Positions 1 to 64,000 of a DNA stretch of 64,000 nt are shown piece after piece; the stretch's first letter is position 1; each line of letters opens with the position of its first letter. The translations under genes and the position numbers were made by a program. The notes below the pieces were generated by a model, which saw only the letters and a program-made list of their open reading frames with translations, was not told the DNA's origin and made no database searches. Where the stretch lies: assembly GCF_000759445.1 (NCBI RefSeq), contig NZ_JRMB01000002.1, positions 682,001 through 746,000 of the forward strand. Direction: 5' to 3'. Source of the stretch: Pseudomonas lutea (GTDB lineage Bacteria > Pseudomonadota > Gammaproteobacteria > Pseudomonadales > Pseudomonadaceae).

Positions 1-123
1 CGTATCACGCGAATAAACCGTGGTGCGCTCGCGCGCGCCCGGCGGTGGCAGGAAGTCATCGTCGTCATCTTTGGCGCTGAGGCTGGGGACGTTATCGACG
101 TCGTCATACGGATCTTTGCGCAT
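1..123 (-). CDS. Start of an unidentified acidic protein (C-terminal part outside the window)
   Basis: Only the first 41 codons are visible, reading leftward from an ATG at 123-121. An AAAGGTA Shine-Dalgarno-like stretch lies just upstream (about 130-136). The N-terminus is strongly acidic and proline-containing (MRKDPYDDVDNVPSL, then a run of five Asp, then PPPG). It has no signal peptide and looks like a disordered cytoplasmic tail, of the kind that often precedes a membrane segment; nothing beyond residue 41 can be seen. I do not recognise the family. The frame is open to the window edge with no stop, which supports a real gene rather than a chance frame. Confidence 0.6.
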   Translation of the reverse strand, partial: MRKDPYDDVDNVPSLSAKDDDDDFLPPPGARERTTVYSRDT

Positions 124-190
124 GCGTTTACCTTTGAAAAAACCGCTGAATCTGGATGGCTCGCAGTATAACCACGGATGTTGACGGCTT

Positions 191-1189
191 TTACACCGGC
201 CCGCCGTGCCGGGCTTTCCACCAGCCGCAGAACTCGTCGAGGGCTGTCCACACGCTGACTTCAGGCTGGTAATCCAGATAATGCCTGGCGCGGCTGATAT
301 CAAGCGTGAAATCCCGGTTCATCACCTGCACACCTAACCGCGACAGCGTGGGTTCAGGTTGTCCCGGCCAGGCGAAACATGCCGCCTCGTTCATGGCGGC
401 TGCGCTGTAGGCCAGCGCGTAGGACCGATAGCGCGTGACCGGCGGCAGCTGCAGTTGGCGCATGGCGTAATTGACCACGTCCCAGAGCGGCACCGGTGCG
501 CCATTGCTGATGTTATAGGCTTTCCCCAACGCCGAACCCGCCGCCAGCAGGCTGCTGAGCAATGCTTCATTGAGGTTCTGGATGCTGGTGAAATCGACCT
601 TGTTCAGGCCGTTGCCGATGATCGACAGGCGTTTTTTGCGCTGCATCTCCAGCAGCCTCGGGAAGATGCTGGTATCGCCGGCGCCTGTGACGAAGCGCGG
701 ACGCAGCGCGATCACCTCCAGGCCAAATTCTTCGGCGCCAAACACTTTCTGCTCGGCCAGGTATTTGGTCGCGGCGTAGTGATTGCCGAAGCGCTTGGGC
801 ACCTGTTCCTCACGGATACCGAGGTGCGACTGGCCATCGAAATAGATCGACGGCGACGACAAATGCACGAGCCGCCGAACCCGCTGTTTCAGGCACGCTT
901 CGACGACGTTCTCAGTGACTTGAACATTGCCCTGATGAAAATCCTGACGCCGTCCCCATGTGCCTTCCGCACCGGCGCAATGCACCACGGCCTCGACGTC
1001 GTCGCACAGCGCCTGAACCAGCTCTGGGTCGCAAAGATCACCCTGTATGAACTCGGCGCCGAGCCTGACCAGGTGCTCGACACCCTCCGCACGGCGGCCG
1101 CTGACCCGGACGCTCAAGCCCTGCTCCAGGGCAAAACGCGCGAAGCGTCCGCCGATGAAGCCGCCTGCGCCGGTGATCAGAATTTTCAT
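191..1189 (-). CDS. NAD(P)-dependent epimerase / 3-beta-HSD-type oxidoreductase
   Basis: 332-residue extended short-chain dehydrogenase. The Rossmann dinucleotide motif GAGGFIG is at residues 7-13, a following acidic stretch GDLCDP at about 50-55, and the catalytic YxxxK appears as YAATK near residues 138-142, preceded by the SSPSIY serine region. This arrangement fits the NAD-dependent epimerase/3-beta-hydroxysteroid dehydrogenase superfamily; substrate is not predictable. The C-terminal part (RYRSYALAYS onward) is the variable substrate-binding lobe. It is a cytoplasmic enzyme with no signal peptide. The start ATG at 1189 gives a start directly before the Rossmann strand, as usual. It is transcribed leftward, toward the unidentified gene at the edge, but the 67-bp gap and absence of overlap leave co-transcription open. 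Confidence 0.85.
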   Translation of the reverse strand: MKILITGAGGFIGGRFARFALEQGLSVRVSGRRAEGVEHLVRLGAEFIQGDLCDPELVQALCDDVEAVVHCAGAEGTWGRRQDFHQGNVQVTENVVEACLKQRVRRLVHLSSPSIYFDGQSHLGIREEQVPKRFGNHYAATKYLAEQKVFGAEEFGLEVIALRPRFVTGAGDTSIFPRLLEMQRKKRLSIIGNGLNKVDFTSIQNLNEALLSSLLAAGSALGKAYNISNGAPVPLWDVVNYAMRQLQLPPVTRYRSYALAYSAAAMNEAACFAWPGQPEPTLSRLGVQVMNRDFTLDISRARHYLDYQPEVSVWTALDEFCGWWKARHGGPV

Positions 1190-1272
1190 TGCGTGCTCCG
1201 TTTGATGTCTTTTGCATAAAGTTGCGATTCAAATCGTGCGAATGTGCCCGAAGGCGCATCGCCTACTGACGC

Positions 1273-2172
1273 TCACTGGCCGTCCAACGGCACCAGCCAT
1301 TGGCCTGCAGTCTTCGCCAGATGGTCAGTCAGCTCGGTGAGCAGTTGCCCGCCATTGCGCCAATGATGCCAGTACAAGGGCACGTCGATGCAGCGATCGG
1401 TCAGCAATTCGACCAATCGGCCACTGGCCAGCTGGGCGCCAACTTGCAATTCAGGCACCAGCCCCCAGCCCATGCCGGCTTCAACCATGCGCGTAAAACC
1501 TTCGGAGGACGGGCACAGATGGTGCTCAAAACCGCCGTCGACACCCAGCGACGCCAGATAGCGATGCTGCAGGAAGTCATCCGGGCCGAACACCAGCGCG
1601 GGCGACTGCGCCACTGCCTGTGCTGTGACGCCGGCCGCAAAATGCCGCTCGATAAATTCCGGGCTGGCCAGCGCACGGTAGCGCATGGCGCCGAGCGGTA
1701 AACTCCGCGCCCCGGCCACTGGCCGCTCACTGCCGCACAGACACGCGGCCACTTCGCCGGCACGCATCCGTTTGAGCCCGACGTCCTGATCCTCAACCAC
1801 CAGATCGGTGAGCAACCGATGCCGGGCACAAAAGTCGCCGACGGTCAGCGCCCACCAAGTGGCGAGGCTGTCGGCATTCAAAGCGATACGCAACCGCTCC
1901 GGCATGCCGCCCTCGTCCAGCGCCGGAACCGCGGCTTGCAAGTCGCGCTCCAGCAGGCGCACCTGCTGGACATGGTTGAGCAGGCGCCGACCGATTTCCG
2001 TCGGGCTGGGCGGCGTTGCGCGGATCAGCACCGGCTGACCGACCCGCGCTTCCAGTAGCTTGATGCGCTGCGACACGGCGGATTGCGAAAGACCGAGCAC
2101 TTGGGCTGCACGCTCAAAGCCGGCTTGCTCGATCACCGCTGCCAACGCTGACAGCAACTTGTAGTCGAACAT
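1273..2172 (-). CDS. argP: LysR-family regulator ArgP (IciA)
   Basis: 299-residue LysR-type regulator. The N-terminal winged HTH spans about residues 3-60 (GFERAAQVLGLSQSAVSQ, then RIKLLE, covers the recognition helices) and is followed by the usual two-lobed effector domain. ArgP senses lysine/arginine and in enteric bacteria activates the exporter gene argO; here a LysE-type exporter lies close by at 2716, which supports the assignment. I chose the ATG at 2172 because LTTR proteins begin a few residues before the HTH and the upstream in-frame extension (to 2310) is basic, Cys-rich and overlaps the divergent gene at 2265. The effector domain has no obvious damage. The gene is divergent from the ACT-domain gene, so the 2173-2264 gap probably holds its own autoregulatory site. 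Confidence 0.9.
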   Translation of the reverse strand: MFDYKLLSALAAVIEQAGFERAAQVLGLSQSAVSQRIKLLEARVGQPVLIRATPPSPTEIGRRLLNHVQQVRLLERDLQAAVPALDEGGMPERLRIALNADSLATWWALTVGDFCARHRLLTDLVVEDQDVGLKRMRAGEVAACLCGSERPVAGARSLPLGAMRYRALASPEFIERHFAAGVTAQAVAQSPALVFGPDDFLQHRYLASLGVDGGFEHHLCPSSEGFTRMVEAGMGWGLVPELQVGAQLASGRLVELLTDRCIDVPLYWHHWRNGGQLLTELTDHLAKTAGQWLVPLDGQ

Positions 2173-2264
2173 CAGTTTCTCTAATGGGTAATGAGCTTTA
2201 TTGGTTTTTCTTATACCTGTTCGGGACTGACAATCACTAGCACTGAATCTCAAGGCGAACGTTA

Positions 2265-2663
2265 ATGAATGGCGAGACATCACTTGGCGCATTGCTGCGC
2301 AGCATGGCACCGGAGCTGAACGACGGCGAATACGTGTTCTGCACCGTCCCGGATATCAGCAGGGTGGCCGGGGCTGAGGTGCTGGGCAGCATCCGCGAAC
2401 GCGAAGGGCTGACCGTGATTCTGGAGCGCAGTCAGGCGCAGGCCTCAGGCCTGGACGCCGAATACATCATGGCCTGGATCACCTTGACGGTTCATTCCTC
2501 GTTAGCGGCCGTGGGGCTGACCGCCGCGTTCGCCCGCGCCCTGGGTGAAGCAGGTATCAGCTGCAATGTGGTGGCTGGCTTCTATCACGATCACCTTTTT
2601 GTCGGAAAAGACGATGCGCTGAAAGCCATGGCTACCTTGAAAGCCCTGGCCGCCGGCGCATGA
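2265..2663 (+). CDS. ACT-domain protein, putative amino-acid-binding regulator
   Basis: 132-residue small protein with the layout of a tandem ACT-type domain: an N-terminal half ending in REREGLTVILE and a C-terminal half, FARALGEAGISCNVVAGFYH, with the typical ACT ligand-loop pattern of hydrophobic strand, helix and strand. ACT domains bind amino acids and act allosterically. It sits between argP (divergent) and the exporter argO (52 bp downstream, same strand), so a role as an amino-acid sensor linked to arginine/lysine export is a reasonable inference but not shown. The ATG at 2265 follows AAGGCGAA, an acceptable ribosome site. No signal peptide, so cytoplasmic. Confidence 0.8.
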   Translation: MNGETSLGALLRSMAPELNDGEYVFCTVPDISRVAGAEVLGSIREREGLTVILERSQAQASGLDAEYIMAWITLTVHSSLAAVGLTAAFARALGEAGISCNVVAGFYHDHLFVGKDDALKAMATLKALAAGA

Positions 2664-2715
2664 CCACCATCGCTGAACGAGCCTCTTACCTGAGCACCGA
2701 CCGGAGTCCCTTATC

Positions 2716-3318
2716 ATGTGGCAGAGCTACCTCAACGGCCTGTTGATTTCCCTGGGCCTGATCATGGCCATCGGAACACAAAACGCTTATGTGCTCGCGC
2801 AGAGCCTGCGTCGGGAACACCATTTATCCGTAGCCCTGCTGTGCATCGTCTGCGATGTGGTGCTGGTCGCGGCGGGCGTGTTCGGGCTGGCCAATGTGCT
2901 TGCCCATAGCCCTACCCTGCTGGCTATCGCGCGCTGGGGCGGAGTGATCTTTCTGCTGTGGTACGGCGCCATGGCGCTGCGCCGTGCAGTATCGCCGCAG
3001 AGCCTTGCGCAAGGGGACGCCGACGGCCAGCGCTCACGTCGCGCCGTCTTGCTGACTGCGCTGGCGGTGACCCTGCTGAACCCGCACGTCTACCTCGATA
3101 CCGTATTGCTGGTCGGCTCGCTCGGCGCGCAGCAAACGGTGCCCGGCGCCTATGTCGCCGGTGCGGCCAGCGCTTCGGTATTGTGGTTCTCGACTCTGGC
3201 CATCGGAGCCGCCTGGCTGGCACCCTGGCTCGCGCGTCCGACGACATGGCGCCTGCTGGACCTGATGGTGGCGGTGATGATGTTCGGCGTGGCAGTGCAG
3301 TTGATCAGAACAGCGTGA
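2716..3318 (+). CDS. argO: LysE-family amino-acid exporter (ArgO-like)
   Basis: 200-residue polytopic membrane protein of the LysE superfamily with about six hydrophobic segments: residues 5-25, 38-60, 66-86, 108-130, 145-165 and 178-197. The N-terminus carries the family signature GLIMAIGTQNAYVLAQSL (G-x-Q-N-A), and NPHVYLDTVLLVGS in the middle is the second conserved block seen in ArgO/LysE proteins. Members export basic amino acids such as arginine, lysine and toxic analogues. Its neighbour argP is the regulator known to drive argO in enterics, making the pairing functionally coherent. Start ATG at 2716 lies directly before the first membrane segment. No sequence defects seen. Confidence 0.88.
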   Translation: MWQSYLNGLLISLGLIMAIGTQNAYVLAQSLRREHHLSVALLCIVCDVVLVAAGVFGLANVLAHSPTLLAIARWGGVIFLLWYGAMALRRAVSPQSLAQGDADGQRSRRAVLLTALAVTLLNPHVYLDTVLLVGSLGAQQTVPGAYVAGAASASVLWFSTLAIGAAWLAPWLARPTTWRLLDLMVAVMMFGVAVQLIRTA

Positions 3319-4030
3319 AAACTCATGCGTGCCGCCTCTGTACGGGGCGCGCTACCTGCTCTGTAGCATCTCCTCACGCGTTCGCCAGCAAGCCGGCTCC
3401 TACAGATGGTCGTCATTCTGGAGATTTCGGCATCTACTCCAATCTGTAGGAGCCGGCTTGCTGGCGAATGGGGTGTCACAGCCGATGTAAACGTCGCTGA
3501 CACACCCCAATCGCGGGCAAGCGCGCGCCTACATTTTGCGTCGGCGCCAACACTCCCGTCAGCTGGGCATACTCCAATCTGCAGGAGCCGGCTTGCTGGC
3601 GAACGCGTTCTGACAGCCGCCGTAAATTTAGCTGACACACCCAAATCGCGGGCAAGCGCGCCTACATTTTGCGTCAGCCTCAACGCTCCCGTCCGCTGGG
3701 CATACTCCAATCTGTAGGAGCCGGCTTGCTGGCGAATGGTGTGTCACAGCCGATGTAAACGTTGCTGGACACACCCCAATCGCGGGCAAGCGCGCCTACA
3801 TTTTGCGTCAATCTGGATATCTGGGCAGATCAGCTATGGATATCTTGGCCTGTCCGCGCAATGCTCTGGAACCTCTATCCCCTACAGTTGTTGCGTGGTT
3901 AAGGTTCGGGGCCGGTGCTATGATCCAGCCCCTGCGCCGCAAAGAGTACAAACTCGCCGGCGTGAGTTCTGTCTGGCCGCCCGTGATCGGCCTTGCGCAA
4001 ACCGCAACTGACCTGATTAGGAGAATTACC
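3319..4030. repeat. REP-rich intergenic region with a triplicated 133-135 bp unit
   Basis: A 712-bp non-coding gap before sodB. It holds four copies of the REP core: 3382-3403 on the minus strand, and 3446-3467, 3581-3602 and 3714-3735 on the plus strand. Each plus-strand copy is followed about 45-50 bp later by a second inverted element, TCGCGGGCAAGCGCGCCTAC, at 3511-3533, 3646-3666 and 3780-3800. The composite unit (ACTCCAATCTGTAGGAGCC, ending CTACATTTTGCGTC) is therefore repeated in tandem three times with periods of 135 and 133 bp. The short frames that run through it are repeat-encoded and not genes. The sodB promoter lies in its last 120 bp. Confidence 0.9.
3916..3924 (+). promoter_or_regulatory. 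Candidate extended -10 promoter of sodB
   Basis: TGCTATGAT matches an extended -10 element (TGn plus TATGAT) about 106 bp before the sodB ATG. No good -35 box is visible at 17 bp, which is compatible with an extended -10 promoter. Transcription would leave a leader of roughly 100 nt. This is motif reading only. Confidence 0.4.
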
Positions 4031-4627
4031 ATGGCTTTCGAATTGCCTCCGCTGCCGTATCCGCATGATGCCCTGGCACCGCACATCTCCAAGGAAACTC
4101 TGGAATACCACCACGACAAGCACCACAACACCTATGTCGTGAACCTGAACAACCTGGTGCCTGGCACCGAGTTCGAAGGCAAGACGCTGGAAGAGATCGT
4201 CAAAACTTCCTCGGGCGGTATCTTCAACAACGCCGCTCAGGTCTGGAACCACACCTTCTACTGGAACTGCCTGGCGCCAAACGCCGGCGGCCAACCGACC
4301 GGCGCTCTGGCTGACGCCATCAACGCTGCGTTCGGTTCCTTCGACAAGTTCAAGGAAGAGTTCAGCAAGACTTCCATCGGCACCTTCGGCTCCGGCTGGG
4401 GCTGGCTGGTCAAGAAAGCTGATGGCTCCCTGGCGCTGGCCAGCACCATCGGCGCAGGCAACCCGATCACCAGCGGCGACACTCCGCTGCTGACCTGCGA
4501 TGTCTGGGAGCACGCTTACTACATTGACTACCGTAACCTGCGTCCCAAGTACGTCGAGGCGTTCTGGAACCTGGTCAACTGGAAGTTCGTCGCCGAGCAA
4601 TTCGAAGGCAAAAGCTTCACTGCCTGA
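4031..4627 (+). CDS. sodB: Superoxide dismutase [Fe]
   Basis: 198-residue cytoplasmic Fe-superoxide dismutase converting superoxide to oxygen and hydrogen peroxide. The four metal ligands are all present at standard positions: His27 (EYHHDKHH), His74 (WNHTFYW), Asp157 and His161 ([13 protein letters not shown]). The length and the [10 protein letters not shown] stretch are typical of iron rather than manganese enzymes. The ATG at 4031 is preceded by TTAGGAGAATTACC, a strong ribosome site; the longer in-frame extension back to 3803 has no family similarity and runs into the REP region. A rho-independent terminator follows at 4651. The next gene is bifA, an order I recall as conserved in Pseudomonas. 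Confidence 0.97.
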
Positions 4628-4650
4628 TGAATGCTTGAATGCTCGAATAA

Positions 4651-4678
4651 AAAAGCCCGGCGCGTCCGGGTTTTTTTT
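4651..4678 (+). terminator. Rho-independent terminator after sodB
   Basis: AAAAGCCCGG-CGCGT-CCGGG followed by eight T residues, starting 24 bp after the sodB stop. The stem is short and GC-rich with a poly-U tail. The rest of the 304-bp gap to bifA (4679-4931) shows no gene or repeat I can identify and presumably contains the bifA promoter. Confidence 0.85.
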
Positions 4679-4931
4679 CGCCTTCTGTTTGTCGTTTATG
4701 TATTGTCTGGAAGCGATAGCGGACTAATATCAGTTGCGAGCTGATTGGACCTTCCGGGCTCAAGTTTTACCCGCACGCGACCGACACAGTACGGATAGCC
4801 TTAATGGCCGACCTGTCACCGCTTTCCCGATTGATGGGGTTTTGTGCAACCCGCGCGCTCAACCCGAATGTCTGCATTGCCATTGATTGCACGCAGTCAG
4901 CCCGCTGTCAGCATGGATAAAGGATGGCCAT

Positions 4932-6983
4932 TTGAAGCTGGAACTCAAACACAGCTTGTCGGTGAAGCTGCTTCGCGTTGTGCTGCTTTCGGCGCTGATC
5001 GTGGGGGTCGTGCTCAGTTGCGCGCAGATCGTCTACGACGCCTACAAAACGCGCCAGGCCGTTGCCACGGACGCGGCACGTATTCTGGACATGTTCCGCG
5101 ACCCCTCGACCCAGGCCGTCTATAGCCTGGACCGCGAGATGGGCATGCAGGTGATTGAAGGCCTGTTTCAGGACAAGGCCGTGCGCATGGCGTCCATCGG
5201 TCATCCGAACGAGACCTTGCTCGCTGAAAAATCCCGCGACCTTGAAGTTACCCCTACCCGCTGGCTGACCGATCTGATCCTGGGCCAGGAACGCAGTTTC
5301 ACCACGCAGCTGGTCGGTCGCAGCCCCTACAGCGAGTATTACGGTGACCTGCGCATCACCCTGGATACGGCCACTTATGGTGAAGGCTTTCTCACCAACT
5401 CCATGATCATTTTCATCTCCGGCGTCTTGCGCGCGCTGACGCTGGGGCTGGTGCTGTATCTGGTTTATCACTGGCTGCTGACCAAACCGCTGTCCAACAT
5501 TATCGAGCACCTGACGCGCATCAACCCCGACCGTCCGAGCGAGCATCAACTGCCCTTGCTCAAGGGCCATGAGAAGAACGAGCTGGGGGTCTGGGTCAAC
5601 ACCGCCAACCAGCTATTGGCGTCTATCCAGCGCAATACCACCCTGCGACACGAGGCTGAATCAAGCTTGTTGCGGATGGCTCAATACGACTTCCTCACCG
5701 GCCTGCCCAACCGGCTGCAATTGCAAAAGCAACTGGACAAGATCCTCGTCGACGCGGGCAAAGTGCAGCATCGGGTCGCGGTGCTGTGTGTCGGGCTGGA
5801 CGACTTCAAAGGCATCAACGAGCAGTTCAGTTATCAGGCCGGCGATCAGCTCCTGCTGGCGCTGGCCGATCGGCTGCGCAGTCACAGCGGACGTTTGGGG
5901 GCACTGGCACGTCTGGGTGGTGACCAGTTCGCGCTGGTCCAGGCCGACATCGAGCAGCCGTACGAAGCAGCGGAGTTGGCGCAAAACATTCTTGACGATC
6001 TCGAAGCGCCTTTCGCCCTCGACCAACAAGAGATTCGTCTGCGCGCCACCATCGGCATTACGCTGTTCCCGGAAGACGGTGACAGCACCGAGAAGCTGCT
6101 GCAGAAAGCCGAACAGACCATGACCCTGGCCAAGACCCGCTCGCGCAATCGCTACCAGTTCTACATCGCCAGCGTTGACAGCGAAATGCGGCGCCGGCGT
6201 GAACTGGAAAAAGACCTGCGTGAAGCATTGGCCCGCGACCAGTTTCATCTGGTCTATCAGCCGCAGATCAGCTATCGCGATCACCGGGTGGTGGGCGTGG
6301 AGGCGTTGATTCGCTGGATTCATCCGGAACACGGCTTCGTGCCACCCGACCAGTTCATTCCGCTGGCAGAGCAGAACGGCAGCATCATCGCCATCGGCGA
6401 GTGGGTGCTGGACCAGGCATGCAAGCAACTGCGGGAATGGCACGATCAGGGTTTCAGCGACCTGCGCATGGCGGTCAATCTGTCTACCGTGCAACTGCAC
6501 CATGCCGAGCTGCCGCGGGTGGTGAATAACCTTCTGCAGATCTACCGCCTGCCCTCTCGCAGCCTTGAGCTTGAAGTCACCGAAACCGGCCTGATGGAAG
6601 ACATCACGACCGCCGCCCAGCACCTGCTGAGCTTGCGTCGCTCCGGGGCGCTGATCGCCATCGATGACTTCGGTACCGGTTACTCATCCTTGAGCTACCT
6701 CAAAAGCCTGCCGCTGGACAAAATCAAGATCGACAAAAGCTTCGTACAGGATTTGCTCGACGACGATGACGACGCGACGATTGTGCGCGCCATCATCCAG
6801 CTCGGCAAAAGCCTTGGCATGCAGGTCATCGCCGAAGGTGTGGAAACGGCCGAGCAAGAGGCTTACATCATTTCCGAGGGCTGCCACGAAGGTCAGGGTT
6901 ACTTCTATAGCAAGCCCCTGCCGGCGCGGGAGCTACTGGTTTACCTCAAGCAGGCCGAACGCACGCACAGCGAAGCGTTGTAA
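4932..6983 (+). CDS. bifA: c-di-GMP phosphodiesterase BifA (degenerate GGDEF plus EAL)
   Basis: About 683 residues from the TTG at 4932, chosen because an AAAGGA ribosome site lies 8 bp upstream and the product then begins KLELKHSLSVKLLR before the first membrane helix (about 10-30). A second membrane helix is near 155-185, giving a periplasmic loop, then a HAMP-like linker, a GGDEF domain and a C-terminal EAL domain. The GGDEF signature is degenerate, GGDQF at 329-333, as in P. aeruginosa BifA, whereas EALIRW at 457-462 and the later DDFGTGYSSL loop are intact. The protein is therefore expected to degrade c-di-GMP and promote swarming over biofilm formation. A further TTG at 4887 is in frame, so the N-terminus is uncertain by 15 residues. 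Confidence 0.92.
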   Translation: MKLELKHSLSVKLLRVVLLSALIVGVVLSCAQIVYDAYKTRQAVATDAARILDMFRDPSTQAVYSLDREMGMQVIEGLFQDKAVRMASIGHPNETLLAEKSRDLEVTPTRWLTDLILGQERSFTTQLVGRSPYSEYYGDLRITLDTATYGEGFLTNSMIIFISGVLRALTLGLVLYLVYHWLLTKPLSNIIEHLTRINPDRPSEHQLPLLKGHEKNELGVWVNTANQLLASIQRNTTLRHEAESSLLRMAQYDFLTGLPNRLQLQKQLDKILVDAGKVQHRVAVLCVGLDDFKGINEQFSYQAGDQLLLALADRLRSHSGRLGALARLGGDQFALVQADIEQPYEAAELAQNILDDLEAPFALDQQEIRLRATIGITLFPEDGDSTEKLLQKAEQTMTLAKTRSRNRYQFYIASVDSEMRRRRELEKDLREALARDQFHLVYQPQISYRDHRVVGVEALIRWIHPEHGFVPPDQFIPLAEQNGSIIAIGEWVLDQACKQLREWHDQGFSDLRMAVNLSTVQLHHAELPRVVNNLLQIYRLPSRSLELEVTETGLMEDITTAAQHLLSLRRSGALIAIDDFGTGYSSLSYLKSLPLDKIKIDKSFVQDLLDDDDDATIVRAIIQLGKSLGMQVIAEGVETAEQEAYIISEGCHEGQGYFYSKPLPARELLVYLKQAERTHSEAL

Positions 6984-7112
6984 CGAGTTTTTGCCATTCA
7001 GTGCCAGGACCGCGCCATTGCAGGTCCTGCCCGCCCCGCGGCATTCCCTCACATTCCTGAAACAGCTTGAAATATCTCCCCTGCCTTCTCCGGGCAAACG
7101 GCCTTTACACAG

Positions 7113-7131
7113 AATGCAAATCCTTCGCATT
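7113..7131 (+). promoter_or_regulatory. Putative Fur box upstream of icmP
   Basis: The 19-mer AATGCAAATCCTTCGCATT is a dyad (AATGC...GCATT) resembling Pseudomonas Fur sites. It lies 62 bp before the icmP ATG. A 19-mer identical at 15 positions lies 60 bp before the di-haem oxidoreductase gene at 9487. The shared spacing and sequence argue for common iron control. Confidence 0.6.
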
Positions 7132-7193
7132 ATGGCGCAGCTTTTTTTTGGCGTTCGCCACCGCTCACACCCTTCTAGACGCAGGATTCCTTC

Positions 7194-8543
7194 ATGATTC
7201 GTATGCCCTTGGCAACCGCAAGTCTGCTGGCTGTCGCTATCGCTTTGGCCGGTTGTGATCAAGGCAAGGACAAGCCAGCCGCCACAGCCCCTGCACCGGC
7301 TCCCGCCGCCACCGCACCGGCAGCATCTGCATCCGCTGCAGCGCCAGCCCAGACCAACGAAGCCGCGACCAAAGCGGTGGTCGCCAATTACGCCAATGTC
7401 GTGTTCGCCGTCTTCAGCGACGCCCAGTCCACTGCCAAAAACCTCAGCTCGGCAGTCGATGCATTTCTCGCCACCCCCAACGACCAAACCCTGAAGGCAG
7501 CGCGCGCGGCCTGGGTGGCGGCGCGCGTGCCTTACATGCAGAGCGAAGTGTTTCGTTTCGGCAATACCATCATCGATGACTGGGAAGGCCAGGTTAACGC
7601 CTGGCCCCTGGACGAAGGCCTGATCGACTACGTCGCCAAGGATTATCAGCATGCGTTGGGTAACCCGGGGGCAACTGCCAACATCATCGCCAATACGTCG
7701 GTGCAGGTAGGTGAAGACAAAGTCGACGTCACTGAAATCACTCCGGAAAAACTCGCCAGCCTGAATGAGCTCGGCGGTGCGGAAGCGAACGTGGCCACCG
7801 GTTATCACGCCATTGAGTTCCTTCTGTGGGGCCAGGATGTGCACGGTACCGGTCCGGGCGCCGGTGAACGGCCCGCCAGCGACTACGTTGAAGGCCCGGG
7901 TGGCACCGGTGGCCACAACGACCGCCGCCGCGCGTATTTGAAGGCCGCCACCGACCTGCTGGTCAGCGACCTGGATGAAATGGTCAACAACTGGAAGCCG
8001 GGCGTGGCCGATAACTACCGCGCCACGCTGGAAGCAGAGCCCGCCGAAAGCGGCCTGCGCAAGATGCTGTTCGGCATGGGCAGCCTGTCACTCGGCGAGC
8101 TGGCCGGTGAGCGCATGAAGGTGGCACTGGAGGCCAACTCCAGCGAGGACGAACACGATTGCTTCAGCGATAACACCCACAACTCGCACTTCTACAACGG
8201 GCTGGGTATCCGCAACGTTTATCTGGGCGAATACACACGCGTCGACGGCAGCAAAGTGACCGGTCCAAGCCTGTCCTCGCTGGTGGCCAAGGCAGACGCT
8301 GCAACCGACCAGACCGTACGCGCCGACCTCGATGCAACCCAGGCCAAACTGCAGGTCATCGTTGACCACGCCAACAAGGGCGAACACTTCGATCAACTCA
8401 TCGCGGCCGGTAACACGGCGGGCAACCAGGTGGTGCGTGACGCCATTGCAGCGCTGGTCAAGCAAACCGGTGCCATCGAGCAAGCCGCCGGCAAGCTCGG
8501 GATCACCGACTTGAACCCGGACAACGCCGACCACGCGTTCTGA
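7194..8543 (+). CDS. icmP: Imelysin (M75) family lipoprotein, IcmP-like
   Basis: 449-residue exported lipoprotein. The signal peptide ends in the lipobox LAGC (Cys20) and is followed by an Ala/Pro-rich linker to about residue 60. The imelysin domain follows and contains the GxHxxE motif as GYHAIEFLLWGQD with His205 and Glu208, a putative metal site. The P. aeruginosa homologue has been named insulin-cleaving metalloproteinase, but family members (IrpA, the EfeO C-terminal domain) are mostly linked to iron acquisition, so proteolysis should not be assumed. A Fur-box-like dyad upstream supports iron regulation. The ATG at 7194 places the signal peptide correctly. A strong terminator follows, so it is probably monocistronic. 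Confidence 0.88.
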   Translation: MIRMPLATASLLAVAIALAGCDQGKDKPAATAPAPAPAATAPAASASAAAPAQTNEAATKAVVANYANVVFAVFSDAQSTAKNLSSAVDAFLATPNDQTLKAARAAWVAARVPYMQSEVFRFGNTIIDDWEGQVNAWPLDEGLIDYVAKDYQHALGNPGATANIIANTSVQVGEDKVDVTEITPEKLASLNELGGAEANVATGYHAIEFLLWGQDVHGTGPGAGERPASDYVEGPGGTGGHNDRRRAYLKAATDLLVSDLDEMVNNWKPGVADNYRATLEAEPAESGLRKMLFGMGSLSLGELAGERMKVALEANSSEDEHDCFSDNTHNSHFYNGLGIRNVYLGEYTRVDGSKVTGPSLSSLVAKADAATDQTVRADLDATQAKLQVIVDHANKGEHFDQLIAAGNTAGNQVVRDAIAALVKQTGAIEQAAGKLGITDLNPDNADHAF

Positions 8544-8602
8544 TTCGCTGGCGACCGTCGGGGCGCATGTCTCCGGCGGCGCTCCGGCCGTTTTCCACCC
8601 TT

Positions 8603-8633
8603 ATGCCGACCCGTCCACGGGTCGGCATTTTTT
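8603..8633 (+). terminator. Strong rho-independent terminator after icmP
   Basis: ATGCCGACCCGT-CC-ACGGGTCGGCAT, a perfect 12-bp stem with a two-base apex, followed by a T run (8628-8633). It lies 60 bp downstream of the icmP stop and separates icmP from the AP2-like gene. Confidence 0.9.
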
Positions 8634-8798
8634 CGTCAATCGAAGGCTGAATTCTTCGCTCTACCAACCGCGTCCGAGGACCGGTCTGTAAGATTTGTAG
8701 GGCATTTCCTGTTCGCTCCGTGTCGGATTGAACACGCCTGACCTGCCGCCGATCATGCGCACTTCCTTGACCCCACCCTATCCAGGAGGAGACAGAAA

Positions 8799-9338
8799 GT
8801 GCCCAAGAGAAACAACAACAGGCGCCGCGTCAGTAAGCTCAAAGCCAACGATTACGGTATTCATCTGCTGGTTGGCGTCAAGGGCCCCCGTGCCTGGAAG
8901 GTGACGATCTACCGCGACGGCAAAACCTTCAACAGGCTGTTTTCGTTCTCCCGCTACGGTGGCCGCGATCCGGCGCGACAAGCCGCGGACGCGTGCCGCG
9001 ATCAGTTGCTGCTGGCACATCTGCCCAAGCTCAGCCGCGATATTCGCCAACGCATCATCGCCACCAACACCAGCGGCTATCCCGGTGTTCATTACCGTTG
9101 CTACACCGGCATCGCCTACTGGGTTGCGCGAACCACGTTGCGCAACGGCAGCAGCGTCACCAAATCGTTCAGGGTGGAGCACTACGGCTACGACCGGGCC
9201 AAGGAACTGGCCATACGCGAACGCGAGCGCCAGCTCGACGGCATCGGCGATTACCGCTCGTTCAAGGTTGTACAGGGCGAGCGGCGCTTGATGCAGCTGC
9301 TCGTGGAAAACCCGGCGCTGGAGATCGCAGGCGCCTAG
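8799..9338 (+). CDS. AP2-like DNA-binding-fold protein with two repeats
   Basis: 179 residues, basic, no signal peptide. Two successive copies of an AP2/ERF-like three-strand-plus-helix unit can be read: YGIHLLVGVKGPRAWKVTIY to about residue 70, and GYPGVHYRCYTGIAYWVART to about residue 150. Both have the W/Y-containing strands and an Ala/Arg-rich closing helix (ARQAADACRDQL; RAKELAIRERERQL). Bacterial AP2 domains bind DNA, often within homing endonucleases, but no nuclease domain is attached here. The GTG start at 8799 is fixed by AGGAGGAG 9 bp upstream. It stands alone between icmP (terminated) and the Fur-box-linked operon, and its function is unknown. It could regulate the neighbouring genes, but nothing in the sequence proves that. 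Confidence 0.72.
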   Translation: MPKRNNNRRRVSKLKANDYGIHLLVGVKGPRAWKVTIYRDGKTFNRLFSFSRYGGRDPARQAADACRDQLLLAHLPKLSRDIRQRIIATNTSGYPGVHYRCYTGIAYWVARTTLRNGSSVTKSFRVEHYGYDRAKELAIRERERQLDGIGDYRSFKVVQGERRLMQLLVENPALEIAGA

Positions 9339-9407
9339 TTCGACACGTCAGGGGCACGTCAGGGCTGGCGGATGAATTGGTAACAACACGTTACGAGAGG
9401 GCCTACA

Positions 9408-9426
9408 AATGCTAATCCCTCTTATT
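9408..9426 (+). promoter_or_regulatory. Putative Fur box upstream of the di-haem/imelysin/DUF1513 operon
   Basis: AATGCTAATCCCTCTTATT agrees at 15 of 19 positions with the site before icmP and contains the AATGnTAATC half typical of Fur boxes. It ends 60 bp before the start codon at 9487. Confidence 0.55.
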
Positions 9427-9486
9427 CATAAAACTCGGGACTGTTAAGCTTGCTCGCCCCGATTTCCAGCCCTTTGCAGGATCTGT

Positions 9487-10914
9487 ATGACTGCGCGGTT
9501 CCGTCCATCGTTACTCCTGCCGATGGCACTCGCCATGAGCGGGTGCGATGACGCCCCGCGTTTCACCGCCGCCGAGCCGGGCGAATCCCGCTCGGGCGGC
9601 GCCGCCACGGTCATCAAGAGCGATCGCAACGCGTTCTCTCTGCCCTCGGCCAACCTGTCGCCAGCACGCCGGCTGGACTTCAGCGTCGGCAACAGCTTTT
9701 TCCGTAATCCCTGGGTGATTGCCCCGTCCACCACCACTGCCCGGGACGGCCTGGGGCCGCTTTTCAACACCAATGCCTGCCAGAATTGCCACATCAAGGA
9801 CGGCCGCGGCCACCCGCCTGAAGCTGGGGCCGACAATGCCGTGTCGATGCTGGTGCGTCTGTCCATCCCCGACGAGCCGGCGTTTGCAGAACACATCAAA
9901 CGACTGGGCCTGACACCGGAGCCCGTGTATGGCAAGCAGCTCCAGGACATGGCGATTCCCGGGGTGACGCCCGAGGGCAAAGTGCGGGTCGATTACGACT
10001 CGATGACCGTACACTTTCGCGATGGCACCCCGGTGCATTTGCGTCGCCCTACCCTGCAAATCACCCAGACCGGATACGGCGCCATGCACCCCCAGACCCG
10101 CGCTTCGGCGCGCATCGCCCCGCCGATGATCGGCCTGGGGCTTCTGGAAGCGATCCCTCAAGCGGCGATTCTGGCCAACGCCAACCCCAACGATGAACAG
10201 GGCACCGGGATCACCGGCAAACCCAATTGGGTCTGGGACGACGCTCAACAGAAAACTGTCCTTGGGCGCTTTGGCTGGAAAGCCTCACAGCCTGGCATAA
10301 AGCAACAAAATGCCCACGCGCTGGCCGGGGACATGGGCCTCACCTCCAGCCTGATGCCCGTCGACGACTGTACGCCGTCGCAGAGTGCATGCCTCGCCGC
10401 GCCCAATGGCAACGGCCCCAACGGGGAGCCGGAGGTCAGCGACAACATTCTGAGACTGATCACCTTCTACACCCGCAATCTCGGTGTTCCGGCGCGCCGT
10501 GATGTCGGCGACCCGCAGGTGTTGTCGGGCAAGAACCTGTTCTTCAAGGCGGGTTGCCAGCAATGCCATACACCGCAATTCACCACCTCCGCCGATGCCG
10601 CGGAGCCTGAGCTGGCGAACCAGGTTATCCGTCCCTATACCGACCTGCTGCTGCACGACATGGGCGAAGGACTGGCCGACAACCTGAGCGAGTTTCAGGC
10701 CAGCGGTCAACAGTGGCGTACCCCGCCCTTATGGGGGATCGGCCTGACGCAAACCGTCAGCGGGCACACGCAGTTCCTCCACGACGGCCGCGCCCGCAAC
10801 CTGATGGAAGCCGTGTTGTGGCATGGCGGCGAAGCGCTGCCGGCGCAGCGTCAGGTGCTCGCGTTCGACGCAGATCAACGTGCGGCGCTGCTGGCGTTTT
10901 TGAATTCTCTCTAA
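9487..10914 (+). CDS. Di-haem oxidoreductase lipoprotein (DUF1111, thiol oxidoreductase-like)
   Basis: 475-residue exported c-type cytochrome. The N-terminus is a lipoprotein signal with lipobox AMSGC. Two haem-attachment motifs are present, CQNCH at residues 98-102 and CQQCH at 357-361, the arrangement of the di-haem cytochrome c peroxidase-like DUF1111 family. In between lies a long insert typical of this family (RPTLQITQTGYGAM and following). It should act in the periplasm, membrane-anchored, as a redox or peroxidase-like enzyme; substrate unknown. It is the first gene of an apparent operon, with the imelysin gene starting 26 bp after its stop and DUF1513 nearly touching that gene. A Fur-like box precedes it. 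ATG 9487 follows AGGATCTGT. Confidence 0.87.
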   Translation: MTARFRPSLLLPMALAMSGCDDAPRFTAAEPGESRSGGAATVIKSDRNAFSLPSANLSPARRLDFSVGNSFFRNPWVIAPSTTTARDGLGPLFNTNACQNCHIKDGRGHPPEAGADNAVSMLVRLSIPDEPAFAEHIKRLGLTPEPVYGKQLQDMAIPGVTPEGKVRVDYDSMTVHFRDGTPVHLRRPTLQITQTGYGAMHPQTRASARIAPPMIGLGLLEAIPQAAILANANPNDEQGTGITGKPNWVWDDAQQKTVLGRFGWKASQPGIKQQNAHALAGDMGLTSSLMPVDDCTPSQSACLAAPNGNGPNGEPEVSDNILRLITFYTRNLGVPARRDVGDPQVLSGKNLFFKAGCQQCHTPQFTTSADAAEPELANQVIRPYTDLLLHDMGEGLADNLSEFQASGQQWRTPPLWGIGLTQTVSGHTQFLHDGRARNLMEAVLWHGGEALPAQRQVLAFDADQRAALLAFLNSL

Positions 10915-10940
10915 CATTTTTTGAAGATAAGGAGTCGGGC

Positions 10941-12005
10941 ATGTTCCGCCCCAAGCTGTTGCTCACCAGTCTCGCCGCCCTGGCGTTGGGCGCGTGTGCG
11001 CCCTCGGACCCGCAAGCGGTAACCTCGGCCGCCATCGCCAGTCAGGTCATCCTGCCGACCTACAGCCGCTGGGTTGATGCCGACCGCCAGTTGGCGGTCA
11101 GCGCGCTGGCCTACTGCCAGGGCAACGCCGGGCTGGACACCGCACGCGCCGACTTCCTCCACGCGCAGAAAGCCTGGGCTGAGCTGCAGCCGTTGCTGAT
11201 CGGTCCGCTGGCTGAAGGCAATCGCGCCTGGCAGATTCAGTTCTGGCCCGACAAGAAGAACCTCGTTGGTCGTCAGGTCGAGCAACTGCTGACCGCACAG
11301 CCGCAGATCAGCGCCGACGCCCTGGCCAAATCCAGTGTGGTGGTGCAAGGCCTGTCAGCGTACGAGTACATCCTGTTCGACGCCGGCATCGACATGGCCA
11401 GCGCTGAACAGAAGGCGCGCTACTGCCCGTTGCTGGTGGCCATCGGCGAGCATCAGAAGGCGCTGGCCGAAAACATCCTGAGCAGCTGGAACAGCAACGA
11501 CGGCATGCTGGCCCAGTTAAGCAAATTCCCCAATCAGCGCTACGCCGATTCCCATGAAGCCATTGCCGAGTTGCTGCGGGTGCAAGTGACGGCGCTCGAC
11601 TCCCTGAAGAAAAAACTTGGCACGCCGCTGGGCCGTAATACCAAGGGCGTGCCGCAGCCGTTTCAGGCCGAAGCCTGGCGCAGCAAGTCCTCCCTTGGCA
11701 GCCTGCAGGCAAGCCTGGCGAGTGCGCAGACGGTCTGGGCCGGTGTCGACAACAAAGGGCTACGCGGTCTGCTGCCCAAGGGACAAAAACCATTGGCCGA
11801 CAAAATCGACGCCGCCTACGCCGAAAGCAATCGGCAGCTGGCCGCGCTGAAACCGCCACTGGGCGACCTGCTGGCGACGGAAGAAGGCCGCCAGCAGCTC
11901 AATGCTTTCTACGACAGCCTCAACGTGGTCCACCGCCTACACGAAGGCGAACTGGCCAAGGCGTTGGGCATCCAACTGGGTTTCAACGCCAACGATGGTG
12001 ACTGA
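10941..12005 (+). CDS. Second imelysin-family lipoprotein with a degenerate GxHxxE motif
   Basis: 354 residues. The ATG at 10941 follows AAGGAGTCGGGC and yields a lipoprotein signal with lipobox LGAC (Cys15); the upstream in-frame extension overlaps the previous gene and is rejected. The imelysin fold covers most of the chain. At the place of GxHxxE it reads GLSAYE (137-142), so the metal-binding His is replaced by Ser while Glu is kept. This suggests a structural or non-catalytic partner of the di-haem protein rather than a protease. It is cotranscribed with the genes on both sides (26-bp gap before, 1 bp after). Presumably membrane-anchored in the periplasm. Confidence 0.85.
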   Translation: MFRPKLLLTSLAALALGACAPSDPQAVTSAAIASQVILPTYSRWVDADRQLAVSALAYCQGNAGLDTARADFLHAQKAWAELQPLLIGPLAEGNRAWQIQFWPDKKNLVGRQVEQLLTAQPQISADALAKSSVVVQGLSAYEYILFDAGIDMASAEQKARYCPLLVAIGEHQKALAENILSSWNSNDGMLAQLSKFPNQRYADSHEAIAELLRVQVTALDSLKKKLGTPLGRNTKGVPQPFQAEAWRSKSSLGSLQASLASAQTVWAGVDNKGLRGLLPKGQKPLADKIDAAYAESNRQLAALKPPLGDLLATEEGRQQLNAFYDSLNVVHRLHEGELAKALGIQLGFNANDGD

Positions 12006-12006
12006 T

Positions 12007-13104
12007 ATGTTGCGACGTCAGGCTCTGGGTCTCGGCAGCCTTGTGCTCAGCGCCGTCACGTTTGGCGGCTGGACGCTGTTCTCGAAAAAAGGTGAAAGCC
12101 CGCTGTTGCTGTCCGCCCGGGATGACGGCAATGGTCAGCACTTCGCCGTGGGCTACCGCGTCGACGGCACGCAAGTGTTCGCCACTGCGGTTGCCCAGCG
12201 CTGTCACGACATCATCAACCACCCTCACCTGCCCATCGCTTTGTTTGTCGCGCGCAGGCCCGGGACTGAAAGCTATCTGATCGACCTGCGCAACGGCAGC
12301 TTGCTGCAGACAATCACGTCGCCCGCGCACCGACATTTCTACGGCCATGCGGTTATTCACAAGGAAGGCGAGTGGCTGTACGCCACTGAAAACGACACGA
12401 CCGACCCGGGGCGCGGCCTGTTGGGTGTATACCGATTCGTCAACGAGCGCTTGCAACGCACCGGGGAGATAACCACCCACGGCGTAGGCCCGCATCAGGT
12501 CTCATGGATGCCGGACGGTGAGACGCTGGCGATCGCCAACGGCGGCATCCGCACCGAGGCTGAAAGCCGTGTCGAGATGAATCTCGATGCCATGGAACCG
12601 AGCCTGGTATTGATGCAGCGCGACGGCACGCTGCTGAGCAAAGAGACGCTGTCGCAGCCCATGAACAGCGTGCGCCACATGGCGATTGCCAGCGATGGGA
12701 CTATTGTGGCGGGCCAGCAATTCATGGGGCCTTCCCACGAAACCGCCGAACTGCTCGCCATCAAGCGGCCGGGGCAACCGTTCCAGCCGTTCCCGGTGGC
12801 TGAAGCCCAGTTACAGGCCATGGCGCATTACACCGCCAGCGTTGCCATTCATGACGCGCTGCGGCTGGTGGCACTGACCGCGCCAAGAGGCAACCGCTTC
12901 TTTATCTGGGACCTGGACAGCGGCGCGCTGAAACTGGATGCGCCGCTGCCGGACTGCGCTGGCGTGGGCGCGGTGGCGGACGGCTTCGTGGTGACTTCGG
13001 GCCAGGGACGCTGCCGTTTCTACGATTGCCGCGAGACCGCGCTGGTCGCCAAGCCGCTGGAGCTCCCGGCGGGGTTGTGGGACAACCATTTGCATCTGGT
13101 GTGA
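12007..13104 (+). CDS. DUF1513 protein, probable Tat-exported beta-propeller
   Basis: 365 residues starting at ATG 12007, one base after the imelysin stop, which implies translational coupling. The N-terminus LRRQALGLGSLVLSA has a twin-arginine and a hydrophobic stretch consistent with a Tat signal. The rest shows repeated blade-like strands (LLSARDDGNGQHFAVGYRV, GHAVIHKEGEWLYATENDT, GPHQVSWMPDGETLAIANGG), as in seven-bladed propellers. DUF1513 proteins occur beside imelysin and DUF1111 genes, and the role is not established. Tat export of a folded, possibly cofactor-bearing protein would parallel EfeB of the EfeUOB system, but no haem or copper motif is obvious here. Confidence 0.82.
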   Translation: MLRRQALGLGSLVLSAVTFGGWTLFSKKGESPLLLSARDDGNGQHFAVGYRVDGTQVFATAVAQRCHDIINHPHLPIALFVARRPGTESYLIDLRNGSLLQTITSPAHRHFYGHAVIHKEGEWLYATENDTTDPGRGLLGVYRFVNERLQRTGEITTHGVGPHQVSWMPDGETLAIANGGIRTEAESRVEMNLDAMEPSLVLMQRDGTLLSKETLSQPMNSVRHMAIASDGTIVAGQQFMGPSHETAELLAIKRPGQPFQPFPVAEAQLQAMAHYTASVAIHDALRLVALTAPRGNRFFIWDLDSGALKLDAPLPDCAGVGAVADGFVVTSGQGRCRFYDCRETALVAKPLELPAGLWDNHLHLV

Positions 13105-13209
13105 TTCGGCAAGCTTGGCGACTCCGAAAGCCTTCAATGCCACTGGCAACTAAACCGCGACAAGATTACCGTGCTCGCCTGATTCATCGCTTTTCCAAGG
13201 AAGTGGAAT

Positions 13210-14370
13210 ATGTTGCGTCGCCGCCTGTTGATCATGTTGGGTGTGGTGCTGATCGTGGTGCTGGCTTTGGGCGGGTACAAGGCGTTCTCGGTCTATCAGC
13301 AGATTCAGCAGTTCACGGCGCCGAAGCCGCCGATCAATGTCGCGGTGGCCGTTGTCGCCGAACGCCCCTGGCAGAACCGTCTGCCGGCCATCGGTACGCT
13401 TAAGGCGTTGCAGGGTGTGGACCTGTCGCTGGAAATCGCCGGTACGGTCAAAGCCGTGCAGTTCGAGTCAGGGCAGAAGGTCAAGGTCGGGCAGCCGCTG
13501 GTGCAGCTCGACAGCGATGTCGAAAAGGCCTTGCTCGGCACCGCCGAAGCCGACCTTGGGCTTGCACAGGTCGAGTACGGACGCGGCAGCAAACTGGTGG
13601 GCGAGTCGGCCATCTCCCGGGGCGATTTCGACAAGCTTGCTGCCACTCAGAAAAAAGCCGCCGCCACCGTCGCGCAACTCAACGCTTCGCTGGCCAAAAA
13701 ACGCATCCTCGCACCCTTCAGCGGCACCATCGGCATCCGTCAGGTCGACGTCGGCGATTACTTGGCCAGTGGCACGGTCATCGCCACGCTTCAGGACTTG
13801 ACCAGCCTGTATGCCGACTTCTTCGTACCCGAACAGATGCTGCCCAAACTCGCGCTCGGGCAACAGGTGCAAGTGAGCGTTGCGGCTTACCCGGGCAGCG
13901 AGTTCACCGCCCGTATCAGCGCGATCAATCCCAAGGTGGAAGATGCCACGCGCAACGTGTTGATCCGTGCGACCCTGCCCAACCCTGAGAGCAAACTTCT
14001 GCCCGGCATGTTCACCAGCCTGCAGGTACTGCTCGGCCAGGACACCGCGCAGTTGGTGCTGCCGGAAAGCGCTATCACCTACACGCTTTACGGCAACTCG
14101 GTGTACGTCGTCGTACCGAAAAAGAACGCCGACGGCCAGCCCGAACAGAACAGCAAAGGCGAGCCCCTGCTGCAGGTCGAACGGCGCTTCGTCGAAACCG
14201 GCGAGCGGCGCGGCGGGCTGGTGATTATCGGCAAGGGAGTAAAGGCTGGCGAGCAAGTGGTCACCGGAGGCCAGCTTAAACTGGATAACGGTACTGCCGT
14301 TGCCATCGTGGCTGATCAGGCGCCAGCACACGTAACGCCAGCACAGAGCAGTCAGCCGCGCGCTGACTGA
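13210..14370 (+). CDS. mexV: RND efflux periplasmic adaptor (MexV-like)
   Basis: 386-residue membrane-fusion protein. A single N-terminal hydrophobic anchor (about 7-25) is followed by the biotinyl/lipoyl-like half-motifs (LEIAGTVKAVQFESGQKVKV and SGTIGIRQVDVGDYLASG), a short alpha-hairpin with ALLGTAEADLGLAQ, and a beta-barrel/membrane-proximal domain. It joins the inner-membrane pump encoded 14 bp downstream to an outer-membrane channel; no channel gene is present here, as for P. aeruginosa MexVW, which uses OprM. The assignment to MexV rests on sequence resemblance recalled from memory and on the position next to the DUF1513 gene. ATG 13210 follows AAGGAAGTGGAAT. Confidence 0.82.
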   Translation: MLRRRLLIMLGVVLIVVLALGGYKAFSVYQQIQQFTAPKPPINVAVAVVAERPWQNRLPAIGTLKALQGVDLSLEIAGTVKAVQFESGQKVKVGQPLVQLDSDVEKALLGTAEADLGLAQVEYGRGSKLVGESAISRGDFDKLAATQKKAAATVAQLNASLAKKRILAPFSGTIGIRQVDVGDYLASGTVIATLQDLTSLYADFFVPEQMLPKLALGQQVQVSVAAYPGSEFTARISAINPKVEDATRNVLIRATLPNPESKLLPGMFTSLQVLLGQDTAQLVLPESAITYTLYGNSVYVVVPKKNADGQPEQNSKGEPLLQVERRFVETGERRGGLVIIGKGVKAGEQVVTGGQLKLDNGTAVAIVADQAPAHVTPAQSSQPRAD

Positions 14371-14384
14371 TCAAGGAATCGTTC

Positions 14385-17300
14385 ATGGCCTTTACCGACC
14401 CGTTCATCCGTCGTCCTGTACTCGCCAGTGTGATCAGTCTGCTGATCGTGCTGCTGGGCTTTCAGGCGTTCAGCAAGCTGACCATCCGCCAGTACCCGCA
14501 GATGGAAAACGCGCTGATCACTGTGACCACGGCTTACCCCGGCGCCAACGCCGAAACCATTCAGGGTTACATCACGCAGCCGTTGCAGCAAAGTCTGGCC
14601 AGCGCCGAAGGCATCGACTACATGACGTCGGTGAGTCGGCAGAATTTCTCGGTCATTTCCATCTATGCGCGCATCGGCTCCAACAGCGACCGGCTCTACA
14701 CCGAGCTGCTCGCCAAGGCCAACGAGGTCAAGAACAAGCTGCCGCAAGACGCTGAAGACCCGGTTCTGAGCAAGGAAGCCGCAGACGCCTCGGCACTGAT
14801 GTACATCAGCTTTTACAGCGCGGAACTCAGCAATCCACAGATCACCGACTATTTATCACGGGTCATTCAGCCCAAGCTGGCGACGCTGCCGGGCATGGCC
14901 GAGGCAGAGATTCTCGGCAATCAGGTGTTTGCCATGCGCCTGTGGCTTGATCCGGTGAAGCTCGCAGGCTTCGGCCTGACCGCCAACGACGTGACCGATG
15001 CCGTGCGCAAATACAACTTTCTGTCGGCGGCGGGCGAGGTCAAGGGCGAATACGTGGTCACCAGTGTGAATGCCAGCACTGACCTGAAGTCGCCCGAGAC
15101 ATTTGCGGCCATCCCGCTGAAGACAATGGGCGACAGCCGTGTGCTGCTGGGCGATGTCGCGCGTGTGGAGATGGGCGCCGAGAACTACGACACGGTCAGC
15201 TCGTTCGACGGCACGCCATCGGTGTACATCGGCATCAAGGGCACACCCAGCTCCAACCCGCTGGACGTGATCAAGGAGGTGCGACGGATTTTGCCGGAAC
15301 TGGAAGCCCAGCTGCCGCCAAGCCTGAAAGCCTCCATCGCCTACGACGCCACGCTGTTCATTCAGGCGTCGATCAATGAAGTGGTCAAGACGCTGATTGA
15401 AGCGGTGCTCATTGTCATCGTCGTGGTGTTCCTGTTCCTGGGCGCCCTGCGCTCTGTGCTGATCCCCGTGATCACCATCCCGCTGTCGATGATCGGCGTA
15501 CTGTTTTTCATGCAGCTGATGGGGTACTCGATCAATTTGCTGACCCTGCTGGCGATGGTGCTGGCCATCGGTCTGGTGGTCGACGACGCCATCGTGGTGG
15601 TGGAGAACATCCACCGCCACATCGAAGAAGGCAAAACGCCTTTTAATGCGGCCATCGAGGGCGCCCGCGAAATCGCCATGCCGGTGGTCTCCATGACCAT
15701 CACGCTGGCGGCGGTCTATGCGCCCATCGGATTCCTGGAGGGCCTGACCGGGGCGCTGTTCAAGGAGTTCGCGCTGACCCTGGCTGGCGCCGTGGTCATC
15801 TCCGGAATCGTCGCCTTGACGCTTTCGCCGATGATGTGCGCCCTGCTCCTGCGCCGGGACGAGAACCCCAGCGGTCTCGCGCACAAACTCGACCACGCGT
15901 TCGAGCGCTTGAAGGTGCGCTATCAGCGGGTTTTGCATGGCACGCTGAACACCCGGCCGGTGGTCATCGTGTTTGCGGTGCTGGTGCTGTGTCTGATCCC
16001 GGTATTCATCAAGCTCAGCCAGTCGCAGCTGGCGCCCGATGAGGACCAGGGCATCATCTTCATGATGGCGACATCGCCGCAGCCGACCAACCTCGATTAC
16101 ATGAACCGCTATACCAACCAGTTCATCAGCATCTTCAAAGCGTTCCCGGAGTATTACTCCTCGTTCCAGATCAACGGTTTCAACGGGGTACAAACCGGGG
16201 TGGGCGGCTTTTTGCTGAAACCCTGGGATGAGCGCAGCCGCACGCAAATGGAGCTGCTGCCCGAAGTGCAGGCCAAACTCAACGGGATCACCGGCTTGCA
16301 GATTTTCGGTTTCAACCTGCCGTCGCTGCCGGGCACTGGCGAAGGGTTGCCGTTTCAGTTCGTCATCAACACCCCTGGCGACTATGCGGCGTTGCTGGAG
16401 GTGACTGATCGCATCAAGAAGCGCGCTGCCGATTCGGGCAAGTTCGCGTTTCTGGACGTTGACCTGGCGTTCGACAAGCCGGAAGTGGTGGTCGACATCG
16501 ACCGCGCCAAAGCCGCGCAGATGGGCGTGTCGATGCAGGATCTCGGCAGCACCCTGGCAACCTTGCTCGGCGAGGCGGAAATCAATCGGTTCACCATCGA
16601 CGGGCGCAGCTACAAAGTCATCGCTCAGGTCGAGCGGGCCTACCGCGACAACCCGGCATGGCTGGCGAACTATTACGTGAAGAACACCGAGGGCAAGATG
16701 CTCCCGCTGTCGACGCTGATTACCGTCAGCGACAGGGCGCGCCCTCGGCAGCTCAATCAGTTTCAGCAGCTCAACTCGGCGATCATCTCGGGCTTTCCTC
16801 TGGTGAGTCAGGCGGAGGCGATCGAGCTGGTGAGACAGATCACAATCGAGGAGGCCCCGCCGGGCTTTGCCTACGACTATGCCGGCGCGTCGCGTCAGTA
16901 TGTGCAGGAAGGCAATGCGTTGTGGGTCACGTTCGGGCTGGCGCTCGCTATCATCTTTCTGGTGTTGGCGGCGCAGTTCGAAAGCTTCCGCGATCCGCTG
17001 GTGATTCTGGTCACCGTGCCGCTGTCGATCTGTGGCGCGCTGATCCCTTTGTTCCTCGGGATTTCCTCGCTGAACATTTACACGCAGGTGGGGCTGGTCA
17101 CGCTGATCGGCTTGATCAGCAAGCACGGGATTTTGATCGTCGAATTCGCCAACCAGCTGCGTCGGGAGAAAGGCCTGACAGCGCGCGAGGCGGTCGAGGA
17201 AGCGGCAGCGATTCGTCTGCGTCCGGTGCTCATGACCACGGCGGCAATGGTCTTCGGCATGGTGCCGCTGATTCTCGCGACCGGTGCGGGCGCCGTCAGC

Positions 17301-17582
17301 CGCTTCGATATCGGGCTGGTGATCGCCACGGGCATGTCGGTGGGCACGTTGTTCACCCTGTTCGTGCTGCCATGCTTCTACACGCTACTGGCGCGACCCG
17401 ATGCTCCGCCCCCTGAGGCCAATGGCAACCACCGCCGCGATGGCAACGACGACGGCAGCCGCGACCAAAGTCGCAGCGGCGATGGCGGTGGCAGCGGCAC
17501 TGGCACTGGCACTGGCACTGGCACTGAGAGCGGCGATGGCAACACGAACGCAAATGCCGGAAGCCAACCCCAAATCCTGTAG
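14385..17582 (+). CDS. mexW: RND efflux inner-membrane transporter (MexW-like) with repeat-derived C-terminal tail
   Basis: 1065-residue HAE1-type proton-driven drug pump. The N-terminus FTDPFIRRPVLASVISLLIV is characteristic. Twelve membrane helices occur in two halves, around residues 10-30, 335-540 and 860-1010, and the fourth helix carries the proton-relay DD pair (AIGLVVDDAIVVVENIHRH). Large periplasmic porter loops separate the helices. The RND homology ends near residue 1010 (LPCFYTLLARPDAPPPE). The last ~54 residues are a Gly/Asp/Thr/Asn-rich tail including five GT pairs encoded by GGCACT repeats at 17496-17525. The TAG stop (17580-17582) is supplied by a REP element. The pump should export multiple drugs; the tail is unlike family members. 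Confidence 0.88.
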   Translation: MAFTDPFIRRPVLASVISLLIVLLGFQAFSKLTIRQYPQMENALITVTTAYPGANAETIQGYITQPLQQSLASAEGIDYMTSVSRQNFSVISIYARIGSNSDRLYTELLAKANEVKNKLPQDAEDPVLSKEAADASALMYISFYSAELSNPQITDYLSRVIQPKLATLPGMAEAEILGNQVFAMRLWLDPVKLAGFGLTANDVTDAVRKYNFLSAAGEVKGEYVVTSVNASTDLKSPETFAAIPLKTMGDSRVLLGDVARVEMGAENYDTVSSFDGTPSVYIGIKGTPSSNPLDVIKEVRRILPELEAQLPPSLKASIAYDATLFIQASINEVVKTLIEAVLIVIVVVFLFLGALRSVLIPVITIPLSMIGVLFFMQLMGYSINLLTLLAMVLAIGLVVDDAIVVVENIHRHIEEGKTPFNAAIEGAREIAMPVVSMTITLAAVYAPIGFLEGLTGALFKEFALTLAGAVVISGIVALTLSPMMCALLLRRDENPSGLAHKLDHAFERLKVRYQRVLHGTLNTRPVVIVFAVLVLCLIPVFIKLSQSQLAPDEDQGIIFMMATSPQPTNLDYMNRYTNQFISIFKAFPEYYSSFQINGFNGVQTGVGGFLLKPWDERSRTQMELLPEVQAKLNGITGLQIFGFNLPSLPGTGEGLPFQFVINTPGDYAALLEVTDRIKKRAADSGKFAFLDVDLAFDKPEVVVDIDRAKAAQMGVSMQDLGSTLATLLGEAEINRFTIDGRSYKVIAQVERAYRDNPAWLANYYVKNTEGKMLPLSTLITVSDRARPRQLNQFQQLNSAIISGFPLVSQAEAIELVRQITIEEAPPGFAYDYAGASRQYVQEGNALWVTFGLALAIIFLVLAAQFESFRDPLVILVTVPLSICGALIPLFLGISSLNIYTQVGLVTLIGLISKHGILIVEFANQLRREKGLTAREAVEEAAAIRLRPVLMTTAAMVFGMVPLILATGAGAVSRFDIGLVIATGMSVGTLFTLFVLPCFYTLLARPDAPPPEANGNHRRDGNDDGSRDQSRSGDGGGSGTGTGTGTGTESGDGNTNANAGSQPQIL

Positions 17583-18652
17583 GAGCCGGCTTGCTGGCGA
17601 ACCGGTCAGGTCAGACACCCACGATGTGTTTGATTTACCGCGTTCGCCAGCAAGCCGGCTCCTACAGATAACCGCAGCGTCAGGACAATGTGATGTATCT
17701 GCGGCGATCAGCCGCCCGATGCACCGCCGTATCAGGCCTGCGGCAACCGCAGTGGTGGCCGATAGCAGCGACGGTAGTGGCGATGGCGACCGCGGCAGCG
17801 GGGATGGCGATGGCGACGGCGACGACTGGGCAATGGCAATGGCAATGGCGACGACGGGGCAATGGCGATGGCAACCCCAACGCAAATGCCGGACGTTGCC
17901 CCGAACCTGTAGGAGCCGGCTTGCTGGCGAACCGGTCAGGTCAGACACCCACGATGTGTTTGATTTACCGCGTTCGCCAGCAAGCCGGCTCCTACAGATA
18001 ACCGCAGCCTCAGGACAATGTGATGAATTTGCGGCGATCAGCCGCCCGAGGCACCGCCGAATCAGGCCTGTGGCAACCGCAGTTGTGGCCGATACCAGCG
18101 ACGGTAGTGGCGATGGCGACCGCGGCAGCGGGGATGGCGATGGCGACGACGGGGCAATGGCAATGGCAACCCCAACGCAAATGCCGGACGTTGCCCCGAA
18201 CCTGTAGGAGCCGGCTTGCTGGCGAACCGGTCAGGTCAGGCACTCACGATGTGTTTGATTAACCGCGTTCGCCAGCAAGCCGGCTCCTACAGATAACTGC
18301 AGCCTCAGGAAAATGTGATGAGTCTGCGGTGATCAGCCCCCCGATGCACCGCCGTATCAGGCCAATGGCAACCGCAGTTGTGGCCGATACCAGCGACGGT
18401 AGTGGCGATGGCGACCGCGGCAATGGCAATGGCAATGGCAATGGCAATGGCAATGGCAATGGCAATGGCAGTGGCAATGGCAATGGCAGTGGCAGTGGCA
18501 GTGGCAGTGGCAATGGCAGCGGCAATGGCAACCCAAACGCAAATGCCGGACGTTGCTCCGAACCTGTAGGAGCCGGCTTGCTGGCGAACCGGTCAGGTCA
18601 GGCACTCACGATGTGTTTGATTAACCGCGTTCGCCAGCAAGCCGGTTCCTAC
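17400..18652. repeat. Amplified mexW-tail/REP repeat block
   Basis: From the mexW 3' end onward a composite unit recurs: a low-complexity GGC-rich stretch, then GCAAATGCCGGA, then a plus-strand REP, a ~43-bp loop (AACCGGTCAGGTCAG...TTGATT), an inverted REP, and a conserved link containing GCGGCGATCAGCCGC. REP pairs are at 17579-17600/17644-17665, 17909-17930/17974-17995, 18204-18225/18269-18290 and 18566-18587/18631-18652, giving unit lengths of 330, 295 and 362 bp. The GGC-rich stretch and GCAAATGCCGGA are also present inside the mexW coding tail, so the intergenic units look like duplications of the gene's 3' end. The 17583-18767 gap has no credible gene. Confidence 0.9.
18419..18532 (+). 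repeat. Hexanucleotide satellite (GGCAAT/GGCAGT, 19 units)
   Basis: Nineteen contiguous hexamers without interruption: eight GGCAAT, then a mixture of GGCAGT and GGCAAT ending in GGCAGC, GGCAAT and GGCAAC. It replaces the shorter GGC-rich stretch found in the other units of the block. Hexamer length keeps reading frame, and in the mexW frame it would encode Gly-Asn/Gly-Ser pairs. Such arrays are prone to slippage. Confidence 0.95.
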
Positions 18653-18719
18653 AAATCGCCTCCAGCCCGGTGCGGTTTCTGCATTGGGCGCTCTGTACAC
18701 CGAAACCACCTGCTGCAAC

Positions 18720-18748
18720 AAAAAAGGCCCCGATCCTCGGAGCCTTTT
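18720..18748 (-). terminator. Bidirectional-looking terminator between mexW and the inaA operon
   Basis: AAAAAAGGCCCCGATCCTCGGAGCCTTTT forms a stem with an A run on one side and a T run on the other. On the minus strand it ends the small-protein gene 20 bp after its stop; on the plus strand it could stop mexW read-through that crosses the repeat block. Confidence 0.75.
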
Positions 18749-18767
18749 CGTCAGTGCAGCAAGCAAG

Positions 18768-18995
18768 TCAGCTTTGCGGGCCGCTTCCCTGGGCCAGCCC
18801 GAACATCAACAACAGCAGATCATGGTCAGGCCTGGCGGCATCACTGACCTTGGCCACGCGAGGCAATGGGCAATGGCCTTCGCCATGCACCGCACTCAAA
18901 ATCCGTGGCCCGGGTTGCTCCCAGGCAGCCATCGCAATGGACGTCACGCCCAGTGCCCCGACCAAAAACAAACCTCGTGCCATTTCTAACTTCAT
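18768..18995 (-). CDS. Small exported protein in the inaA operon (unknown function)
   Basis: 75-residue protein starting at ATG 18995, which overlaps the inaA stop by four bases (ATGA). It has a clean N-terminal signal peptide (LEMARGLFLVGALGVTSIAMA, cleavage probably before AWEQPG), so the mature protein is a ~50-residue periplasmic peptide. The mature part has one Cys, several His (VHGEGHC) and a hydrophobic DLLLLMFGLA near the C-terminus. I do not recognise a family. The overlap with inaA and the terminator immediately after its stop make it the third gene of the methyltransferase-inaA operon, hence probably linked to envelope stress. Confidence 0.75.
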   Translation of the reverse strand: MKLEMARGLFLVGALGVTSIAMAAWEQPGPRILSAVHGEGHCPLPRVAKVSDAARPDHDLLLLMFGLAQGSGPQS

Positions 18996-19711
18996 CGCTG
19001 TAAACCTTTGATGGGTCTGCCAAACGCGGTCTCGTAAAAGTAGACCAGCTTGGTCCAGTCCGCAGGCTGAAACGACGAGTGGCGACGCAGTTGTTTCATA
19101 TCGTGCTGTGCCGCGGCATAGGCCGTCAGCCGCTGCCGGCACTTCTCCAGGTCCAGCAACGCAACCTCGGCCCTGGCGTTGGAGCCCTCGCCCACGACCC
19201 GGACGAATACATGCTTGATGTAGATGCAGCTGTGCTGCCATCGGCCTTTGTGCATGCGGGCAAGGTTATTGGCCAGCTCTTTGAGCATCTGCTCGTAGAC
19301 CGCTTCGCCGTACTGCTCGCGCCCGCCGGCACGCAGCCAGTTCTCGAATTCGTCGAAACCGTCGAGCGACGCCGTGACCAGCAATGCACGCCATTCGTTG
19401 TTCTCGTCGCGCTCGGCACCACAGAACACCATGCGCGGCACGTTCACATCAAGCTGACGCAGGCCCTCCAGCGCATCGCGCTCACGCAGCACGGTCGGGC
19501 GACCGAACGGGTGCAGCCAACTGCGGTAGATATGGCCTGTCTGGCGCTTCACATACAACAGTCGACCGTTCTCCGAGACGACACGCTGCACGCCACTTTC
19601 TCCACCGCGGCGCACGTTGGGCTCTTCGACCCACTCACCGCGCGTGTTCCAGAAGTAGGCGAAGCGGTCCTTGGCGGGGACGGTTAACTCTGTTGCGAAA
19701 TCCACGGCCAT
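18992..19711 (-). CDS. inaA: InaA-family lipopolysaccharide kinase-like protein
   Basis: 239 residues of the WaaP/Kdo-kinase-like (InaA) protein-kinase fold. An N-terminal nucleotide-binding lobe contains RLLYVKRQ (candidate ATP-binding Lys). HSCIYIKHVFV stands in place of the catalytic loop H-x-D-x-Y-x-x-H, and LLDLEKCRQR matches the metal-binding LIDLxR block. The classical catalytic Asp appears absent (HSCIY), so activity is uncertain. Family members phosphorylate LPS core sugars or respond to weak acids and envelope stress. ATG 19711 follows AGAGGTAACAG; a further N-terminal extension is implausible because it overlaps the methyltransferase. It starts 4 bp after the methyltransferase stop and overlaps the next gene, so it is translationally coupled. 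Confidence 0.85.
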   Translation of the reverse strand: MAVDFATELTVPAKDRFAYFWNTRGEWVEEPNVRRGGESGVQRVVSENGRLLYVKRQTGHIYRSWLHPFGRPTVLRERDALEGLRQLDVNVPRMVFCGAERDENNEWRALLVTASLDGFDEFENWLRAGGREQYGEAVYEQMLKELANNLARMHKGRWQHSCIYIKHVFVRVVGEGSNARAEVALLDLEKCRQRLTAYAAAQHDMKQLRRHSSFQPADWTKLVYFYETAFGRPIKGLQR

Positions 19712-19715
19712 TCTG

Positions 19716-20384
19716 TTACCTCTTACGTAATAGATACACACGCCACATGGCGTACATCGGCAGGAAATCCAGGCGCTCCTGAATCCGAAACCCTGCCTGT
19801 TCAAATTCGGCCTCAACGGTGGCCACCGGCAGCACAAAGCGATTCTGATAATCATGCTTGGGCCGCGAACCCTCGGCGCGCTTGCGCTTCCAGGCTTTGA
19901 AATTGCCATCTACCCACAGCGACACGATCACACTGTCCCGCGTCACGCGGTGAAACTCTTTCAGCAGTACGGCGCGGTCTTCAGCCTTGCCGATGTGGTG
20001 CATCAACCGCATGCAAAAAATGCTGTCCACTGCGTTGTCCGGCATCTCGATGGCAAACGCGGAGGTCTGTAAGGGCTGAACCCGCTTGACGATCTCCGCA
20101 GGCTGCGACTCGCACGCCACCTTGACCATCGCCGCCGAATTGTCCGCCCCGATAATCACCCGGTTGGCCTTTTCAGCCAGTACGGGCCAGAAACGTCCCG
20201 CGCCGCATGGCAGGTCCAGCACCAGGCCCGGTTCGCCCGCCAGCGCCAATGCGCGACGCGCCAGTTGTTTGTCACGGCGATCAGACAAGCGTCTCGCCAG
20301 GCCGTCCTTGTGTTTGCGCAGGTATTTTTGCGCGTGTTCGTCGTCGTACTTGCGTGAAAAATCCAGCTCGATCCGCTTGCTCAT
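19716..20384 (-). CDS. SAM-dependent methyltransferase, first gene of the inaA operon
   Basis: 222-residue class I methyltransferase. The SAM-binding motif I is VLDLPCGAGRFWPVL (about residues 55-69), followed by the acidic residue of strand 2 in IGADNS and a motif III region with MRLMHHIGKAED. The N-terminus is charged (LDFSRKYDDEHAQKYLRKH), with no signal peptide, so it is cytoplasmic or membrane-associated. Substrate unknown; pairing with an LPS-kinase-like gene suggests envelope lipids or sugars. ATG 20384 follows TTCAGGAGATGCAGTC. A ColR-box-like sequence lies 65 bp upstream, so ColRS control is inferred. Confidence 0.85.
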   Translation of the reverse strand: MSKRIELDFSRKYDDEHAQKYLRKHKDGLARRLSDRRDKQLARRALALAGEPGLVLDLPCGAGRFWPVLAEKANRVIIGADNSAAMVKVACESQPAEIVKRVQPLQTSAFAIEMPDNAVDSIFCMRLMHHIGKAEDRAVLLKEFHRVTRDSVIVSLWVDGNFKAWKRKRAEGSRPKHDYQNRFVLPVATVEAEFEQAGFRIQERLDFLPMYAMWRVYLLRKR

Positions 20385-20449
20385 GACTGCATCTCCTGAA
20401 ATGACACACCACGCTAAGCAGCGGCGCGTGATTCTCAGGTCAGTCAAAT

Positions 20450-20465
20450 GTGAAAAAAACGTTCG
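20450..20465 (-). promoter_or_regulatory. Putative ColR box before the methyltransferase-inaA operon
   Basis: Minus-strand CGAACGTTTTTTTCAC fits the ColR consensus I recall ((T/C)(T/C)NA(C/G)NN(T/C)TTTTTCAC) with one mismatch. The 14-mer AACGTTTTTTTCAC is identical to one before the PAP2 gene on the other side of colRS, and both point toward their downstream gene. Confidence 0.65.
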
Positions 20466-20544
20466 AAAAAGTGAAGTTATGTTACGAGATTTTTCAAGGA
20501 CTTAGGGCTAGCATACGGCCACATACGGATGATTTTCACCAGAT

Positions 20545-21867
20545 TTACACAGACGATACATTTGTCGGTGACAACCGCGCCGGGTCTTTGCCGGGGCGTT
20601 TGCCCATGTCCACGCTGAACCTGCAGCCATTGGGCTCCATCGTGTCCAGGCTAACCGTCCAGCCCTGGTTTTCGCAGATTCGCTGGACCAGTGACAACCC
20701 GAGGCCGAGTCCTTCCCCGCGCTGTTCGGTGCCGCGCACGAACGGCTGAAACATCGCAGCGCGTTTTTCTTCGGGGATGCCTACACCGGAATCTTCAACC
20801 ATGAATCCGCCCTCCCGCAGCGTCAGCCGGATGAAGCCGGTGTCGGTGTAGTGCAGAGCGTTGCGCAGCAGGTTGCCCATCACTGCGTACAGGAAGGTCG
20901 CGTTGTAGGCTGTGTCCGAGGGCTCGCCGGGCAGATATTCCAGCAACAGCCCTTTGCGCTCGATAGGTTCGCGCCAGAGGCTGATCAATTGTTGAGCAGC
21001 GCCTTGCAACGTAAGTTGCGGATGCAGGGCAAGATCATCGCGCTGAGTACGGGCAAGCATCAGGAAGGTTTGCACCAGGTCGCGCATTTCTTCGCACGCC
21101 CGCGCCACACGCTCGACCTGAGCCCGGGCGCGCTGGTCCAGCGCCGGGTTCTCCAGCAACAGCTCGCAGGAACTCGCCAGCACCATCAACGGTGTGCGCA
21201 GTTCGTGGCTGACGTCGCTGGTGAACATCCGCTCACGGGTCAAGGCGTCGCGCAGACGGCCCAATGTGGCGTCGAAGGCCACGGCCAGCTCCCCCACCTC
21301 GTCAGCCGCGTAATCCGGGGCCAGCGGTGGCGCAAGACCGAGCAGTTGATCGCGATGCCGGACCTGTCGCGCCAAGCGCACGACGGGGGCCATCACCCGA
21401 CGCGCCAATATCCAGCCGAGGAACACCGCCAGTGCCAGCGCCAACACGAAGCCCACCAGCACGACCGCGAACAGTACGCGCTCCCGCTCTTCAAAGTCGC
21501 TCTGGTCCTGCAGCAAAACATAATGGCGACCATCCACGATTTCGACCATGGCGTGGTACGAAAGCGGGCCGCGAAACACCTCGTGAAAGCCTGGCTCCAG
21601 ATGTCGCAGATCCTTCGGCAGCTCGAAGTCCCCCGGCCCGCCGCTGAAGTAAAACAGCTGATCAGGCTCGGGCCGGTGGCTCCAGTCATTGACGCTGTCC
21701 ATCAACAGCAAACGCGTCAGATCGCCGCCCAGCCCGGCCGAAATCAACTTCTCTTCCACCAGGTGCACGGTTGCGACGATGCCCATCGCGAAGCACCCGG
21801 CGACCAGCGCGCTCATCAACGCGAAGGCGATGATGATCCGTTGGGCAAGGCTTTGCTTAAACTCCAT
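20545..21867 (-). CDS. colS: Sensor histidine kinase ColS
   Basis: 440-residue inner-membrane kinase. Two membrane helices (about 10-32 and 131-155) flank a periplasmic domain of about 95 residues that contains His35/Glu38 and an ExxE pair, Glu126-Glu129 (FEERER). These are the residues implicated in Fe3+/Zn2+ sensing by ColS of P. putida, from memory. A HAMP linker, the phospho-acceptor His221 (SDVSHELRTP) and a HATPase domain (NALHYTD, DSGVGIPEE, GLGLGLSL) follow. The ATG at 21867 overlaps the colR stop by 11 bp, so the pair is coupled. ColRS maintains membrane integrity under metal and phenol stress; its likely targets flank it here. Confidence 0.92.
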   Translation of the reverse strand: MEFKQSLAQRIIIAFALMSALVAGCFAMGIVATVHLVEEKLISAGLGGDLTRLLLMDSVNDWSHRPEPDQLFYFSGGPGDFELPKDLRHLEPGFHEVFRGPLSYHAMVEIVDGRHYVLLQDQSDFEERERVLFAVVLVGFVLALALAVFLGWILARRVMAPVVRLARQVRHRDQLLGLAPPLAPDYAADEVGELAVAFDATLGRLRDALTRERMFTSDVSHELRTPLMVLASSCELLLENPALDQRARAQVERVARACEEMRDLVQTFLMLARTQRDDLALHPQLTLQGAAQQLISLWREPIERKGLLLEYLPGEPSDTAYNATFLYAVMGNLLRNALHYTDTGFIRLTLREGGFMVEDSGVGIPEEKRAAMFQPFVRGTEQRGEGLGLGLSLVQRICENQGWTVSLDTMEPNGCRFSVDMGKRPGKDPARLSPTNVSSV

Positions 21868-22540
21868 CACGCCCCTCGGCGAGGCGGTAGCCGACACCAT
21901 GAACGGTCTGCAGCAGCGGTTTGGCGAATGGTTTGTCGATGACCTGTCGCAGCTGGTGGACATGGCTGCGCAAACTGTCGCTGTCGGGGCAGTCATCGCC
22001 CCACAGGGCTTCTTCGAGGACCTCGCGACGCAAGACATGCGGGCTCTTCTGCATCAGCACCGCCAGCAACTTCAGCCCGACCGGGTTGAGTTTGAGCAGC
22101 CGGCCTTCGCGGGTCACTTCCAGCGTATCGAGGTCGTAAATCAGGTCGGCGACCTGCAAGGTTCGCCGACCACCGCCCTGCGCACGGCGCAATACCGCCT
22201 CGATCCGGGCGGCGAGTTCCGACAGCGCGAAGGGTTTGAGCAGGTAGTCGTCGGCGCCGGACCGGAAGCCCTGGAGGCGGTCATCCAGCTGATCGCGGGC
22301 GGTAAGCATGATCACCGGCGTGTCGCGACGCGCATCTTCACGCAGGCGTTTGCAGAGGGTGTAGCCGTCAATGCCTGGCAGCATGATGTCGAGCACGATC
22401 AGATCGTAATGCTCGGTCGCCGCCAGGTGCAGGCCAGAGAGACCGTCTTGCGCGCAATCAACCGTGTAGCCCTTCAAGCCGAGGTAATCGGCGAGGTTTG
22501 CCAGGATGTCGCGGTTGTCTTCAACCAGCAGAATTCTCAT
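21857..22540 (-). CDS. colR: Response regulator ColR
   Basis: 227-residue OmpR/PhoB-family regulator. The receiver domain (1-115) has the acidic pocket Glu7-Asp8, phospho-acceptor Asp51 (LIVLDIMLPG), Thr of MLTARD and Lys of LLKPF. The C-terminal winged helix (about 125-222) includes the recognition region SDSLRSHVHQLRQVIDKPF. The sequence agrees closely with P. aeruginosa/P. putida ColR as I remember it. ATG 22540 gives the conserved start MRILLVEDNRD; upstream in-frame codons have no similarity. It is divergent from the PAP2 gene and followed by the overlapping colS. Confidence 0.93.
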   Translation of the reverse strand: MRILLVEDNRDILANLADYLGLKGYTVDCAQDGLSGLHLAATEHYDLIVLDIMLPGIDGYTLCKRLREDARRDTPVIMLTARDQLDDRLQGFRSGADDYLLKPFALSELAARIEAVLRRAQGGGRRTLQVADLIYDLDTLEVTREGRLLKLNPVGLKLLAVLMQKSPHVLRREVLEEALWGDDCPDSDSLRSHVHQLRQVIDKPFAKPLLQTVHGVGYRLAEGRDGV

Positions 22541-22660
22541 GGCGCATGTCTCCCTGTGCGGTGTGGCGAGACCCGGGATGCGGCTTGAGGCGCCGCTCAA
22601 CGAGGTCGAAGTTGGCGGCAGCTTACGGCGATGTGCGCTCAAGGGCCAGCACCGCCGTGC

Positions 22661-22676
22661 ATAACGTTTTTTTCAC
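22661..22676 (+). promoter_or_regulatory. Putative ColR box before the PAP2 phosphatase gene
   Basis: ATAACGTTTTTTTCAC fits the remembered ColR consensus with one mismatch and shares 14 identical bases with the site at 20450-20465. It lies 100 bp before the PAP2 start codon and 120 bp upstream of colR. Confidence 0.65.
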
Positions 22677-22776
22677 CGCGGGTTCACGACGCCGCGACAG
22701 CACGCTGCTCAGACTTCGCACCGCTGCGGGTCAATGCACCCGAGCCTCTCCCCTCGCCCAACACACGGGATTCGCC

Positions 22777-23520
22777 ATGTCATCCGCACTCGAACGGCCT
22801 GCCTCACCACCGATCAATCCCTGGATTTACCTGGGCATCCCGGCCGTGACGGCGATCGTCCTGGTGCTGCTGGAATTGACGTCCCTGGACATGGACATTG
22901 CCAAGCTGGCCTATGACCCGGCGGCGGGCGAGTTCATCGGCAGGCACAGCTTTTTCCTCGAAGACGTTCTGCACGACCGCGCTAAAGAAGCGGTGATCGC
23001 CATCGGCGTGTTGTCCTTCGTCAGTTTTATTGCATCGTTCTTCTTCAGCGTGCTGAAACCCTGGAAACGCGAACTCGGCTGCATGGTGCTGTCCATGGTG
23101 TTGTCGACCAGCTTCGTCACGCCGGTCAAAGTCGTGACGTCGGTGCAGTGCCCATGGAGCCTGAAAGAATTCGGCGGTCAGGAAACCTACAGCGAATTGC
23201 TCAGCCCCCGCCCTCAAACCGACAAACCCGGACGCTGCTGGCCCGGAGGTCACGCCGCCACCGGCTTCACGTTATTCGCTCTGTTTTTCGTATTCCGCGA
23301 CCGCAAGCCGCGTCTCGCCAAAGCCGGACTGATCTTCGCGGCGGGGCTGGGCACCGTGTTTTCCATCGGCCGCATGCTGCAGGGCGCCCACTTCTTCTCC
23401 CACAACATCTGGACGGCAGTGTTTTGCTGGCTGCTTTGTCTGGGGGCGTATTACGCCGTGCTGTACCGACCGGCAAAGAAGAAGGACCTGGCGGTGAGTG
23501 GGGAAGTGGTTTCGGGGTAA
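22777..23520 (+). CDS. PAP2-family membrane phosphatase
   Basis: 247 residues with about five to six membrane segments (15-35, 67-90, 100-115, 165-180, 188-205, 215-235). The three PAP2 phosphatase motifs are present in the CPW-type variant: PVKVVTSVQCPWSLKEFGG, GRCWPGGHAATGF and GRMLQGAHFFSHN. Relative to classic PAP2 the Arg of motif 1, Ser of motif 2 and final Asp of motif 3 differ, as is usual for this branch except for the terminal SHN, where SHD is common. Such enzymes act on lipid A or undecaprenyl/phospholipid phosphates in the inner membrane. The ATG at 22777 was chosen because membrane homology starts soon after. A ColR-box-like site upstream suggests it is part of the ColRS regulon. 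Confidence 0.86.
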   Translation: MSSALERPASPPINPWIYLGIPAVTAIVLVLLELTSLDMDIAKLAYDPAAGEFIGRHSFFLEDVLHDRAKEAVIAIGVLSFVSFIASFFFSVLKPWKRELGCMVLSMVLSTSFVTPVKVVTSVQCPWSLKEFGGQETYSELLSPRPQTDKPGRCWPGGHAATGFTLFALFFVFRDRKPRLAKAGLIFAAGLGTVFSIGRMLQGAHFFSHNIWTAVFCWLLCLGAYYAVLYRPAKKKDLAVSGEVVSG

Positions 23521-23617
23521 TCGCCTATTTCAGGATGACGCAGAGCGTCACGGTATGCACGCCCACGTAGCGCATGGGAACGATCGTGGCGGAAGCGTTG
23601 GAGTTACAGGCCAGTTG

Positions 23618-23704
23618 GTAGGAGCCGGCTTGCTGGCGAACGCGTTTCTTCAGCCAACGGCCGCGTAGCTGACCTATCGCATTCGCCAGCAAGCCGGCTC
23701 CTAC
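23618..23704. repeat. REP doublet downstream of the PAP2 gene
   Basis: Inverted REP cores at 23618-23639 (+) and 23683-23704 (-), separated by 43 bp; a standard REP doublet (BIME/REPIN-like). It occupies part of the 323-bp gap between two converging genes, together with the groEL terminator; nothing else is recognisable there. Confidence 0.95.
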
Positions 23705-23795
23705 AGTGCATTACGTGCAGCCTGGAATCGGTGCATTAGGTGCAGCATAAAATCGTTTACTTCGGTGCAGGCACAGGGACTCAAAATGCGCTCAT

Positions 23796-23824
23796 AAAAA
23801 ACCCCGCCGAAGCGGGGTTTTTTT
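23796..23824 (-). terminator. Terminator after groEL
   Basis: ACCCCGC-CGAA-GCGGGGT stem with a UUCG loop in the minus-strand transcript and A/T runs on both sides, 20 bp after the groEL stop. It could work in both directions. Confidence 0.92.
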
Positions 23825-23843
23825 ACATCGGGGTACGGCTGGC

Positions 23844-25499
<1,656 letters not shown>

Positions 25500-25536
25500 T
25501 TAAATACTTTGTAGTAACGGGAAAGGGGGAATCAAC

Positions 25537-25830
25537 TCAGCCTTCGACGACCGCGAGAATTTCGTTCTCGCTCATCACCAGCAGGTCTTCGCCGTCTACT
25601 TTCACAGTGTTGCTGCCGGAGTACGGGCCAAACACCACTTTGTCACCCACTTTCACGGCCAGCGCACGTACTTCACCGTTGTCCAGGATGCGACCGTTGC
25701 CGACGGCGAGAATTTCGCCACGGTTTGGTTTTTCAGCAGCCGAACCAGGCAGCACGATACCGCCAGCAGTTTTTGTTTCTTCTTCGCTGCGACGGATTAC
25801 GACGCGGTCATGCAGAGGACGAAGCTTCAT
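25537..25830 (-). CDS. groS: Co-chaperonin GroES (10 kDa)
   Basis: 97-residue lid of the GroEL ring. N-terminal [14 protein letters not shown], the mobile loop [14 protein letters not shown] (binds the GroEL apical domain) and the C-terminal [16 protein letters not shown] are all conserved and the length is standard. ATG 25830 follows TTAGGAGATCGACA. First gene of the heat-shock operon with groEL. Confidence 0.98.
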
Positions 25831-25970
25831 TGTCGATCTCCTAATTATGGTTTTTAAACGCCCGGTGCAGACACCGGCGGGTTAAACATCCGGACTTGCC
25901 GGTTACGGTTCGCGAGCGAACCGCAGAATACGGTCTGACGAAATGCGCCAGAAACCTTGCGGTGACCCAT

Positions 25971-25998
25971 ACATAAGGGCGTGCTGGTCGATTACAAG
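25971..25998 (-). promoter_or_regulatory. Candidate sigma-32 (RpoH) promoter of groESL
   Basis: On the minus strand CTTGTAA (25998-25992), then 13 bp, then CCTTATGT (25978-25971), close to the RpoH pattern CTTGAAA-N13-CCCCATNT. It lies about 140 bp before groES. The leader contains a perfect hairpin GGTTCGC-TC-GCGAACC at 25907-25922. There is no CIRCE operator, as expected for a gammaproteobacterium. Confidence 0.5.
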
Positions 25999-26043
25999 GC
26001 TGAGGACAGAAAATTTTTGCAGAAATGACAGACGCGAAAACGG

Positions 26044-26067
26044 GCACGGCACCCGCAGGTGCCGTGC
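26044..26067 (-). terminator. Hairpin terminator after fxsA
   Basis: GCACGGCACC-CGCA-GGTGCCGTGC, a 10-bp perfect stem 16 bp downstream of the fxsA stop; in the minus-strand transcript it is followed by CCGTTTTCG, a weak U tract. Confidence 0.65.
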
Positions 26068-26083
26068 TTTAAAGCCATGAGCG

Positions 26084-26581
26084 TCACTTTTTATCGACGG
26101 GCTCGTACTCGCCTTCGATGACCTCGCCCTCGATCACTTCAGGACGACGGGCCTCGGGCCGGGCGCCACCGGGATGCATGGAACCTGCGGAATGCATGTC
26201 CTCGGTAAACGCTCGCTGGCGCGATGCCTGGGCTTCGGCGCGGCGGCGAACCTTGCCGACGATCAGGCGACGGGTGAAAGGCATCAGGCAGAGCAGACCC
26301 AGCACGTCGCTGATGAACCCCGGCAGCACAAGCAAACCACCGCCAACGGTCATCATCAGACCATCCAGCATTTGCTGGGCAGGCAACTCGCCACGCGCCA
26401 GACTTTGCCGGGCGCTCATTGCAGTGGCCAAACCGGCCACCCGCACCACGAATATGCCCAGCATCGACCCACCCACGACCAGCAGGAAGGTCGGCAGGAA
26501 GCCGATCGACATCCCGACTTTCACCAGTACGAACAGCTCAAGCACCGGAAAAAGCAATAAAAGCAGAAGAAAAACGCGCAT
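26084..26581 (-). CDS. fxsA: FxsA family membrane protein
   Basis: 165-residue cytoplasmic-membrane protein. Hydrophobic segments at about 2-22, 27-48 and 74-100 match FxsA; the signature PVLELFVLVKVG near the start and GGGLLVLPGFISDVLGLLCL in the middle are characteristic. In E. coli FxsA modulates exclusion of phage T7 by the F plasmid; its normal role is unclear. The C-terminal ~60 residues are hydrophilic and acidic with a small direct repeat (VIEGEVIEGEYE). The ATG at 26581 is preferred; a TTG one codon upstream is equally spaced from AGGAAC. Upstream of groESL and on the same strand, but separated by a hairpin. Confidence 0.9.
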   Translation of the reverse strand: MRVFLLLLLLFPVLELFVLVKVGMSIGFLPTFLLVVGGSMLGIFVVRVAGLATAMSARQSLARGELPAQQMLDGLMMTVGGGLLVLPGFISDVLGLLCLMPFTRRLIVGKVRRRAEAQASRQRAFTEDMHSAGSMHPGGARPEARRPEVIEGEVIEGEYEPVDKK

Positions 26582-26647
26582 CAAAATGAGTTCCTGAACG
26601 GAAGAAGGCTTCCAGTAAACCTAACGTGACGTCGCAAAGTCGTTAAT

Positions 26648-27379
26648 TCAAGCCTCGACCTGTTCCAAAGCCGGCCATTTTTCAGCGTGAGCCAGCTGGA
26701 CCAAGGCTTGGCGGACTTGTGTCGGCGTATTACAGGGCTCGGCGAATGCCAGCCAGTACAAACTTTGACCGATGCGCAGGTGCATGCCCTCGCTGTCGAT
26801 GCCCACCAGGACAGCGGGCAGCGTGGCGGGCAACCCGGCCAGTTCGACGTAGTGGGCGATGGCTTTGGTGTGATCATCGTTCATGTGCTCGACCATGCCG
26901 ATCTCGGCAGGGCCAGCGAACGGATTGGACAGGGCAACATTGTCCAGCCAGTGGATGGCGCCAAACCCGCCAATGTAGCGATAGCGCACGGGCTTGAGCA
27001 CCCAGAAGTCGAAGTCGTGAGCGCTGTGGTAGCTCTCGGATTCCGGGAAATAGCGGTAGTAGCGCTGCGCCGCAGCCTCGATGCGAACCCCGTCGGTGAT
27101 TTTCTCGGCCTCGGCCATCAGCGTAACGCGCCCAACTGCCTGGACGTCCTCAGCGCCCCGCTCGCCCACCAGCAACGAACATTTAGCGTCGAGCTGCAGG
27201 TTGTGGGTGTGCTGCGCGATGCGGCTGATCAGGATCAGCGGCCGGCCTTCATCGTCCAGGCAGTAAGGCACCACTGAGCCAAACGGATAACCGGGCATCG
27301 ACTTGGAATGGGTCGACAGTACGCCCCGGTATTCCTTGAGCAGCAAGGCTCGTGCCTGCCGGTTGGCGCTGTTGCTCAT
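26648..27379 (-). CDS. HugZ-type split-barrel protein (pyridoxamine-5'-phosphate oxidase fold plus DUF2470)
   Basis: 243 residues. Residues ~10-160 form a flavin/haem-binding split-barrel domain (RGVLSTHSKSMPGYPFGSVV is the conserved opening, followed by SRIAQHTHNLQLDAKCSLLV). Residues ~165-243 are a DUF2470 domain with EHMNDDHTKAIAHYVELAG, the motif found in haem-degrading HugZ/HutZ proteins and in FMN-binding relatives. It may therefore bind haem or FMN in the cytoplasm; which one is not decidable here. ATG 27379 follows CAGGAGCCCAC. A separate transcription unit is likely. Confidence 0.85.
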   Translation of the reverse strand: MSNSANRQARALLLKEYRGVLSTHSKSMPGYPFGSVVPYCLDDEGRPLILISRIAQHTHNLQLDAKCSLLVGERGAEDVQAVGRVTLMAEAEKITDGVRIEAAAQRYYRYFPESESYHSAHDFDFWVLKPVRYRYIGGFGAIHWLDNVALSNPFAGPAEIGMVEHMNDDHTKAIAHYVELAGLPATLPAVLVGIDSEGMHLRIGQSLYWLAFAEPCNTPTQVRQALVQLAHAEKWPALEQVEA

Positions 27380-27534
27380 GTGGGCTCCTGAACGAATCTG
27401 TTTGAAATATCGACGAACGCAAAGCGCACAGCGCGCCAACCCGTCACACGATAATCGCTATCGCGCGAACGTGCCAGATTAAGGGAGAGTGACGATTTGC
27501 AGAGGAATTCGAGTAAAAGACGCTGCGAGCCGGC

Positions 27535-27558
27535 CCTGCAGATCACTCGATCTGCAGG
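27535..27558 (-). terminator. Palindromic hairpin downstream of the DUF481 gene
   Basis: CCTGCAGATC-ACTC-GATCTGCAGG, a perfect 10-bp stem starting 26 bp after the DUF481 stop on the minus strand. It lacks a T run, so it may be a rho-independent terminator with a weak tail or an RNA-stabilising hairpin. Confidence 0.5.
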
Positions 27559-27583
27559 CGCCTGATTGCCCGGCAGAAAAAAC

Positions 27584-28591
27584 TTACCAGGCCACACCGA
27601 AACCAGCGGTGTAACGGGTCTTGTCGAGGTCCCCGTTATCCGAACCGCTGATGATGTCTTTCTCGGCCTTGAGGTTAAGCGACGCCCACTCGGTCACCTT
27701 GTAACGCAGACCCACTTCTGTCTCGAGGCTGTAATCGGCCACGCCACTGATGGGTTTGCCCACCTCACCGTTGGTGAAGAACTCCACCTTCTTGCCGATC
27801 AAGTAGCGGTTGTAATCCCACGTGCCGGACACGGAATAGAAGTTGTCTTTTTCGCCGTTGGAATATTCGAAATCGGTGCGGTTAAGCAGCGCGCCGACTT
27901 TGAATGCGCCCAACTCGTCGTCCCAGAACTGATAACCAGGACCGGTACCGACCGTGCGCTGACGCGCGAGGTCTTCAATGGTGTCGCGCTTGTAGGTGAT
28001 GCGACCGTCCCAGAACCATTTTTCTGTCAGGAACCGGTCGACCGAGTATTCGGCGTCCCAGTTGTTGGTGGTGGTCAGGCTGTCCTGCGACTCGCGGTTG
28101 TATTCGCCCTTGGCGTTATGGCGCCATTGGCCATGGGTCGCGGAGGTCTTGAAGGCGATGTTGTAATCGTCGGTGTCGTTCTCGGCGCGCTGGAAGTCCA
28201 GCGCGGCATCGATGTTGCCCTTCCAGACCAGATCGGTCACCACCGGCTTGGGCTTCATGATCTGCTGGATGCTCGCCAATTCGACTGTCTTCGGCGCATC
28301 GCCGTTGGCCAGTGTAACTTTGCCGTCTTCGGCTGGCTGCAGCGACTTGGAAATCTCGCCAGTGGTAGCGTCCTGCTTGACCAGAAGGTGCTGGTCACTT
28401 TCCAGCGTCTTGATTTCCTTCCAGTCCAACGGAACGTCGCCCGCATATTTGGTATTGAGCAACAGCTTGCCGCCGTCGAAGACCTTGATAGTCCCCGTCA
28501 TCTTGTCACCGTTTTTCAACCAGACGGTGTCAGCGAGCAATGGGGTTGAAGCACTGGCAATAGCAACGCACAACAGGGTTCTGGACAACAT
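27584..28591 (-). CDS. DUF481 (YdiY-like) outer-membrane beta-barrel protein
   Basis: 335 residues from the ATG at 28591, which places a classic signal peptide (LSRTLLCVAIASASTPLLA, cleavage before DTVWL). The N-terminal ~60 mature residues (KNGDKMTGTIKVFDGGKLLLNTKYAGD) resemble the SM-like/DUF5666-type subdomain of DUF481 proteins. The remaining ~200 residues alternate aromatic and charged strands and end in AGFGVAW with a terminal aromatic residue, typical of Omp85-inserted barrels. Function unknown; some homologues respond to salt. Two upstream ATG codons in frame (28630, 28645) would add a basic N-terminus and cannot be excluded. Confidence 0.82.
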   Translation of the reverse strand: MLSRTLLCVAIASASTPLLADTVWLKNGDKMTGTIKVFDGGKLLLNTKYAGDVPLDWKEIKTLESDQHLLVKQDATTGEISKSLQPAEDGKVTLANGDAPKTVELASIQQIMKPKPVVTDLVWKGNIDAALDFQRAENDTDDYNIAFKTSATHGQWRHNAKGEYNRESQDSLTTTNNWDAEYSVDRFLTEKWFWDGRITYKRDTIEDLARQRTVGTGPGYQFWDDELGAFKVGALLNRTDFEYSNGEKDNFYSVSGTWDYNRYLIGKKVEFFTNGEVGKPISGVADYSLETEVGLRYKVTEWASLNLKAEKDIISGSDNGDLDKTRYTAGFGVAW

Positions 28592-28751
28592 AAGCAACGA
28601 CAAGGCTCTGGTTCGGGGAAAATCGGGCATTATCCGGATGGACAACGTCTAGGCAATCGGCGGACCGCCGACACAGGTATCACTGACAGTAGGAAATTTC
28701 CCAAGTTCCTTATCGAAAATTCCCGTTCATCCTTTATACAGGAACGAATGC

Positions 28752-29120
28752 TTGATCGAACAATCACCGCCGGACACCGATCCTGCAGGCCTTACTCCAG
28801 CAGAGGCGCGGCGCACGGCGCTCTACCTCACCTTGCATCAAGTGCCGGAAGGCAAAGTGATCAGTTATGGACAGCTGGCCGAGTTGGCCGGTTTGGGACG
28901 AGCGGCGCGCTACGTGGGCAGAACGTTGAGTCAGTTGCCCCAAGGCAGCAGCCTGCCGTGGCATCGGGTGCTGGGCGCGGGCGGGCGCATCAGCCTGGCG
29001 CCCGGAACGCCGTCTGGCGAGGAGCAACGCGCGCGTTTACGAACCGAAGGCGTGACCATCCGTAACAATCGTGTGGATATGGTGCGCCATGGCTGGCGCC
29101 CGATGGAGCACAACGGTTAG
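28752..29120 (+). CDS. Alkyltransferase-like protein (ATL, MGMT family)
   Basis: 122 residues. The fold is that of the DNA-binding C-terminal domain of O6-alkylguanine-DNA alkyltransferases, with HTH region GKVISYGQLAELAGLGRAARYVGR. At the active site the usual PCHRV reads PWHRV: Trp70 replaces the acceptor Cys. That is the hallmark of ATL proteins, which bind O6-alkylguanine without repairing it and flag it for nucleotide excision repair. The TTG start at 28752 is inferred from AGGAACG 8 bp upstream; an ATG 4 bp earlier is out of frame. Gap of 42 bp to ampG on the same strand. Confidence 0.9.
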   Translation: MIEQSPPDTDPAGLTPAEARRTALYLTLHQVPEGKVISYGQLAELAGLGRAARYVGRTLSQLPQGSSLPWHRVLGAGGRISLAPGTPSGEEQRARLRTEGVTIRNNRVDMVRHGWRPMEHNG

Positions 29121-29162
29121 AGTGCGCGCTTTGTTTACGTAACCTGAGGCAGATTCCAGCCC

Positions 29163-30728
29163 ATGCCCCGCAAAACCTGGCGCGCCGCGCTCGCCGCATA
29201 TGCCAGCCCCTCTACACTTGTGCTCCTTTTGCTCGGCTTCGCCGCGGGCATGCCCTACATGTTGGTGTTTTCCACGCTCTCGGTCTGGCTGCGTGAAGCC
29301 GGCGTTGCCCGGGAAACCATCGGCTACGCCAGCCTGATCGGCCTGGCCTACGCCTTCAAGTGGGTCTGGTCGCCGCTGCTTGACCAATGGAGCCTGCCTT
29401 TGCTGGGCCGGCTGGGCCGACGCCGCTCATGGCTGGTGCTCTCTCAGTCGCTGGTGACGCTGGGCCTGATCGGCATGGGCTTCTGTGATCCACAGCAGCA
29501 TCTGTCCTGGCTGATCGCGATCGCCGTGCTGGTAGCATTTTCCTCCGCGACCCAAGACATCGCCATCGACGCCTACCGGCTCGAAATCGCCAGCGACAGC
29601 CAGCAGGCCACTCTCGCTGCCAGTTACATGGCCGGCTACCGTGTGGCCGCCCTGCTGGCCACCGCCGGCGCGTTGTATTTTGCCGAAGGCTTTGGCTCCA
29701 CCGGTTTTGCCTACAAGCACTCGGCGTGGGCAGGTACATACGTCCTGTTCGGCCTGCTCATGGTTCCGGCGCTGATCACCAGTCTGATCATGCGCGAACC
29801 TGCTGTGCCCATGCGTACGCAGTTGTCAGCGGCCCGCTACGGCTTTGCTCACCAGTTGGCGTCGGTGTTCGTGCTGATCATTCTGTTGGTGTCGGTACCG
29901 GCGATGTTCACCCAGCTGTACAACACCGACTTCGCCAGCGTGCTGTTTCAGGGCACGACCTGGAAAGACCTGCTGATGGAGGACCGCGCCTTTCTGCGCG
30001 CGATCCTCTACACCCTGCTGACCGTGGCCTGCCTGTCGTCCATGGGCCGTCGCGGGCTCGCGCCCGTGCTGACGCCGATTAACGATTTCATTCTGCGTTA
30101 TCGCTGGCAGGCTTTCCTGTTGCTGGGGCTGATCGCCACGTATCGCATGTCCGACACGGTCATGGGCGTGATGGCGAACGTGTTCTACATCGACCAGGGC
30201 TTCACGAAGGATCAGATCGCCAGCGTCAGCAAGATTTTCGGCCTGGTGATGACCTTGGGCGGCGCGGCGTTCGGCGGGCTGGCAATCGTGCGTTTCGGGA
30301 TACTGCCAATCCTGTTCATTGGCGGTATCACTTCGGCAGCGACCAATCTGCTGTTCCTGATGCTGGCCGACATGGGCCCGAACCTGAAAATGCTCATCGT
30401 CACGATCTCGCTGGACAACTTCAGCTCGGGCCTGGCGACATCAGCGTTCGTGGCTTACCTGTCGAGCCTGACCAACCTCAAGTTCTCCGCCACTCAATAC
30501 GCGCTGCTCAGTTCGATCATGTTGCTGCTGCCCCGCCTGATCGGCGGCTATTCCGGGGTCATGGTGGAAAAGCTGGGTTATCACAACTTCTTCCTGGCAA
30601 CCGCTCTGATGGGCGTTCCAACGCTGTTCATGATCGCCCTGCACTGGGCCCAGGAAGCGCGCCGGGAAGCACGCGAAGAAGCGGCAGAAGGCGAAGAGCC
30701 CGCGAAGCCTGTGGATTCAGTTCTATAA
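29163..30728 (+). CDS. ampG: AmpG-type muropeptide permease (MFS)
   Basis: 521-residue MFS transporter with around 12-14 membrane segments, starting LVLLLLGFAAGMPYMLVFS and LREAGVARETIGYASLIGLAYAFKWVWSPLLDQW, the conserved AmpG substrate-binding region. It imports GlcNAc-anhydroMurNAc peptides for cell-wall recycling, which also feeds AmpC beta-lactamase induction. The C-terminus is hydrophilic and acidic (EAREEAAEGEEP). Conserved cytoplasmic loop between helices 2 and 3 (GRLGRRRSW) is present. ATG 29163. It lies downstream of the ATL gene and ends before a REP doublet. Confidence 0.9.
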   Translation: MPRKTWRAALAAYASPSTLVLLLLGFAAGMPYMLVFSTLSVWLREAGVARETIGYASLIGLAYAFKWVWSPLLDQWSLPLLGRLGRRRSWLVLSQSLVTLGLIGMGFCDPQQHLSWLIAIAVLVAFSSATQDIAIDAYRLEIASDSQQATLAASYMAGYRVAALLATAGALYFAEGFGSTGFAYKHSAWAGTYVLFGLLMVPALITSLIMREPAVPMRTQLSAARYGFAHQLASVFVLIILLVSVPAMFTQLYNTDFASVLFQGTTWKDLLMEDRAFLRAILYTLLTVACLSSMGRRGLAPVLTPINDFILRYRWQAFLLLGLIATYRMSDTVMGVMANVFYIDQGFTKDQIASVSKIFGLVMTLGGAAFGGLAIVRFGILPILFIGGITSAATNLLFLMLADMGPNLKMLIVTISLDNFSSGLATSAFVAYLSSLTNLKFSATQYALLSSIMLLLPRLIGGYSGVMVEKLGYHNFFLATALMGVPTLFMIALHWAQEARREAREEAAEGEEPAKPVDSVL

Positions 30729-30753
30729 GACGGTCGTCGGCTAACCCAGGTCC

Positions 30754-30841
30754 GTAGGAGCCGGCTTGCTGGCGAACCGGTTTTATCCGCCACAATTGCC
30801 GGCACCTGACCCACTGCTTTCGCCAGCAAGCCGGCTCCTAC
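30754..30841. repeat. REP doublet after ampG
   Basis: Inverted REP cores at 30754-30775 (+) and 30820-30841 (-), separated by 44 bp. A degenerate third copy (TTCGCTGCAAGCCGGTCTTAC) follows at about 30878-30898. It lies in the 288-bp gap between two convergent genes. Confidence 0.93.
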
Positions 30842-30964
30842 AAAGTGAATTACGCCCCGATATTCGCTCGCGACGTTCGCTGCAAGCCGGTCTTACAGAA
30901 CGAGATGCCAATCCAATAGCCGGATCGCCATTCACGCTTGCGCAAACTGCCGCCCCTCATCAAC

Positions 30965-30999
30965 AAAAAGCCCCGAACTCTCGAAAGTCGGGGCTTTTT
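30965..30999 (-). terminator. Terminator after the MscS gene (bidirectional)
   Basis: AAAAAGCCCCGA and TCGGGGCTTTTT flank an 11-base loop; perfect 12-bp complementarity with A and T runs. It serves the minus-strand mscS gene, 18 bp away, and probably also ampG from the other side. Confidence 0.9.
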
Positions 31000-31016
31000 G
31001 GTTTCTACGATCAGCG

Positions 31017-31871
31017 TTACGCCTTCGCGGGCTGCTCTTCCTGCACCACGCGAATTACCCGTTGCGGGAACGGGATGTCGATGTTGGCGGCGCGCAAGCG
31101 GTCGCGGATTTCCGCGTTGAAGCGGTTCGAGACATCACCGAAGTCGCCGGTCTTGGTCCATACGCGCAGCGACACCGTGATCGAGCTGTCGCCCAACGCC
31201 GCCACCACCGCTTGCGGCGCAGGGTCCTGCAGGACACGCGGATCATCCGCCATGTCCATCAGCACCTGCAGCGCTTGCTTGAGATCGGCTTCGTAATCGA
31301 TGCCTACATCAAAGGTGATTTTGCGCGTCGGCTGACGGTTGGTGTTGGTGATGATGCCGTTGGACAGATTGCCGTTGGGCAGGATGACGGTCTTGTTGTC
31401 CCCTGTACGCAGCACGGTATGGAAAATCTGGATGCTGTCGACGGTGCCCGAAACGCCTTGCGCCTCGATCCAGTCGCCGATGCGAAACGGACGGAACAGC
31501 AGAATCAAAACCCCGCCAGCGAAGTTCGCCAGACTGCCCTGCAACGCCAGACCGATGGCCAGACCTGCCGCACCAATGGCGGCCACAAACGAGGTGGTCT
31601 CAACCCCTATCATCGAAGCGACGCTGACGATCAGCAGAATCTTCAGGATAATATTGGCGATGCTGCTGATGAAGCCTTGCAGCGCAAGGTCGACATGACG
31701 CAGCGCCAGCAGCGCGCCCACTCGGGAGGTCAGCCTGTTGATCAGCCACCAACCCACCACCAACACAATCAGTGCCAGCAGCACCTTGCTGCCGTATTGC
31801 ATGACCATCGGGATCCAGGCCTGAGACGCCTTCACCAGATGGTCCACTTGGCTGTTCAAATCCAAGTCCAT
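31017..31871 (-). CDS. mscS: Small-conductance mechanosensitive channel (MscS)
   Basis: 284-residue MscS-type channel. Three membrane helices occur near 28-48, 65-90 and 92-125. The pore-lining TM3 with small-residue packing is GAAGLAIGLALQGSLANFAGG, and the beta domain follows as FRPFRIGDWIEAQGVSGTV. The C-terminal alpha/beta vestibule is complete. The channel opens under membrane tension to release solutes in hypo-osmotic shock. ATG 31871 follows GAGGAGAAATTG; a TTG one codon upstream is a less likely start. Presumably a single-gene unit. Confidence 0.92.
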   Translation of the reverse strand: MDLDLNSQVDHLVKASQAWIPMVMQYGSKVLLALIVLVVGWWLINRLTSRVGALLALRHVDLALQGFISSIANIILKILLIVSVASMIGVETTSFVAAIGAAGLAIGLALQGSLANFAGGVLILLFRPFRIGDWIEAQGVSGTVDSIQIFHTVLRTGDNKTVILPNGNLSNGIITNTNRQPTRKITFDVGIDYEADLKQALQVLMDMADDPRVLQDPAPQAVVAALGDSSITVSLRVWTKTGDFGDVSNRFNAEIRDRLRAANIDIPFPQRVIRVVQEEQPAKA

Positions 31872-32011
31872 CAATTTCTCCTCGGGGTCGCGACGTGGAA
31901 TGCTGAACTGACGGCGCCGGGCCGGCCCGTCATTTCAGCCTGACCTGCATTCCGACGCGCAGGAGCCTCGCGGGTTCCTGCGCAATCTGAATTGCCGGCC
32001 AAAGCGCAGGA

Positions 32012-32497
32012 TCAATCGCGGAAGTTGTTGAACTGCAGCGGCATGCCGAACTCATGACCACGCAGGGCGGCAATGGCCTCTTGCAGGTCATCACGCTTCT
32101 TGCCGGTGACGCGCACTTGCTCACCCTGGATGGCGGCCTGCACCTTGAGTTTGGCTTCTTTGATGTGGGCGACAATCTTCTTGGCCAACTCTTTGTCGAT
32201 GCCTTCCTTGAGCGTGGCTTCCTGCTTCATCACCTTGCCGGAGGCATAGGGGTCCTTGAGTTCCAGGCACTGCACATCGATCTTGCGCTTGACCAGAGCC
32301 AGCTTGAGGATCTCGATCATGGCTTCGAGCTGAAACCCTTCCTCGGCAGTCATCTTGATCAGCAGGTCTTTTTCCGTGAACTCGAAGCTGCCTTTGCCTT
32401 TGAGGTCGTAGCGGCGGTCCAGCTCCTTGATCGCGTTGTCGACGGCATTCGTGACTTCGTGTTTATCCAGTTCGGACACTACGTCGAACGAGGGCAT
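32012..32497 (-). CDS. yajQ: YajQ family nucleotide/c-di-GMP-binding protein
   Basis: 161 residues, the usual length. Opening [21 protein letters not shown] is the YajQ signature, and two ferredoxin-like alpha/beta units follow with [28 protein letters not shown] at the end. YajQ binds nucleotides/RNA, and a Xanthomonas member is a c-di-GMP receptor acting with a LysR regulator. No signal peptide. ATG 32497. Divergent from panE across a 181-bp gap. The start, lacking a good ribosome site, is supported by family conservation. Confidence 0.95.
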
Positions 32498-32606
32498 TTA
32501 GATTCTCCAATTGATGCGGCGCGGCTCGACATGTGAATGGAGCACGCCTGACTTGACGGTATGAAAGCCCGGTCATTATAACGAGACTTTTCCCACGTTC
32601 ATGTGA

Positions 32607-33590
<984 letters not shown>

Positions 33591-33653
33591 CGGGTTTGCT
33601 CGCGGGCTGAACAGCGCTAACCTGCCCTCTCCTCATTTCGGTGACACTGCCCC

Positions 33654-35702
33654 ATGCCATTGCGCCAGCGCCTCGAAAATCTGCCCGTGGGTCAAAAGCT
33701 GCTCGCCGCCCTGTTGGTGTTGCTCACCACCGTACTGGTGGTGGCCAACCTGACCTTCATCAGCGCCGCCTATTACATCTCCCAGGAAGCCATGGCCCCG
33801 CAGGCCTTGCAGACCATCGGCCGGCTGATCAGCAACCCCGGCCTGTCGGAGCAGGCGCTGACATCGACGGCGAACGCGCAAAACCTGCTCAAGGAGCTGA
33901 AAAATTACGGCCCCTTGCGGGCGGCAGCCTTGTACGACGCCAGCGGTACGCGGCTGGCGCAGATGCAGCAGGGCGACAAACTGCACATGCCCGAGCACTA
34001 CCGTGACCTGGAAAGCTGGCGCGTTACCGAGTTTCGCAACACCCAGGTCATCCCGGTTCCGAAAGCCGGGCAGGCCTCGGGGCATTTGCTGCTGGTCGCC
34101 AGCAGTGAGCTGCCGACGGCGTTCTACACCGGCACGCTGACCGCCAGCCTGGGCATTCTGATTTTCAGCGTGCTGCTTTGGGCGGGGGTGGCCCGGCAGA
34201 TCCGTCGTTTCATCACCGAACCGATTTATCAGTTGGAAGACCTTTCGCGTCAGGTCACCCGCGAGGAGAACTACGCGCTCAGGGCAAGCCCCGGCAATCA
34301 GGACGAAATCGGATCGCTGGCCGAGGCATTCAACACCATGCTGTCGCGCATGCAGGCGCGCGAACAGCAGCTCAAACGCGCGCGTGACGAATCCCAGGAA
34401 GCCTACGATCAAGCACAAGGGCTGGCTGAGGAAACCCGACACACCAACCGCAAGCTGGAGCTGGAAGTGCAGGTGCGCAGCAAGATCGAGAAAAAGCTCA
34501 CCGGCTTCCAGAACTACCTCAACAGCATCATCGATTCGATGCCTTCGGCGTTGATCGCCCTCGACGAGCAGCTGTACGTTACCCAGTGGAATCAGGAGGC
34601 CGGAGCGCTTTCGGGAACGCCGCTGGATGAAGCGCTGAACCAACCCATTTATTCGGCATTCCCGCCGATGCGTGCTTTTTTGCCGCAGATCAAACAGACC
34701 GTCGAACGTCACACCGTGACCAAGATCGAGCGCGTAACGTGGGTCAAGGGCGAAGAGTCGCGTCACTACGCCCTGACCTTCTACCCGCTAACCGGCGACG
34801 CTGGCCGGGGCGCGGTGATCCGCATCGACGACATCACCCAGCGCCTGTCGCTGGAGGAAATGATGGTTCAGTCAGAAAAAATGCTCTCGGTGGGCGGACT
34901 GGCTGCTGGCATGGCCCATGAGATCAATAACCCTCTCGGGGCGATCATGCACAACGTGCAGAACATCCGCCGTAGGCTATCGCCGGATTTGCCAAAGAAT
35001 CTGGAGCAGGCCGAGCAGGAAGGCATTGAGCTGGCTGCCGTGAATCAATACCTGATCGCTCGGGAAGTGCCGCAGCTGCTCGATGGCATTCAGTCAGCCG
35101 GCGCGCGGGCCGCAAAGATCGTCAGCCACATGCTCAGTTTCAGCCGACGCAGCAATCGCCAGCTGACCCCATGTGATTTGCCGGCGCTGATCGATCAGGC
35201 GGTGGAGATTGCCAGCAACGATTTCGACTTGACCATCGGCTTTGATTTCAAAGGCCAGAACATTATTCGCCAGTTTGATCCTCAGCTCGGCCCGGTACCT
35301 GCGACGGCCAACGAACTGGAGCAAGTGCTGCTCAACCTGCTGAAGAATGCCGCTCAGGCGATTCATCAGCGTGAGGACGACCGCGAGCCGGGGCGCATCA
35401 TTCTGCGCACGCGCCTGAACCCGCCATGGGCGGAAATTCAGGTCGAGGACAACGGCATCGGCATGCCGGAAAGTGTGCGCAAGCGAACCTTCGAGCCGTT
35501 TTTCACCACCAAGGAAATCGGACAGGGCACGGGGCTGGGCCTTTCCGTGTCGTACTTCATCATCACCAACAACCACAAGGGGCAAATGGAGGTGCACTCC
35601 ACCCCCGGCCAGGGCACCTGCTTCACCTTGCGCCTGCCCCTGGTGGACAATTCAGTAGATATGCCTGCACCACAGGTCATTGGTCAAAACGACCGGGAGT
35701 AG
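33654..35702 (+). CDS. Membrane-bound sensor histidine kinase
   Basis: 682 residues. TM1 (17-42), a ~120-residue periplasmic domain, TM2 (about 162-182), HAMP (about 185-240 with QREEQ-like coiled segment AREQQLKRARDESQ), then a PAS domain (about 280-390, FQNYLNSIIDSMPSALIALD). The histidine-phosphotransfer region has AAGMAHEINNPLGAIMHN and is followed by a HATPase_c domain (NELEQVLLNLLKNAAQAIH, VEDNGIGMPE, GQGTGLGLSVSYFI). The EINNPL box and HATPase fit the NtrB-like group. Target and signal are unknown, and no response regulator gene is adjacent. Cotranscription with the cobalamin adenosyltransferase gene is likely (4-bp gap). Confidence 0.9.
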   Translation: MPLRQRLENLPVGQKLLAALLVLLTTVLVVANLTFISAAYYISQEAMAPQALQTIGRLISNPGLSEQALTSTANAQNLLKELKNYGPLRAAALYDASGTRLAQMQQGDKLHMPEHYRDLESWRVTEFRNTQVIPVPKAGQASGHLLLVASSELPTAFYTGTLTASLGILIFSVLLWAGVARQIRRFITEPIYQLEDLSRQVTREENYALRASPGNQDEIGSLAEAFNTMLSRMQAREQQLKRARDESQEAYDQAQGLAEETRHTNRKLELEVQVRSKIEKKLTGFQNYLNSIIDSMPSALIALDEQLYVTQWNQEAGALSGTPLDEALNQPIYSAFPPMRAFLPQIKQTVERHTVTKIERVTWVKGEESRHYALTFYPLTGDAGRGAVIRIDDITQRLSLEEMMVQSEKMLSVGGLAAGMAHEINNPLGAIMHNVQNIRRRLSPDLPKNLEQAEQEGIELAAVNQYLIAREVPQLLDGIQSAGARAAKIVSHMLSFSRRSNRQLTPCDLPALIDQAVEIASNDFDLTIGFDFKGQNIIRQFDPQLGPVPATANELEQVLLNLLKNAAQAIHQREDDREPGRIILRTRLNPPWAEIQVEDNGIGMPESVRKRTFEPFFTTKEIGQGTGLGLSVSYFIITNNHKGQMEVHSTPGQGTCFTLRLPLVDNSVDMPAPQVIGQNDRE

Positions 35703-35706
35703 CGCC

Positions 35707-36285
35707 ATGGGATTTCGCTTGTCAAAAATCTACACACGCACGGGTGACACCGGTGAAACAGGTCTCGGCGACGGCCGTCGTGTGCCGAAGGATCATCCGC
35801 GGGTCGAAGCGATCGGCGAGGTCGACACGCTCAACAGCCACGTCGGCGTGCTGCTGGCGGGACTGACTGCCGGCGTCGCGAGCCGCCCCGCACTGCAGGA
35901 GGTCATCGATGTGCTGGTCCCGTGCCAGCATCGGCTGTTTGACTTGGGCGGTGAGTTGGCGATGCCGGAGTATCAGGCGCTGAACTCGGCGGAGGTCGAG
36001 CGACTGGAAGCGGCGATTGATCACTGGAACGAGGAGCTGGGGCCGCTGGAAAACTTCATCTTGCCGGGCGGTTCGGCATTGATTGCCCAAGCCCACGTTT
36101 GCCGAAGCCTGGCGCGTACGGCAGAGCGTCGCTGCCAGCACTTGAACGCCGTCGAGCCACTGTCCGGGGTTGGGCTGGCGTACATCAATCGGCTGTCGGA
36201 TCTGTTATTCGTGGCGGCGCGAATCATTGCCCGTCGCGAGGGTGTGGCGGAGATTTTGTGGGAGCCCGCGAAGAAGCCGCAGTGA
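35707..36285 (+). CDS. Cob(I)alamin adenosyltransferase, PduO type
   Basis: 192 residues. The conserved ATP-binding N-terminus (IYTRTGDTGETGLGDGRRV), the active-site region EAIGEVDTLNS, and RSLARTAERRCQHL with a following YINRLSDLLFVAARI are all intact. The enzyme adenosylates cob(I)alamin in B12 salvage; it is cytoplasmic. The ATG at 35707, four bases after the histidine-kinase stop and preceded by GGGAGT, is chosen over the earlier in-frame ATG at 35680 that lies within the kinase gene. The kinase and transferase may be translationally coupled. Confidence 0.92.
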   Translation: MGFRLSKIYTRTGDTGETGLGDGRRVPKDHPRVEAIGEVDTLNSHVGVLLAGLTAGVASRPALQEVIDVLVPCQHRLFDLGGELAMPEYQALNSAEVERLEAAIDHWNEELGPLENFILPGGSALIAQAHVCRSLARTAERRCQHLNAVEPLSGVGLAYINRLSDLLFVAARIIARREGVAEILWEPAKKPQ

Positions 36286-36383
36286 TGTTGCAGGCCGGCG
36301 CGAGGATCAACTGCTGAAGATCAACACGGCCCTGAATTGTCACCTCGCGGTCGCCACCCGATAATCGGATGGTCACTCACTCT

Positions 36384-36483
36384 GTAGGAGCCGGCTTGCT
36401 GCGGGCCGCGGTCGGGCGAACCCGTCACATCGGCACCGCTGTTGTGACTGAGCGAATGCGTTCGCCAGCAAGCCGGCTCCTAC
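36384..36483. repeat. REP doublet with a divergent left copy
   Basis: A truncated left copy (GTAGGAGCCGGCTTGCTG at 36384-36401, then diverging to CGGGCC) faces an intact inverted copy at 36462-36483. It occupies the 279-bp gap between the convergent cobalamin-transferase and Nudix genes; a further weak REP-like fragment (CTAGCAAGCATGCCGGTTC) is at about 36528-36546. Confidence 0.85.
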
Positions 36484-36564
36484 AGGGAATTGCGTACATC
36501 AGCCGACCCGGCTGCAACTCGGCAGCGCTAGCAAGCATGCCGGTTCGAGACTTCACCGGCGCGT

Positions 36565-37509
36565 TTAGCCCTGCGGCCAGAACGCTCTGATCCCCGCCAC
36601 ACCTTGCGCACCGCAATCCCACGCCTGCGGACGATCCGTCGGCCCTACCCCGCCGAGCAAATACACCGGCTTGCTAAACCCGGCGATCAAGTCACGGGCC
36701 TTTTCCCAGCCGAGCGGTTGAGCGTCTGGATGGCTCAAGGTCGGCAGCACGGGCGAGAGCGTGACGAAATCCACGCCCATCTGTTCGGCGAGGCTCAGCT
36801 CCTCGGCGCTGTGGCATGAAGCTGCAAGCCAGCGGTCCTGGGGAAAAGGCCGTCCCTTGCTGGCGTACTTGCGCAGCTGCTCGCTGGTCAAGTGCCAACC
36901 TGCTGCGGGAAAGTCGCCCAGCCATTCGAGCGGCCCCTTGAGCATCAACTGCGCCTTGCCCGCACACAACCCCACCGCATCAACGGCAACGTCACGGTAT
37001 TTGGGGTCGTACATGTTCGGCGCACGCAGCTGGACCAGCTTGATGCCGGCAGCCACCGCCGTGCGAATGCCGCGCAACAGGTCCGGCGTTTCCAGATCGT
37101 CCGGGGTTATCAGGTACTCACCGGGCAGCCGCGCAGCCGCCACGATCGGCCGATTCGCTGCCGGAAAATCGTATTCGGCCAGCTCGCGCTGCGAAACCCA
37201 GGCCAACGGCTGGCCTTCAACACCGTGGGGCTCGCCGGTGAAGGACGACACTTCCCAGACATCCAGCAGCACCTGCTTGTCCGGGTAGTCGTGGCTGATC
37301 TTGATCAACGGACGCGCCGACGTCACGCTGATGCCCAGTTCTTCGTGCAGCTCGCGAGCAAGCGCGGCATCAACCGACTCACCTGCCTCGACCTTGCCCC
37401 CGGGAAACTCCCACAGGCCGCCTTGATGCTGGGTGTCGGCGCGTCGGGCAATGAGCACCTTGCCGTCGCTGCCACGGATGACTGCCGCAGCTACATGGAC
37501 TCGTTTCAC
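36565..37509 (-). CDS. Nudix hydrolase - thiamine-phosphate-synthase-like fusion
   Basis: 314 residues with two domains. Residues 1-130 are a MutT-type Nudix domain with a complete Nudix box (GGKVEAGESVDAALARELHE, then ELGI). Residues ~140-314 resemble ThiE/TenI: ITPDDL start, IKLVQLRAPN, WHLTSEQL, WLAASCHSAEEL, VDFVTLSPVLPTLSHP and PVYLLGGV. The order is typical of a Pseudomonas protein annotated as a MutT homologue. The Nudix part probably cleans damaged nucleotides (8-oxo-dGTP) or hydrolyses a thiamine-like pyrophosphate. The GTG at 37509 overlaps the GST stop (GTGA). Sequence alone does not show whether the ThiE part is active. Confidence 0.85.
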   Translation of the reverse strand: MKRVHVAAAVIRGSDGKVLIARRADTQHQGGLWEFPGGKVEAGESVDAALARELHEELGISVTSARPLIKISHDYPDKQVLLDVWEVSSFTGEPHGVEGQPLAWVSQRELAEYDFPAANRPIVAAARLPGEYLITPDDLETPDLLRGIRTAVAAGIKLVQLRAPNMYDPKYRDVAVDAVGLCAGKAQLMLKGPLEWLGDFPAAGWHLTSEQLRKYASKGRPFPQDRWLAASCHSAEELSLAEQMGVDFVTLSPVLPTLSHPDAQPLGWEKARDLIAGFSKPVYLLGGVGPTDRPQAWDCGAQGVAGIRAFWPQG

Positions 37510-38138
37510 GCTTGACCTTCCTCCAATCCTGCCTGCAGCCAGCGCTTGAACGCCGGCCACTGATACAGCGTTTCGACGTACGCCGCAGCGTCCGCTGGCA
37601 ATTGCACCTGATACGTGCGAAAGCGCACAGCGACCGGTGCGAAAAATGCGTCGACGATGCCCGGCGCGCCGAACAGGAAGCCCTTTCCTGCCCCAGACAC
37701 CGCACGGCATTCGCGCCACAATGTCACCATGCGGTCGATGTCCGCCTGAGCCTCGACTTCGATGACTTCCAGTGCCTCGTTGCGCTGCACATCCATCGGC
37801 AGCCGCGAGCGCAACCCGGCGAAACCGCTGTGCATCTGCGCGCACGCCGAGCGTGCCTGAGCACGGGCTGCCACATCTGCCGGCCACAAGCCGGCGCCTG
37901 GAAAGCGCTCGGCAAGGTACTCACAAATGGCCAGCGAATCGACAATCGTGCCGTGGTCGCATTTGAGTGCAGGGACTTTGCCCGTCGGCGAATGCTCAAG
38001 AATAAGGCGGGTGGTGTCGGTCTGATTCAGGCGAATCACCTGATCGGTAAACGCCTCGCCGGTCAGCACAAGCGCCAGCCAGGGGCGCATAGACCAGGAG
38101 GAATAGCGCTTGTCGCCGATGATCAAATGCAGGCTCAT
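37506..38138 (-). CDS. Glutathione S-transferase family protein
   Basis: 210 residues. Thioredoxin-like N-terminal domain with KRYSSWSMRPWLAL (Ser of the catalytic region) and a cis-Pro motif GKVPALKCD followed by the glutathione-binding DSLAICEYL; an all-helical C-terminal domain follows. It matches the maleylacetoacetate isomerase/YfcF-type GST group; substrate unknown. ATG 38138. The last codons overlap the Nudix gene start, so the two are translationally coupled. Confidence 0.9.
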   Translation of the reverse strand: MSLHLIIGDKRYSSWSMRPWLALVLTGEAFTDQVIRLNQTDTTRLILEHSPTGKVPALKCDHGTIVDSLAICEYLAERFPGAGLWPADVAARAQARSACAQMHSGFAGLRSRLPMDVQRNEALEVIEVEAQADIDRMVTLWRECRAVSGAGKGFLFGAPGIVDAFFAPVAVRFRTYQVQLPADAAAYVETLYQWPAFKRWLQAGLEEGQA

Positions 38139-38228
38139 GTCTTGGCTCCGTTGAAGACTCATGAAACATCATGGGCGCTACCCCGCGCTCATGACAGTCG
38201 CCCTTCTCGAGGCAGAGGCTGTCTCTGC

Positions 38229-38252
38229 GGGAGCGACCGGGGTGGCGCTCCC
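38229..38252. other. Inverted repeat between argJ and the GST gene
   Basis: GGGAGCG-ACCGGGGTGG-CGCTCCC in the 172-bp gap between the argJ stop and the GST start. It may be a weak terminator for argJ or a remnant of another REP family. No T run is obvious on the argJ strand. Confidence 0.4.
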
Positions 38253-38310
38253 ACAGATCACAGTTCAACCCCGCAATAAACGTTGTTTGGGCGCAGACCA
38301 AAAAAGTCTG

Positions 38311-39528
38311 TCAGGTGCGGTATTCCGCATTGATCTTCACATACTCGTGCGACAGGTCAGTGGTCCAGATGGTTTCGCTGCAGTCACCACGGCCCAACTC
38401 GATGCGGATCGTGATTTCTTCCTGCGCCATCACCAGCGAGCCTTGTTCTTCGGTGTAGGTGCTGGCGCGGGCGCCTTTGCTGGCGATGCACACGTCACCC
38501 AGAAACACGTCGATCTTGCTGACGTCGAGGTCCGGCACGCCCGCGCGACCCACGGCCGCAAGAATCCGCCCCCAGTTCGGGTCGGAAGCAAAGAGCGCCG
38601 TTTTAATCAGCGGCGAGTGGGCCACGGTGTAACCCACGTCCAGGCACTCTTGATGATTGCCACCGCCGTTGACTTCGACCGTCACGAACTTGGTGGCGCC
38701 CTCGCCGTCACGGACGATGGCCTGAGCGACATCCATGCACACTTCGAAGACCGCCTTTTTCAATGCCTCAAACAGCGGGCCTTTGGCTTCGGTCACCGCT
38801 GGAAGCGCGGCCTGACCGGTGGCAATCAGCATGCAGCAGTCGTTGGTCGACGTGTCGCCGTCGATGGTGATGCGGTTGAACGACTTGTTGGCGCCGTCGC
38901 GAATCAGGTCCTGCAGCACGCCCGGCGCCACGGCAGCGTCGGTGGCGATGTAGCCCAGCATGGTCGCCATGTTCGGACGAATCATGCCCGCGCCCTTGCT
39001 GATGCCGGTCACGGTCACGGTCACGCCATCGAGCACGAACTGGCGGCTCGCACCTTTGGGCAAGGTGTCGGTGGTCATGATGCCGGTCGCGGCAGCGGCC
39101 CAGTTGTCGACGGACAAATCATCCAGGGCTGCCTGGAGCGCACCTTCGATTTTCTCGACCGGCAACGGCTCGCCAATCACGCCCGTCGAGAATGGCAGTA
39201 CGGCGCCGGCCTCCACGCCGGTGATCTCGGCGAGTCTGGCGCAGGTGCGCTCGGCAGCCGCCAGGCCCGGCTCGCCAGTACCGGCATTGGCGTTGCCGGT
39301 GTTGGTCAGCAGATAACGCACGGTGCCTTGTACACGCTGTTTGGCCAGGATGACGGGGGCAGCGCAAAAAGCGTTCAACGTAAACACGCCGGCGACGCTT
39401 GAGCCTTCGGCGCAACGCATGACCACGACATCCTTGCGCCCCGGGCGCTTGATGCCCGCAGAAGCGATGCCAAGTTCAAAACCGGGAACCGGGTGCAGCG
39501 TCGGCAACGGACCAAGACCAACAGCCAT
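38311..39528 (-). CDS. argJ: Bifunctional ornithine acetyltransferase / N-acetylglutamate synthase
   Basis: 405 residues. ArgJ transfers the acetyl group from N-acetylornithine to glutamate and thus recycles it in the arginine pathway. The precursor is self-cleaved before a conserved Thr; the matching stretch [17 protein letters not shown] is intact. Other conserved parts are [11 protein letters not shown] near residue 115 and [20 protein letters not shown] 39528 (MAVGLGPL) is the standard start; a longer in-frame N-terminus to 39555 is not. The gene stands between secA (upstream) and the GST gene. Confidence 0.96.
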
Positions 39529-39590
39529 GTAATGCGCTCCTTGAAAGACAATCATGCCGCGCGGTATTGCCGGGACGGCTCGATGGATTG

Positions 39591-39623
39591 AAAAACGCCG
39601 CGACGGCTAGGCCGGTCGCGGCG
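39591..39623 (-). terminator. Terminator after secA
   Basis: CGCCGCGAC-CGGCCTAGCC-GTCGCGGCG on the minus strand, nine perfect base pairs, followed by TTTTTC. It lies 41 bp after the secA stop and separates it from argJ. Confidence 0.9.
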
Positions 39624-39663
39624 TGATCTTACAGTTCAGCTACAGCCCGCCGCGCTTGGCGAC

Positions 39664-42414
39664 TCAGTTGATCTGGCCGTGGCAATGCTTGTACTTCTTG
39701 CCCGAACCACACCAGCACAGCTCGTTACGGCCCAGCTTCTGGTCGTTACGAACCGGCGTGAGTGCCTCGGCTGCGGCAACCGTTACCTCTTCACCGCTTT
39801 CGGCCAGCAAGTCAGGCTGATCAAGGCCCGGTGCTTCGGCATGCTGGAATTGCATGCGCTGCGCCAGCTCCTCGGCCTCGCGACGCAGACGCGCCTCTTC
39901 CTCGGCCGGGTCTTCGCGACGCACCTGAACGTGGGAAAGCACACGAATGGCGTCGCGCTTGATCGAATCGAGCAGCTCCTGGAACAGGGCAAACGACTCG
40001 CGCTTGTATTCCTGCTTCGGGTTCTTTTGAGCGTAGCCACGCAAGTGGATGCCGTGACGCAGGTGGTCCATGGTCGACAGGTGGTCTTTCCACAAATCGT
40101 CCAGCACGCGCAGGAGAATCTGCTTCTCGAACGTGCGCAGCGCCTCGGCACTGGCCTGGTCTTCTTTCTCGTTGTAGGCCGCCAGAATGGCTTCCATCAA
40201 CTTCGGACGCAGGGTGTCTTCGTTGAGATGGTCGTCTTCGTCGAGCCACTGCTGGATCGGCAGCTTCACGCCGAAATCGGTGCTGAGTGCGGATTCGAGA
40301 CCGGCCACATTCCACTGCTCAGGCAACGACTGCGGCGGAATGTGCGCGGAGATGGTGGCGTCGAGGACTTCTTCGCGGAACTCGGCAATGGTGTCACCAA
40401 TGTTGGTCGCAGCCAGCAGGCTGTTACGCATGTGGTAGATCACTTTACGCTGTTCGTTGGAGACGTCGTCGAACTCGAGCAACTGCTTGCGGATGTCGAA
40501 GTTGCGACCTTCCACCTTGCGCTGCGCTTTTTCGATGGCGTTGGTCACCATGCGGTGCTCGATCGCTTCGCCGGACTGCATGCCCAGCGCCTTCATGAAA
40601 TTCTTCACCCGATCAGAGGCAAAGATGCGCATCAGGCTGTCTTCCAGCGACAGGTAGAAACGGCTCGAACCGGTGTCACCCTGACGACCGGCACGACCAC
40701 GCAGCTGGTTGTCGATACGACGGGATTCGTGGCGTTCGGAAGCAATCACGTGAAGGCCGCCCGCCTCGATCACCTGCTGATGGCGTTTCTGCCAATCGGC
40801 CTTGATTTGCGCGATCTGCTCAGGGGTCGGGTCTTCCAGGCTGGCGACTTCGACTTCCCAGTTACCGCCCAACAGAATGTCGGTACCGCGACCGGCCATG
40901 TTGGTGGCGATGGTCAACGCACCCGGACGACCGGCCTGGGCGATGATTTCGGCTTCTTTTTCGTGGAACTTGGCGTTCAGAACCTTGTGCTCGATGCCTT
41001 CCTGCACCAGCAGTCGGGACATGTGCTCGGAGGTCTCGATGGTCGCAGTACCCACGAGCACAGGACGCTGCTCGGCCAGACAGGCCTTGATGTCCGTGAT
41101 GATCGCTGCGTACTTCTCTTCCGCGGTCAGGTACACCAGATCGTTGAAGTCTTTACGCGCCAACGGCTTGTTGGGCGGAATGACCATTACGGCCAGGGCG
41201 TAGATCTGGTGGAATTCGAACGCTTCGGTGTCCGCCGTACCGGTCATGCCGGACAGCTTGTTGTAGAGACGGAAGTAGTTCTGGAACGTGGTCGAGGCCA
41301 GGGTCTGGCTCTCGGCTTGAATGTTCAGGCCTTCCTTCGCTTCGATGGCCTGGTGCAGGCCCTCGGACAGACGACGACCCGGCATGGTACGACCGGTGTG
41401 CTCGTCGACCAGCAGGATCTGACCGTCCTGGACGATGTACTCGACGTTGCGATGGAACAGCTTGTGCGCGCGCAGACCGGCATAAACGTGGGTCAGCAGG
41501 CCCAGGTTATGCGCCGAATAAAGGCTTTCGCCTTCAGCCAGCAAGCCGACTTCGGTCAGCATCTCTTCGATGAACTGATGGCCGGATTCGTTGAGCTCCA
41601 CCTGACGGGATTTCTCGTCGATGGAGTAATGGCCTTGCTTGGTCACCTGGCCTTCCACTTCCTCGATGTGCTGCTCGAGCTTGGGGATCAGCTTGTTGAT
41701 TTCGGTGTAGAGCTTGGAGCTGTCTTCCGCCTGACCGGAGATGATCAGGGGCGTACGGGCTTCGTCGATGAGGATCGAGTCCACTTCGTCGATCACGGCG
41801 AAGTTCAGTTCACGCTGGAATTTGTCTTCCAGGCTGAACGCCATGTTGTCGCGCAGGTAGTCGAAGCCGAATTCGTTGTTGGTGCCGTAGGTGATGTCCG
41901 ACGCGTAGGCGGCGCGTTTTTCTTCCGGCGGCTGGAAAGGCGTAACGACGCCTACGGTCAGACCGAGGAATTCATACAGCGGGCGCATCCAGTTGGCGTC
42001 ACGACGGGCCAGGTAGTCGTTGACTGTAACCACGTGCACGCCTTTGCCGGACAGCGCGTTGAGGTAGACCGCGAGGGTCGCGACGAGGGTTTTACCTTCA
42101 CCGGTACGCATCTCGGCGATCATGCCTTCGTGCAGCGTCATACCGCCGATCAACTGTACGTCGAAGTGACGCATGCCCATGACGCGCTTGCCCGCCTCGC
42201 GGCACACCGCGAAGGCTTCCGGCAAGAGCTGGTCGAGGGTCTCACCTTTGGCTATGCGGGCCTTCAACTCATCGGTCTTGGCGCGCAGCTGTTCGTCCGA
42301 GAGGGCGACCATTTGCTCTTCGAAGCTGTTGACGACCTGGACCGTCTTGAGCATGCGCTTCACTTCGCGCTCGTTCTTGCTTCCGAAAAGTTTTTTTAAC
42401 AAAGGTGCAAACAT
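39664..42414 (-). CDS. secA: Preprotein translocase ATPase SecA
   Basis: 916-residue motor of the Sec pathway. The Walker A site reads [12 protein letters not shown] (about 101-112), the DEAD-like Walker B block is [18 protein letters not shown], and the helicase motif VI region is RGRAGRQGD. The C-terminal zinc-binding tail [15 protein letters not shown], which binds SecB, is complete. ATG 42414 gives the standard start [11 protein letters not shown]. No SecM leader peptide is recognisable in the upstream gap. The gene is preceded by the divergent dciA-like gene and followed by a terminator. Confidence 0.98.
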
Positions 42415-42734
42415 ATCGAAAGGATCTTCCACACATAGGGATGGAGGGCGGCCCCGTGAGTCGCCCGAGCAGCCCTCATGGCCGCATGCGAACGAGCATT
42501 CTACCCGGAAATGGTGGTGAGGAAAGTGGCGTTATTCCACGATGCTGGCACAGCAATGTTACGGGGCAGAAGTACAATAGGGGCATTTCTCATGACTTCA
42601 ACCCGTGCAGGCCAGAAGTTTGATTAATGTTTTTTCATGATAGAGCGTCGCTTTTTCGCCCTGAGTCGTCTGCGGCCAAGGTGCTTTGGCACTTTCTGCT
42701 AACATCCCGCGCTGGCAACATCAGGCTCACCATT
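42415..42734. other. Divergent promoter region between secA and the DciA-like gene
   Basis: 320 bp without a gene. A TACAAT at 42573-42578 may be the -10 of the DciA-like gene, but no good -35 is visible. I see no secM-like ORF with an arrest motif, nor repeats. Promoters for both directions are presumably inside. Confidence 0.5.
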
Positions 42735-43199
42735 ATGGCATTCCGTCCTCTACCGGCTCGCGCACCATCCGTCCTGCTTCGCGAAGCCCGGCCGCTAAAA
42801 GCCATTTTCAGCCATGCTCAACGCCTGGCTCATCTTCAACGACTGCTGGAAAGTCAGCTGCAACCGGCTGCGCGCGAGCACTGCCATGTCGCCTCGTGGC
42901 GCGAAGGCACCTTGCTGCTGATCGTCACGGACGGTCACTGGGCCACCCGATTGCGGTATCAGCAGAAGCGTCTGCAGCGGCAGTTGGTCGCGTTCAAGGA
43001 ATTCGCCAACCTCACCCGGCTGCAACTGAAGGTGCAGCCTGCCCGAACCCACCGAAGCGCGGCCACTCAGACCCGAGACCTCTCGGTGTCAGCAGCCGAA
43101 ACCATCACCGCTACGGCAGAGGGCATCACCGACCCCAAGTTGCGCGCGGCATTGGAGCGGCTGGCAGCGCATGCGACGCCGAAGGACCCTGCCAATTAG
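42735..43199 (+). CDS. dciA: DUF721 (DciA-like) protein
   Basis: 154 residues, basic, with a DUF721 core: a helix (LREARPLKAIFSHAQRLAHLQRLLESQL) followed by HCHVASWREGTLLLIVTDGHWATRLRYQQKRL. DciA is the ancestral loader of the replicative helicase DnaB in bacteria without DnaC, such as Pseudomonas. A location beside secA and lpxC is, as I recall, typical of this gene. The C-terminal ~50 residues are low in order and Thr/Ala-rich. ATG 42735. Function is transferred from the family only. Confidence 0.75.
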   Translation: MAFRPLPARAPSVLLREARPLKAIFSHAQRLAHLQRLLESQLQPAAREHCHVASWREGTLLLIVTDGHWATRLRYQQKRLQRQLVAFKEFANLTRLQLKVQPARTHRSAATQTRDLSVSAAETITATAEGITDPKLRAALERLAAHATPKDPAN

Positions 43200-43265
43200 T
43201 GGGACTAACATTCATATCGCCCTCCATTAAGCCGGACTGACCCTAGCCCTGCGCCCTTCCGGTCT

Positions 43266-43352
43266 GTAGGAGCCGGCTTGCTGGCGAGTGCGTCCCTTCA
43301 GACGCATCGAGAGTGGATGTTGAATCGGATTCGCCAGCAAGCCGGCTCCTAC
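43266..43352. repeat. REP doublet after the DciA-like gene
   Basis: Inverted REP cores at 43266-43287 (+) and 43331-43352 (-), 43 bp apart, in the 332-bp gap between convergent genes. The remainder of the gap is the lpxC terminator at 43477. Confidence 0.95.
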
Positions 43353-43476
43353 AGATTGCGTCACTCCTGACGTCACCTCCGCCGGCCAGATAGTTACCGG
43401 CATTCCGACTTTGGCAACACATGACCCTTCCAGCGGCCACTGCGCTTCGGCGACACAGTGTTTTTCACAGCCCCAC

Positions 43477-43500
43477 AAAAAAGGCCACCCGAAGGTGGCC
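43477..43500 (-). terminator. Terminator after lpxC, end of the dcw cluster
   Basis: GGCCACC-TTCG-GGTGGCC with a UUCG tetraloop on the minus strand, followed by TTTTTT. Located 32 bp after the lpxC stop. Confidence 0.92.
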
Positions 43501-43531
43501 TCAAAACATCAGAACGAGAAGAAGAGACTGT

Positions 43532-44443
43532 TTACACCGCCGCAACAGGGCGCATGTAGGAGATCGGTGCGGTGCTGGCATCTTCGAAGGTCACAACTTC
43601 CCAAGCGTCTTCCTGAGCGATCAACGCACGAAGCAAACGATTGTTCAGGCCGTGTCCCGACTTGAAGCCCTGATACTCGCCGATCAGGCTGTTGCCCAAC
43701 AGATACAGGTCACCGATGGCGTCCAGAATCTTGTGTTTGACGAATTCGTCTTCGTAACGAAGACCGTCCTCGTTCAACACGCCGTCCTTGTCCACGACGA
43801 TTGCGTTTTCGACGCTGCCGCCCAGAGCAAGGTTGTGTTTACGCAAGTATTCGATGTCCTTCATGAAACCGAATGTTCGCGCACGGCTCACTTCTTTTAC
43901 GAACGAAGTGCTGGAAAAGTCCACACAAGCCGTTTGGGTGCGGTTCTTCAGATAGGGGTGATCGAAATCGATCTCGAACCCGACCTTGAAACCTTCAAAC
44001 GGTAAAAATTTCGCGTGCTTGCCGTCTTCTTCAACACACACTTCTTTAAGTATGCGGATGAATTTTTTCGGTGCGTCCTGTTCCTCCAGGCCAGCCGATT
44101 GAATCAGGAATACGAAGGGACCTGCGCTGCCGTCCATGATGGGAACTTCGGAGGCAGAAAGTTCAACGTAGGCGTTATCGATGCCAAGGCCGGCCATGGC
44201 CGACAGCAAGTGCTCAACCGTATCGACCTTCACGTCACCGTTGAACAGTGTCGTCGAGAGCGTGGTGTCGCCAACATTCAACGCGTGAGCGTTGATCTGG
44301 ACTACCGGCTCAAGGTCGGTACGGAAAAACACAATGCCAGCGTTCACAGGTGCAGGTTTGAGGGTCAGGTAAACCTTTTCCCCCGAGTGCAGGCCGATAC
44401 CTGTGGCACGGATAATGTTCTTCAGGGTGCGTTGTTTAATCAT
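43532..44443 (-). CDS. lpxC: UDP-3-O-acyl-N-acetylglucosamine deacetylase LpxC
   Basis: 303-residue zinc enzyme catalysing the committed step of lipid A synthesis. The zinc/active-site motifs are all present: the first His in [38 protein letters not shown] with His and Asp, and [15 protein letters not shown] with the catalytic His. Length is standard. It is the last gene of the cluster, 112 bp after ftsZ, and probably has its own promoter too. Complete C-terminus. Confidence 0.98.
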
Positions 44444-44555
44444 GGCATTGGCCGCTTCAGCGCATATCGCGAATTAGTATCAACAAAGGCTGGCGATGAT
44501 AGCAGACCTCGCCTTTGCTGAACACCAATCACCCTTATACCCCTGATAGAACCCA

Positions 44556-45749
44556 TTAATCAGCCTGACGACGCAGGAAGGCTGGAATATCCAGGTAATC
44601 CAGATCGTCTTGCGGATTCATCTTCGCTGCGGCTGTTGCGCCTGCGTGTGCTTGATTGCGCATCACGGTCGGACGGTCCAGGTCGCGGTAGTTCACCGAC
44701 GGCAACTCCTGGCGAGCGGCATGTTGCTGCGCAGGTGCGGCTTGGGCGGCGGTTTGCAGCGTGTTGTCGATGACCTTGACAGGCTTCTCGATTTTCGCGC
44801 CAAGACCGGTTGCAACCACAGTCACGTGCAGCTCGTCGCGCATGTCCGGATCGATAACGGTACCGACCTTGACCATGGCGTGCTCGGAGGCGAACGCTTC
44901 GATGATGCTACCCACGTCGGAATACTCACCCAGAGACAGGTCAGGACCGGCAGTGATGTTGACCAGAATGCCGCGAGCACCTTGCAGGTTCACGTCTTCC
45001 AGCAACGGGTTGCGGATGGCCGCTTCGGTGGCTTCACGCGCACGGTTCGGACCGCTGGCGCAGCCAGTGCCCATCATCGCCATGCCCATCTCGGACATGA
45101 CAGTGCGTACGTCAGCGAAGTCGACGTTGATCATGCCCGGACGCTTGATGATGTCGGAGATACCGCGAACGGCACCGGCCAGTACATCGTCAGCCTTGGC
45201 GAATGCCGACAGCAGGCTGGCGTCTTTCCCCAGGATGGTCAGCAGCTTCTCGTTGGGAATGGTGATCAACGAGTCAACGCTTTCCGACAGCGCGCGAATG
45301 CCTTCATCGGCAATCTGCATACGCTTGCGGCCTTCGAACGGGAACGGACGGGTGACCACTGCTACGGTCAGGATGCCCATTTCCTTGGCCACTTCAGCAA
45401 TGATCGGGGCCGCGCCGGTGCCGGTACCGCCACCCATGCCAGTGGTGATGAAAACCATGTTGGTGCCTTGCAGCACTTCAGCAATGCGCTCACGGTCTTC
45501 CAGGGCAGCTTGACGGCCGACTTCAGGGTTTGCACCTGCGCCCAGGCCCTTGGTCACGCCGGTACCCAGTTGCAGAATGGTACGTGCACCAATGTTTTTC
45601 AGTGCCTGAGCATCGGTGTTGGCGCAGATGAACTCGACGCCTTCGATGTTGCTCTTGACCATGTGATTGACTGCGTTGCCGCCGCCACCACCAACGCCGA
45701 TAACTTTAATTACCGGGCTTTGTGGGATGTTGTCTACGAGCTCGAACAT
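44556..45749 (-). CDS. ftsZ: Cell-division tubulin FtsZ
   Basis: 397 residues. The GTP-binding signature GMGGGTGTGAAP is near residues 104-115 and the T7-loop region FADVRTVMSEMGMAMMG follows. The C-terminal linker and the conserved ZipA/FtsA-binding peptide DYLDIPAFLRRQAD are present. It polymerises at mid-cell into the Z ring. Adjacent to ftsA (63 bp), as in other Pseudomonas. Confidence 0.99.
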   Translation of the reverse strand: MFELVDNIPQSPVIKVIGVGGGGGNAVNHMVKSNIEGVEFICANTDAQALKNIGARTILQLGTGVTKGLGAGANPEVGRQAALEDRERIAEVLQGTNMVFITTGMGGGTGTGAAPIIAEVAKEMGILTVAVVTRPFPFEGRKRMQIADEGIRALSESVDSLITIPNEKLLTILGKDASLLSAFAKADDVLAGAVRGISDIIKRPGMINVDFADVRTVMSEMGMAMMGTGCASGPNRAREATEAAIRNPLLEDVNLQGARGILVNITAGPDLSLGEYSDVGSIIEAFASEHAMVKVGTVIDPDMRDELHVTVVATGLGAKIEKPVKVIDNTLQTAAQAAPAQQHAARQELPSVNYRDLDRPTVMRNQAHAGATAAAKMNPQDDLDYLDIPAFLRRQAD

Positions 45750-45812
45750 GTTCCCTCTCCTTCAGTTCTCTAGTTTTATGTCGCCTGTTGCCTGCCTACC
45801 GCTTTTTGAATC

Positions 45813-47072
45813 TTAGAAATTCCCCTGGACCCAGCGCTTGAGACGCTCTAACACTGGAGCCTTCGGTTCATCGCTATAACTGCTACCGGAGCCGGAAAGG
45901 CCGGACAGCGAGATGCCGTCGGACTGCTTTTGCAGTCCGTACAGCAACAGGCCGACGCCGGTTGAGTAGATCGGGTTGCGAACGACGTCCGCGAGCCCTT
46001 TGACGCTATGCGGTACACCCAGGCGTACCGGCATGTGGAAGATCTCTTCGGCCAGTTCAACTGCGCCTTCCATTTTCGAGGTGCCACCGGTCAGCACGAT
46101 GCCGGCCGGGATAAGGTCCTCGTAGCCGCTGCGACGCAGCTCGGCCTGGATCAGAGTGAACAGCTCGTCATAACGCGGCTCGACCACTTCGGCGAGGGCC
46201 TGACGGGACAGTTCACGCGGTGGACGGTCGCCCACGCTCGGCACTTTGATGGTCTCCCCGGCGCCGGCCAGCTTGGCCAGTGCGCAGGCGTAACGAATCT
46301 TGATTTCTTCGGCGTACTGAGTTGGCGTACGCAGCGCCATGGCGATGTCATTGGTGACCTGATCACCGGCGATCGGGATCACCGCGGTGTGACGAATCGC
46401 GCCTTCGGTGAAGATGGCGATGTCCGTAGTGCCGCCACCGATGTCCACCAGACAAACGCCCAGTTCTTTCTCGTCATCGGTCAGCACCGAGTACGCGGAC
46501 GCCAACTGCTCCAGAATGATGTCATCGACTTCGAGGCCGCAGCGGCGCACGCACTTCTCGATGTTCTGTGCCGCATTGACGGCGCAGGTCACCACGTGGA
46601 CCTTGGCTTCCAGGCGCACGCCCGACATGCCCAGTGGCTCGCGAACGCCTTCCTGGTTATCGATGACGTAGTCCTGCGGCAAGGTGTGCAGCACGCGTTG
46701 GTCAGCCGGGATCGCCACGGCTTGGGCAGCGTCAAGCACGCGTTCAAGGTCGGCCGAGCTCACTTCGCGGTCACGAATCGCCACGATGCCGTGGGAATTC
46801 AGGCTGCGAATGTGATTGCCCGCGACGCCGACGAACGCCGAGTGGATGCGGCAACCGGCCATTAGCTGCGCTTCTTCCACTGCGCGCTGGATCGACTGCA
46901 CGGTGGATTCGATATTCACCACCACGCCCTTCTTCAGGCCGCGGGACGGGTGAGTGCCGATACCGACGATTTCCAGCGTGCCATCAGCCGCGACTTCGCC
47001 TACCAGCGCCACCACCTTGGAGGTGCCGATATCCAATCCGACGATCATTTTGCCGCTTTGCACGTTTGCCAT
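45813..47072 (-). CDS. ftsA: Cell-division actin-like protein FtsA
   Basis: 419 residues of the actin/Hsp70 ATPase superfamily: phosphate-1 loop VGLDIGTSKVVALVGE, phosphate-2 CLVDIGGGTTDIAIF and adenosine-binding IVLTGGTSKMEG. The C-terminal amphipathic helix (PVLERLKRWVQGNF) anchors it to the membrane. It tethers FtsZ. Start ATG 47072 is 15 bp after ftsQ. Confidence 0.98.
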   Translation of the reverse strand: MANVQSGKMIVGLDIGTSKVVALVGEVAADGTLEIVGIGTHPSRGLKKGVVVNIESTVQSIQRAVEEAQLMAGCRIHSAFVGVAGNHIRSLNSHGIVAIRDREVSSADLERVLDAAQAVAIPADQRVLHTLPQDYVIDNQEGVREPLGMSGVRLEAKVHVVTCAVNAAQNIEKCVRRCGLEVDDIILEQLASAYSVLTDDEKELGVCLVDIGGGTTDIAIFTEGAIRHTAVIPIAGDQVTNDIAMALRTPTQYAEEIKIRYACALAKLAGAGETIKVPSVGDRPPRELSRQALAEVVEPRYDELFTLIQAELRRSGYEDLIPAGIVLTGGTSKMEGAVELAEEIFHMPVRLGVPHSVKGLADVVRNPIYSTGVGLLLYGLQKQSDGISLSGLSGSGSSYSDEPKAPVLERLKRWVQGNF

Positions 47073-47087
47073 GGGTCCTGCCTCTTA

Positions 47088-47957
47088 TCAATTCTTCGCG
47101 ACGGCGGGTTTGTCCGTCGTTGGCGCTGCTGCCTGTTCGCGCCAACCAACGGCCAGGCCGTTGTTGTAACGAAGGTCGACTCGCGCAATGTTCGTGATCT
47201 GGTCTTTCAGTGTCTTGTCGTAGATGGCGATAAAGCGGCGCATCTTCTCAAGCAGATTGCCTCGTCCCAGCAGCAGCTCCAGGCCTGGGCCTGCGTTGCC
47301 TGCGCCGGTGGTCAGAAACCAGCTGCCTCGCTCACGCAGTTCCAGGCGAGCGATGGAGAACCCCAGCGGGCGCAACATCTGGCTCAGGACCTGGTACTGC
47401 TGCATCACCTGCTGTTGGGCCCGTTGAGGCCCGAACAACTGCGGAAGGTGTTCGTAATTGGCCAGCTCACGCGGGGTGAACGCCTGACCCTGGTTGTTCA
47501 GCAGGGATTGATCGCCCCAGCGCGCAACCGGTAATTGTTCTTCCAGACGGATCACCACCTGATCCGGCCAGACGCGGCGGACCTCGGCGTGGGCGATCCA
47601 TGGCATTTGCTCAAGCTCGGTGCGCATGCCGGCCAGGTCGATGTTGAAGAAGCTGGTCGCCACGAAGGGCGCGATCCGCTGCTGCACGGCTTGCTGGCTG
47701 ATGTAGCTCAAATCGCCCTGAACGTTGATCCGCGAAATCGGCCGATCGGCGTACGGCAGCAACCGCTGCGCAGCTTCGTAAGTGCCGAAACCAAACACCA
47801 CCAGCAGTACCGGCCACATCAGGCTGCGCAGGAAACCGAAGCTCGGCCGCGGCATGCGCGACGACATGGGCTCCCTGGCGACCATCCGGCTGGCGCCACG
47901 TGGCACCGGCTTGCGGCTGGCGGCGGATTGCTGATGACGAACCGATGCGCCGTGCAT
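47088..47957 (-). CDS. ftsQ: Division-site membrane protein FtsQ
   Basis: 289 residues. A basic cytoplasmic N-terminus (~50 residues), one membrane helix ([18 protein letters not shown]), then the POTRA domain ([20 protein letters not shown]) and the FtsQ beta domain. It links FtsB/FtsL to the early divisome. Three bases separate it from ddlB. Confidence 0.96.
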
Positions 47958-47960
47958 GAT

Positions 47961-50369
<2,409 letters not shown>

Positions 50370-50377
<8 letters not shown>

Positions 50378-51443
50378 GGGCCACCTCCAGGCAGATGTCG
50401 ACGACGGTGTTGGTGGCATCAGGCTTGGCCAGTTGGCGAGCCGTGACGGCCATGCGGTTCAATTGTTCGGGTTGCATCAAAACCTCTTTCAGGCGAGCCG
50501 CCATCTCGGCGGCGCCAGTTGTCGCTTGCGGCATGACGAAGGCAGCGCCTTCGCGAGCCAGATATTCGGCATTGCGCGACTGGTGATCGTCGATCGCGTG
50601 GGGTAATGGCACCAGCAACGACGGCAGCCCGGCAGCAGCCAGTTCACTGACGGTCAGCGCACCTGCGCGGCAGACCACCAGATCCGCCCAGCCATACGCC
50701 TGGGCCATGTCTTTTATAAACGGGGCGACCTGCGCCTCGACACCGGCAGCGCGGTAGCGCTCGGCGGTCACTTCATCGTGATGCTTGCCGGCCTGATGAA
50801 ACACCTCGGGGCGGATCTCGGCAGGCACCTGCGCCAGCGCTTCCGGCAGCAGCTTGTTCAGCGGTTCAGCGCCCAGACTGCCACCCAGTACCAGCAAACG
50901 AGGCCTGCGGCCGATCAGCGTCTGGCGGGGTGTTTCGAAGAACAGTTCGGCACGCACCGGGTTACCCGTGGTACGGCGCTTGGACGATGCGGCGAAGGTC
51001 TGCGGAAACGCTTCGCAGACCCGCGCGGCGAACGAAGCCAGGCTGCGGTTCGCGGTGCCCGCTACGGCATTTTGTTCGTGGATGATCAGTGGCACGCCCG
51101 CCAGTTTTGCCGCCAGACCGCCAGGGCCAGTCACGTAGCCACCGAAACCGACGGCACAGACAGGCGACAGCTCGCGCACGACGTTGCGCGCCTGCAACAA
51201 CGCCTTGACCAACATGAACGGCGCCTTCAGCAGCGACAGTCGCCCCTTGCCACGCAAACCGGTGACGTTGATCAGGTGCAGCTTGAGGCCTGCCGCAGGC
51301 ACCAGTTCGTTTTCGATCCCGCGCGGTGTCCCGAGCCAGTGCACCGTGTAGCCGCGCGCCTGGAACTCACGGGCACAGGCCAGCGCCGGGAACACATGCC
51401 CGCCAGTGCCGCCCGCCATGATGAGCACGTTACCGACGGCCAT
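50370..51443 (-). CDS. murG: Lipid II-forming GlcNAc transferase MurG
   Basis: 357 residues of the GT28 family. N-terminal glycine loop [16 protein letters not shown], second glycine region [15 protein letters not shown] and nucleotide-binding [40 protein letters not shown]. It adds GlcNAc to lipid I at the inner leaflet. ATG 51443 lies inside the ftsW 3' end (14-bp overlap). Confidence 0.97.
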
Positions 51444-52647
51444 GAGTGGGCTCCTCGGCAAAGTCGCTTTCCTGGAACTCGGCTTCTTCACTGCCCATGT
51501 TGTTGCGCGATTCCCACTCGATGCGCAGCAACAGGCCCAGGCTGGCGCAGCAGATGATCAGCGAACTGCCGCCGTAGCTGAGGAACGGCAGCGTCAGGCC
51601 CTTGGTCGGCAGCAGACCGACGTTAACGCCAATGTTGATCAGAAACTGACCAATCCACAAAAATGCCAGGCCGTAGGCGGTGTAAGCGGCGAAGAACTGC
51701 TTGGCGCGCTCGGCCCACATGCCGATGTACATGGCGCGAATACTGACGAACACAAACAGGCCGACCGTGGCCAGCGAACCCACCACGCCCAGCTCTTCGG
51801 CCAGTACCGAGAACACGAAGTCAGTGTGCGCTTCAGGCAGGTAAAACTGCTTTTGCACGCTGTTGCCCAAGCCTACGCCGAACCACTCGCCACGACCAAA
51901 GGCGATCAGTGCCTGGGTCAACTGGTAGCCAGAGCCGAACTGGTCGGACCATGGATCGGTGAAGGTGATCAGACGCGCCATCCGGTAAGGCTGCGCCTGT
52001 ACCAGAACGAACACTGCGCCAACCGCCAGCGCGACCATCAGGCTGAAACGGAACAGACCGACACCGCCAAGGAACAGCATGGCGGCAGCAGCGCCCATCA
52101 TCACGACCGTGGCACCGAAGTCCGGCTCCATCAGGAGCAGACCGGCCATCGGCAGCAAGACGATGAAAGGCTTGAAGAAGCCCATCCAGCTTTCACGCAC
52201 TTCCTGCTGACGACGAATCAGGTAACCGGCCAGGAAAATCACCACGAATACTTTCGCGATTTCCGAAGGCTGTACGTTAAACATGCCGAAGCCGATCCAG
52301 CGCATCGAACCGTTCACCTCACGCCCGATGCCGGGCACGATCACCGCGATCAGCAGGCCGAACGCGCCTATCAGCATCAGCCAGCCCAGGCGCTGCCAGG
52401 TAGCGACCGGCACCATCATCGTCGCCACGCAGGCGATCAGGCCCAACACCAGATAGATCAGGTGACGGGTCATCATGTACAGCGCGTTACCCGACTGAAC
52501 GGCGGCCACTTCCGACGACGCGGAAGTGATCATCACCAGGCCCAGACCCAGCAATGCGAGGCACCCAGCGAGCATCGGGAAATCAACGTCAACGCCACGG
52601 CCGCTGATAATCGGAGACGGGTATGGCTTGATCACGCCAAAAATCAT
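51430..52647 (-). CDS. ftsW: SEDS peptidoglycan polymerase FtsW
   Basis: 405 residues, about ten membrane helices. SEDS-family conserved blocks are GSMRWIGFGMFNVQPSEIAK, YQLTQALIAFGRGEWFGVGLG, LPEAHTDFVFSVLAEELG and the final LPFLSYGGSSLI. With FtsI it polymerises septal peptidoglycan. ATG 52647 overlaps the murD stop by four bases (ATGA). The C-terminal tail is acidic and cytoplasmic. Confidence 0.97.
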   Translation of the reverse strand: MIFGVIKPYPSPIISGRGVDVDFPMLAGCLALLGLGLVMITSASSEVAAVQSGNALYMMTRHLIYLVLGLIACVATMMVPVATWQRLGWLMLIGAFGLLIAVIVPGIGREVNGSMRWIGFGMFNVQPSEIAKVFVVIFLAGYLIRRQQEVRESWMGFFKPFIVLLPMAGLLLMEPDFGATVVMMGAAAAMLFLGGVGLFRFSLMVALAVGAVFVLVQAQPYRMARLITFTDPWSDQFGSGYQLTQALIAFGRGEWFGVGLGNSVQKQFYLPEAHTDFVFSVLAEELGVVGSLATVGLFVFVSIRAMYIGMWAERAKQFFAAYTAYGLAFLWIGQFLINIGVNVGLLPTKGLTLPFLSYGGSSLIICCASLGLLLRIEWESRNNMGSEEAEFQESDFAEEPTHGRR

Positions 52648-53990
52648 GACAAGTCCCCCACGGCCCGGGCGAACAGTTGTCCGCGCTCTTCGAAATTCTT
52701 GAACATGTCCAGGCTTGCGCAGGCCGGCGACAGCAACACAGCGTCCCCTTCCCGAGCGATATCAGCAGCACGTTGCACGGCTTCTTCCAATGTAGTGACG
52801 CGTACCAATGGCACCGAATCGCCGAAGGTCGCGGCGAGCAAATCCGCATCGCGGCCCAGCAGAACGACCGCGCGGCAATGGGCAGCAACCGGGGCTTTCA
52901 GCGGGGTAAAATCCGCGCCCTTGCCATCGCCGCCGGCAATCAGCACCAGCTTGCCGTCGATGTCCGCACCCAGCCCTTCAATGGCTGCCAGCGCGGCACC
53001 GACGTTGGTCGCTTTCGAGTCGTCGTAGTAATTCACGCCGTTACGCTCCCGCAGCCATTGGCAGCGATGAACCAGACCGGCGAATGTCTTGAGGCTGGAC
53101 AGCATCGCGTCAAACGGAAGACCCACCGCATGGCCCAGCGCCAAAGCGGCCAGGGCATTGGCCTGGTTATGGCCGCCACGAATCTTCAATTCACGGACCG
53201 GCATCAGGTTGTCGAACTGGAAGGCCAGATACTTCTCGCCGTTCTCTTCGCGCAAACCGAAGCCGTTACGGTCGGGCTTGTTCAAACCAAACGTCCAGCA
53301 CGGCACGCCTTCGCCAATCAACGGACGGGTCAGCGCGTCCTGACGGTTGACCACCACCTGACGCGCACCCCGGAAGATCCGGTGCTTGGCCAGGTGATAA
53401 GCCGGCAGCCCGCTATAGCGGTCCATGTGGTCTTCGCTGATGTTGAGCACAGTGGCAACTTCGGCGCCCAGTTGATCGGTGGTCTCCAGCTGGAAGCTCG
53501 ACAGCTCCATGACATACAGGTCCACATCGTCGCTGAGCAGGTCCAGCGCCGGGGTACCGAGATTGCCGCCGACCGCCACGCGCTTGCCGGCTGCTGCCGC
53601 CATCTCGCCCACCAGTGTAGTGACGGTGCTTTTTGCGTTCGAACCGCTAATGGCCACAATCGGGGCCTTGGCGTTGCGAGCGAACAGTTCGATATCACCG
53701 GAAAGCTTCACGCCGCGCATGGCGGCTTGCTGCAATGCCGGGGTCGCCAGCGCCAGGCCGGGGCTGACATACAGCTCGTCGGCACGGCACAGAAATTCAA
53801 CGTCCAGCTCACCACAACGCACTTCGAGCTGCGGGTAATCGCGGCGCAATGTCTCAAGCTCTGGCGGATGCTCCCGCGTATCGGCGACAGCAAACGACAC
53901 GCCCCGGTTCGCCAGAAAGCGAACCAGGGACATGCCGCTCTTGCCGAGGCCGACAACGATGCGGAAGTGGTCAGAAGCGATCAGTGACAA
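52644..53990 (-). CDS. murD: UDP-N-acetylmuramoylalanine--D-glutamate ligase MurD
   Basis: 448 residues. N-terminal RIVVGLGKSGMSLVRFL, ATP loop ISGSNAKSTVTTLVGEMA and VNYYDDSKATNVGAALAAIEG. It adds D-Glu to UDP-MurNAc-L-Ala. The start is TTG at 53990 (SLIASDHF), supported by GAGG 8 bp upstream and matching family N-termini; no nearer ATG or GTG exists. Five bases after the mraY stop. Confidence 0.97.
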   Translation of the reverse strand: MSLIASDHFRIVVGLGKSGMSLVRFLANRGVSFAVADTREHPPELETLRRDYPQLEVRCGELDVEFLCRADELYVSPGLALATPALQQAAMRGVKLSGDIELFARNAKAPIVAISGSNAKSTVTTLVGEMAAAAGKRVAVGGNLGTPALDLLSDDVDLYVMELSSFQLETTDQLGAEVATVLNISEDHMDRYSGLPAYHLAKHRIFRGARQVVVNRQDALTRPLIGEGVPCWTFGLNKPDRNGFGLREENGEKYLAFQFDNLMPVRELKIRGGHNQANALAALALGHAVGLPFDAMLSSLKTFAGLVHRCQWLRERNGVNYYDDSKATNVGAALAAIEGLGADIDGKLVLIAGGDGKGADFTPLKAPVAAHCRAVVLLGRDADLLAATFGDSVPLVRVTTLEEAVQRAADIAREGDAVLLSPACASLDMFKNFEERGQLFARAVGDLS

Positions 53991-53995
53991 GGCGC

Positions 53996-55078
53996 TTACC
54001 TCAGTTTCAACGTAGCAAGGCCGACCAACACCAGAATCACGGTGATGATCCAGAAACGGACGATCACACGCGGCTCGGGCCAGCCCTTGAGTTCAAAGTG
54101 GTGATGGATCGGTGCCATGCGAAAAACGCGGCGGCCGGTCAACTTAAACGATGCGACCTGAATGACGACTGACAGGGTCTCCATTACAAAGACCCCACCC
54201 ATGATGAACAGCACGATTTCCTGGCGAACGATGACTGCGATGGTGCCCAGCGCCGCGCCCAGCGCCAGCGCGCCGACATCGCCCATGAAGACTTGCGCCG
54301 GATAGGTGTTGAACCAGAGAAAGCCCAGCCCCGCACCAATCAACGCGCCACAGAAGACAATCAGCTCGCCCGCCCCTGGCACATAGGGAATCAGCAGGTA
54401 TTCGGCGAATTTCACGTTGCCCGACAGGTAGCAGAAGATCCCCAGCGCCCCGCCGACCATCACGGTTGGCATGATCGCCAGACCGTCCAGGCCATCCGTG
54501 AGGTTCACGGCATTGCTTGAGCCGACGATCACGAAGTAGGTCAGCACGACGAAACCAATCCCCAGCGGGATGCTGAAGTCCTTGAGCATCGGGATCAGCA
54601 GCGTGGTTTCCACCGGCGATTGCGCAGTCATATAAAGGAAGATGGCTGCACCCAGACCGAACACCGATTGCCAGAAATACTTCCAGCGGCTCGGCAGACC
54701 TCGCGAGTTCTTCTCGATCACTTTGCGGTAGTCGTCTACCCAGCCGATCGCGCCAAACAGCAGCGTGACGATCAGCACAACCCACACATAGCGGTTGCTC
54801 AGGTCAGCCCAGAGAAGTGTGGCGATACCGATCGCCGACAGAATCAGCGCGCCGCCCATGGTCGGCGTGCCCGACTTGGACAGGTGTGACTGAGGACCGT
54901 CGTTACGCACGGATTGGCCGATCTGTTTGCTCTGCAGGGCGCGGATCATCCACGGGCCCAGGCACAGGGACAGCGACAGTGCGGTGAGCACGCCAAGGAT
55001 CCCGCGCAGGGTCAGGTACTGAAAGACCGCAAAGCCTTTGTAGAACTGTTGCAGATACTCGGCCAGCAGCAGCAGCAT
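53996..55078 (-). CDS. mraY: Phospho-MurNAc-pentapeptide transferase MraY
   Basis: 360 residues, ten membrane helices. Conserved cytoplasmic loop motifs: [36 protein letters not shown] and [14 protein letters not shown]. It forms lipid I from the UDP-sugar pentapeptide and undecaprenyl phosphate. ATG 55078 shares its A with the murF stop codon (TAATG). Confidence 0.98.
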
Positions 55079-56448
55079 TAATGTTTCTCCAGGCGTGTTC
55101 CGCATAAGGCCGCTACGACGTTTTCCATCGCAGCGCTGCGTGAACCTTTAATCAAAATGGTGGTGTTTTTATCGTGCTCGGCGCCGAGGGCTTCGATCAG
55201 CTCGGCCTGAGTTTCAAAATGGCGGGCATCCTGCCCGAAAGCCTTGACCGCATGGGCCATCAACGGACCGACGGCATACAGCGCGTCGACCTTGCCGACC
55301 GCATAATCGCCAACGTCGCGATGGCCCTGCTCGGCCCAGGCGCCCAACTCGCCGATATCACCCAGCACCAGTACCTTGCGGCCCGGAAAACCAGTGAGGA
55401 TATCGGTCGCGGCAGCCACCGATGTGGGGTTGGCGTTGTAGGTGTCGTCAATGACGCGCATGCCGTTTGGCGCAAGTTGCGCGACGGTACGGCCCTTGAC
55501 CGGCTGCACGCTGTCGAGCCCGGCGACGATGCCTGGCAGTGACACGTCCAGGGCGTAAGCAGCAGCGGCGGCGGCCAATGCGTTGGCGACGTTGTGCGCG
55601 CCCAGCAGATTCAATTGAACAGGCGCCGATCCGCTTGGGCTGTTCAGCGTAAATGTCGGGCACCCGCGTGCGTCTATACCCAGGTCACTGGCATAGAAAT
55701 CGGCGCGGCTGTTATTGCGCGCGAAACTCAGCACCTTGCGCGAACCGGCACGGGCTTTCCAGATTTCGAAAGCGGTGTCGTCCAGGTTCAACACGGCGAC
55801 CCCGCGCGCATCCAGGCCTTCAATGATTTCGCCTTTGGCTTCAACGATCTTGTCCGGACCGCCGAACTCGCCCACGTGAGCCGTACCCGCGTTGGTCAAC
55901 ACCGAGACGTGAGGCTTGGTCAGGCTGACGGTGAATGCGATCTCGCCCACTCGCGAAGCGCCCAGCTCAATGACGGCCGCGTCAACTTCAGGTCCGAGCT
56001 CCAGCAACGTCAAAGGGACGCCCAGCTCATTATTGAGGTTGCCCCGCGTGGCCAGCACCGGACCACGGGTACGAAGAATGCTCGCGAGCATCTCCTTGAC
56101 GGTGGTCTTGCCGCTGGAACCGGTGATTGCAGCGACCGGCTTGTCGAGAAAGGCGTTACGGTTCAGCGCACCGAGCTGGGCCAAGGCCTTGCGGGTGTCG
56201 CCGACGATCAACTGGGGCAACGAACTGCCGGGAATCTCGCGTTCGACGAGCGCGCCAACCGCGCCCTTTGCAGCGACCTGATCAAGGTAATCGTGGCCGT
56301 CAAAACGCGGCCCGGTCAGCGCTACGAACAATTGGCCGGGCGTGATCGCTCGGCTGTCGATGCTGACGCCGGAGAAACTGCAGTCATGACCGACCCGGCG
56401 CGCGTCGAGCGTCACGAGCAATTCGCTGAACGAAAGCGGCTTAAGCAT
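55078..56448 (-). CDS. murF: UDP-MurNAc-tripeptide--D-Ala-D-Ala ligase MurF
   Basis: 456 residues. ATP loop [34 protein letters not shown] and [18 protein letters not shown]. It completes the UDP-MurNAc-pentapeptide. ATG 56448 overlaps the murE stop by 8 bases. The upstream in-frame sequence is part of murE and is rejected as an N-terminus. Confidence 0.97.
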
Positions 56449-57903
56449 GTGCGGCCTCCCAGGCGTCGAGCGCCTTGGTGGCTTCATGCAGATCGGAAAA
56501 CGGCTGACGCTGCCCGTTGATCTCCTGGTAATCCTCATGGCCCTTGCCGGCCAGCACGATCACGTCGGCTGCCGACGCCTGAGCGATCACTTGGGCGATG
56601 GCCTGGCCGCGACCGGCGACAAAATGAACGGCGTCGGGCGATGAGAACCCTTTGCGGATGTCATCGAAAATACGCGTCGGGTCTTCGCTGCGCGGATTGT
56701 CGTCGGTCACCCACACGTTGTCCGCCAGACGCTCGACCACTTCAGCCATCAGCGGGCGCTTGCCGCTGTCGCGATCTCCGCCGCAACCGAACAGGCAAGT
56801 CAGCTGACCTTTAGCGTGCGGGCGCAAAGCGCCAAGGACTTTATCCAGTGCGTCGGGCGTGTGCGCATAATCGACCACCACCAACGGGCGCGAGCCGCCG
56901 CCCAGACGCTGCATCCGGCCCTCAGGACCTTCCAGCGTCGGCAGCACTTTAAGAATGTCATCCAGCGGGTAATCCAGGCCCATCAATGCGCCGACAGCGG
57001 CCAGCACATTGCTCAGGTTGAAGCGCCCGAGGAGGCTGCTGCGCAATGCATGACTGCCCTGTGGCGTCACCAATGTTGCGCGCACGCCATCGTCGTCGAA
57101 GCGAGCATCGCGGCAAAACAGGTAGGCGCCGCTGTCTTCCTGGCTGTAAGTAATCAGACGCGACGCGTGCGGCGAAGCAGCGAGCTGGCGACCGAAATCG
57201 TCATCCAGATTAACCACGCGGCAACGCAGATCGCTCCAGGCGAACAGCTTGGCCTTGGCTTCGGCGTAGGCCTCCATCGTGCCATGGTAATCCAGATGAT
57301 CACGCGACAGATTGGTCATCACGGCCACGTCGAACGCCAGCGCGGTGACCCGCCCTTGGTCGAGCCCGTGGGACGACACTTCCATGGCAATGGCCTTGGC
57401 TCCGGCCCTTTTCAGGTCGTAAAGCGTCGACTGCACCGAGATCGGGTCAGGTGTGGTGTGGATGCCGCTTTTAAGGTCGCTATAAAAGCCGGTGCCCAGC
57501 GTGCCAATAATGCCGCAGTGCTGCCCCAGCTTATCCAGGGCCTGCGCGACTAACTGGGTTACGCTGGTTTTGCCGTTGGTGCCGGTTACGCCTATCAGGT
57601 TCAGGTTGCGGCTCGGATCGCCATAAAAACGTCCGGCGATGTCAGACAGCTGCGCCGCGAGCCCTTTGACCGGAATCATCGGAATGTCGGTAATCGGCAG
57701 CACCTTGGCGCCTTCGACTTCATAGGCAATTGCCGCCGCGCCATGGGCAATGGCGTCGGTGATGTGATCGCGACCGTCAACCCTCAGGCCCGGGATCGCC
57801 AGAAAGAGATCGCCGGGACGCACCTTGCGGCTGTCCAGGGTCAGTTCGCGAATCAACAGATCACGGTTGCACTGCGCGAATATCTTGCTCAGGTTCAGGG
57901 ACA

Positions 57904-57904
<1 letters not shown>
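56441..57904 (-). CDS. murE: UDP-MurNAc-dipeptide--meso-diaminopimelate ligase MurE
   Basis: 487 residues. ATP loop GVTGTNGKTSVTQLVAQALD and the DAP-binding signature DDNPRSEDP, which marks meso-diaminopimelate rather than lysine as substrate. ATG 57904 overlaps the ftsI stop by one base. Complete length, no anomaly. Confidence 0.98.
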
Positions 57905-59938
<2,034 letters not shown>

Positions 59939-59942
<4 letters not shown>

Positions 59943-60886
59943 TGAAGCTTCTCCGCAACGCGCATGACGGCGCTGCGCGAACGCGGATTGCCGCGAGTCT
60001 CTTCCTCAGAAGCAAACTGCGCCTTGCCGATCAGCTTGATGCGCGGTTCGAACGCCTGATGACGGATCGGCAGATTGCGCGGCAAGTTGTCGGCTTCACC
60101 CTTGACCAACTTGCGCATGAACAGCTTGACGATGCGGTCTTCCAGCGAATGAAAGCTGATGACCACCAGACGACCACCGACTTCGAGGACGTCCAGCGCG
60201 GCTTCCAGGCCGGCTTCCAGGTCGCCCAGTTCATTATTGACGTGAATGCGCAGCCCCTGGAACGCGCGGGTCGCCGGGTTCTTGCCCTTTTCCCACGCAG
60301 GGTTGGCGACCTTCAACACTTCGGCGAGATCGCCGGTGCGCTCGAAAGGCTGGGTTTCGCGACGGGCCACGACCGCGCCGGCCATGCGCCGGGCAAACCG
60401 CTCTTCGCCGTACTCCTTGAAGACACGGGCGATTTCTTCTGCGGAGGCGGCGTTAACGAATTCGGCAGCGCTCACCCCGCGAGACGGGTCCATGCGCATG
60501 TCCAGCGGGCCATCGTTCATGAAACTGAAGCCGCGCTCGGGGTCGTCGAGTTGAGGCGATGAGACGCCGAGGTCGAGCAAAATGCCGCTGACGTTTCCCG
60601 CCAACCCGCGCGCTTGAGCTTCTGCGCCGAGTTCAGCAAAGCTGCGCTGCACAATGACAAAGCGGCCGTCTTCGGCCGCCAGCGTTTGCCCAGTGGCAAT
60701 CGCCTGGGGGTCTTTATCGAATCCGAGCAGCCGACCCTCCGTGCCCAGGTTCTGCAGGATAAGGCGGCTGTGTCCGCCACGTCCGAAGGTGCCATCCAGA
60801 TAGCAGCCATCGGCGCGCACTGCGAGAGCCTCGACGGCTTCTTCGAGCAGTACGGTGATGTGGGTAAAGCCGCTATTCGTAGTCAC
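59939..60886 (-). CDS. rsmH: 16S rRNA (cytosine1402-N4)-methyltransferase RsmH (MraW)
   Basis: 315 residues. SAM motif [16 protein letters not shown], the family blocks [22 protein letters not shown] and [10 protein letters not shown], and conserved C-terminus [15 protein letters not shown]. Its partner methyltransferase for the same nucleotide, RsmI, is encoded nearby at 62090. ATG overlap (4 bp) with the mraZ stop. Confidence 0.98.
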
Positions 60887-61338
60887 AGGATCAAATCACG
60901 CAGTTCATCGGGCATCGCGCCCGGTTTTTGAATGGCCGCAAGGTCCGCATCAGCAAGTGCGTTCCAGGCGTCCTCATCCCACAGTTGAAACTTGTTGAGC
61001 TGGCCTACCAGCATCACTCGCTTGTCGAGCTTGGCGTATTCACGCAAACGTGGCGGCACCAGGAAACGCCCGCTGCCGTCCAGCTCCAGATCCACAGCAT
61101 TGCCAATCAACAGGCGCTGCAGACGACGATTTTCTTCACGGAACGTGGCGAGCTCGCGCAGCTTGGCTTCGATCAGCTCCCATTCGGGCAGCGGATAGAT
61201 GCACAAGCACGGGTCGACGGTATCGATGGTGACAATCAACTGGCCGGCGCTACGCGAATCCAACTCGTCGCGGTACCGGCTCGGCATAGCGAGACGGCCC
61301 TTTGCATCGAGATTGATTGCGTTTGCACCACGGAACAC
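60883..61338 (-). CDS. mraZ: Transcriptional regulator MraZ
   Basis: 151 residues from the GTG at 61338, which gives the standard start [20 protein letters not shown]; a TTG 15 bp upstream is unlikely because it consumes the GGAG ribosome site. Two SpoVT/AbrB-like DNA-binding units: residues 5-50, and 80-125 ([20 protein letters not shown]). MraZ represses its own mra/dcw operon. A matching operator lies upstream. Confidence 0.96.
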
Positions 61339-61368
61339 AGGCGCGATCTCCAAATATTATCTTTTTGG

Positions 61369-61403
61369 GCCAAAAAAACCCACTTCACGCCACTTTCCGC
61401 CAC
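61369..61403 (-). promoter_or_regulatory. MraZ operator: four 10-bp-spaced direct repeats
   Basis: On the minus strand the sequence reads GTGGC-GGAAA, GTGGC-GTGAA, GTGGG-TTTTT, TTGGC, four T(G)GG-type boxes at exactly 10-bp spacing (plus-strand GCCAA 61369, CCCAC 61379, GCCAC 61389 and 61399). In E. coli MraZ binds TGGGN boxes at this spacing. It lies between the promoter and mraZ, a position suited to repression. Confidence 0.8.
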
Positions 61404-61411
61404 TCGCGCAC

Positions 61412-61441
61412 ACTATAGGAATGCGCCCACCACACCGTCAA
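61412..61441 (-). promoter_or_regulatory. Main mra (dcw) promoter
   Basis: Minus-strand TTGACG (61441-61436), 18-bp spacer, TATAGT (61417-61412), a good sigma-70 promoter about 75 bp upstream of the mraZ start and immediately before the MraZ boxes. Between it and rnpB (61442-61647, AT-richer) are two copies of ACGGATATTT at 61471 and 61525, but no gene. Confidence 0.8.
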
Positions 61442-61647
61442 GGCGACTTCACTAGGAAAACCCTTACAGGACGGATATTTAGGAGCACTTACGCAGGAGA
61501 TATGGTGGATTTCGGAACGGTCCTACGGATATTTCCTAGGACAAACAGACAGATGGGTACACAAGTTAATGTGATTTGTGAGGTTTAAGATTTTTTTGGC
61601 ATTACAAGGAGGGAAAAATCGTACAAACGAGGGGAAGAAAAGGAGGT

Positions 61648-62003
61648 GGAGAGTCGATCTGTAAGCCGGGTTCTGTCGAGGACAGTCATTCCTCTACGAT
61701 GGCCATCACTGGACATCTTTAGCAACCTACCCGGTTCCAGCGCGGGCCACGCCTTGGAACCCTATTTGGTCTTGCTCCGAGTGGGGTTTACCTAGCCACG
61801 AACTGTTGCCAGACGTGCGGTGCGCTCTTACCGCACCTTTTCACCCTTACCGGCACCGAAGTGCTTAGGCGGTTATTTTCTGTGGCACTTTCCGTAGGCT
61901 CACGCCCCCCAGGCGTTACCTGGCACTCCGCCCTATGGAGCCCGGACTTTCCTCCCCCCTCCATTGCAGAACAATGAAAGGCAGCGACTGTCCAATCGAC
62001 TCT
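61648..62003 (-). ncRNA. rnpB: RNase P RNA (rnpB)
   Basis: About 356 nt, bacterial type A. The universal P4 5' half GAGGAAAGTCCGGGCTCC is at about 61954-61937. The 3' half CAGAACCCGGCTTACAG is near 61676-61660. The ends AGAGTCGATTGGAC at the 5' side and GATCGACTCT at the 3' side pair to form P1. Many other known conserved stretches (CATAGGGCGGAGTGCCAGG, ACGGAAAGTGCCACAGAAA) are present. It is the catalytic RNA that matures tRNA 5' ends. It follows rsmI by 86 bp on the same strand; the exact ends are estimated. Confidence 0.97.
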
Positions 62004-62013
62004 CCGCCGCCAA

Positions 62014-62041
62014 GGTTAATGGGAGGGCAGCGCAAGAACAA
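62014..62041 (-). promoter_or_regulatory. Possible rnpB promoter
   Basis: TTGTTC (62041-62036), 16-bp spacer, TTAACC (62019-62014), just upstream of the expected rnpB 5' end. Match is moderate; offered as a candidate only. Confidence 0.35.
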
Positions 62042-62089
62042 GCATTAATCAGCCTCCAGGCCATTTACCGAGCCGATCGCGACATCTCG

Positions 62090-62962
62090 TCACATGCCTT
62101 TCTGTTTATCCAGGGCGACCTGATAGAGAAGGTTTTTGCGTACGCCGGTGATTTCCGCCGCCAGCGCTGCGGCGCGTTTAAGCGGCATTTCTTCGAGCAG
62201 CAAGTCGAGCACCCGCCGCGCCTCTGCGCCGATTACATCCTCGCCCTCGGGCTCGCTCCAGCCGGCCACCAGCACCACGCACTCGCCGCGCTGCTGATTA
62301 CTGTCGCCTTCTACGAAAGCACGTAGCTCCGACAGCGGCAGCCCTTTGAGGGTTTCGAACGTTTTCGTCAATTCACGCCCAAGCACTGCGGGACGCTCCG
62401 GCCCGAAGATTTCTTCCATGTCCTGGAGGCATTCAAGGATGCGATGGGGCGCCTCGTAAAAAATCAGCGTGCGGGGTTCTTCCTTGACGAGCTCCAGACG
62501 CGCCTTGCGGCCCACCGACTTGGCCGGCAAAAAACCTTCAAAAATGAAACGGTCCGAGGGCAACCCGGCTGCAGACAGCGCCGCGATCAACGCGCAGGCG
62601 CCCGGGACAGGAATGACCTGTATACCCGCAGCACGTGCCTGCCGGACCAGGTGGTAACCGGGGTCGGAGATCAGCGGCGTCCCGGCATCGGAAATCAGCG
62701 CCACGTCATCACCGGCCAGCAGACGAGTGATAAACCGGCTGCCCTCCTCGCGCTCGTTATGTTCGTGACAAGCGGCAAGCGGCGTCGGGATGCCGAAGTG
62801 CTGCATCAGTCGTAACGAGTGGCGGGTATCTTCGGCGGCGATCAGGGAGACGTCGCGCAGCACCTTCAAGGCGCGCGCACTCATGTCGTCCAGGTTGCCA
62901 ATCGGTGTGGCCACCACATAAAGCGCGCCTGTAGTGGAATTCGAAGCACCTGGAGCAGTCAA
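62090..62962 (-). CDS. rsmI: 16S rRNA (cytidine1402-2'-O)-methyltransferase RsmI
   Basis: 290 residues, tetrapyrrole-methylase fold. N-terminal LYVVATPIGNLDDMSARAL, EDTRHSLRLMQHFGI, ALISDAGTPLISDPGYHLVR and the SAM-binding PGACALIAALSAAGLPSDRF. It 2'-O-methylates C1402, the nucleotide also N4-methylated by RsmH. The TTG at 62962 is chosen because it follows GAGGTG at a proper distance and matches usual N-termini (TAPGASNST); an ATG at 62995 would add 11 residues. It lies divergent from lpoA. Confidence 0.92.
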   Translation of the reverse strand: MTAPGASNSTTGALYVVATPIGNLDDMSARALKVLRDVSLIAAEDTRHSLRLMQHFGIPTPLAACHEHNEREEGSRFITRLLAGDDVALISDAGTPLISDPGYHLVRQARAAGIQVIPVPGACALIAALSAAGLPSDRFIFEGFLPAKSVGRKARLELVKEEPRTLIFYEAPHRILECLQDMEEIFGPERPAVLGRELTKTFETLKGLPLSELRAFVEGDSNQQRGECVVLVAGWSEPEGEDVIGAEARRVLDLLLEEMPLKRAAALAAEITGVRKNLLYQVALDKQKGM

Positions 62963-63217
62963 AGCGCACACCTCATGTTGTGTAAAAGCCCGCATTGTAC
63001 AGGCTGCGGCCGACAAAACAGGAAGCCGCACGCCGTGAGCCGGAAATGCAATGCGAAGCCCAGCACCACGGCAGCGACTCCGCGACAGCTCGACTATCGT
63101 CATCTGACGCACCAGGGAGACGAGCAATATCGCCGCTTTTACGCCTTCAACGTCGCGCCCTGGCCAGTGCTTGGGTACACTTCCACGCTAATTTGCTCGA
63201 GTATCAGGAACATACAC

Positions 63218-64000
63218 ATGATCGCTTGCCTGCGGCTGTTCTCTGCCCTCTGCCTGGCTGCCCTTCTGGCTGCCTGTGCCGGTTCGCCCTCCTCCAGCCT
63301 TGGCGAACTGCCACGCACCCCCGATGCCAGCATCGAACAACTGCTCGAACAAGCTGCCGCGGCGAAATCGCCAGATCAGGCAGCGTTGCTGAAACTGACG
63401 GCGGCAGATCTTGCAGCCCGTCAGAACAACCCCAGCCGCGCCGCGAGCATTCTCGAACAAGTGCAGATGGACCTGCTCAAAACCGATAAACAAATCTACG
63501 CCAACGTCCTGTCTGCCGAGCTTGCACTGGGTCGCAGCCAGCCCAAAGCCGCGCTGACCGCCCTCAACCACCCAAGCCTCCAACATCTGGGCGAGATGCC
63601 GGTTGACCTGCAAACCCGCGCACACACCGTACGGGCCCGTGCCTTTGAAGCGGACGGCCAGACCCTCGCGGCAGCCAGTGAGCGCGTGTTCATGGGCCCG
63701 CTGCTGCAAGGCGACGCCCTGACCGCCAACAACGATGCTGTCTGGACCCTGGTGGCGGCGCTCCCGCCCGAGCAGCTGCAAAGCGCGGCAAACGATGACA
63801 TGGGTGGCTGGCTGAGTCTGGCACGCGCGGTCAAAGGCGCTGGCACACTGGAACAACAGCAAGCAGCAATCGACAACTGGAAAGCGCAAAACCCGCAACA
63901 CCCGGCAGCGCGTCAGTTACCGACTGCTCTTGCCCAGCTGCGTGAACTGAAAAGCCAGCCGCTGACCAAGATCGCCTTGCTGCTGCCGCAGGACGGGCCT
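63218..64000 (+). CDS. lpoA: Penicillin-binding protein activator LpoA (5' part, truncated by the window)
   Basis: At least 261 codons, open to the edge of the window. The N-terminus is a lipoprotein signal ending LLAACAGS (Cys20). The visible part is the TPR-like helical N-domain (ASIEQLLEQAAAAKSPDQAA, LAARQNNPSRAASILEQVQM); the last residues PLTKIALLLPQDGP mark the beginning of the periplasmic-binding-protein-like C-domain. LpoA activates PBP1a from the outer membrane. ATG 63218 follows TCAGGAACATACAC. Divergent from rsmI. Confidence 0.9.
   Translation, partial: MIACLRLFSALCLAALLAACAGSPSSSLGELPRTPDASIEQLLEQAAAAKSPDQAALLKLTAADLAARQNNPSRAASILEQVQMDLLKTDKQIYANVLSAELALGRSQPKAALTALNHPSLQHLGEMPVDLQTRAHTVRARAFEADGQTLAAASERVFMGPLLQGDALTANNDAVWTLVAALPPEQLQSAANDDMGGWLSLARAVKGAGTLEQQQAAIDNWKAQNPQHPAARQLPTALAQLRELKSQPLTKIALLLPQDGP

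Follow-up and report, generated by a model that had tools for sequence, protein, structure and literature searches.

By 2011 at the latest, imelysins had been implicated in the uptake of iron, and a mechanism is lacking. The closest described system is PA4370-PA4373 of P. aeruginosa, a Fur-regulated imelysin operon without EfeU (Xu et al. 2011, PMC3143127). In the available part of that paper, the operon contains two imelysins and a DUF1111 di-haem protein, PA4371 is termed an EfeB homologue, and neither DUF1513 nor a propeller is mentioned in the main text, which leaves the family of the fourth gene unnamed. Counterparts in the Vibrionaceae show iron-linked expression in the accessible portions of two reports (PMC4324432, PMC7600106), and three counterparts in V. 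fischeri shift together in one transcriptome table (from a partial text, PMC5466423). For P. fluorescens, the available excerpt of PMC5435343 gives an imelysin-like gene (icmP or one for an Efe protein) a value of 4.14 among iron-uptake genes under EGCG.

A cluster of the same type can be found in Pseudomonas lutea, within the 64,000-nucleotide stretch analysed here (the window). All five genes of positions 7113-13104 are on the plus strand. The features are as follows.

7104..7133, plus strand: sigma-70-like promoter TTTACA-18-CATTAT, overlapping dyad 1 (one found, chance expectation 1.2)
7113..7131, no strand: Fur-like dyad 1, AATGCAAATCCTTCGCATT, 13 of 18 consensus positions
7194..8543, plus strand: icmP, imelysin (M75) lipoprotein with a GxHxxE motif; PF09375, E=1.5e-90; solved relative 7xrx, E=1.8e-198
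8603..8628, plus strand: intrinsic terminator-like stem-loop 3' of icmP, 11-bp stem and T tail
8799..9338, plus strand: AP2-domain ORF (PF00847), outside the conserved module
9408..9426, no strand: Fur-like dyad 2, AATGCTAATCCCTCTTATT, 13 of 18 consensus positions
9487..10914, plus strand: DHOR (DUF1111), di-haem c-type, probable lipoprotein; PF06537, E=2e-96; CCP/MauG fold by model
10941..12005, plus strand: imelysin 2 (IPPA/PA4372 type), probable lipoprotein; PF09375; solved relative 3pf0, E=1.1e-18
12007..13104, plus strand: DUF1513, RR-type (Tat-like) start; PF07433, E=5.5e-114; seven-bladed propeller by model

Set against the paper's partial description, the cluster contains icmP, a DUF1111 protein and a GxxxxE imelysin and has no EfeU, as in PA4370-PA4373; it differs in having an AP2 gene inserted. 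The first-pass annotation had called it uncharacterised. If taken to mean undescribed, this is not supported, since the P. aeruginosa operon, including its lack of EfeU, had already been described (PMC3143127, in the part available). The cluster type is therefore already known; what is new is the tight linkage, the independence from FTR1, a hybrid operon, a predicted bis-His enzyme and a predicted histidine-ring propeller.

Because DHOR and imelysin 2 are separated by only 26 bp, and imelysin 2 and DUF1513 by 1 bp, the three genes are likely to share a single transcript. Terminator-like hits in the region number 4, against 6.9 by shuffling, and the one after icmP has the 11-bp stem. Putative export signals, attributed earlier to all four products other than that of the AP2 gene, are again apparent by motif reading: icmP has a lipobox, DHOR and imelysin 2 have near-lipobox cysteines (MSGC and LGAC, respectively, both missed by a strict pattern), and DUF1513 has an RR start.

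The 19-bp Fur consensus used for scoring has 18 specified positions. A close Vibrio form is printed in the available part of PMC4324432. The two 19-bp dyads share 15 of 19 bases and end 62 bp (7132-7193) before the start codon of icmP and 60 bp (9427-9486) before that of DHOR, confirming the original observation in coordinates, identity and spacing. With five mismatches each, these are weak Fur boxes. Sites scoring at least 13 occur four times in the window (the two dyads and sites at 1172 and 2226), compared with 0.2 per 64 kb in Markov shuffles. When the 120-bp upstream regions were shuffled 2000 times, 0.15% (icmP) and 0.35% (DHOR) reached 13. Genome-wide, five places come within three mismatches of the consensus, against none for the reversed control.

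Similar sites can be found at other Pseudomonas loci, which are close relatives and non-independent. There, within 200 bp upstream, the top-scoring site reaches 13 or more before icmP in 66 of 73 cases and before DHOR in 83 of 112; the corresponding figures are 2 of 112 before imelysin 2, 0 of 112 before DUF1513 and 0 of 81 before an RND adaptor gene. A more diverse set of 38 regions, each covering 300 bp upstream of icmP, includes 17 with a site that shuffling places at p<=0.01: all four from the same family as P. lutea and 13 of the 34 from outside it. In this diverse set, sites at the same threshold precede DHOR in 2 of 36 cases, imelysin 2 in 0 of 35 and DUF1513 in 0 of 33. On our reading, a single box before icmP may often serve the whole operon outside Pseudomonas, and Pseudomonas would control two units separately.

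Fur control of the cluster, as first proposed, is probable given the conservation of the dyads in other Pseudomonas, and the suggested link to iron gains support from the iron-linked induction of the Vibrionaceae counterparts. The dyads could instead serve another regulator, with the cluster not iron-regulated in P. lutea itself. The weakness of both boxes (13/18) would fit, but conservation across loci, better boxes (14-15/18) before icmP in some distant genomes, and the Vibrionaceae induction, as far as those sources are available, make this very unlikely.

Conservation of the gene linkage was examined in 249 genomes of Pseudomonadota, P. lutea included, and in 14 control genomes. DUF1513 exceeds the Pfam cut-off in 45 of the 249 (46 matches, in 27 genera and 15 families by genome labels) and has no match in the 14 controls. 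DHOR and imelysin matches are present in all 45, so the co-occurrence of DUF1111, imelysin and DUF1513 that had been named as a check extends beyond this lineage, through all 27 genera. The order DHOR-imelysin-DUF1513 is found around 45 of the 46 matches, and thus in every one of the 45 genomes; the one departure is an additional DUF1513 in G088, which stands alone. A second imelysin lies upstream within 8 kb at 42 matches, one of which has two DHOR matches, and in three of the 45 genomes the icmP-class imelysin is located elsewhere. DHOR is over the cut-off in 60 genomes, 15 of them without DUF1513. Four of these 15 have short matches only and were excluded; in five of the 11 with long matches DHOR adjoins an imelysin.

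A sample of 57 relatives contains 41 genomes with a match. Six lie outside the genus and are less tidy: the full order is seen in three, L038 has DUF1513 before imelysin 2, L039 has no DHOR in the stretch read and L041 has DUF1513 alone. In two sets of Pseudomonas loci the trio of DHOR, imelysin 2 and DUF1513 is complete throughout (32/32 and 80/80), and icmP stands beside it in 22/32 and 52/80, some of the stretches being short. Of 36 genomes sampled from the genus, 35 carry DUF1513; the remaining one, G023, has only an imelysin pair that scores as EfeO/EfeM.

Another described system to be compared is EfeUOB/M, for which P. syringae EfeM provides an example (PMC9174327, available in part). 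It resembles the cluster in combining M75-domain proteins with an exported haem enzyme. P. lutea has a complete EfeU-EfeO-EfeB-EfeM operon on contig C1, apart from the cluster, with the single FTR1 match of the genome, an EfeO of cupredoxin plus M75, and a DyP-type EfeB. By Pfam, the genes of the cluster include no FTR1, no cupredoxin domain and no DyP peroxidase; they add a propeller and a CCP/MauG-type enzyme. The absence of an EfeU permease, an early observation on the locus, is thus upheld, and the different redox partner noted with it is indeed a PF06537 protein and not a DyP, accompanied by a predicted propeller. Membership of EfeUOB was rejected, as an FTR1 EfeU, a cupredoxin-M75 EfeO and a DyP-type EfeB are all missing. 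The earlier EfeOB-like interpretation holds only in the sense of a relation to EfeO-like systems, for which one operon speaks. Nothing in the analysis spoke positively for haem scavenging, which had been offered as an alternative.

That operon is found in a genome without DUF1513 (G215, locus L178), where genes for a cupredoxin, an FTR1 permease, an imelysin and DHOR are consecutive on one strand. It is EfeUO-like, with DHOR in the place expected for EfeB. The gene that follows resembles imelysin 2 only according to our own profile and through an L177 homologue that Pfam assigns to M75; the gene itself is absent from the Pfam genome-search listing. Further along is a CCP_MauG gene. Though a single case, this is how the genes would be arranged if an imelysin and DHOR were able to cooperate with an FTR1 permease.

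The cluster might accordingly be a part of EfeUOB-type ferrous uptake proper, feeding an FTR1 permease from another locus, which in P. lutea would be the EfeU of EfeUOBM. P. lutea does encode EfeU, and the hybrid operon places FTR1 and cupredoxin alongside imelysin and DHOR. However, 34 of the 45 DUF1513 genomes lack an FTR1 match, and the other 11 have theirs on another contig or hundreds of kilobases from the cluster. Therefore EfeU cannot be the general outlet, and this explanation is decidedly unlikely. Most likely, the cluster is an envelope iron-binding and redox module with EfeUO-like logic that is not a member of EfeUOB. Since 45 of the 249 Pseudomonadota sampled have it and 34 of those 45 show no FTR1 match, it may be an iron route outside the scope of EfeUOB studies.

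ORFs flanking the 45 loci were clustered with the aim of finding a common permease or receptor. Besides the module, families in at least four loci include GGDEF/EAL (14 loci), an ABC-ATPase-like cluster (10), a CCP_MauG type (6), two antisense-looking ORF clusters (11 and 5) and others at 4-5 loci; only the CCP_MauG type was judged related to the module. No TonB receptor was present among 24 chosen flanking proteins checked with Pfam (19 and five more). The ORF caller selects wrong-strand ORFs in GC-rich DNA, and this survey could miss neighbours.

DHOR has CxxCH haem sites at residues 98 and 357 and a modelled di-haem fold, as in the bCCP/MauG superfamily. Its model is that of a CCP/MauG-type enzyme, with a second haem that is probably bis-His, as in hydrazine synthase gamma. 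Although the P. aeruginosa homologue was termed an EfeB homologue in the accessible text (PMC3143127), BLASTP gives no significant similarity between DHOR and the DyP EfeB of its own genome (E=0.35).

Pfam annotates DHOR as a putative peroxidase, and its modelled fold is that of bacterial CCP. The cluster could thus defend against peroxide under low iron, with DHOR as a di-haem peroxidase and the imelysins holding loose iron against Fenton chemistry; the CCP_MauG-type gene in 6 of the 45 loci compared (Pfam check on two) would be in keeping. It can be argued, however, that a haem enzyme is costly when iron is scarce and that a CCP needs neither a propeller nor two imelysins, so we regard this as improbable.

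DHOR also resembles MauG and a MauG-like copper-homeostasis protein (6e1c) in fold, in its two CxxCH motifs and in a gene adjoining possible protein substrates. Like MauG or MbnH, it might mature proteins, oxidising residues of the imelysins or of DUF1513 to build a metal-binding or redox site. The chances of this appear small. DHOR has His446 at the position that is Tyr in its CCP_MauG neighbours, its match is to the whole superfamily, and of the 11 genomes that have a long DHOR match and lack DUF1513, 6 have no imelysin near it. In a study of MauG listed among the references of PMC6405878, axial Tyr294 was reportedly replaced with His, the Tyr being said to be important for bis-Fe(IV).

DUF1513 is predicted to be a seven-bladed propeller, and five histidines invariant in 42 aligned sequences, His67, His114, His163, His224 and His361, would lie in five inner strands. 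None of the papers available to our search names DUF1513. Propellers of the 6-phosphogluconolactonase type and of N2O reductase also have seven blades, and lactonases likewise have His at the inner-strand position; the two clear lactonases of P. lutea have about three inner-strand His by eye, versus five of seven in DUF1513. No profile relation to NosZ was detected, in a comparison whose NosZ set was flawed.

Hydrazine synthase beta/gamma (5c2v) heads the VIA ranking for DHOR and is one of several entries tied at the top for DUF1513. It too pairs a seven-bladed propeller with a CCP/MauG-type di-haem subunit in which one haem is bis-His (PMC12607021, PMC12758564, both available in part). In contrast, the cluster has only beta- and gamma-like folds and no visible alpha subunit, and the sequence relation is not significant (profile E=0.037). 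A tentative and on balance unlikely extension is that DHOR and DUF1513 form a complex like hydrazine synthase gamma/beta, the propeller carrying an axial five-histidine metal or catalytic site, and represent a new FTR1-independent class of envelope iron oxidoreductase fed by imelysins across Pseudomonadota.

The families of the two imelysins are related by profile (E=3.4e-21), and by Pfam both proteins consist of an M75 domain only, lacking a cupredoxin. In icmP, Gly203, His205 and Glu208 of GxHxxE, the ICMP/LruB motif, are invariant in all 44 aligned sequences, and many acidic residues besides are conserved. The corresponding motif of imelysin 2 is GLSAYE, a GxxxxE without His, with Gly137 in 38 and Glu142 in 41 of 42 sequences and few invariant residues. 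The His is likewise absent in the printed descriptions of IPPA/PA4372, as far as these are available.

Overall, an iron-related role is likely, and we give a probability of roughly 0.5 to a Fur-repressed envelope module that captures iron and alters its redox state ahead of its passage across the inner membrane. Computed support comes from the iron-linked control sites, the linkage of DHOR, imelysin 2 and DUF1513, the CCP/MauG-type di-haem enzyme and its propeller partner. In such a module, icmP would hold iron at a site made up of GxHxxE and carboxylates. DHOR would shuttle electrons between a periplasmic cytochrome and the icmP-held iron or an iron chelate, by way of the bis-His C-terminal haem and a second, catalytic haem. 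By analogy with hydrazine synthase, where the propeller docks to the di-haem subunit, DUF1513 may dock to DHOR, and its histidine ring may form a separate metal or catalytic site. Imelysin 2, its metal motif lost, could be a scaffold. Iron would then pass to whichever importer the host has available, as a rule one other than FTR1, and FTR1 itself in one lineage or more. The four-gene context, the predicted bis-His CCP-type enzyme and the five-His propeller make a mechanism testable on named residues.

The AP2 gene was considered as a further member of the module and rejected. It has a tblastn match in 4 of 156 loci, P. lutea counted, and is, as judged from this distribution, a lineage insertion rather than a conserved part. 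A separate gene tally found it in only 3 loci because of an ORF floor of 200 aa. Compared by DUF1513, P. lutea has its nearest named relatives in two strains of P. graminis, which share 94% identity with it.

The complete iron-uptake operon of the genome that carries the window and a hybrid operon found in genome G215 are located as follows:

L005 7692-12030: EfeU-EfeO-EfeB-EfeM operon, complete.
L178 3090-10524, minus strand: hybrid operon.

The hybrid operon encodes, in order, a cupredoxin, an FTR1 permease, an imelysin, the di-haem protein DHOR (DUF1111), an imelysin-2-like protein, one further product and CCP_MauG. Compared with EfeUOB, this arrangement is EfeUO-like, but DHOR occupies the place of EfeB. 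Both at this locus and at L177, the imelysin-2-like gene is followed by a gene of the fatty-acid-hydroxylase family, assigned by Pfam in L177 and by ORF clustering in L178.

L177 6585-7571: fatty-acid-hydroxylase-family gene (Pfam).
L178 4246-5160: its counterpart (common ORF cluster).

Genes can also be found between icmP and DHOR.

Window 8799-9338: AP2-domain ORF between icmP and DHOR.
L191 9004-13135 (genome G297): extra genes between icmP and DHOR.

The AP2 ORF, present in 4 of 156 loci (L048 in the window's own genome, L053, and L086 and L087 of P. graminis), is a recent, lineage-specific insertion. The gap in L191 holds a PepSY_TM protein, proteins of 147 and 445 amino acids, neither with a Pfam match, and ApbE; the first three are encoded on the strand opposite to the module. 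The 445-residue protein looks barrel-like, and the inserted genes may encode a flavin-dependent reductase that has been added to the module.

Other variants concern DHOR and the DUF1513 propeller.

L198 8232-11438: tandem pair of DHOR genes within the module.
G106:C1:960340-961248: match to DUF1513 in which the profile search reports a single in-frame TAG.
L041 9647-10804: lone DUF1513 gene, outside Pseudomonas.

Within the 19 kb covered, the L041 gene lies far from any DHOR or imelysin. Its product, which retains four of the five conserved histidines, may be a paralogue with a different role.

Two genes lie upstream of icmP.

Window 3803-4627: superoxide dismutase-like ORF, judged by eye.
Window 4887-6983: GGDEF-EAL protein.

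In 22 of the 32 loci from the genus, the module has kept a close homologue of the GGDEF-EAL protein nearby.
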